From Argopecten irradians (lineage: Eukaryota > Mollusca > Bivalvia > Pectinida > Pectinidae): a stretch of DNA of 64,000 bases. The translations under genes and the position numbers were made by a program. Positions 1 to 64,000 of this stretch are shown piece after piece; position 1 is the first letter of the stretch, and each line of letters begins with the position of its first letter. A model generated the notes under the pieces. That model made no database searches. It saw nothing but the letters and a program-made list of their open reading frames with translations, and was not told the DNA's origin. The stretch is from the NCBI RefSeq assembly GCF_041381155.1, contig NC_091134.1, positions 33,485,540 through 33,549,539 on the forward strand, given 5' to 3'.

Positions 1-334
1 ATGCAAATCCAGATAAAAGTCGATTTATAGGAAAATGAAACAGTCTTGTTACAAGAACTGCGTTTATTCGCAACAGTTATGCATAGCACAATTAAGAGAG
101 TCTCTGGTATACTTTTTATTCTTAATTTGGAACAAATTACATGTATGTTACTTTTTCATTATTGTTTTGTTTGTAATTTATATTGAGATGGTCAGCATAC
201 ACAATAATATATATAAAACGTTATAATGGATTGGATTATTTTTCTCTTACCTTGTTAATTTAATAATTATTGTGACTCCGTTTCTTTGAAAAAATCCAAT
301 GTATTTTCGGAAAATTATAAAGGCAACCTCTTAC
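1..334. other. intron sequence of the left IAP gene
   Basis: This AT-rich stretch lies downstream (minus strand) of the phase-1 donor at 334. I see no BIR second half, RING or repeat in it on either strand. The next exon of the left IAP gene should lie left of the window. Confidence 0.5.
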
Positions 335-1021
335 CATCAAAGAAGAATCCATTTTTAGCTAGGTCCATCGCAAAATCTTCAGGTATGCCCGATTTCCTCA
401 GGCTTCCAAGCCGATTTTTCCCAATCAGAAACTTTGGAAATGCGAGGGTAGATGTAACGTCTGAAATACATACAGTTACCATGTAGTTGCCGCACACATG
501 CATATTACCAAAGAGCAACATATTGTGAGTTCGAGTTACAGGCATAATTATCGTTGTAATGTTCCATTGTATTAAACCATGTGTATAGCTATAGCTCCTA
601 ATAAAAACAATTCTTTAACTTTTCAAATATTACATTCTAAATACAATAATCTTATTGAAACTTACTGATTAAAAAAAACATATTAACATTTTCTGTCCAG
701 GTAAAAAAAACTATGCTGAGACTTACTGACATCGGAGACATGACCACAGCCAGGGGAAAGATTCCTGTGGATGTCATTTACATTGCTGAGTTCCGTGAGG
801 TCTGCAACATGTAGCTTAACCCCGCAGTAAAAACAACACACTAAGTCTCCAATCGAAGTGTAGTAAAGTCCTGAGTTGACAAGCTTCGTCAGAAAAATAG
901 TGTAGTGTTCAGCAGGAAAATTTTGGAAGCTGAGCAGTCTGGATAACGTATGGGACAAGTCATTTACATTAAAACCTGCTCCTGTCGGCACCATTTGAAG
1001 TGGTGGTGGTGATGTCGCCAT
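335..1021 (-). CDS. IAP-like BIR-repeat protein, 5' part (gene runs off the left edge)
   Basis: Two coding exons are visible: 1021-727 and 460-335. The ATG at 1021 is preceded two codons upstream by an in-frame TAG, so it is the first usable start. Exon 1 (98 codons plus 1 nt) encodes BIR1: R28, the RLLSF motif, GLYYTSIGD, then zinc ligands C63, C66, H85 and C92. The usual tryptophan after the CxxC is absent. The donor at 726 (GTAAGT) and the acceptor ending at 461 (TGTATTTCAG) are both in phase 1. Exon 2 carries the first half of a second BIR (RLGSLRKSG ... NGFFFDG) and stops at a phase-1 donor at 334 (GTAAGAG). The divergent IAP gene at 5414 has a phase-1 intron at the same place in its own BIR2. 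The second half of BIR2 and any RING lie beyond base 1. IAP BIRs bind caspases or IBM-bearing partners in the cytosol; that role is known for the family, not shown here. Confidence 0.72.
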
Positions 1022-1585
1022 GTGCTATGTAGCGTGGTAAAATTCAGATGTTGGTGCTTCACGACCGAAAAAAGTGACGCCCAGGGCTAATTAGGAGGCA
1101 ACCTACAAATCACAACATGGTACAATAATTAAAAACACTTGTAACAAGAAGACAGACATACATAATGTATCAGAAATCATTCTACAATGCCAGTGTAATT
1201 TTGGTCAGAACTGATGTACCGGTGCAAGAAATATTCATTTGTGATAATCTGGAGGACAGACTTGTCTTGAGATTTCATTGACAATACATTCCGTAAATCA
1301 CACATTGGGTTATTGATTTATTACTGTGTGTTTTGTTCGCTCCTGATTGGCTGATATTACATCTTCACGCTTGGATACAACACGATATCAACCAGAAAAT
1401 TTCAAACAATGCATTATGACTTCACCACAGGTTGATATAAGATTCAATAAGATCGGGGTCGCACATAAATATAGAAACCTTGCGTTGTGACGTCAAGTAA
1501 TTTCGGGGCTGATATAAGATCCAACAGGTCTAAGTTGTACCCAATTATAGCGGAGTTTTTCCCCATGACGTCCAATATTATACAA

Positions 1586-1675
1586 TTATCGACCTATTTT
1601 CAGGTGGATACGGTGAGTTATCAACCCGAGTAAGTGATATATCCCGAGGCCGGACCACCTGAAATAGGTCGATAA
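1586..1675. repeat. palindromic repeat, 21-22 bp arms
   Basis: Left arm 1586-1607 and right arm 1655-1675 are reverse complements (TTATCGACCTATTTCAGGTGG, apart from one extra T in the left arm). Between them lies the motif GTGGATACGGTGA, which recurs in diverged form at 2436-2460. It looks like a small foldback element in the spacer between the divergent IAP genes. Confidence 0.6.
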
Positions 1676-1941
1676 CTGTTTTATTATATGAAACTTACAT
1701 ATATTTACCCGGCTCTTCAAAAAGAATTAACTACAAAAACAGGATGGTATATGCAAACTTTCTGTTTACAAAAGTAGTTACATGTAGTATTAATGGTAAA
1801 TATCCAAATGCTCCTTGCTAACGGTGTAGACTCACTGACTGGTAGAACCGGAATATTGTATCAACTGCAGCCCGTCTGGCATTCTTGAACGTTTTCCATA
1901 AATTGAAGTTTGCAGTTCACTTCTGTTGATAACCGTTGATC

Positions 1942-2316
1942 GCAGTAAACTTGCTGCCTTCCGCCATAATAATGACGTCACAATAGACTGTCCCGACGTC
2001 ATTGAATGAGGGAAACTCCCGTTACGCTATATTTGGGTACGACTCGACGTTAAAAGTGATTATGACGTCACATCTCAAGGGAGTTTTCCTCGATCTATTT
2101 TTGACACAGGTTACTGGACTCGCGAGAGGTATCTGGACTGAGTCCAGTAACCTCGCGTGCTTTTCGCCGCCGATTTCGGGGTTGATATCGCAGTTGATGA
2201 ATACTTCTGAGAAGCGTATCGGCCAATCAAAAGACAGCAAAAGCAGCAGTCATACAATAAAATCTATTATGACGTCATTATTTAGCAAGATGTGACGGAA
2301 GGCAGCCGTTTACTGC
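1942..2316. mobile_element. MITE-like terminal-inverted-repeat element (375 bp)
   Basis: The ends are inverted copies: GCAGTAAAC...GCTGCCTTCCG...AATAATGACGTCA on the left matches the reverse complement of 2270-2316 on the right, with a few gaps. No coding capacity. It contains two further TGACGTCA sites near its ends and an inner hairpin at 2109-2155 (GGTTACTGGACTC against GAGTCCAGTAACC). A clean target duplication could not be assigned. Confidence 0.5.
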
Positions 2317-2428
2317 AACCAATGTGATCCTGACAATATTTGTGTGTGCATTTTTGTGTGATTTTTTAAAATATTAAGTACAATATAGTTATATGGTATT
2401 TTTCTCTATTCGATTAATATTATCAGCT

Positions 2429-2753
2429 TGTTTACAGGTGGATACTGTGATGTATCAACCTAGGTGAACAGCGAACAACTAAATAACTACACCACATGAT
2501 CACCCATTATCAGTAACCGATAAACGTCAATTTTACAAAAAAAATAATAATAATAATACTCACTCTTCAGCCACGGGTGATATCGCTTCCTCGAGTTGTT
2601 AAATCACCATATCCACTTAAAAGCAGGTGGCATTTGTATTCTATTGTTCACATTACTTGGCTATTCTACACCAACTTTTTACAAAAATCCCTTTAAAGTT
2701 TATCGGTTACAGATAATGGATAATCAGGTAGTGTAGTTGTTTATCTATTCACC
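2429..2753. repeat. interleaved inverted repeats
   Basis: Segment 2429-2463 is inverted at 2589-2627 (GTGGATA-[CT]-GTGAT-TATCAAC core). Segment 2463-2525 (ending in CAGTAACCGATAAAC) is inverted at 2698-2753 (GTTTATCGGTTACAG onward). The two pairs overlap in A-B-A'-B' order, so they are not simply nested. They probably result from one foldback element inserting into another. Confidence 0.5.
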
Positions 2754-3938
2754 TTTCAATTCGCTGGCCGGTTTTTGATCGCCGGCATCGACATTAAAAT
2801 CCATGGTCATGCACCTGCCCGTTCATGTTTTTTCTCCGAATACTATTTCCGTCCACTTTACGACCCCATCCGTGTTATCAAAAGTTGCATAATCTGTATA
2901 TCACGATCAACTTAAAACAAAGAATACATGAACTTTAAACACTCTAAGCATAAAAAGCAATAAAAAAGGGTCTCAGAAAGATTTGTAAATAAATGATATG
3001 GATGCACCATAGAACGGGCGCTTTTTTCTTCTTAAAAACAACCCTTTTGTAAGTGTGATGAATTGTTACAACCCCATTCCAATATTTTATAGTATGACAA
3101 AAATCACCAAAAATTAGCATAATCATACACTACAACATAGGATCTTTAGATTGCATTTTAAATACAATTAGTATGTCCATTAAAAAGGTGTATGATATAA
3201 GTAATATTGTGGAAATAACTTACCGATAAGATGTAAGATGATTTAAATTCACATTAACAGTATGCGCTCTGCCTGTCCGTAACAATTTTGCGTAAAAATA
3301 TATTAAAGAATATGAAGTCATCTTAAAAATTAACACAAATCATTGCAAACTTGTATTGTCACCTGCAAGGCGTCGTTTGGACGTTATTACATATTTAGCT
3401 TTAGATTCAGCATTTATATAGAGTGCAACCCTACTACTGGCGATATGCCAAGATTTATACAAGGTACACATGTACAGGTTAGATATGTTACGGTCTCATT
3501 ACAAGGAAGTTATTTTCATAACTGAAAATGAACATAGTCAGAACAAATACACATGATATTAGGACTTTGGCACACTTTACTAGATCGGAGCTGATACGCG
3601 ATTTAACGGGTGAGGAACAGGAACATACGTAATGTTATAATCACAATGTAGTATTAGTCAGCGTAGTAAATATTGATTATGGCGGTCACACACATTCTAT
3701 ATTGGATTCTCTTTGATTTATTAACTACACTTTAACACTGGTGTTAAGCCATGCTACTTATTTAAGATATTTGAATCGTGTAAACAATTTAAATGTATAT
3801 ACATATTAGAAAAGAGATATTTTTTTCTTCAGTTTTTCCATTTAAATAAACGTTCAGTTCAGAAAACTGATGAATAATTCAAAAAGTAGGTAACAGTGAC
3901 CAAGTTAAGCATTTGTTCTATTTTAGCATTAAAAACTT
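2754..3938. other. intergenic spacer between divergent IAP genes
   Basis: AT-rich DNA with no open frame that resembles a protein and no clear repeat. It lies upstream of both IAP genes and may hold shared regulatory DNA, but nothing specific is visible. Confidence 0.4.
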
Positions 3939-4699
3939 ACGATGGCCGACAAGAGCCTGGCAAAAAGATATGAAAATACTGTAACGCATAGATTTTTTCA
4001 GATCTTTTTGTACCACGATATGGTACAAAAACATGTGAAACATGTGTGCGTTACAAAAAGATTATGAACATTTCTGGAAAATTAAGATTACATTCACATG
4101 ATTATGATAAGATGTGAAAGCTAATTCTTTTGTACTGTTTTTGTACCTCTGATGGTATAAAAAGATGTGAAAGCATGGTACATAAACATGTGAAACGACT
4201 TGCCTTTTGCATCTTTCTGTACCATCAGTGGTACAAAATCATGTGAAAGGGTCTGAGCTTTCACATTTTTTTTTGTCCCATCAGTGGTACAAAAATACGT
4301 GAAACCATGGTACACAAAGATGTGAAAGGAGCATTGGAATGTTGTTGTCAAACACCATGACCAGAGCTGACCCAAATAGCAGCGGTTTGGTTAAGGCGTC
4401 ACAACAAACGTAAAATGTCGTTAACACTTTTGAGGAAAAACAGAAACGAAACTTTTGTGCTATATTTCGGGTGTAACTTGGGGCTTAGAACTGTTAAATA
4501 AACCGGTATAAAAATGAAAAATAGTTACCAACATTATCGTATTTGACTAATTGTTTTTTGGAGGTTTTTCCATGAAGATGTATACAATCTAATATGTTTT
4601 TGTACCATTTATGGTACAAAACATGTGAAAAAACTGTACCATGATAAAAAGCGTTACAGTTTTTTCATATAGTTGTGCCAGGCTCTTGTCGGCCATCGT
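3939..4699. mobile_element. non-autonomous TIR element (761 bp) with 6-bp target duplication
   Basis: The terminal inverted repeats are about 50 bp long. They start ACGATGGCCGACAAGAGCC and run to CTGTAACGC, matching the reverse complement of the right end with only a few differences. Identical AAACTT copies flank the element at 3933-3938 and 4700-4705, a clean target-site duplication. The interior has no transposase. It is built from repeated small palindromes of the type TTTGTACC-(AT)CAGTGG-TACAAAA, each followed by ATGTGAAA (for example 4007-4038, 4139-4180, 4216-4250, 4272-4300, 4598-4630). The near-identical ends suggest a fairly young insertion. The superfamily is not assigned. Confidence 0.75.
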
Positions 4700-4705
4700 A
4701 AACTT

Positions 4706-5413
4706 TAATATTGTTACTGAAAACTAGGATTTTTCGTGATTTGATAGTCTGAGATTAATGTTTCGAACTGCATGTTGATCTTGACATGACCTGGTGAAGA
4801 TGATTACATCCTAGGGTCACCTTGGCAAGGTCACGCACATAAATTAGGTGATATTAAATCAATGGTATCACCTGTCCACTCAGCATCCGCTGTTTTCCCA
4901 TGTTTAAAGCAGGTTTTTAAATTATTTAGGATTGTGTTATGAGCTAATTTCAAGCAACACCTTCACGGAAGATAAGATTATTGAATCTGTGTTCATGCAT
5001 ATATACATACCTGTACTAACCTGTTTCCCTTTGTAATGATTTTCACTTGGCAAATTGCCATATAACGAAATCAGTTGAAAATTTCCACTGACGCAATATT
5101 TTTAAATGTAGTGCTATATATATAACCCTATTTGGTATGCTACTCCATAGGACAAAGGTATATCAGATTACCCATATGACCTCCATTGGGCTGGTGTATA
5201 TATGCACATATGCAAAGAAATCTGACCTTAGATTATCGTACCACTCTGTTTTGTCGTGCATTTTATTAGGTTGTAGCATAAGAAGACAGTGGTGTGATAG
5301 CTATGGAAGTACTACTTAATTAACTCAATCACTTTACGTCGGATTGTGTAAGCTGAGTAAGAAAACTCAAAAACAGAAAAATATATATATAATTTTGATT
5401 CTGTAAAACCAAG
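4706..5413. promoter_or_regulatory. upstream region of the plus-strand IAP gene
   Basis: This is the 0.7-kb 5' flank of the ATG at 5414. It contains AT-rich TATA-like stretches at 5113-5127 and 5381-5395 and several AGGTCA-type half sites around 4780-4835. No transcription start can be fixed from sequence alone. Confidence 0.3.
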
Positions 5414-6337
5414 ATGGTAGTATTGACATTGTTGATTCTACTATCGACACGTACATCTGTTTCATGTAAACAATTTAAATTCAATTTTTGTGTGTTGGCA
5501 TCGAGAGCTGTGATATTATTTAACGGAGAAGGATTACAACAACATATGTCATTTTTAACTTTGCTCCATTCAAAGCTTTTTTCATGGAGAGTGGATTTCT
5601 TTAATGTGGAAATTGGCAAATGTCATGGTGGTGAATCAATTAGTTCCGAAAGGAAATATCACTTGAATTTACATAAAACATATGGCAATATACAACTGAG
5701 ACATTTACAGAAAAGAGAAAGGAACACAAAAGCTTTGCCTTACCTCAACAGAGATGTTACAAAATTTGTTCAAAGGGGAAAGTTATATAAAAATATTTGT
5801 TTGAGTAAAGAATCAGATATAATAAGTGGCCAACAAAGCAAACATATGTTATGTGTTTTTTTTACATGGACAAGCACTGAGTACCTCATTAAGGAGAACC
5901 GTATCCCTTTACAGAACAAACCCACTTTGGAATCCCAAAATCATCTGAGTGCAGTAACTATGCGAGAAACACAAATCCAAACAACGATAAAACGTGTATA
6001 TTCTGAAAACGACGTACATGAGGATGTTTTACCTGTGTGTGATATTCGTAAACAGTTTTTGAAACATGTCTTGTTGCCAGTTCAGACAGACAAAATCTTA
6101 ATAAAATGTCAAAGAGGGATATTGGCTAAACACATCACTGAAGCTGATAAGAAAGAAGCACTGTATCTACAATCAGAAAAGAAAGACAGTTATTCGTATA
6201 ATCATTCTGTGTTCCAAACCATTCAGGTCTATCCTGTGCAGCAATATTCGTTGGAACAAGCGTTCAAATTCATTGCTAAAGAGGGAAGTACAGCGACTAC
6301 AGATCCGGAAGTTTGCTTTTCAAGTTACCTGATGAGA
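5414..6337 (+). other. N-terminal extension of the plus-strand IAP
   Basis: About 300 residues precede BIR1 in an uninterrupted frame, which is long for such AT-rich DNA and so probably coding. The first 18 residues (MVVLTLLILLSTRTSVSC) are a hydrophobic stretch ending in small residues, like a secretory signal peptide, which would be odd for a cytosolic IAP. I recognise no domain in the rest. The start has a good context (AAGATGG). Translation could instead start at a downstream ATG, which would remove the signal-like segment. Confidence 0.4.
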
Positions 6338-9300
6338 CTGTCATCTTACAGGCGATTCCCAAACAAACAGGCTCCAAGTGCAATTAAACTTGGCACAGCT
6401 GGATTTTATGCCACTGGGAATAACGACGAAACTGCTTGCTTTCATTGTGGGTGCAGATACTCTCATTGGTGTGAAAATGAAGATCCTATTCGCATTCATA
6501 AAGAAATTTCCCCGGAATGCGAATTCATTCAGGAGCTGTCTACAAGTGAAAACTGCACAGAAGGTAGGCATCCTATTACCAATGGAAGGGCGTGCCCAGA
6601 GGATCCTGATACAACACCTAGTCCGCAGATTCTGGGAAATTCCATAATAGTATTCGGAAATGAACAGCAACGTTATAGAGGTTGCGATCCAGAGTTTATT
6701 GAAGAGAGAACGCATCAGGTCGACATTTCTCTTGCAAACTCCACAGAAGACGAACATGAGAATCACATGTTCTACGACCAAAACGGATATCGGCATTCAT
6801 TAATACAAGAAACCGAGCGAAGAAACATCACATCACTTTCAAATAATTTTGAAACCATTTCTATAGACAACATTCCTTCAAATGTGCCAGTTTCTGCTCC
6901 CGAAAAGTCAAGTTCTGCAGCACTTTCTTTCCGAAAGCCTGGATACGAGTTTACGATCGTTAATGGCAACTGCGAACTTGGAGGTGAAAGAAAATGACAG
7001 CGTTCCAAACGGCGCAATACATCACACGAGCTGAAAAAACAATTAACCGAGAACAGAGAAGAATTTGCTCGCCCAAGTTTTCCAAAATATACATCTTTGT
7101 TAGTGAGAATGTCGTCTTTTGCAAAATGGCCGACTCATCGTACGCAAACTCCAAAGCAAATGGCTGACGCTGGATTCTTCTATAAAGGTTAAAATTATTT
7201 TTGGACTATTTAATGTTAGTATATTTTCTTCCCTTTTTGTTGGCTAAAATAATGATTTTATTTTTTTTTATTTTAAGGCTATAGCGATGTCGTGGTGTGC
7301 TTTTGGTGTGGGGTGACCATTTGCGACTGGGAAGATGAGGATGAACCATGCATGGAGCATATTAAATGGCAACCGAATTGTCCCTTTACGCTACAGACCA
7401 AGGGAAAAGACTTTGTCAATCTCGTACTGGAAGAGCCAAAATGGCCTATACAAGTCGGTATATCTAAATGTTATTTATTTATGAACGTACAAATCTACCT
7501 AAGGTAGCCATTTATTGAAATAAATGTGGTAAATGCGTAACTAAAATGTACATATATTGCAGACGGTCATAGTTACGCTAGTGACGGCATTGCTATATTA
7601 GACTTGTATTTATATCCATTTATTCATAACATTTAGCTAAACAGGTAAGTAGTCAATGGAGGTACCTACCCGGAAGTGTATTTCATTCTTAAAAGCGAAA
7701 TGGCATACCCCACCCAAAACGATCATGGACTAACGATGTGATGAATCCGTGCAGTCACAATAATATCTATATATATATACTGTATACAGGAAAAAACAGT
7801 CAATAACATTTTTTACCGTAGCATTTCTTGCGCGAAAAGCCCTAATATAAGTTTTATACATGCAGCTTAATTATGTACGTGTAAATCCTTTCGTTTTATA
7901 ATACATTAATTTGGCGTATTGTTGAGCTATTTCAATTAGATTTGTTTTACCAGGTAATATATAAAGATTCACTGGATATGACCATATTATGGTCACAAAC
8001 TCAGACCACATCACTTAGATAATTAACGTATTTTTCAATTTAATCTAGGTTGACGTATATTGCAATAAATAAAAAATAAAATCATTTCATTAATTATTAT
8101 CTGGCTATTGTGACTATTATCATAACTATCATCACGTACCCGGAATAATCAAATATGAGCACATGCTATTAATAGCTCTGGTAAATGAATATCAGATATA
8201 ATTTTGTTTCAAATTTCCTTATATGAGTAAAATATTAACCTGAAAAGAACATAAAACAATAAAACGTACTTTTGTTATTTCAGGAGAACAAAAGCATCGA
8301 AGATTATAACGTTGCCGGTAAGTCTATGTCTTTAAACCCTGTTATTCTATATAACATTATGCACAACTTTGTATTCACTTATGTCTATCGTTTGTTACGT
8401 TGACAGCCATATGCAGCACATTTTTATTATCCCTATGTTTACTGGGTATAATATCACATGACTTTGTCTTGTTGTTATCTGTGTGTATTTGATCATGTGC
8501 CCGATATCAATATGCTTTTTGTTTACATATGTCACGTAAGGGGTCAAGTGTAGCTTTTATGATCTAGCCACACATTATACACTTAATCTCATACTTGTGT
8601 ATAATGTTTGTATATAACAATGATTCTAAAAATATTCAAGTGCGAGGTACGGTTTGATGCTGTTTAACCTCTTTTGTAACATGAGCCTCTCGAGTTTTAT
8701 GTTTTTATAATATAGTCAAGCGAAAGTGAGGTTTGAGGTTATATATCCTGCATTTGGCACTCGATGACAATAGATGTTTAAAACATCATTATACGATCGG
8801 AGTCAGATCTTTGTCCGGACGTCCTTCATCCTCCGTTAATCTCTATAAAACAAACAGTTTTTGATAAAAAGTGTATTTTCGTTTAATAGTAACAGCATGG
8901 GCCCATGTTCTGCTATCTATTGCTACTAAAATATTGGCATGCGTTTTCAGTGGTAGCTGCAAAGATGTCTATCGAAATAGAAGGCTTTGCGGTGACAGTC
9001 GACATCAGGGAATGACAAAATCATTGACCCTCAAGGAAATATGTTTTTTATTTGTTTTTATGAATTTCTGGGAATGATGATACGAGCGCTTGATTATCTC
9101 GTTTTGCTCAAAAATGGCGTCCGCTTCGGTTTTTCCCGTATCCATGGTAACAGTATCCTGTTGGAATGTCAATGCGTAAGTAAATTACTATATCAAAACC
9201 TATGAGCACATTTCACTGAAAAACTTGACTTTGAACATTTTTGTTTTTGTTTCAGAACAAACTCTGCCAAGAAATTCAAATGAAGCAATAACGTACCCTA

Positions 9301-11159
9301 ATCTGACAGAAATGGGGTTTACAAAGGAAAAAAAATCTCTGATGCTGTCCATACAATAAACAAGAAACAGAGGTATATATCATAGCATGAATCGAACTAT
9401 CAGCCTTGAACCCTATTTATGAAAGGATACTATTGAAATCGATTTAATTTTTTTTTTTCTGAATCAGAATATAATTCTTCATCAAGGAATACACAGTATG
9501 GACAGTCTGATTTTTATTTGCGTTGAATGTGTTATGTGTTTTACTTATATTTACTTAAAAGTTTTGTTTCAAACAAACAAGGTCTAAATAGATTTTTATA
9601 ATTTTAAAAGATAAGGATAACGTGACAATTCATAACGGGCATTCTTATGTTGTTAAGAATATTTATCAATGTGAGAACTCGATATCGGGTCGATATACCA
9701 GGAAAGCTTTTATCTAAAGATCAAAGCCCTCTCAAGTCTGTATTATTATACATGAGACATGATGGAAAATCGGGTGCATACATATTTTTTTCGCAATTTA
9801 AACTTCCTGTCGCCGCATACCTTTATAGAACGTGTTTTTATTAGTGTGATATGGATATTCCTTACCATGTCTTAAGAACTATGTACGGTATTTCTGTCTT
9901 CTTCATAGCGTAGAATTTTCGTTGGTCCTTTCTTTCGCGATAAAGACTTTTCGAAGTGCAATCGCGTATGCTTCTGAAGACCCTGTTAAAGCTCGCAATA
10001 TCCATACTGGAAGACCTTACATAGATGACAACCTTATGAAACATTTAAAGATGGACACCATACTGTAGTTATGGTGACTTATGTCAGCCATGTTGCACTG
10101 ACCCCGCGACAATTACACTTTCGGTCTTCGCACCGTCGCTTGGCGCATTGTCGTACTGTCGCTCTTCGCAATGTCGCAGGGATGCTATAATGTGACAGTT
10201 TGACATGTGCCCGCAATCAGCAGAGTTTCTTCTCTTCATGCATACTTTATTAAAAAATAAAATCATCATTTAAGGAGATAGGAATCCTACAGAAGACGAC
10301 ATTTTGGAACAGCTGTTGAGGTTGGAAACCGCAGGACAAGTTAGGGCAAATGATACATCTCCAAACATGGTAAATCCCTTACCGACGAACGTTCCAGCAG
10401 TTTCTACTACCAAGTACAATTACCCTGTAGCTGTCAATAATCCCGGTAAGTGTGAAAATATATTCTATTTGTAATATTTTTTCATTGTATCTAATTTTTA
10501 TTCTCCGCAATCATATTTGTTGGTAGTCACATGGACAGCGTAAAGATGATTTAGTTCTCGGCAGTGCTGCTTTTGTTTGTCTCATAGGTTATGAACATTG
10601 CCTTGATACCAATCAAGGTACTAGATGATAAAATACTTATCTCTTTTTCGAGTTATTTCCCAAGATGAGGTAAATAACAACAATCGACTAACACTTACTC
10701 TGTAAGATACTTTACAATTATATCACTGCAAAGGTTATAACTGATACAACCCAAGGGTGAAAAGAATAGAAAAAAGAAAAAAAATAGCAGAGAACCAAAA
10801 TTGAGCGTCCTTATGCAGGAACCAATCTTAAAGTCATTACGTTGTGGAATTTACTTATGATAGATAACTCACGGCATAATCTACATTTTAATATTTTTGA
10901 TCAATACCATATTGTTTTTTGTCGTCTTAGTTGTGTGGCCGTTGGTTAAATTTTTAGTGATTCATTGTTTTCAGACGACGAAGCTCATTTACGAAGGGTC
11001 GAACGTTTGATATGCAAGATTTGTATGTCGGAAGAAGTAAAGGTAACCTTCCTTCCCTGTGGACATCTCATATGCTGCATGGATTGTTCAGCAATGGTGT
11101 CAAAATGCCCGGTATGCCGCGAGCAAATCACAAATCGGGTGAAATGTTACTTATCGTAA
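5414..11159 (+). CDS. IAP: BIR-BIR-UBA-RING E3 ligase (cIAP/XIAP type), with two coding lesions
   Basis: Exons: 5414-7187, 7278-7453, 8284-8317, 9256-9372, 10282-10445 and 10975-11159, with another GT-AG choice possible at 7453. Exon 1 gives about 300 residues of unknown sequence, then BIR1 (R308; zinc ligands C342, C345, H362, C369). The first half of BIR2 (FAKWP...MADAGFFYKG) ends at a phase-1 donor. The 7278 exon completes BIR2 (VVCFWCG...DWEDEDEP...EHIKWQPNC). The 9256 exon carries a UBA (NLTEMGFTKE). The last exon is a C3HC4 RING (CKIC...LPCGHLICCMDC...CPVC). IAPs of this layout bind caspases or IBM partners through BIRs and ubiquitinate through the RING. Oddities: an in-frame TGA at 6995-6997 between the BIRs, and an eight-A run at 9328-9335 that breaks the UBA frame (six A restores the family spacing and the exon phase). 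Either a recent pseudogene or null allele, or sequence errors. Confidence 0.78.
10097..10183. repeat. short-period GTCGC repeat in an IAP intron
   Basis: Imperfect copies of a motif around TTCGCAnnGTCGC and CATTGTCG alternate across the stretch. It is GC-richer than the surrounding intron. Its look fits a dispersed simple-sequence-like repeat, placed between the UBA and linker exons. Confidence 0.4.
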
Positions 11160-14100
11160 TGTGATCAAAGTTAAAACTTAATTCCCAAATGTCATGAAAA
11201 ATAGAAAAAGTGAAAATGGAAAAAAAGAGAAAAAGAAACAAACAAATCTTGCATTCGTTTTTTGCAAATTGCAAATCCTTTTGTCAACTAACATGATATA
11301 ACAACCAGTAAGATAAGTCCCGAAAATCAATTTTATGTTGAAACTTAGACGTAATACACTTTGTACTAGTACGTTAATATTATCCATAAATCAATATTTT
11401 GGTTGCTGACTCTAGATGCAACATATCAAAAGTAGAGAGATGCACAATGAAAAGCGGGATACCTAAACATATGATATGCATGTATATGTATAACTAAATA
11501 TGACAATGCTTTATTTGGTTTATTTATATATTGTCTTTTAATCAAAATACACCATGAATTGATGGAGTAAGAAGTGTCAAATAATGCTTGATTATTGAGA
11601 CGCGTAACCTCTTCGTAAAGACAATGAATTGGGAGCGAATTTAGTAGTATATAAACAATTAGCAAGGAGATAAGTGTGTATTTTTATCGCTATGGGCCAA
11701 TATATACAAGTATGAAAATCACTCCAGAGACGTTTTACTTGAATGATATGGACATTCAAATTAGTAAATGCTTCAATTTTAGCAGTGAATTTGTTAACTG
11801 GGATTCCATTTGCTTGTTTATTAATTCCTAGGCTGAACTGTTTTAAATACGTGTTCATGTAGTAAATGAGCATTTTAACATATTCATGCATGGACAAACA
11901 ATATTATTACATATTATAAAGGACAATGACAGTTGTTATTGCTATATATCTAGCATATTTACTTTGTATGGAAGATGTGATAAAAAGAAAACAATGAATA
12001 ACTTTTGTATATATGGGGGCATGTGTAGCTGAGAAAAGAAGAGCGACTTTATCTATTTTATTTTTACTTGATATCTATCCGTTGTGAGTTTTTTCTACAC
12101 TAGTATGTACGGATTTTGATGGATGCAGAAGACAATGATACTATTTGTGATAAAAATCAAGTTGCCATTGTAGCAAAATAGAGGCTCCTGTCTGGTGATA
12201 TGTTAGGGTTTATAGGGATACCAAATCCTTCCAAATGCAACATTACGACCGCTTGGGCGTTTAGGGCAAATTCTATAATTTGGTATTTGCCTATATTTAG
12301 TTGTCTAAGCATATCCATAAGTGTTGTTTTATATAGTTTTACAAGTAGCATACGTGCCAAATCTTTCTATTCATTACGATAGTGTTTCATTTATATGCGG
12401 GCGATCATGCGATCCAAATGGTCAAGTTAAATTTGGTAACAAAAGACGGACACATGCAATAATAGATATTCACATTGTTCTTCGTCGTCCTCACGGAAAT
12501 GTTTTGGTGTGAATTAGCCTATATGCCGTTGTAGATGGTGTTATGTGTACCAATGTTTTCTGCAATTTATAATGTATCAAATGCATGATCATCTACACAA
12601 TACATAGCCCTATTGTCCGTTGTTTGTCTGTTTTCTATGTGCGTTTTTGTTTGTGTTTGTGTGGATATGTGTGACCGTCCTGAAGATTTTATTATGTTTC
12701 GTTGTTATTGTGTCTTGATAAAAGACCAGATCAGATTGTTAGAATTACTTCTTTGTCCATTACTTACGTGGATAAATATAATGAACGAGTGATGATGGAC
12801 TCATTTGTACATGTGTTGTTAATTTCGTTTTGTAATATAATTATAATGTTATATAACAAATTATCCACTCAGGTCAACTAACCAATTACTCAAGATATAT
12901 GTTATTGTCAACCATTGTATCATACGTAAATGTCATACTATAACTATTTTTCAAATTTACCAGAGTCGCCAAGAACACACTATATTTACTTTTTATTGCA
13001 CTATGTATCTTACCAAGCGCAAATGGCATTCACCGGTTTATGAACTGCCATCCGCTTCTTATGACGTCAATCATTATTGTGGACGTCACAATTATCGTGG
13101 CGAGCGTTCACGAAAGATTGCCGTTAAAATGGTTCATTATAGGTGCAAAATGTCTTGGGATTTCGTCATAAAAATTGTTATTGTTAAAAGTGACTCGTTA
13201 TTAGATATGTTTGTAAAAATTTGAAATTCCGTATATTAATGAATCATTTGAGACGTAAATGGAATGTAACTGGTGTCAAGCTTGATTATAAATTTACAGT
13301 TTATTGACTACACAGGTATTAATGGCTGGCGCATTGTGTTCCAATCGTGTTTTTGACAGCATTGGGCACGATAAGATATTACTTTTTTTGATTATCTGAT
13401 TATGTTATATAGTTACAACGCACACGTATCCCTTTTTTTTCGAAATTAAATATTTTGAGTTAATTTGTCAAATGTGTGTATTCACAACGAGAGAGAAGAT
13501 GAAAAACTATGTGTAACAAGTGATCACATTTTGCGCTAGCAAAACACACTGAAAAAATTACAATGCATAAACTTTTATACACCCATGGGAGCAATGTCTT
13601 TTTTAGAACACAATTGTCTACTTTTACCTTACTAAGTTTTAAATTTATATCATTGTTGCTCTTCTTTTACGTTTTAAGTTTGGTCCCAAATAATCTTGGC
13701 TGTCAATGGGCTGTTAACCTTATACAAGGTTAAAACTTTGGCACACCTGTATCAGGATCTCATTACCATTTGTTATACGGTTTGTATTTTCTGTTTTGTT
13801 TGATGTTTTGTACTTCTATGTATTTCTCATTTTCAAATACCATCTTCCATGCTCATATTTCACTTAAAGGAGCAATTGCAGACTTATGCAGCGATAAAAC
13901 ATATCACTATTTATGGAATGATATGTTTGTGACAAATGTCATAATATCTGTATTATGTTTTGATTGATGAATTCGGAGGATGGTGATCCTTGTTTGGTAT
14001 TCACCTTTACGTAATCCGTTGCAGAGCTTTGAAACAAAAATGGAAACTGGTTTCGATAACATTATTTATCAAATATTTCCATTTTCCTGACATTAATATC

Positions 14101-16154
14101 ATTAATGGATTATTTATTAATGACAAAAAAAAGAAAAAAAAAAGAAAAACAGCTGTAAATGAATAGACGGCATTAAATAGGTTAAACTACCTTATTGAAT
14201 ATACATATGCAATGTGATTTTATTTGAGTGCGTTGAATACATTTTCCTAGCGTTGTATTATTTACTTTGTGTTTTGATTGCAAAAGTGATTGTATGACGA
14301 ATGTCTTAAATGAGACATTTTCAATAATGTGAATCCCCACTAACATGATGGCTTGTTTGGTCTTGAATTGTCTCGAAATTGTGTGTGGTGACTCCGTAAG
14401 AATTCATTCAACATATCACTATAAATATAGTGACCGTAGGTATTTTAATAAGAGCTTTTCTTTTGGTTAGTATTATGTACTGTGACTATGAATTTTAATT
14501 ACACTATCTGTATTACATTATTACATGGTGTGAATACATATTTGAGGCAATTAGTGTGTTGCGTAATCGCCTCGGTAACCAGGATATTTACACCGATAAA
14601 TGACCAAAACTACTTATTATTACGACTTATTTTCACCTTTGAACTTTCCATATGTACGTACATGCGCGCGATATATAACGCTTCAAAACGTATTGAAATA
14701 GCTCAATGTATACATAGTTTAAAATGTTACTCGTAGATTTTTAAACATACCCCTTACGTAAAAGTATCATGATGAACCCGTCTGCACTTTAAGAAAGAAA
14801 TTGTATTTTTATGTTTGATATATCAATGCATCTATATGTTTGTGTGCCAATTGAGTTTTGCGCGAAGACGAACTAAAAGAAATACGTCTTCACTTCCATA
14901 TAGGAAGCAGCATTGTTTTACATTAAAATATACGTATAAAACTATTCAAAGGCAAAAGACAAAACTGTATTACTTTTAAATTGATCATTTTACCCAGCCC
15001 AATTGAGACCACAAGATCGTGGTCTTATTAATCAGTTGGTTTCTTTATGTATGTGGTCGGCAAGGCAGTTTTGAATTTAGCACGAAGTGACGTTCTTCCA
15101 TTTTCATAATATATATTTTTTTTATGTTTCGACACTTCTGAATAATATAGCAGTATATGTATGGCGATTTATATTAAAATGTACAATGCCCGTTTAGAGA
15201 TGGCTAGACTAGTCCTTGTCTGATGCCAATTACATCTGCTTTTTGCGACATTTGTTGAAATTGAAACATGGCGGTCTGTCTTATAGGACATTTATAAAGG
15301 AATACTGAAATGAAATGTTCTGCCGTTAGACTGTGTCCATGGTAACAAGGCCAATTGTTATATAAACACAAATGTTGGAGATATATTCCGGGCCATGACT
15401 GTTTAGATACAAGGTGAAACTATATATTACTTCCGAACCATTGAAGAAGATTTTCAAAATGAAACATGTAACATACGTAGCTTATATCAATAAGAAGTTT
15501 CATTTTTGTTTAAAATGTAAATCCACAGTTTAGTATTTGATGTATATTTCTTCATTTCCACAAATTATGATGAAAATATCCATAGTTTTATAGAATTAAA
15601 GTTAATTTGGAAATTCTGTGAATTTTACCAATTGAACTTATTTTTGAAGAACAACGATTTAATTTTATTGCATGGTTTGTTTAATAAATTGTATTTTGTT
15701 TTGTTGATTTTTGTTCGTATATTTATTTCACTGTTTAACATTTTTATGGCTGTGTATTTTTCATTTTTATTTTACAAAGATTCTTTATCATATATTTACG
15801 TGAACTGGAATAAAGCTGGAAATGGATTGATGTGTAAACATGACTCTTTAAGTAATACATTTGCATATTCGGCGTATTAATTGACACAATATCATCGTTC
15901 GGGACACCGCCTTAAATATTAAACCGGTTTAAATAGGCATATGGGTAAACGAGCCTCGATACAAAATATTCGTATTATGAGCAAACCGCCGTTAATTAGA
16001 ATACTATATATAAGTATATCTTAATTTGCATCCTTGCCATGTTGATTCGAGAGATGTAAATGGGCATATATCTAAACTAAATAAGACATACATGTATTTA
16101 TATGTATATATATATTATTGTTGCTTGTCTGACTCTGATCAGAAATTGCAGCTC

Positions 16155-16155
<1 letters not shown>
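11160..16155. other. intergenic DNA, gene-poor
   Basis: Nearly 5 kb of AT-rich DNA downstream of the RING exon. Open frames here are short, have no recognisable motifs, and I do not call them genes. One exception worth listing (12157-12360) is given separately. Small A-rich runs occur at 14125-14150. Confidence 0.5.
12157..12360 (-). pseudogene. possible isolated coding fragment of unknown family
   Basis: A 67-codon minus-strand frame reads ...MLRQLNIGKYQII...MLHLEGFGIPINPNIS.... Its composition is more protein-like than its neighbours (few low-complexity runs, mixed charge), but I recognise no family and see no flanking exons. It may be a relic of a mobile element or a chance open frame. 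Confidence 0.15.

Positions 16156-16186
<31 letters not shown>
16156..16186. repeat. (AT)n microsatellite
   Basis: An alternating AT run directly abuts the 3' end of the left Penelope-like copy. A similar run lies 40-60 bp beyond the right copy (18711-18736), so the pair may have inserted into or beside an AT microsatellite. Confidence 0.85.
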
Positions 16187-16187
<1 letters not shown>

Positions 16188-16196
16188 AAATAAAAA

Positions 16197-16259
16197 CAAT
16201 AACGACTGACTAGTGAGCGCTTTCGCCCCATTCAAGGGAGCTCTTCAGACTGTTTATTG
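16197..16259 (-). ncRNA. hammerhead ribozyme, left Penelope-like copy
   Basis: Read on the minus strand. Stem I is an outer CAATAA/TTATTG helix plus an inner AGT/ACT helix. The core is CTGAAGA, stem II GCTCC/GGGGC with a TTGAAT loop, then GAA, then a loopless palindromic stem III AGC/GCT and C17. All invariant hammerhead core positions are present. The sequence is identical to the right copy over this stretch. Penelope-like elements are known to carry such motifs. Confidence 0.8.
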
Positions 16260-16395
16260 AAGACGTATTATGACGTCATAATTCATGACGTCATTTGCTA
16301 AGAGACATGATATAAACAATCAATGAGGAAGAATACAAAGAATACAATGTCGGATTAAATAAAAGACAAAACATGAAAATATAAAAATATTTCCT

Positions 16396-16468
16396 GTGCT
16401 CGGTAGGATTCGAACACGCTAAGTGCTGAGCAAAAGACAGGGCCATTAACCGATTGAGCTACATCTAC
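16396..16468 (-). repeat. tRNA-like block in the left Penelope-like copy
   Basis: The minus strand has a pol III A-box-like TAGCTCAATCGGTTAATGG and a B-box-like TGTTCGAATCC about 35 bp apart. The acceptor arms (GTAGATG and CGAGCAC) do not pair and the T stem is poor, so this is a tRNA-derived block, not a functional tRNA gene. Confidence 0.6.
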
Positions 16469-17523
16469 ATATAAAATACTGCTTCCGAAAAAAAGTACCA
16501 TCAAGTCAACATTCAACTATAATGTTACATACAACAAAAATGGGTCAGTTTGAATGAGCACTGTTCAAATTAGGTTTTAGAAGTCTGATTAATTCAGATT
16601 CCTTAGCCTCGCGTTTGACAACATCCGCATCATTCATCTGATATAAAGGGAAAATTTTGAACTCTCCTTTAGAACATTCATGTATATGTTTACTTACTGG
16701 TAAAAATCGTAAATGATCAGTCCGTATTTGCTGTCTGTGCACTGTCATTCTTGTACGTAATTCAGTACCCGTTTGACCGACATAAAATTCGGGAGCATTT
16801 ATCACAAATCATTACATATATTACGTTACTAGATCTACAATTCATATTCTTTTTTACTTTGAAAGTAAAACCAGTTTTTAATGTTATCTCACTTCCTTCT
16901 ACAAGTACTTACAAATCCCACAACGAGGAGTGTGACACTTAGAAACACAACCATAAGACGAACTTCCGAATTTAGAACAAGTTAGGATTTGTTTCAGATT
17001 TTTAGGTTGTCGTTTACTATTAACTAAAACAGTACTATTTAGAACTTTTCTCATACGATCACTACCTCTTTTCATGTCTTCGTATTTACTACGAATTACA
17101 GGAAACATATTAAAATTACGAGGATTATATGTAGATATAAATGGAATTACGTTATTGTTTTTGTCAATATCTCGAGTACGGGATGTAAAAGGTCCCTTTT
17201 CTACAGCCAAACGTATACCGTTCTCAATTAATTGAGGTGGATATCCTTGTGATTTCAGATGAGTAGAAAGTTCTTCAAATCTTTTCTTAATGTTACTTTC
17301 GTCACTTACTAAAGTGACGATTCGTGATGCCAAATTATACGGAATGTTAACTTTAATATGTTTGGAATGACTGGAATAAAAGTTAAGATAATTATGAGAA
17401 TCGGTAGGTTTAGCGTATATATCAGTAGAAATAATGTTGTCTTTCAAAATAACAAGAACATCTAAAAAAGGCAATGAATATTCATTAGATTCCATAGTAT
17501 AACAAATGGAAGGATGTAAGGAA

Positions 17524-17662
17524 ACGGTATACGTTTGGCTGTAGAATCACAAGGATATCCACCTCAATTAATTGAGAACGGTATACGTTTGGCTGTAGAA
17601 TCACAAGGATATCCACCTCAATTAATTGAGAACGGTATACGTTTGGCTGTAGAAAAGGGACC
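17524..17662 (+). repeat. 54-bp in-frame tandem repeat at the inverted junction
   Basis: The unit starting ACGGTATACGTTTGGCTGTA begins at 17524, 17578 and 17632 (the third copy partial, diverging after TGTAGAA). The unit is a multiple of three, so the frame stays open. It sits at the centre of the inverted pair. Confidence 0.85.
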
Positions 17663-18387
17663 TTTTACATCCCGTACTCGAGATATTGACAAAAACAATA
17701 ACGTAATTCCATTTATATCTACATATAATCCTCGTAATTTTAATATGTTTCCTGTAATTCGTAGTAAATACGAAGACATGAAAAGAGGTAGTGATCGTAT
17801 GAGAAAAGTTCTAAATAGTACTGTTTTAATTAATAGTAAACGACAACCTAAAAATCTGAAACAAATCCTAACTTGTTCTAAATTCGGAAGTTCATCTTAT
17901 GGTTGTGTTTCTAAGTGTCACACTCCTCGTTGTGGGATTTGTAAGTACATTGTAGAAGGAAGTGAGATAACATTAAAAACTGGTTTTACTTTCAAAGTAA
18001 AAAAGAATATGAATTGTAGATCTAGTAACGTAATATATGTAATGATTTGTGATAAATGCTCCGAATTTTATGTCGGTCAAACGGGTACTGAATTACGTAC
18101 AAGAATGACAGTGCACAGACAGCAAATACGGACTGATCATTTACGATTTTTACCAGTAAGTAAACATATACATGAATGTTCTAAAGAAGAGTTCAAAATT
18201 TTCCCTTTATATCAGATGAATGATGATGCGGATGTTGTCAAACGCGAGGCTAAGGAATCTGAATTAATCAGACTTCTAAAACCTAATTTGAACAGTGCTC
18301 ATTCAAACTGACCCATTTTTGTTGTATGTAACATTATAGTTGAATGTTGACTTGATGGTACTTTTTTTCGGAAGCAGTATTTTATAT

Positions 18388-18460
18388 GTAGATGTAGCTC
18401 AATCGGTTAATGGCCCTGTCTTTTGCTCAGCACTTAGCGTGTTCGAATCCTACCGAGCAC
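18388..18460 (+). repeat. tRNA-like block in the right Penelope-like copy
   Basis: Identical in layout to 16396-16468: A-box TAGCTCAATCGGTTAATGG, B-box TGTTCGAATCC, 77 bp after the stop codon of the GIY-YIG frame. The cloverleaf is poor, so it is unlikely to be a working tRNA. Confidence 0.6.
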
Positions 18461-18596
18461 AGGAAATATTTTTATATTTTCATGTTTTGTCTTTTATTTA
18501 ATCCGACATTGTATTCTTTGTATTCTTCCTCATTGATTGTTTATATCATGTCTCTTAGCAAATGACGTCATGAATTATGACGTCATAATACGTCTT

Positions 18597-18659
18597 CAAT
18601 AAACAGTCTGAAGAGCTCCCTTGAATGGGGCGAAAGCGCTCACTAGTCAGTCGTTATTG
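18597..18659 (+). ncRNA. hammerhead ribozyme, right Penelope-like copy
   Basis: The order is CAATAA (18597), AC, AGT, CTGAAGA (18608-18614), stem II GCTCC with a TTGAAT loop and GGGGC, GAA, AGC/GCT, C at 18641 (predicted cleavage after it), then ACT, an internal loop, and TTATTG (18654-18659). Core positions C3-U4-G5-A6-N7-G8-A9, G12-A13-A14, A15.1-U16.1 and H17 are all satisfied. Stem III is a 6-nt palindrome without a loop, which in known retroelement hammerheads works best as a dimer. Confidence 0.82.
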
Positions 18660-18706
18660 TTTTTATTTCTTATAGATTTCGTCCGTAAGGATTTTTCTTT
18701 AAATTT

Positions 18707-18710
<4 letters not shown>

Positions 18711-18736
<26 letters not shown>
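18711..18736. repeat. (AT)n microsatellite
   Basis: A short alternating AT run just beyond the right Penelope-like copy, mirroring the run at 16156-16186. Confidence 0.8.
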
Positions 18737-18741
<5 letters not shown>

Positions 18742-19029
18742 AGTTTAACTGTACTAGAACAAGAAAACAATGCTTCGTGAAATAGCATTAAATGCCATAC
18801 TGCATACGCCCAAACGTAATCGTACCAACCGTGTTTTCAATCAGATGATGTTTACATGGATCACTTCTTTGGTTTCTTTGGAAACACTTATCTTCTTTTC
18901 AAGCTAATATGAATTTAAGGCAAGGCCTCAGAAGAGCGTAGCTACATGTAAAAGATTATAACATCATAACTTTATAGTGTCTATATTTTTCTACGAGATT
19001 AACAATAAAATATTTCACTGACATGCACA

Positions 19030-19032
<3 letters not shown>

Positions 19033-19090
<58 letters not shown>
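19033..19090. repeat. (TA)n microsatellite
   Basis: Nearly 30 uninterrupted TA dinucleotides. No coding meaning. Confidence 0.9.
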
Positions 19091-19093
<3 letters not shown>

Positions 19094-19264
19094 AGTTAGA
19101 AAGAATTCAAAATAATCCAAATGGAATAGTTCAATATACTTCAATCTTGATTTTATCAGATGCAGATGCTATAAAAAAATACGCGCGAATCTGTGCCGTC
19201 ATCTTTGGCGTCAGGTTTTGTGACGTCACTGCTGACGGTGCCGTGCACTTGAGAACATACACAG

Positions 19265-19602
19265 TTTTTCTTTCATACCTACACGTGTAATACTGGCTGG
19301 TCTAGGGCAATACACTCATGTCGCCTGAGGCTGTATTGCATGGATACCCATGCAATAAAGCCTCGTGACGTCACGGCGTCAACAAAATCTCTATTTCCTC
19401 GGTAAAATTTTAACATTTTTTTCACAAAATTGACTGGTTTTACTATAAAAGATGCAAGCAACGGAATTTGTGTTGAAAATATCACGTAATTTTTCATGTA
19501 CGGAAATTGACTTCCAGTCGTGGGTTTCTTCGAATTTATTTCAAAATGGCGGGATATTATAGTTGTAAAATTGCAGTAAAACGTCGTGGTATGAAAGAAA
19601 AA
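19265..19602. mobile_element. MITE-like element with 15-bp terminal inverted repeats
   Basis: TTTTTCTTTCATACC at 19265-19279 is inverted as GGTATGAAAGAAAAA at 19588-19602. The interior has no open frame of interest but holds an inner palindrome (TTGCATGG-ATA-CCATGCAA, 19337-19355) and a GTGACGTCAC site. It abuts the larger palindrome at 19604-19752. Confidence 0.45.
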
Positions 19603-19603
19603 T

Positions 19604-19752
19604 ACTCTTTCATAAGTGGATATGAAGGATAGGGATATTCTACCCTCGGGATCACAAAATGTTGCAAAACCCTCGGCAAGCCTCGGGTTTTACTACATTT
19701 TGTGACCCTCGGGTAGAATATCCCTATCCTTCATATCCACATATGAAAGAGT
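19604..19752. repeat. 149-bp near-perfect palindrome
   Basis: Left arm ACTCTTTCAT...GTGGATATGAAGGATAGGG... and right arm ...CCCTATCCTTCATATCCAC...ATGAAAGAGT are reverse complements over about 70 bp with a handful of mismatches and a very short centre near 19678. Such an arm length predicts cruciform or hairpin extrusion and suggests a foldback element. Confidence 0.75.
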
Positions 19753-19889
19753 CTTATAATATTGGACCAGTACATTTATTGCGTTGTTCTTGTATATGTG
19801 TAAATTAAAACTTCTTACAGTTATTTTAAAAACGTATACTGATAACACATTTAGTCTAGTACAGAAATTTCAAATCTCGTCGTGCTGAT

Positions 19890-20650
19890 AACGAGAATTA
19901 AAACATGGCTGCCTACATGGAGGCGCGAGACTTTTCCCGCGGGACACAATTTCAAAGTCCAAGGAGTACTGGAGTGTATTGGAATCTATATGCTCTCACA
20001 CGTGTTATGGTTAGTAGAGCTTCGCTCTACGCGGCCTTTGGCCGCGCAGAGAGCTGCGCTCTTAATATTTGCAGTAGAGTAGCAAGTCTGTGGTTGTTAA
20101 GCCCACGTTGTGAGCTTTTATGTGCGAAATGTAATGTGATATCTCATGATGCTTTAGCCCATTGCTTACTTGAATGTAAACATCAAGATCTATTTGATAT
20201 ACGTGATGAATTCTTCACAAATATTGTCAACAATTATCCAGTTGTCTTATGCGTAAAATTAGTCAATTTAGATAGACACGAACTTATTTGTGTCCTATTA
20301 GGGTACATCCTTGATTATAACTATTACCGGATGATGGGTATTTTATAAGATTTGCTTACGTTTGTTGTTGCTTTTCTGTGAAAGCTGCTGAATTAGCGTT
20401 TCAGTAAATATGTGTACATTCTTACATTCATATCATGATGTCTTTGAAGATGTCAGTTTTTCCTTATTAATGTATTGATTTTTTCCCTCTCTCTGTAAAT
20501 ATATTTTTTTCTCTAAATTTTCTTATAATAATGTCCTGATTTAGGACGTCAAATATGTTTTATTTATGTATATTGGCTTCCATTTTTCTTTTTGTAATTC
20601 TTGTCTTAAAGTTTTGAATAAACTCTTCATTTATGGAGAAATAAAACCAA
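19890..20650 (+). mobile_element. LINE 3' end fragment
   Basis: The frame 19905-20348 ends with the C-terminal pattern of jockey/CR1-like LINE polyproteins: WLLSPRCELLCAKCN, then DALAHCLLECKHQDLFDIRDEFF, a CxxC...H...C knuckle. Only the last part of the ORF and an AT-rich 3' tail (to about 20650) remain. A GC-rich cluster of three hairpins at 20016-20062 sits inside the frame. The clade is not certain. Confidence 0.55.
20016..20062 (+). repeat. three consecutive GC-rich hairpins inside the LINE frame
   Basis: AGAGC-TTC-GCTCT, then GCGGCC-TTT-GGCCGC, then AGAGC-TGC-GCTCT follow each other with 2-4 bp between. All stems are perfect. The cluster keeps the reading frame open (reads ...RASLYAAFGRAESCAL...). 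Confidence 0.8.
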
Positions 20651-21289
20651 AGAAGAGGAAGAAGTCTCTTTACATTGCGCTGTGTAACGTTAACTTTACA
20701 GGTTAATTATAATGGTTTATCTTTGTAAATATAATCATTTTAATTATAATAATATCGGCATATGTTGATTATTGTAGGAATATAGATCATTAGGATTTAC
20801 ATAATAAATCTTATTGAACAGACATGATTATTTTGAGACAACAGCCGTGAAATATTTGCCTTTAATACTTGTAAATATGAAATTATTACATGTTGTAGTC
20901 ATGGAACTTTTAGCCATAACTAGGTTATTGTCCTTAGAATTAGCATATTTACTCATAAATCTTTCTGTATTTTATTATAATTAAGAGCATCGGTGATGTT
21001 GTCATCTTCGGAAGTAATGTCATTACATGGTCATTGCTATTGCTTTAATTATTTCATATTAAGATATTATCTTGTTTTGCTAAAATCTGTAGTTGGTCAA
21101 TTTGTTATATTACTTTTGATTAAGATTTTACTTTTGTTAATATTCCCGTCGGCTCCTTTCACACAAAACCTATATTATGTACTCTACCATAAAATAATTA
21201 CACCCCCCCCCCCCATTTTATGAGTATTTCCACAAAACAAAAGAATATTTTATTCAATATTGTAATCCCTTCAATATTTAGAAAATAAC
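20651..21289. other. AT-rich intergenic DNA
   Basis: No gene-like frame. A run of 13 C at 21203-21215 is the only compositional feature. Confidence 0.5.
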
Positions 21290-22090
21290 TTGTAACTGCT
21301 ACAATGTAAATTATGATTTATTAATTTCAATTTTCTGTGATTTAAGTAAGGCTTTTGATCGAGTATGGCATTTAGGCTTTTTGTATAATTTGAAAAAAAA
21401 ATATGGAATTAAAGGTTAACTATACGATTGGTTTGAAGCCTACTTATCCGACAGAAAATGAAAAAAACCAATAACTGCTGGAGTACCGCAAGGTTCAGTA
21501 CTTGGTCTTTTCTTTTCCTATTGTTTATAAATGACTTAACAGATAATTAAATGATCTTATATTAAATTAGTTGCCGATGACTTATGTCTGTATTGATAAT
21601 GATGACGACCTTTTGCTGACAGTAACACATGCAGAGTTCTTTAATGAAGATCAATCATCAATTTCTTCATGGGCTGATCAATCAATGGCTAATTATCTTC
21701 AATCAAAAGAAAACAACGTCTTTAACATTTACAAGAAAACATACAGATCTTCACCCACAACTCACTTTTAAAACCCACCAAGTATCACAACATCAATTTC
21801 ATAGATACCTAGGTTTAACATTTTAAAAAAGGGTCATGGTCGGATCACATCTTTAATATTTGTGAAAAAGCTTCATCAAGACAGAACTTATTACGAACAT
21901 TGAAACATAAACTAGATAGAAATTCACCAAGAACTTAACATCTCTCCTATATCAGACCAATTTAGAATATGCAGACATTATTTGGGATACCAGAAAGGAA
22001 CCATTGACTTGATGACAAAAGCCGACTCATGATCAGCATCACAACTGCTGCACCTTGCTTAAATTGGCAGGAACTATTTCGCATATGAGC
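21290..22090 (+). mobile_element. decayed LINE reverse-transcriptase fragment
   Basis: Translating pieces in several frames gives RT landmarks in the right order: FCDLSKAFDRVWHLGFLYNL (21328-21390), YGIKG, WFEAYLSDRK, TAGVPQGSVLG (21474-21510), FLLFINDLTDN, ADDLC, SISSWADQ, YLGLTF, WSDHIFNI, LEYADIIWD. The frame is interrupted by several stops and shifts and gaps are evident, so it is an old jockey/CR1-like LINE relic. It may be unrelated to the fragment at 19890. Confidence 0.75.
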
Positions 22091-25000
22091 ATGCTCCAAT
22101 GGTAAATTACTTACTGTTTTAAATACATGCGACGCTTTTAAAATGTCTTATTATTATATGATTATTTTGGAAAACATTGAATTATATGAGTGCAAGGGTA
22201 TTTTAATTACTTTAAAATATATACCAATTAAAATATCTTATTAAAAATACTTGTACACATTCTGTTTAACTAGTGCTTCAGTCAATTACTATAATTGATT
22301 GTAAAACATGTGTGACACTCTAATAAATATTGTACAGTGTGTTTTTATATGATGATTTAAAAAAAGTACTTATAATTATAAAATAAATAATATAAAATAT
22401 ATTAGTGAGTGCTTGAACTTAATTAACAAAACTTTAGTATATCTTATGATGTTTCTTATAATACATGTAAACTCTATTGTATGATAATATCTTATTGCAA
22501 ATTGATTGTTTTGTATCTGATGTTTGTACTAAATAAAATCGCTGGTTCTGTGACATACTTTATTCTTCCACGATAGCCAGTGTTATTCAACTCTCAACTA
22601 TGTTTTATATAGTCCAATAATGAGTTTTATATTATTTAAGCAACTATGAAAAATTAAACTCCATAGGACGTAAAATGAGTAATATTTCATCTTAAAAAGT
22701 ATTCCCAATTAAAAAAATGATATCAACGAATTCTTTATTAGAATTTGACTTTTGAATATTAATTAGTACCTTTTTGCTGATGAAAATATTACTACACCCT
22801 ATTTGCATATTTCAGCACATACAGATTTCCTTATTTTCACCGTATTTCTATCGGCTAAAAGCGGATATACCACAGACAATAGTTCACCTGCATAGTCTTT
22901 TAAATAACAACTCCATTTTTTGACTCACTTTACATTTATTGAACAAAATACATAGCTTATAAGACTCATGTAAATTCTCATTTTGTAAAGACAACTTTTG
23001 GTTTATATGTGTTTTTACTCATGTTTATATCGTATATATTGATAGATTACTATGAAATAAAGCCATATAAAATAATTTGTTAGGGAAAAATAATTTGTCA
23101 TTGCATAAAATGTTTATGAGTGATGCTTTTACATTGTTTATACATTGTACAGAGCTAATAAACTAAGAAATCGATGGTTTCATTTTCGTTTTTATTGCTC
23201 TGATTCTCTGAGTCAGTTCCTCTCGTTTGGCCTATCTGTGTTTATTTCGGTGTGAAGTTTACTGTATATATATAAACATAAAAGTTTGTTGTAGGATAAA
23301 GACATCCTCTATTGTCTAGCTTGTCTTTATTTTATTTCATTTTATTTTTTGAAAGAGGTTTCTCAGTATTCACCCCTCTTGTTTAACAATATGAAATCCC
23401 CATAGGGAAAATACTTAAAAGTTACATTTTGCATCATTTTAATAACATTTTAATAAGTGTTAAATTGGGTTATATACAAACCTCCAATTGTTCTATGCCA
23501 TTAAACAACCCCAGAAAACTATTACGTGATTAAAATACTTAATATTCCACATGAAGATTAAAGTTGTCACCATATCGGGTATACCTTACAACAGTTAGCT
23601 GTCGAAAAATATATCCTGTTTATCCAGCTGAAACATTCTTGAAATTACGCCAAAAATGCAGATTGTATTGCTATTTTTGAACTTGTAACTTATAACCTTT
23701 TAAATAAGCCGAATCAATCAACAGTAAATGTCGTATAATAATATATTTACAGTTTGGACTGACATGGTATCATTTTCAGTGTATAATGATCTATTGTTAC
23801 GGGAATAGTAGCGGCGTAGCAACGTGAGGTCATGAACCCACATATTGATGGGAACGTATGAATGACTCGATTCCAATCAGCTGTTCAATCGAATTCGTTG
23901 ACGATGACGAGAGAGAGAAAATATGGATATTTTAATAAGAATATGCAACTGTCGCGAGAATAAATAATATTCATTTACTTGAAAAACTGTAAATATAAGA
24001 AATATATTTTGATTTTGTTGAGGTTATGATGATATAATGATAATGGAGCCCGTGTAAATTTTATGTAACCCGGCTTCGTATTTTGTTTTACATGAGATAT
24101 TGTGTAAGGTAAAGAAATGCTCTGCTGTTAAGCGAGCTGTTTTGGCTGGAGAAAACATCATGTATAAATGCGATGTATAGGATGGTTTTCTACTACAACT
24201 ACTTGAATATTGTCAACCATGATATCAGATTACTCTTGTATTGTAGTGTGTGAATGAACGGGGTAAGGTGACATATTTGAAGATAGCGTGATTAACATAC
24301 CACCTGGTAAAACTACCCTTCTTTAGGATATGTTTTGTATAGTGTCTGGTTTAGAGACATACTTTCAGACCCATTACACTATCTCGCGATATTGGGTTAC
24401 TGTGGTATATCATATGGTCCAGCTTGGTGACAAAGTATTAGACACTTGTTTAATCATGATGTATTTTTTGCCGCAATATTAACATTTGTGTTATTTTACC
24501 TTACCAATCATGTAATTGATGGAAACAAAGTCCCTAAACAATCTACTCTGACTGTCATCTTTCGTCTCAATTATGTACATACTGGAATCTGTCAGATTAC
24601 ACGGGGATTCAAATCAAGTTATGTGACTGAATCTGGCTGGTTTAGAATGGTGGTAGTTGGTAACGTCCTTTTGACATGGTTGAGTACCGAGATACCAAGA
24701 TACAGATGACTTATTTCACCTCTTTATGGAACCAACGAGTACCATGATAGTTATACGTGGCGTGAGAACACTGATCATCAAACACATGCATAATCAAGAT
24801 CTTAGGATGGCCAAGTGATAAAAATAGCGGAGTAAATATTTGTGTGTCGACCGGATTGAATAGTTTGCACATTTTATGTTAGTTCAAATTCAGACGTATA
24901 ATGTGTTTTTGCTTCAAAATAGTGTTTACTGTTTATAAGTAACCGACATCATAACAAAATACGATACATGAAATAGACAGTAACATTTATATGTGCACAC

Positions 25001-25699
25001 TCATATTTCTATGTTCAAGTATTTGGGTGAGAACTGGTTGGTGGTAATAATTAAGAAAGCGTGAAGCAATGACTTTCCTGTAGCTGTGGAGAACAACTGT
25101 GTTTTTGTGTTTCCATTGGGGGTGGACACTCCAGCTAGGTAGGGGGTATGGGAAATTGCTATAATAGGAAAATTATTTTAGTCAGGTAAGTTGGCATTGA
25201 TTTTTGAGTCTTAGGGACCCATATTGACACATACCGTATACTTTATGATGAAGCGACGGACTTCCATAATGATAAAAATGTATGAATAAATCATATGTGT
25301 CGCGACTAGACAATCGTTCACAGTAAAACATTACAACATACTCAGATACATACAAAGGTATTTGTGTGGAATTTTAATACTCCATACAGACACACATTGT
25401 AAATGTATGTTAATTTTTCACACTTCTACTGTAAGTATAGTACGATTAAATCATCTAAGCATTTTTTAATCACTGTTATCTGGCGTTGCTGACCTTATTC
25501 AGGTGACATTGTGGTTTCGTAGCTGAACTTTCTCCAGTAAATCATGTAAAATGTAATATCGTTCTTTATCAACTTCAATCTTTATTTGTTGTAGAAATAT
25601 GATTATTTATCAGGTATCACCTGTCAGTTTTGAGGATCCAGTCACTACAATACGGCTGTAACACCTATAAATAATATGCTATTTATAGTCGTAGGTATA
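22091..25699. other. intergenic DNA upstream of the HEPN gene
   Basis: 3.6 kb of AT-rich DNA. The longest frame (24446-24709, 87 codons) has no recognisable motif and no exon signals that convince me. I see no repeat of note. Confidence 0.45.
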
Positions 25700-25769
25700 T
25701 TGATATTAAAATTCGTGTCTTGCGTCCTAGTTCTATTTATCGTGACATAGCTAGACAGTGTGTATTTAC

Positions 25770-26033
25770 ATCAAAGGAGTGTATGGGTCGCATCCGGAAC
25801 AGAATTCCTCAACTACCAACAAGGTAACTGTCGGAATACATAATTTTATAGACTGATAACTATACTGTGATTTTATTGATAATTTTAAATGTATATAACC
25901 TGCATTTTACCGACATATATCTTACAGGTGCATGTTTAATAGACCTTCGTTCCGCTATTTAGCTATGCCTCCTAGTTCGGGGAATTTCAATGCTAAAAAT
26001 AGACATTAGAAACGACAGGTATCTACGAATTCA
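25770..26033 (+). other. possible 5' untranslated exons of the HEPN gene
   Basis: Two stretches end in strong donors: ...ACCAACAAG|GTAACTG at 25827 and ...GAATTCAG|GTAAGATT at 26033. The second starts after TTACAG at 25927. A strong acceptor (TTATTGTTCAG) at 26703 leads to the coding exon. A short upstream frame beginning ATGGGTCGCATCCGG crosses the first junction and stops in the second exon, so these would be leader exons with an upstream ORF. No transcript evidence. Confidence 0.35.
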
Positions 26034-26737
26034 GGTAAGATTTGTGTGTATAATGGCTCTGACTGTTATACTGTCGCTTTAAAATTTCGTATGCGATTTC
26101 TGACTTTTTCATCATAGATTTTATTCCGTAGTAAAACGCCAGGTAGATATACCTATTTTATCAGTTTATGAACCCGATAAATGATACTTAAATGTACTGT
26201 CATTGTTGTATGATGTAGTTTCACATTGTCTCTATTTAAAGACAGTATCATATTATCAAGTGCATAGCAATGGATTAAGGTCCTATATTATAAAGTTGGT
26301 TATGTTTTCTTAACTAAGATAAAAACGGTCGATTCATTATGATAAATATCACAATGTAATAAGAAAGTAATGTAACTCTGCGACCATAATCTATGAAGTT
26401 TTCTCCAATTTATTCTGTCTCTAAGATTAATGATTTAACTTATGTTAGAGTTGCTTATTTTTTGTGTTTCAAATAAAGATATTTTTAATTTGAAAGTAAT
26501 GTGCCGCTATTCCTGAGAACAACAACACCAAGAAAATATAGCCTCTCTATGCCTGAAGAAATACATTTGTTTATGACACGTATTTATGACGTTGCAATTA
26601 TTAATGAAAAAACACTAATGATGACATTAGGTTTACCATTTATCTAAGAACTATATGCTTGGTTATAATATATTTTTATTTTTCTGCAATTTTTATTGTT
26701 CAGGCCGTCTTTGATAACATTTTATTATGATTGTAGC

Positions 26738-29700
26738 ATGTCCTCGTCTCAGTCCCCGGAAGATGTCGTCTATTTTTGTCGGTTGATGCAGCTAATTCAA
26801 CAATATGGAACCATCGCATTAAAATCTATACTTATAAAACTGCTGTGGAAGGAGTATGTCAGCTCTAAGAGGCCAACATTTACCTATTTCACTGATGGGA
26901 GTATTGTTATGGCAGGCACGAATTATCTCTTGCCAAATCCTCTTCCTGATCTTAACAAATGCGTCCAAGGTTCCAAAGATGGCGACCCTGTGCAAAACAT
27001 TCTTGAAGTTTCATTTCTTACCCAGATCGTCAATAAAAACGATAAGAAACTAAGGGAGCTAAATAGAAAAAAGATAATCAATCAAGCACAATGGAAAATC
27101 CTGTTTTCAAACAGAAGTGTGAATATACACGACCTTGATGTATCTCTTCTCAGTGTATTGATATTTAATGTTTTTAAATGTAAACCATCTTGTAGCATGG
27201 ATTCAATGCCGCTGAACTGGGAAGTTACAGAGGCAGATGATGTGTTGAGGGTTAGATTACATCGAAACAAGTTAGCTCACCTAACGTCTTTGGTGATTTC
27301 GCGTAGAGATTTTAACACTAAGTGGAAAGACATCAGTCTTGCCATCGCGCGATTGACTGGGTCTGCGTATCAAGATGACATTGACCGCTTAAAAGAAACA
27401 AGCTTTGAGCAAGATGCTGTTGATGAAAACAAAAAACTACGACAAGAATGGTCCGAAAATGTGACTAATATTTATCAATCACTTAGTGATATGCAGAAAG
27501 AATTGAAATCAATCAAGAGAAAGCCAAGACATCGACATCGTAAAGGTAATCTCTATTTTTATAGTTGACAATATCAGAAACATGCAATTGAGATTGAAAG
27601 AAAAAACTTTGGTTGAAAATTTCAAGAATGAGACATCTCCATTATAAACATATATTTTGGTACAAAAATAATTGCTACAACAGTTGTTAATGTTTAAGTT
27701 ATATGCGTTTTTAGGTCTAGGTTATCTCTAAGATAACAACGTCAGAATAGTAACTTAATAATACTTATTGAAATATATATACAAAAGCAAATATCGATAT
27801 ATTTTACAGTAATAAGATCCATGATTGTTTGTGATATTAGGTGTAGCTATTCAGTTGAAGAAAAGTGATGACCTTCAAAGGGCATTAAGACTACTAGATA
27901 AGAAAGGGATCGCTACTAAAGTGATATCACTTGATGAGACCGACAGTGAATCCTCGGGATCAAAAGAGGATGTAGCTACCTTGAGTAAGAGTACAGGTTG
28001 TTTGGGTTGGTCCGACGACTTCAATGGTGAAAGTACGATTCGACACTCCAAAAGTACGGACTTTTTGGGGCCAGGAACGTTGAGGTTAAAGAAAAAGGTA
28101 TGGCCGTCAAATTCCATTGTACTTTATGATAAAAAAAATGATGAATATAAAATAATGTCAACCAAATGTCGCACATGTGATGCAATTTTTCCTCATCGAA
28201 TGACTCAAATTGTTATGGTCCTTTTCTTTTTAAAAGAAATAATTCTAGCCGATTGTCCTAGCGTTTGATAGTGTCATCAGGTAAACTTTCACTGCCATGA
28301 ACGTGAAACATTTCGGAAAACAACCAACGACAACTCTGTTGTCCGAGCCCAAAAACGACTATATCTCGGATATCATGTGGCATTATTTTAACCAATAGAA
28401 ATACAAGATTTTTGCCTGTGGCGGGATAAAAAGATAATCTTTGTTAATAATTTTAGTATTATCTATTAGCTTTGAGATATGTACAATACAATGTGTTTTT
28501 AGTGTCAAAAATGTCTTAAAGGCCCACTACATTTCCGAAATAAAAATTTTAAGTTTCTTAAAAGCAATAACAACACAAGCAAATATATATCGATGTCCTA
28601 ATTAGATGTGGTTATAACACCAAATAAATGTGAGATTTTCTGCGCCATCTATTTTAACAGTGAAGATTCATTTCGCCGTTTTGTCGTCTGGCGCAGTGAT
28701 AGGCAACTAACGTTCGGTAATTAGGACGACGGCGGGAAACATCAGATGACCCGCGTTATTAAGCTGATTTCTAATAACAACTATTCTAGCATCGCACTAT
28801 TCGTTTCAGGCGGAACCATTCCATGAAATGTTTTCTGGTCAACAAGAGCGGCGGTGGACCACGTCTGAAATGGAAGACGAATCATCTTACCGAAGTTCTG
28901 GAACTTCTGAAGAACGTTCGCCACAATACCCCTTGTTCGCGTCATCTCCCCATAGCTCTGGGACTTCAGAACAGCCTTCGCCACATGGCCGTTTCTTCTC
29001 TTCATCCCTAGGTTCTGGGACATCCGAACAGCCTTTGCCACATGACCACTCATTCGCTTCCTCCCGTGGTTCCGGAGCTTCAGAACAGCCATCGCCACAT
29101 AACCGTTCTTTCGCTTCATCCCGAAGTTCTGGAGCTTCCGGATTCCCTTCGCCACGTGAATACCATTTAGAACAAGCGTCATCTTCGGAATCTGTATTTG
29201 AGAGCCAGGTGAGATTTATTCAGAAATACCGATTCATATTTTGTGGCTCTGATGCTACCCTAAATATTCGTTAATATTTTTTTTCTATACAGGATTGATT
29301 CATGCAAAGCAATCACGATTACTTAGATAATTTTTGTCATTTGTATACACTTACAGTTCGTTTTTCATTAGTGGATAGTGATACTAGTATATTCCAATTA
29401 GATGACAATTAGATTATATTATTGAGCTACCGCCGTTTACAAATCTGTATTTGCTTTTCAAATAGTCTCCATTATTTAAATAAATAAAAATCATACAAAA
29501 ATTAAATAGAGCACAGATCGCCGCGACCCGAACTGAATGGCGTCGAGCGGAACTCTCTCTAAGATTGAGTCATGACACCTCTTGAAGAAGTTGTCTTCCT
29601 TTCTGCTGACGAACAAAGAAAAATCGGACGGTCCAATTTAACTGGAACTAGTATTCCTATGGATAAGTAATCTCAAATCCAAAATAAAATTATATTTTTG

Positions 29701-30558
29701 AAATCAATACTACAACCAAATTTAAAGAATGAAAACATAATACATAGCATATTCCCTTTTTTCTTATGAACCAGTAACCAGAACAATTTGTGGTATTTAA
29801 ACACACGCGTTATTTCAACGACCCGAAATTCGATACACTAGATAGATGGAGAATGAAATATTGACACTATCCATGTAAATACTTCATCCGGTTCTGAAAA
29901 CAATGTATTGCACAAGATAGGTGCATTATCCCTCTAACTGTGGCAATGTATCCTTACAGCTACGGTCGTATTCATTTAAGCATTGAACGTCTTTTAGTTG
30001 GCATTCATAGCCAATATGAATGCAAACTGGACACAGGCAAATTCCATGAAGCGCTTCATGTTGGATTTCCTCTCTCAAGTCGGCATTCATATTAGCTATG
30101 AATGCCTTATGAAAAACATTCAATGCTTATATTTACATTTGGTTACAATTTTATACAATTTTATGTTGAAGTAACAAGGTATTTTGCATCTATAATGAAT
30201 TAATCATTCGTTATCGTCAAGGATGGAACAGCCATTTGAACAGCCAGTTTCCGTGATCGCTGGCACGACAATTGTGACGTCACAATGATAATGACGTTAT
30301 AACAAGCGAATGCAGTTTATAGTTTATATGACTTCCAACTGCGTTTGGTAAGGTTACATAGCGGGACTGCAGTTAAGATGTATTTGTTTCTGTTTATTAC
30401 AGGAGAGAGTCGTCGAGCCCTTACAGCCGTTGATAAATCCTATAGATTCTAAACATAATCCCTCGATGGCGGAGAAATGGCAAATAAACGACGTACCAGC
30501 CACCGAACATAGTCGACGGAAGTCACTCTGGAAATCATTTAAGAGCTTATTAAAATGA
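26738..30558 (+). CDS. DZIP3-type HEPN protein with PB1-like segment and Ser-rich repeat tail
   Basis: Four exons in matching phase: 26738-27545, 27841-28097, 28810-29208 and 30403-30558 (539 codons plus stop). The ATG at 26738 is the first in frame after a strong acceptor at 26703. Residues 110-215 are a DZIP3/hRUL138-type HEPN domain (INQAQWKILF...ADDVLRVRLHRNKLAH) with an intact RNxxxH motif (R176-H181), the ribonuclease motif of catalytic HEPNs. A basic tail (KRKPRHRHRK) follows. Exon 2 opens with VAIQLKKSDDLQRALRLLDKKG, resembling the second half of an MEKK2/3 PB1 domain. Exon 3 is Ser/Pro-rich with about five copies of a 19-20 residue SG[TA]SEQPSPH repeat. Exon 4 ends RRKSLWKSFKSLLK. 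In molluscs this HEPN type is common in innate-immunity-like proteins; the substrate is unknown. Exon 2 can also read through its donor to a stop at 28268. Confidence 0.75.
28518..28760. repeat. dispersed repeat in the HEPN gene intron 2
   Basis: The segment beginning AAGGCCCACTACATTTCCG and including TCATTTCGCCGTTTTGTCGTCTGGCGCAGTGA looks like a high-copy mollusc interspersed repeat rather than unique intron. It ends about 50 bp before exon 3. Family membership is from memory and should be confirmed. Confidence 0.35.
28915..29168 (+). repeat. coding 57-bp tandem repeat in exon 3 of the HEPN gene
   Basis: The SG[TA]SE core recurs every 19 residues (first interval 20) for about five units. 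Because the unit is a multiple of three, copy-number change keeps the frame. The opposite strand is also open through the array (28781-29182). Confidence 0.75.
29979..30127. mobile_element. small foldback/MITE element in HEPN gene intron 3
   Basis: The ends AGCATTGAACG and CATTCAATGCT are inverted, and GGCATTCATAGCCAATATGA is inverted at 30082-30104 (CATTCATATTAGCTATGAATGCC). About 149 bp, no coding capacity. Confidence 0.6.
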
Positions 30559-32348
30559 CGGGTCGTGCGATTTTGATGTTATTGATATTACCTTTCAAGA
30601 CATCTAAATGTTATAATTTTATAAAATAGTCATTTCTACTGTTTTGGCAGGGACTGCATTTTAAAATGTCTAAAGACAGGCTGGTAAGTTTAAAAATGTT
30701 CTATTCCGTCAGGCCAAAATTTGTTTAGTATTTTCTTTTATATATTTATTTGTTTTTGGGAGAAACTATCGGATGCCACGTCCTTTTTTATGAGAGTAAA
30801 ATATTGATTTTTACAGGAAAAGGTGGAACTTTCCACACAAAGTAATGTTGTAGCAATGAATACCTGTTTCTAAGGGATCTACTCAGCAAGTCGAATGGTC
30901 ACGCAAGGATTTGATAATGAGGCAAAGATAATCGCAAGATAATCTCCATGGGTCTCCAATCATTCTCATACAATCAGCACTCCATGACTTCCTACTTCAT
31001 GGAATCTTTGTTTGATTAAAAATTCATGTACATCCATTTTTTTTTAAATTTCAAATGCATGCTTTTTAAACTTACATTGTCAGCTTTAAAGTAAATGATA
31101 GTTTCGTGTAAAATTGAGTAGCTTTGAATTACCATTGATTTCAGAGAATATCTTAATTTGAACATGACAAAAATTCAAAATAACATTGATTAAAAGAAAA
31201 AGATACATAATGTATATCTATTTGTTAAAGGTTCCAAATTTTTTTTTATATATATGGTTTATCTTCACTTCATGACACTGAATGTACAGTGTGCCATGTC
31301 GGAGTTATGTCCCTTCCAATGCTTGGGTTATGTGCAATATGTTCTTAAATCGCTTATTGTTATATTACTATATTACATTCTTCAAGAAGATTTATACCAA
31401 TCTTTTGTATCAATATCCACATTAAGACAATACTTTATATTTATCGTATCAGAAGTAAGAGTTTTTGCATTTTTGAAGAATGTGGAATCGCATGATAAGA
31501 ATGTGATGTATAGGAATTATGTTAGGGTTTGAACCTTTAGAAACCCATATCAATTTGGTCCATTTAATATGTAAAACTGTAAATTGAAACTCGTTTGAAG
31601 ATTTTTAGATATTGGCTATATAAACAATAAAATTGCATATCTACTTGCCATGACTACCATATATATGTATAAGTTAAGCCAATGAACATTTACCAATGTT
31701 GGTAGATATATTGAAAAAAATATATATATTCTTTTTTTTAAAGATACTTTTCTTTTGTATTCATAGCTTAAGACTTAATCAAAATCGAAATCATTCTTTT
31801 TCAAATAATTAACATAGTTTATGCATATTTCAGATATGATAGCATTATGACAAATGAAAAAATATTAGCATATGCTGTATAAAATATTATGATTATATAA
31901 CTACATTTCTAAACATTGCATTTATAATTTGACACATTTTGGAACCGAAATTGTCTTAAACAATAGATAAATATACTCGTACGTCTAAATGGATGTGATT
32001 GTTCGTGTAGGAACGATTTCTGAGATGACGTGGAATGGTCTTAAGAAGTGTGACCATCTGTTTAAGTTTTTTTTTTGTGTTAAAACTACTCAAACTACTA
32101 GTGCTTATTTTTTCTATTAAGTGTTGAATAAATTGTTTAAATATAATCAAGCGTTACCTTTTATAGGGTTCAACTGCGGGTTTAAAGTGTTTTAACATAA
32201 ACCACAAAAACCTACAGAAGATGTTTCATTACAATTAATTTTATCTGAAGACATCCATAATTTTTTCGATTGTGTCCCTGGCAAAGTTTCACATCGTACA
32301 GTACACTAATTAGCATAACATTATTGCACATTCGTTTTTAAAACCAGC
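30559..32348. other. convergent intergenic region between the HEPN and HUNK-like genes
   Basis: Both genes end here (plus-strand stop at 30558, minus-strand stop at 32349), so their 3' ends converge. AT-rich, with a possible poly(A) signal AATAAA near 31626 for the plus-strand gene. No other gene or repeat is supported. Confidence 0.45.
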
Positions 32349-49230
<16,882 letters not shown>

Positions 49231-52200
49231 GTTGTGGCCGTACCATTGCGGCGGTACTATATCCCATGATGAGCTTATTATTTAGGTTCCAAATATTGTT
49301 TGTTGTATCTATTCCATTGTATTGTACGCACAGTCCAGTGGGCCTCATTCACATGCTTGGTGTGTAGAGTATACAACACTTAGCCGTAGTTGTGTGGGAT
49401 TGTTATAGTCGAGTCATTGAACACCATTGTTCTTGTTTATAGTGTAACATATTGACAAATTAGGACCTTTCAAAACACAAGAGTCCTGAGGAGTCATTGT
49501 GCTTTCCGCACATATCGTTCTCAAAACAAAACGATCTACACAAACGAATACTGTATGTGCCGTAGTTGATCCAGACTACATTAAAGGTTCAGCAATGATG
49601 AATAAATATATTCAACAGTTGTGTATTTGGTTTGATTACAGTCGTGATTTATTTCGATCGGTTCTCCACCTTCATCATATATCCTCGGTGTTCAAAGTGC
49701 TAACAACTCGAAGCCTTTAACGGGCATTTAAATGCATAATAAAGCTATGTCCATGCGTTCGGAATCTAGCAACACTCTCAGTTAATCAATAGGCGATATA
49801 GACCGACTATTAGGATGTTTCCATCGCAATCTGCAAGCGATTATTTGGTGAAATAGCTCCGTTTAAATAACTGAAACCTGATGTTACACCATCAAAGACC
49901 TGATATAGCCATTACGCGCACAAGGAGAGAGAAATTGAGTCATTTATCACAGTGTGAACCATACATAGATTACGTCGACGTTATAGTGGTGGTATGGCTA
50001 TCCTATTAATTCAAAAACATGTATTTTGGTCCAAACACACGATATGCCAAATCACACATTGGAATATAACATTATAATGACTCAAGATACCTTTAGACTT
50101 GTTTTTCCTTATAAAGTCAAACATTCAATTCGTGAAGTGTTATGGGAAGTAGATATCTCTTTTTTATTAACTCTTCTTCAATCTGCTGAGTAAATAGCTT
50201 GAATTAAAGTCTCATACCCTCTTATCTCTTGGGAAATCGAAGTGAAATAATCACACCTGCTATACTTCACATGAAATGACCTGGTTCAATAATCGTCATC
50301 CTCGGTCGGTATTATTACATAATAACCATCAAGCTCAACTGTCTGGGAGGCAATCGATCAGGTCGAATTGTCAAGCCATTCGGATCAACATGATCAATTA
50401 CCACCGACACCCAAAGTACTCCAGAAGGCGAAATTATAGTAGAGCTCGACTGGCTCGCAATGTATCCATCACAACAAGTTGTAGACGAGAAGGTATTAAT
50501 CCTTGTAAAAGTTCATCATCAATTACTGAATTCACAAAGCATCAATAACGTTTAAGCACTATCCAATGCGCTTGCAACGCTTATATTAGCGTGTCAAGTT
50601 GATGATATCTATCCATCCCTTATCTTCTGCAATGAAAGCAAAATGACTTTCAGTATAAGAATATATACATTTGTATATCCACACGGTTGAATGTTCTGTG
50701 CATTAACACTTCATTACAGTTGATCTGAAGACTTGAATGTAGCATATACAAGTACAGTTAGTTTTCGTTTTAATCTTAGACCGTCACCGCTCTATACGAT
50801 ACCCCATATGATACTTATCGGCCGTGTGAAGCCCAATCTCTATATAACCACTGACCTTTTATTCGAGGTGGTATTCTACTACGGGAAATAAATTAATATA
50901 GCTCTTTTCATCAGAGTCATTTGAGGTGTATTGTATGTTTGTTAGACGGATTAAAGACGACGTATAATTAACAATGGTCATTCTGTGTCTCAAAAGCTTG
51001 ATAGATTAAATGCCCATCTCTGCTAAAAGGACGTCTACAGAGTTTATAAAAACAAGACCTTATTAGCGGGTTCAGGAGTGGGATTTATAAACTGCATTTA
51101 TACACTTAATTATCTGTGTATTGAATGTCATAATTTGAAATCCAATATTTACAAAATGTTATTATTGTTAGGGACTAGACATTGAATGTCACATTATTCC
51201 AAAGTGGATAGAATACCTTAAAGACCGCGTCTCGGTGATGACAAAATATCTATTCGATTAACCTCGAGACCACGTGATGCGTGGCGCGTGTTTGATTAAT
51301 TGCTTTGCATACCAGTTGCATTCTAGTCTCTTGTAAAGCTACTCAATACATATTCAGTTTGGCGGCACGTGTATCTGATTGAAATCTGTCCTTTAAAGAC
51401 TTCGGGGGTATCTATTAACCTTTGGACTTATAAACATTAGTTTGTGCCAAATGTGAATAGCCAAAATGTTGGTGAATGAACGGTAAACGACAAATGCTAC
51501 AAATGGAATCTCAATATACTCATTTTTGACAACAAAACATGATTTATGGTACAAAAAATACATCATGTATTATGACATTAAAAATAAAAATTCAACTTCA
51601 GCTGACAGACAACCAGATAGCGGACTTATATGATTACATAAAAACGCTGAAAATGAAAGTTAAATGATTATCCTAACCATAATTTGAAGAGTAAGAATAA
51701 ATTAAAAACTTAGTGATCCATGATATCAATGTGATGTATCGTAAAAAATTCTAGAACTAGTGTTGGAATAACACGGGTCTGTTTTATTTTACTCTATTAC
51801 TTAAAGACGTTCATTTCAATGGATCTCGTATTCATATATTCATAACGAAACAACAGAACAAGTCTTTTTTTTAGATAAAAAGTGCATTTTATTGTGCTAC
51901 AAATGACTTATGATACACATCTCAAGTAATCACTTGATTTAACTATGCCATTGTTTTAAAAGCATCGATAAGAAAAAATCTAAGAAAACAAAAAGCCAAA
52001 AAAAATAGAGCATAAGATATGTGCTTCAAAGAGTGCAAAAATAAAACTAAATCGGAATATGCACGTTTTCATTATTTCATTATAAACTTTTTACAACAAA
52101 TGCAAGACAAGTGATACAAATTACATGTACATGTATAACTATGTTTTATGTTGATGGAGAATGCAAGGGTACTTATTTTGGGAGGAAACCAGAGTATCCG

Positions 52201-53380
52201 GGAAAAACCATTTACGTGGTAGGCAAGTAAATCCATATCTATTATAGATCTCGTCCTATCTGAGAATTGAACATCGACCATTTTGGGAGAGAATCAAACA
52301 TCGACCATTTTGATGTAATTGTGTTACAACAATGACAGCCGAATAAACATTATATCTCCATAAAATACATGTTTATGTAAATATCAGAAAGTAAACTTAG
52401 CCATTTTGTCTACAGAAACAGTACCCGCATGTTTTACTGGTAAGTTATCTAGTTCTGACCAAGCTAGTTTACATTCTGAACAATTTTAAATTGTTGAATT
52501 AGTGTTGTAGTGAATAACATATATTTGTAGAGTCTCTCATTAATAACCTAATCCGTCGTTCATGTCTCCTATAAGTCTCATATCTCTTACTTACAAAACA
52601 TTTAAAGGGAGACGGCTTCAAACAATAGGAAACATATACTTCAAAGTAAAATATGAGACGAATAAATATTTGGGACCTGCTCGAAAAAAGTAAAAACATA
52701 AAATATGTGTTAATTAATAGATACATGATTAATAAATAAGAATTATAAACACCGATGCAAAGTGAAATTTCAACAATAGATAAGAAGAAATATGATATAC
52801 TGTAAGATGAACGTGCACAAAGAGTACGTAATACATGTACCTTATATCTCACATATCACTCAAAATGCGACTCAACAACGATAACAATATTTTTTCACTC
52901 TTATTATTTTATCGACGTTTTCTTTTATTTTTGTATTACAACCAACAAAGTTACGACGGTTTTTCCACTGGATACTCCGACTGAAATCTAACTTTATACC
53001 TGGAAGGTCTTAGAATTTTTTATGATTGTTTCGGAAGAGAAAGCCAAGCATTTCACGTCATTCCAAAACATATAAAATCTGCATAATATGTTTACATGAT
53101 ACACAAAGAGGAAACTGGTTTGAAATGTCAAAACAGACAAGTGACAAAATCAATTAAAAAATAATGTTATTTTCTAATATTTGATGCTTACAGTATAGCA
53201 TACTCAGTGCAGTAAAACAGAAAGAAAAAATGGCAACGAATGCATCGGCAAAACCAAATAAGACAAAATATTTTAACAAATCTCATATATAATAAGACAA
53301 AACAAAACATATAATTTTGTGTTTGTTAAATATTCACCGATCAGTGCGAGTATAAATGTCTTCCGAAAAGAAGCACTTAC
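49231..53380. other. 5' flank or first intron of the HUNK-like gene
   Basis: If the gene starts at 49230 this is its 5' flank. If the exon at 53411-53381 is used, most of this is its first intron. AT-rich; a degenerate minus-strand SINE body lies at 52150-52275 (GGGAGGAAACCAGAGTATCCG). No other gene is supported. Confidence 0.4.
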
Positions 53381-53411
53381 CTCGTCCTACAACGATGGAG
53401 CAAGTCAACAT
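53381..53411 (-). CDS. HUNK: possible upstream coding exon of the HUNK-like gene
   Basis: On the minus strand an ATG at 53411 begins MLTCSIVVGR and reaches a perfect donor (GAG|GTAAGTGC) at 53380. Joined in phase 1 to an AG at 49258-49257, it reads MLTCSIVVGR-VPPQWYGHN straight into MLYAMEKF with no stop. The phase match is encouraging, but the acceptor has no pyrimidine tract, so this could equally be an untranslated leader exon. Confidence 0.35.
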
Positions 53412-55547
53412 GTGGATGGTGATTAGTGTTCGTGTTCGAACGAGCCTCTAGCCTATGCCCTGTTTGTTGCAGCTTAACTTCAATGTTTCTTTTATCGTTT
53501 GTTTCTGTTTTCTCTTATCACCTGTCTAATCAAGTCTGAGTTTGCGATCGATACACAAGAGGGGACAGAATGCTCGTCATATATCGACCAAGCGCCGATT
53601 TAATCAGGTAGGTTGTCTTCTATACAGTTCGATAAATGCCGTTTGGAAGTGCTACATATGTTTTATGCATGTCTCTATTTCCTGACGACTCAACATTGTG
53701 ACATGTACAAATTGTAAACGGTTACATCTTTATCACAAACGGGGCAGATCATAACACATGTAGTGTTTGAATTCCTTTTAAATCCATGAACATGTGTACA
53801 TGAATAATCATCATTTTATTTTGGATTGAGATTTATCCTAACGATCCAATTTGAGTTATTGTAAAAATATATTTTAGACAAGGATAAATGTAAAATATGA
53901 CATTATTGCTTGTGCCTCTAATGTTGTCTTGAATAAGTCGTAACGCACTGTTTCGTATCGTATGTATTTTTCGGAAAATATTTCCGTTTGAGTTTTAATT
54001 CGTCTCCTCGTCTTCCTTTACTTTGCCACCTTAATGATGTACCTCAGTCGCCAAAGTGACAGATAAACAACATCAAGTTCCCTCTCCATTAGGTTGTAAA
54101 TTCAAACCAACGAAGGTAAATTCTCGTTTTCACACATAATAGCGAAGACTTGAGATTGATCATTCTTTTCGACTCGGCAAATCGAATCAATGCAATATTA
54201 GTGTACACGAAGAAAACAATATTCGATCTGAAGTATTGTGACTGCACATTGTTGTCGAATGGATGTCCTCCATGTATGGTTCAGGGAGATAGCACTATAA
54301 TGTGCCATGATGGGATACTCTGCGGATGTATCTTTCTATAATGTGACAGATTAGATCACCTTGCTTGATGTCATCGTCTTTTTTAATTCAATGATATAAC
54401 ATTAAAGCGTGACCAGACGGAATGTCTTTTTGAAATTTTTCGTTAGTATGATGCAGTTAGATAACACTGTAATGTTATTGGATACAATTTCTTGCTGATG
54501 CCGTCATCTGTACGCTTCAGTGATACATTACGATATGAATCTGTTTCGTAAAACTCACATACAGACTTAGAACATTTGTTTCCTTTGATGTCAACAACTG
54601 ATTATAAGACTATTGATATCACAAAACCGAACCACGGAAGGTGATAGCTTTAAATTCTCATTTTCACTTTATCTGAGGTATATTGCATTAATCATCTTGT
54701 AGCACGATTCAAAACTATTGTGCGTCTATAAATAATATTTTGAATAAAAAAAAAATAGAAAAATAAGTGTTTTGTTTTCTTAGGACAAAAATAATCTTAA
54801 GTCTACCGTGTGTTACCGTCGATCAACGAATGTGTAGTGTTTATGTTATGTCGATAAAGGACCAATCCAAATCGTCAGAATACTCGCGTTGGTAATGTCA
54901 TTATAGATACATATGTCTCACGTGTTCACAAAATCCTATACATTCCTGTATAGCCACGTGCGGTATGACATAGGCCTAATTTTTCAGACATTGTGTATTG
55001 ACAACCTGTTTATGAACAGAGTAAGGCTTAAATCGCCAGATAATTATTGACAGAGACGAGATAAAACTAATCACCCTAAACATCACATGGCAGCGAAGAT
55101 ATAATTACCTATACCTTTCAAAACGCAAACATGTTTAAAGTTAATCAATTAACGTGTAACAGATTCGGCTGTGAAAGTTACCAAAGATATTTATTATTTT
55201 CTTAGACATCTTGAATACAATAGATTTCAAATGCAACAATCCAATATTTGTCTAGATGAGTCAGATGACAATGCAATAGGAAAATGAAAGAGAATTAAGA
55301 CTTTGAGTTTCTGTGTATTCAATTACAATACCCTAGCATGTCATTTTTTGCATGTCAAAGACTGAATTACAATAAAAGAATAATTAAGAATAATTAACAA
55401 AATAAAAGCAGTTTTCTTTTTATTTTCGTTATGATAATTGCCTCACAGATCAAAATAAATGTAAAGATCCAATAACCGTTTGTGTCGTAGAGATATTCCC
55501 ACAGTGGTGAAGCCAATAAAACAAATATTCACAGACAACACGTGAAC

Positions 55548-55571
55548 TATACTAGGTCATGACCTAGTATA
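55548..55571. promoter_or_regulatory. 24-bp perfect palindrome centred on AGGTCATGACCT
   Basis: The palindrome runs TATACT, AGGTCATGACCT, AGTATA. AGGTCATGACCT is the known palindromic nuclear-receptor element (TREpal type, no spacer). It lies between the HUNK-like gene's upstream exon and the GINIP-like gene's last exon. Function is an inference only. Confidence 0.4.
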
Positions 55572-55839
55572 TTTACTTCCGCTGAATAGGATGTAAATAT
55601 CCAGCTCTTGAAAATCTTCTAAACAACTAAATTACATTACCGCAAAGCCGGATATTTTCGCGCGTTAAAATTTCGTCATCTGGACTAAAATCGTAAAAAA
55701 TCAATTACAGCGGTTTTAAAATTGTGGTATATATAACTCATCCATTTCTTATTTTGTTATGTTGATACAATGTTCGCGACCATAGTAAGATCCCGCAAAA
55801 CCACGAAGATATAAACGATGTGAATTTTTGCTACCTAGA

Positions 55840-56090
55840 ATTCCATTCCAATTTCTGCTCCTGCTTATCGCTCAGCATACAGGAAGTAGGACGACTGGTT
55901 CGCCCTTTGTCAGTATAATGCGACCAGTAGGGTGTGTTGTTTGACGTCTTCTATACAAGGAGACACAACACGAATCACACAATTCATACACGCAACAAAC
56001 CGCATACTTGGGCGGCCATCCTTACATGATTCTCTCTGTTAATAGGACGCAAATATAATACACTAAACCAAACAAAATACAGACGTATTT
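55840..56090 (+). repeat. dispersed repeat, plus orientation
   Basis: Shares GGACGACTGGTTCGCCC and TCAGTATAATGCGACC with the inverted copy at 35940-36000. Its tail TGTTAATAGGACGCAAATA matches the SINE tail at 57868-57890, so these families share a 3' end. Confidence 0.5.
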
Positions 56091-57728
56091 TATCTCTAGT
56101 TAAAGTAGATTAAAGAGTCGCTCTATCATTTAAGCTATATTAACAACCAGGGTTTAATATGCATCTTGGATGATGGATAAATACCGTTCCCAACGACCCC
56201 CTTAACTTATAAAGGAGAATTTTAAAACCAAAGGCAATAGGACACCAGATTTTTTTTGTTTTTTTTTCTCCGTTAATATCACACGAGTTGTTCCCCTTTA
56301 TCGTCACAGCAAAATGTGTAATAGTAATAAGCAAAGCATACAATAATTCATCGTCAGTTACCCACTTAATCAGCCTACACTATTACTTAGCTAGCGTTAG
56401 AATTGTACATGTCTATATAAAATAAACTGAAGCACTATTTCTATTGTATTGTGACAAGTGAACAGATAATTCTTTGTTGGTCTTCATTATTTGAATAGTT
56501 AATGTCGTTTAACTACATTATGTTATATATAGCTGTAGTAAGCCCCAAAGTAACATGAAGTTACATTATTAAATGAACAAAAAATATTGTTTTGTTATAT
56601 TGTTTTCCTTTTTATATAATGGCTTCTTTGATTTTTGCTTAAAATATTGCTTGGTATTTAAAATTTATGAGGATGACAGACATTTTGAGGTTCATGGATG
56701 ATTCAATAAGCATTATATACTTTAAAACACACCTTGCAGTACAACAGACTACCTTTTGTTATCTTAGACAAATATATCCAGTGGTTCGTCTGTTTGACAA
56801 GAGTACCATACGGGTTACTTACAAGAATGGTATATCACCGATCTCCAGTTCCAGTGACAGAGCACCATTGTTTAAATGTCGTATCCACGTACAGCTCATG
56901 TTACACAAATCAGAATAATGTCCGATATTACAGAGTTTATCGAAGTTTATGTTTAGTTTGTGATTGACTGGTCCCTATTATTGGAAGTGCTGGTCACTTT
57001 CTGGGCATATCCCTTGTGAAAAGGACAAATAATCCAACAATGATGCAGGTAGCTCCATTTCGGTATCCAAGGACACAGGCCGATTTAGAATGTTTCCGTG
57101 AGTAGACCTTTATTTAATACTACATTGTAAGGGTGTAAATTTAAGTGACAATTTTAAAGTATTGAGTAGCAGAAAATTCGTCAAATACTGTAATACAGTA
57201 TTTATATCCATTTGAAACAGAAAGTGTTAAGCTGTTAACCTTATCTTATGATTTTGACAATACATGTAGTAAGTAAATTTGGTAAATAATTTTGATATGA
57301 CATTATATGGGTCAAGGAAGTAATATCAACGGCTGTTTTTCGTATAACACTGGATCCTTATAAAGATGTGTCTGCAGGATACTAATTACTAATAAGTAGT
57401 AAATATAGGGTAAAGAAGTAATTTTAACAGTGTGGACAAAATATGGTCAATTTTTTATGTGATCTGCCCCTTTTTCAAGGCACAAACAGAACAAGTAGAA
57501 TAACATATTTAGGACGGTAACCAATGTTCACAATATGCTATTTATTTTGCTTTATGGTGTGTACATATTTGTTGTGTTAGTATGCTTGAAAACAAAATAT
57601 AGCACATACTTACTGTAAATGAAATATCAATAATTTTCAATTGGAATTTTTTACCGTTATTATTTAGACATCAACGAAATCAACGAAAATATTCATTGTA
57701 TATGATGAGTTTCGTTTCGGAGAAATAA

Positions 57729-57898
57729 TGCCCTCCACCTCTGGGATGCGGGTTCGAATCCCATGTGGGGCAGTCGCCAGGTAATGATCGCTGGTAGGTG
57801 GTTTTTCTCCGGGTACCCCGGCTTTCCCCCATCAACAAACCTGGCACGTCCTTATATGACCCTGGCTGTTAATAGGACGTAAAAATAAACAAACCAAA
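57729..57898 (+). mobile_element. tRNA-derived SINE, 5'-truncated
   Basis: A B-box GGTTCGAATCCCA (57749-57761) is followed by the body TTTTTCTCCGGGTACCCCGG and the tail TGTTAATAGGACGTAAA with an A-rich end. The A-box part is missing. Same family body as 35215-35440. Confidence 0.65.
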
Positions 57899-60229
57899 GT
57901 CACCCAGAGAATGTCAATGACGATATTAACAGTATCAATACGATTTATCTCCCCTCTCCCAACACTGATGTTTATTTTACACTGACGTTATACTTCAAAA
58001 TCGATACAATTTATCCAAAGTGTAATAAGAGCAAAATAAACACAAAGGAGATTGTTTCTGTAAAATTGCATTTTATTGTTCAAAGGGAATCACAGACTAG
58101 ACTCTAAAATTTGAACGAGAAAAAGACACCATAACTGTAGACTTATAACGATTTGTTACAATTCTATAAATACATTTAACAAGGAAGAATCAGGAAAGTC
58201 TATCATACAATTTGCATATTTCTGTTGTCTTTAATACACGTTCCCAGTGCCGAAAACCTATATTATGCATGTAAATACAGCATAAAATAATTAATGACAA
58301 GAGATAACACCTCACAATGTAACAGTTTGATGACATGCTGAAAGTGCATTCTCAAACAAACTGCTAATTTGAGAATTTAATCAATCTTTTATACAGTCGT
58401 TCTTTTTCCATTTCCTCAATATGTAGGTAAAGAAAAAATAGGATCATATCATTTTAATTCTAGGTGTTATGTGTATGATGTATGCAGTAACATGTAATTA
58501 AGTTTAGCAGTTTGTTTCGCAGAATACGACAAGGTAAAAACAAAAGCACTTTTAATGCTGGTTATTACATGTAAGTTGAAAATGCATGCATTTATGTTGA
58601 AATTTATAAATCTTTAAGGCAGAAAATTGAATATAAAGTTGCAGATAACAACAAAGTAGCACAGTGAGGAATTAATATCGTGGGAAGGATATAAACATCA
58701 ATGTTGGTTGCATTTAGGATAGTGTAGTAGTGGTTGACCAATAGTGTAGAGTGTACAAATGTACCTGCCTTCGCTAATTTTTTTTTATTAAAAGGCGCTA
58801 TACACGTTTAAGATGTTCCACCGCCGACAATTTTGAACGATAAATGATGTTTAGTCGTGTACATAGGTATAAAATAATTTATTTTGCTTTTGGTATATGC
58901 TCAATCAGTACTTCACTCAATATAGGCATAGAGCCATGGTTTTTTTCGGGACGCGATTAATTATGTTTGATATTTTCATCTTGAAGTAAAACAAGAAGCT
59001 TTAGTTTAGTGGTGGTAATGGTAAGAAGGTGACATTTCTAACTGAAGAAATTATTACTTTTTCTACTCATGTTTTTGATAAAGAAAAATACCATTCGTCA
59101 CCAGTGTAGCATCTTAAAACGAAATTGTACGTGATTTAGAGAAAACATGAAGAAAAAATCCATTTTTAAATAACCTTACATAATTAAGACTAAAACAAAG
59201 TAGAATTCAAAATACATAGTAAAGTTGTTTCAACAAACTGAAGTTGTATATGTAAAAGATATTTGTTGAAGGTTACTGTATCATTAAGTAGTAAACGTGA
59301 CTACATGAACAGTTTTTGTGGTTAATGCTAGGTCTACTGTTATATTCCCACTTTTACATTCGCTGCACGTTATGTAATTAGCTATATAAAGGTCTAATAA
59401 TGTTGACACCAAGACAAAAGTATGTCGACTGTACGTCTCACTTTACGATACTTACATACCAAATCGGTTAATTAAAAATACATTTCTGTGTCTAATGGTT
59501 AAGTCTGTGTGATTGTGATGAGACTATATTCAAGTATTTTATTTGGCTGTTTGCGTGAATATTTGTTAGATGAAATCTATCAAATAAAGTATAATTATGC
59601 AGCTAGTTGTTACTTAACCATTTGCGAAATACAACAATCTGCAAATGTAAGTAAAACCGTTGCTGCAATAACAAAATATTTATCGGCATATCCTTTCACC
59701 ATATATAACACTTAAAAGCTTTTATAAGTTTATAGTAATAATAATGATAATAAAACAATTAAAAAATTAGCCTTTATAATCTTTCGCATGCTTCCGATGT
59801 CCAGCCATAGCATGCTTTGAAAGGTTAGACTCCTGAAGACTATAGCTAGTGACCTGCAGCACTTCCGGTGGTCTCGCTCGTGAATCTATATCTCAGTGAC
59901 GTTTGACGTTTTAAAAGACTAATGCTCTTAGAATAAGTCGGAGTTCTTGCAGTGCGTCGTTTTTGTCTCACCATAACACAGATGTATTCTGCGCGTTCGG
60001 TCGTTGACTCCCTATTTTCAATATGATCCAATATCGTGGTCGTTCGTTGATGTCCTCGAAATCTCAACAGGGGACCTTATCGCAAACAACTAATTTTGAT
60101 CCTTTCGACCTCACACTTAGAAGTAGCCATATATCTCGGGCATTTTTCTTGCCAGATTAAAATTGTTAATGTAGTGAAGTTTGGTATTTGACGTATTAAA
60201 CAGAAACAACGACGGAAATGATTTTAAAA

Positions 60230-60295
60230 TGATGATGACGACAACGACGACGATGATGATGATGACGATGATAGTGATGATTATGATGATAATGT
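60230..60295. repeat. (GAT/GAC)n imperfect trinucleotide repeat
   Basis: GATGATGACGACAACGACGACGATGATG-type units over about 65 bp. Noncoding by position: it lies beyond the stop codon of the GINIP-like gene. Confidence 0.8.
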
Positions 60296-60767
60296 TAGGA
60301 GAACATTTAATTGTTTGTCCAAGAAAGTAGAATACTTTAGGATTATCTCTGTTGTATTCATTCTTCAATAGCTTTCTCATTATATCACAGGCGAGTTTCT
60401 CTTGATATCAACTTTATATTAATTATCTTTTTTTTATCTCCACGGTTGATTCCTTCAAAACTTTAAAAGAGTTGTTAGAGAAAACATTGTGTAGTAATAA
60501 TGTTATATATTATAGTCAACAACTATATGACTGCATATTGATCCTTTTGGTAGCAAACGTGTTTCTCGTATGCAATCTCCTTCTGTGTTGAGTATATGTT
60601 ATATAACTCGTATGTAATGCGAAAAGTACATTTTTTCCTGTAAAGGACCCATTATGTGGCCAGTGACAATAAAATATCTCTTTTTTCAAATACATACAAT
60701 TTGCGACACAAAAAATGCTATGTTGAAATAACGCGCGATGTAAGCGAAAGTTTACAGAGAAAATGGG

Positions 60768-63700
60768 TCAAAGAGACGTCCTTTTGATATCACAGTCTGT
60801 TTCCGTGGAAACCACTACATCCTTTGTCCACTGCGAACTTTCCATCGGCACTGGAGACAAATTAGGCCTGGCTGCAATGATGTATATTGATAACTCGCGA
60901 AGAAATTCATTCCAATCAACTTTCCTGAAAAAGAAAGAAATATACATCTTTGTTACTTCAGTCTCGATTCATCTTTGGGTTAATATTAATGGTGTATGTT
61001 TGTCTAACATATACATGTAGTATGCTCAACCATTGTTCTGATAAACAACTGTTCAAGTAGAAACTTTTATTTATAGACACAAAATGTTAATAATAATAGA
61101 TGTTCAGAGAGCTATCTTAGTAGGATTTTGGTTACAAAATGGATAAAAAGACAGAAAATTGCGGAAACAGACTAAATCGAGTCACTCCTTTGTTTTAATA
61201 CTAACATTTTCCGACGTCTATGGCTGTTTTGATAAATGTTCAAACAAATGCAAGCAAAATGTGTACACACAAAAGGTAAATGGAACTTCATTCAAGAAAT
61301 TTGATTGTAGATAATATCTTATCTTTTTTATTTTTTTTTTTAAACAAAATGTGGCTAACAAAACAAATACTATCATTATTCTTATGGAAAACGCATTATT
61401 CTTATGGAAAACGCATCAGAGTTTTAGGTTATAACAAGTAAAGTATGCATGTTAAAGCATTGTGATAGACAATTTTACTCCTCAGTAGTTGAGGTATGGA
61501 GGAGATGATCGATTCAGTCTCGGATACCGCTTCTGTATGTAGTACATGATAGCAATGAATCTAGGCGTTGTGTTTGTAAGTCAAGGTTAATAATATAATT
61601 TAAACCCCTCTCTCTCACACACATAATATAATTTAAACCCCTCTCTCTCACACACACACACACACACCAAAATACAGCAGAGTCTCTTAGATCTTTTGTT
61701 ATTTCAAATTCTTTCATTCTCTTTTATATGTATGATATTTGTTATCCTTATGCATTTGCTATAAATAATGATGCAAACTTACAATAGAAATATGCATCAA
61801 TATAAATGTATTCTACATAGGAAGTATGTTCCTTTTCATCACTAAATAAAATGTATTGTGTGTAAAAATCAATGATGGGCGCCATGAGCGGAGAAAAGCC
61901 GGAACTCAATATCGGTAAAACACTGTAGCGGTACTCTCTCGCAACAAGTAACATTTTTGCTGTAATATCTCTCCAGGTAAGTCAATGAGCAACCTCGTTA
62001 TAGTAATATGATATCCTTATACATGTGTTATGTTGGTAATGGGTGTTATTTTGGCTGGCACTATACATTACCTGGCAACCAATGTTCCTATATATATATT
62101 CAATGCCTACTCTTGAAGTTCACTGACACGCAGTTATTGTGATAGAAAGGAACTTTCTCTTTGAGCCCCCTTCTCCGTTAAGAGCACATGCGCGGCTGCC
62201 ATTACGACCATCAATTAAAAAACCTGAAACAATTCCTGCGCTGGCTTACAGCATATTGACAGATAAAACATTATGGCAGAGACTTGATCACCGTGTCCTC
62301 ATAAACACTAACTTTACCCCAGAGATCTATACTGGACGTCCCCCATCATTGTTAATATGCCCTTAGGGGTACAAACCTGGTGCTTTCCGCGCTTGTATCC
62401 ATAGTAAATGTCAACATCTCCGCTACAATGTACCACAATTCTCCTTCCTTGTTCGAGGACATAATTGTGAATCTGAAAACAGAGCATTATTGATACTAGT
62501 TGTATTCGTCCTGGTAGGTATTACTGACTACTATCCCAAATAGGTGGTGCTTTGCACTGATTTCTTTAGCAGTATTAATACATAAATCTTTCTTTTGCTT
62601 GTATTGTATTACGTATTTTTGATAAATGGAGTTATCGCCCTTTTACATTACATACGACTTTTACATCCTCCCGGTGTTACTCCATTAGTATTGTGTTATT
62701 TAGTGCAAGAGCGACTTTATTTGCAACCTATTGGTCACGTGCATGCATTATGATTAATTAATACTTTATTTACTTATAGATAATGTATGCATACTTTTAG
62801 TTCAAAAGCGAATTTATTTGTCCCATGAAAGCATGAATAATCAATACTTTAATTACTTATTGACAATTTATGCATACTAGTGATTTAAACACCTCTCTCT
62901 CGACAACAAGCGAATGATGGATACATGCAACCGTTGACTGAATTATTTATGATTTGTCTGTACGGACAATTATTGTCCTGCTCTTCAATGCTAATCTACT
63001 AGTATAAATCGGATACTCTAAACTTTCCCAGATGTAAGTTGTTAATTAAGTTGATCGGATCTGAGGTACATAAATGTAAGAAGATTACCACTTTACATGG
63101 TAAGCAGTATGATGGGTCTTACCCGTTTAATGTTTCGTCGTTCTCCAGAAAGAGCGTGTACCATGAAGCCAGGGCTTTCTTTGCATCGTATTCTCTTATT
63201 TCACCTGTGTTAGCTTCATCGAAGTTGTGAAACAGGCGATATGCAAGTTCTATCTCCCTTGGGAAAAGCAGCCTTGTGATCGCGTTCTGCAAAAAGAAAA
63301 TATTTCAGTCGTATACACTGTAATTGGGTTCTGATTCTGATATGAGAAAACATTTCAGTTATGTGATGGTGTTCTGTTAGAGGTAAAAAAAATAAATAAA
63401 TCGTGTAATTGTATTTCAGTCATGTGGCTGTATTTGCTTAGTTAAAGTTGCTTCTGTCATGTTCATGAAGTCTCTTGATAGAAACATTTCAGTCGTGTGG
63501 TTTCATTTCCTTGGTAGAAATATTTCAGTTGTGTGGTTGCATTTTCTTTCTAAAAACATTTTAGACGCGTGGTTGATTTGGCTAGTAAAAGTTGTTTCTT
63601 TTGTGTGGTTACGGTCTTTTGGTAGAAACATTTTAGACCTAAGGTCGCATTCTTTGTAAAGAAAAACATTTATGTAATTTTGAATAGTTTGTAACTAAAC

Positions 63701-64000
63701 CATTCCCTCAACGAAGTAAGCATGTACTACAACAGTTCAGCGTTACCCAATTTAATCTATAGTTTACAATTATACAAACTGAAGCTAAATACTTGTAGTC
63801 TAGACTATCATTCTCACTGATCGATACTTTCTCTAAAACAGATATCGATGAACAAACCTTTCCGCGTCTCAGGAGAATTTTTATGGACTCGTAATTTAGG
63901 AATTCCCACCACGTGACCGAGCCGGAGTTTTCTTTGTCCAGTCGATGGAACTGAGCTATTTCGTCTTGATGTTCTGTTTTCGGTAGAGTGACGCCATGCG
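60768..64000 (-). CDS. PHF24: GINIP/PHF24-like protein, C-terminal exons (gene starts beyond the right edge)
   Basis: Four exons with matching phase: 64000-63858 (partial), 63286-63123, 62472-62377 and 60924-60768 (stop at 60770-60768). The first encodes an EF-hand-like helix-loop-helix (IAQFHRLDKENSGSVTWWEF, loop D...N-S-G...E complete). Next come LNYESIKILLRRGKNAITRL and a second, degenerate EF loop (FDEANTGEIREYDA), then KALASWYTLF. The last exon reads VDWNEFLRELSIYIIAARPN, matching the [21 protein letters not shown] end of vertebrate PHF24 as I recall it. In vertebrates this neuronal protein (GINIP) binds Galpha-i and modulates GABA-B signalling. The N-terminal PHD-like zinc fingers would lie right of the window. 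The 62472-62377 exon is the least conserved, but its phase fits both neighbours. Confidence 0.82.
61586..61668. repeat. duplicated TAATATAATTTAAACCCC unit and (CT)n(CA)n run
   Basis: TAATATAATTTAAACCCCTC followed by TCTCTCACACA occurs twice in a row, the second time extended by a CA run. It lies in the last intron of the GINIP-like gene. Confidence 0.8.
63300..63650. repeat. imperfect 40-45 bp tandem repeat in GINIP-like intron
   Basis: Variants of a unit around AGAAACATTTCAGTCGTGTGGTT recur at about 63301, 63348, 63410, 63480, 63520, 63552 and 63625, with decreasing similarity. Intronic, so the frame seen here (63459-63659) is not coding. Confidence 0.6.

Follow-up and report, generated by a model that had tools for sequence, protein, structure and literature searches.

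A head-to-head dimer of Penelope-like elements in Argopecten irradians and the pairing of its two 3' ends across the genome

Results

A head-to-head unit in (TA)n DNA

The window analyzed here is a 64,000-nt stretch of the Argopecten irradians genome (C1:33485540-33549539; assembly of 845.8 Mb in 1,508 contigs). Between 16182 and 18712 it contains two 5'-truncated copies of a Penelope-like element (PLE), placed head to head in (TA)n DNA with their 5' ends inside and their 3' ends outside (Table 1). In a single gapped alignment the arms match over 1,077 nt at 99.26% identity, and a repeat search of the window returned the inverted arms as four blocks, 16179-16633/18223-18677 (455 nt, 100%), 16628-16792/18061-18225 (99%), 16785-16904/17950-18069 (98%), and 16905-17254/17599-17948 (99%). 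The initial annotation had described a pair of 5'-truncated PLE copies in opposite orientation, lying at 16187..18674 and meeting near 17524. The inverted arms confirm the pair and the junction was found where expected, at about 17519-17523; the true ends fall slightly outside the earlier limits, at 16182 and about 18712, the right arm carrying a tail of ~38 nt.

For comparison of copies, positions were expressed as U coordinates, the position along the tandem unit of contig C370 as it stands. This unit has the order pLTR-ORF-pLTR with a 3,771-nt period (U1 = U3772), so that its pLTR is one formed by tandem arrangement. On this scale the right (+) arm reads U2870-2893, then U2838-2893, then U2838 through to about U3959.

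Table 1. Positions of the features of the head-to-head unit within the window
Feature	Position	Strand	Evidence
(TA)n target DNA, left flank of dimer	16155..16181	.	sequence
A arm, 5'-truncated PLE copy U2569-3916, ends CTTATA without tail, frame broken	16182..17523	-	
Minimal hammerhead motif, A arm; mirror of 18597-18659	16197..16259	-	by eye; 100% inverted arm; without Rfam match
GIY-YIG endonuclease part, A arm	16572..16799	-	Pfam PF01541, 22.0 bits, cut-off 22.6
Head-to-head junction of arms, 0-4 nt ambiguous	17519..17523	.	
54-nt stutter, two extra copies of U2838-2893, B arm 5' end	17523..17630	+	direct repeat D4, two copies 100% alike
B arm, 5'-truncated PLE copy U2838 to B end, tailed	17523..18712	+	
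GIY-YIG endonuclease domain, B arm	18030..18287	+	Pfam PF01541, E 3.5e-7
tRNA A-box/B-box-like letters, unconfirmed as tRNA	18390..18462	+	sequence; without ARAGORN or Rfam tRNA match
Two TGACGTCA (CRE-like) sites, just upstream of putative RNA start	18562..18586	+	direct repeat D5; promoter role inferred
Minimal hammerhead motif CUGAAGA..GAAA..UC, no real helix III	18597..18659	+	sequence
Site A (CTTATA), outer end in A arms	18669..18674	+	
Tail, B arms only; ends ATCATA against (TA)n	18675..18712	+	
(TA)n target DNA, right flank of dimer	18713..18737	.	sequence

Elsewhere in the window lie a separate inverted repeat unrelated to the PLE (19579-19777; arms 72 nt, 81%, spacing 55 nt), two open frames with BIR (inhibitor of apoptosis) domains (5399-6997, +, E 1.2e-16; 683-1024, -, E 5.3e-11) and an open frame with a DZIP3-like HEPN domain (26669-27568, +, E 2e-28).

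Identity of the element

Pfam recognized a GIY-YIG endonuclease in the right arm, and the same domain scored just below the cut-off in the frame-broken left arm. In another copy, at locus L031, GIY-YIG was matched over its cut-off (E 8.8e-6, 26.4 bits against 22.6) in an open frame that neighbors the RVT_1 frame, itself under its cut-off (E 1.2e-5, 25.6 bits against 29.6). With a reverse transcriptase (RT) and a C-terminal GIY-YIG in one element, the family fits the endonuclease-bearing PLEs of the Penelope/Poseidon type; by the likeness of its motifs, the RT would fall in the PLE/telomerase branch. The tail of about 38 nt and the TA target fit two further traits of this group, an optional tail of 30-40 bp and an AT-rich target. 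The window copy retains only a stretch running from what we take to be the RT thumb to the endonuclease. Sequence searches of the PDB gave chance-level matches for the endonuclease piece (best E 0.2) and no match at E 0.01 for the RT piece.

Read from its letters, the ribozyme region of the pLTR has the core of a minimal hammerhead without helix III, with the cut expected between 18641 and 18642 in the window B arm. Helix III is reported to be practically absent from PLE hammerheads (PMC6155905). Rfam reported no hammerhead or tRNA in the window, either at gathering scores or in a lax search with E up to 10, and neither of them in four other copies with E up to 5. The folding energy of the ribozyme region was not unusual (z -1.05 and -0.33), and ARAGORN found no tRNA in the window. 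Of the coding, ribozyme and tRNA-like parts first annotated in the arms, the GIY-YIG domain thus stands on Pfam and the minimal hammerhead motif on its letters, while the tRNA-like part is weak, amounting to A-box and B-box letters. The CRE-like pair of the B arm is mirrored at 16270-16294 in the A arm.

Two outer ends, and their pairing in dimers

When the outer ends of the copies were aligned, they fell into two endings. End A reads ...TTTTTATTTCTTATA followed by (TA)n, its last letters being CTTATA; end B is the A sequence extended by a tail of ~38 nt that ends in ATCATA, again followed by (TA)n. In the window dimer, the left arm has end A and the right arm end B. This combination of one A and one B end (AB) was first seen in seven dimers and then checked on new loci.

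A 32-nt pattern from the pLTR, upstream of both ends, was found at 439 sites with at most 3 mismatches (217 + 222; control 0), and the first 100 of these, all exact, served as the sample. Neighbors less than 8 kb apart made 26 pairs, of which 24 were head-to-head, 1 tail-to-tail and 1 tandem, and all 24 head-to-head pairs were AB (this window, L032, L048, L049/L110, L051-L057, L059-L070 and L091). An additional dimer at a third site in L048 was likewise AB. The 49 leftover "single" sites were also read, 43 of them in stretches of ~620 bases, where a distant partner could be missed, and the other six in the earlier loci L015, L030, L040 and L042-L044. Twenty turned out to be AB dimers whose partner arm is short or mutated, 8 were dimers in which one outer end lies elsewhere or is rearranged (L042, L043, L044, L077, L079, L083, L094 and L108), and 20 were single-arm copies (9 A and 11 B). 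These include L088 as a single-arm B, a tandem array extending past the fetched stretch; L098, a segmental copy of L097, was dropped from the count, and the tandem L058 was counted as one event.

The 100 exact sites thus represent 74 distinct events. Head-to-head dimers account for 53 of them, and in most of these the arms measure about 20-130 nt. Where both outer ends could be assigned, the sampled dimers comprised 45 AB, 0 AA and 0 BB, beside the 8 with one end elsewhere or rearranged. For ends drawn independently at the single-arm frequencies, the probability of 45 AB out of 45 is about 2e-14.

A script assigned the end classes, which were then read by eye. The raw script tally, which includes loci outside the sample, was 25 AB, 20 BA, 3 AA and 15 with an end called otherwise. 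Two of the three AA calls, L063 and L072, were AB on reading; the third, L047, lies outside the 100-site sample and stays AA-like, with ends at U3909 and U3916 and flanks that lack TA. The script also split the arms wrongly in this window, L045 and L048, which all read AB by eye, and L074 was scored AB despite an internal deletion in its tail. The arms of L049/L110 are separated by a 1.4-kb gap (L049 = C3:54283000-54287000, about 199-1606) with inverted termini and TA on both sides; this looks like a nested DNA transposon, and the pair was therefore kept as AB.

Scoring without manual judgement was done on the ends themselves, for which an exact 26-nt A-end pattern (103 sites, 100 listed) and an exact 40-nt B-end pattern (106 sites, 100 listed) were merged and neighbors less than 10 kb apart were classified. 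Among the listed ends there were 34 head-to-head pairs (33 AB, 1 AA, 0 BB), 1 tail-to-tail and 6 tandem, and 16 of the 33 AB pairs were found through the end patterns alone. In L116, the sole AA pair, both flanks are inverted too, which marks it as a host inverted duplication of one A insertion. The early set of seven dimers had A always in the left arm, an idea dropped on the larger list, where A fell in the left arm of 20 pairs and the right arm of 13 (p 0.30): strand choice is free, end pairing is not.

Direct tandem arrays were also encountered, of about 30-nt A-ended pLTR pieces in L063 (C4:19363073-19363668) and of about 72-nt pLTR units in L088 (C2:38551906-38552527), with a tail on the outermost unit only. 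L118 (C7:3349820-3350560) is an AB mini-dimer tandemly triplicated with a period of about 190 bp, the junction being common to all.

Arm lengths and junctions

Inner breakpoints could be read in 47 AB dimers (L035/36, L045, L049/L110, L063 and L094 were omitted). The A arm reached further 5' in 29, the B arm in 14, and the two were equal in 4. In 23 of the 47 the A arm exceeded the B arm by at least 10 nt, including this window (269 nt) and L032 (1,514 nt). Here the A arm holds 5' sequence absent from B and the B arm a tail absent from A, so that, later deletion aside, neither can be a fold-back copy of the other. The tendency of the A arm to be longer (29 against 14, p 0.03) was not relied on, as adding L035/36 and L045, with longer B arms, gives 29 against 16.

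Junctions mostly show 0-8 letters of microhomology (14 in L080), some with short extra stretches. For each arm, 41 of 47 inner breakpoints cluster within U3834-3899. A-arm breakpoints peak at U3846-3851 (17 of 47, 8 exactly at U3847), where 6 of 47 B-arm breakpoints fall; few arms stop at U3884, where the ribozyme would be expected to cut. Certain breakpoint pairs were seen repeatedly, U3847/3849 twice and U3847/3858 three times, so a few of these may be re-mobilized dimers. An apparent short subfamily starting at U3579 was dropped, being a small indel relative to the C370 reference. L031 (C11:39679500-39688800) holds, at 1605-7733, a nearly perfect 6.1-kb palindrome (99.6%) of two PLE copies with identical inner breakpoints, centered on the 8-bp self-complementary CCTGCAGG.

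Source and target of the arms

Comparison of five large dimers over U2838-3916 revealed rare alleles common to both arms in four of them: one in L032, three in L035/36, a 6-nt insertion in C370 and one in this window (also present in the unrelated copy L040). L031 had no such site. These alleles could reflect a single RNA, two RNAs from the same source, or conversion between the arms at a later time. Divergence of the arms, proposed initially as a check, did find them alike, at 99.26%, but is indecisive: each window arm is 99.5-99.6% identical to the young copy at L031, that is, as close as to its partner, and raw identity therefore does not show closest kinship.

Among 42 dimers, 34 left and 32 right flanks contained (TA)3 no more than 20 nt from the element. 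A perfect 13-bp target duplication surrounds the whole of dimer L099 and a 10-bp one surrounds L087. Over the 42 dimers as a set, flanks shared at least 8 nt in 5, which is not above shuffles (8.4%), as TA runs hide duplications.

Discussion

A probable single insertion primed from both target strands

The layout, the AB rule, the differing breakpoints, the TA target and the arm-shared alleles can all be read from the assembled letters. The initial annotation had offered one insertion event among its explanations, and this is now the most likely of them, given the end rule, (TA)n on both sides and rare alleles common to the arms in four large dimers. We think it probable that the unit is one PLE insertion in which both target strands primed reverse transcription in a single event, at A and at B, with the two cDNAs then joined. 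The element protein would cut both strands of the (TA)n target. Since (TA)n reads alike on both strands, either freed 3' end could pair with ..TATA at A or ..CATA at B; on the sense RNA of the element, one of them would start reverse transcription at site A and its counterpart about 38 nt downstream, at site B. Both cDNAs would converge, each stopping at its own point, and would be end-joined through 0-8 (once 14) shared letters to give a head-to-head dimer whose outer ends are an A and a B. A site on one RNA cannot be taken by two primers at once, and such exclusivity would account for the AB rule. Both cDNAs presumably derive from one RNA or one ribonucleoprotein, and the chances that they derive from one RNA molecule seem about even. 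The 54-nt stutter of the B arm may reflect slippage of the reverse transcriptase.

The same scheme would apply to the tiny dimers, which may stop at the 5' end of the RNA itself, about U3847. This position is the A of CAGTCT, which we take to resemble an initiator, and lies some 20-50 nt past the two CRE-like sites; counted downstream from it, site A follows after about 70 nt and site B after about 110 nt, both shortly ahead of the first ATG (U214 of the reference). A transcript that begins at U3847 and is copied from its 5' leader could yield nothing larger than a tiny dimer, and long arms would need read-through or tandem RNAs. Alternatively, the hammerhead structure may block the enzyme. 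More generally, PLE integration might be a single two-ended reaction in which the nicked strands prime the same RNA at adjacent, mutually exclusive sites; the head-to-head dimer would then be the normal full product, single-arm copies would be one-side failures, and the tail would mark the strand that took the outer site. We hold this wider proposal to be as easily wrong as right.

Other origins of the dimers

A variant of the two-strand scheme has two RNAs in an asymmetric protein dimer whose geometry forces one start at A and one at B. The PLE protein of the green anole is predicted to be a dimer (PMC11167929), and the arm-shared alleles indicate one source element, not one molecule. The variant requires a built-in asymmetry, which is dispensable if a single RNA offers two non-overlapping sites, and we regard this variant as possible yet on the unlikely side. 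Under self-priming, which a 2013 paper on rotifer PLEs put forward with an antisense template (PMC3846280), one strand (cDNA or antisense RNA) folds back and is copied, leaving a head-to-head inverted repeat with a palindromic junction. The short shared letters at most junctions agree with it, as do the L031 palindrome and the 4 of 47 dimers with equal breakpoints. A fold-back copy should, however, repeat the outer end of its template and yield AA or BB, against 45 AB to 0 in the sample and 33 AB to 1 in the end lists; it also requires that the A arm never reach beyond the B arm, which it does in 29 of 47, and in 23 of 47 neither arm could derive from the other. A minority with a longer or equal B arm could have arisen by self-priming if copying always stopped at A in the TA run of the target. 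The present counts therefore agree with the rotifer structures and speak against self-priming as a general cause, and for the dimers at large we consider it improbable.

Two separate nearby insertions, or a host inverted duplication of one, have individual precedents here, L116 being a clear host case and L118 a triplication of one dimer. Independent insertions would yield all orientations together with AA and BB pairs, yet 24 of 26 close pairs are head-to-head, and as a general cause such an origin is very improbable. Folding of one copy by the assembler, raised initially, has in its favor that long near-perfect inverted repeats are hard to assemble, yet it is hardly credible: the arms are not identical in sequence, their outer ends and inner breakpoints differ, the flanks are unique, sister dimers occur elsewhere in the genome, and the rule also holds for tiny dimers within the span of a single read. 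Gene conversion, suggested earlier as keeping the arms alike, is unneeded and does not explain the end rule.

Relation to known systems

In twin priming of LINE-1, the second target strand primes on the element RNA and creates an inverted piece, with microhomology at the joins, and the pieces mostly represent separate regions of the RNA. The two-strand scheme differs from this in that both arms start at neighboring sites and overlap almost wholly.

Among the closest systems is PAc, a Poseidon-type PLE of the green anole (PMC11167929), which likewise has GIY-YIG and RT, a pLTR with a hammerhead motif and an AT-rich target. In vitro both target strands are cut and extended, and RT starts at two adjacent sites that bound the optional 30-40 bp tail. 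In PAc the starts fall inside the ORF, some 111-118 bp from its beginning, where the sequence has no homology to the cut DNA; A and B, in contrast, shortly precede the first ATG of the unit, and the last letters of each match the TA target. No start-site difference was seen between the strands of PAc, which is compatible with the AB rule because A falls on either side here; the PAc data pool the two strands and so speak to starts overall, not to pairing within one event. Unprocessed RNA was the main template in vitro, in line with the few arms found here at U3884. A word search of the PAc main text gave no mention of head-to-head dimers.

The Penelope families of the rotifer Adineta vaga are also alike, in that head-to-head is the most frequent inverted form and the tail is on one of the inverted pLTRs (PMC3846280); their copy number is low, which leaves no count of end types. 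The layout, initially thought less familiar, is the commonest inverted arrangement there and recurs genome-wide in A. irradians, which argues against chance. Self-priming, the explanation given for the rotifer elements, is contradicted by the arms of the 23 dimers noted above. PMC11167929 and PMC3846280 both cite a 2006 survey for the tail.

Head-to-head placement of PLEs, tails on one side and a pair of RT start sites have thus been described before, and the window unit is a real inverted dimer of recent age, of a kind that is ordinary among PLEs. A strict rule of one A and one B was not found in the open-licence literature searched, and the regularity seen here is strict enough to constrain PLE integration. 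Of the two views of that process, self-priming on an antisense template in the 2013 rotifer paper and target priming with two start sites, later steps unproven, in the 2024 in vitro work (PMC11167929), both are addressed by a genome with 439 pLTR sites as a natural data set. The rule is directly testable in the existing in vitro system, and, should it hold in other species, one mechanism would explain both the optional tail and the inverted pLTRs. The large dimers, if transcribed through, would give hairpin RNA, a possible source of small RNAs.
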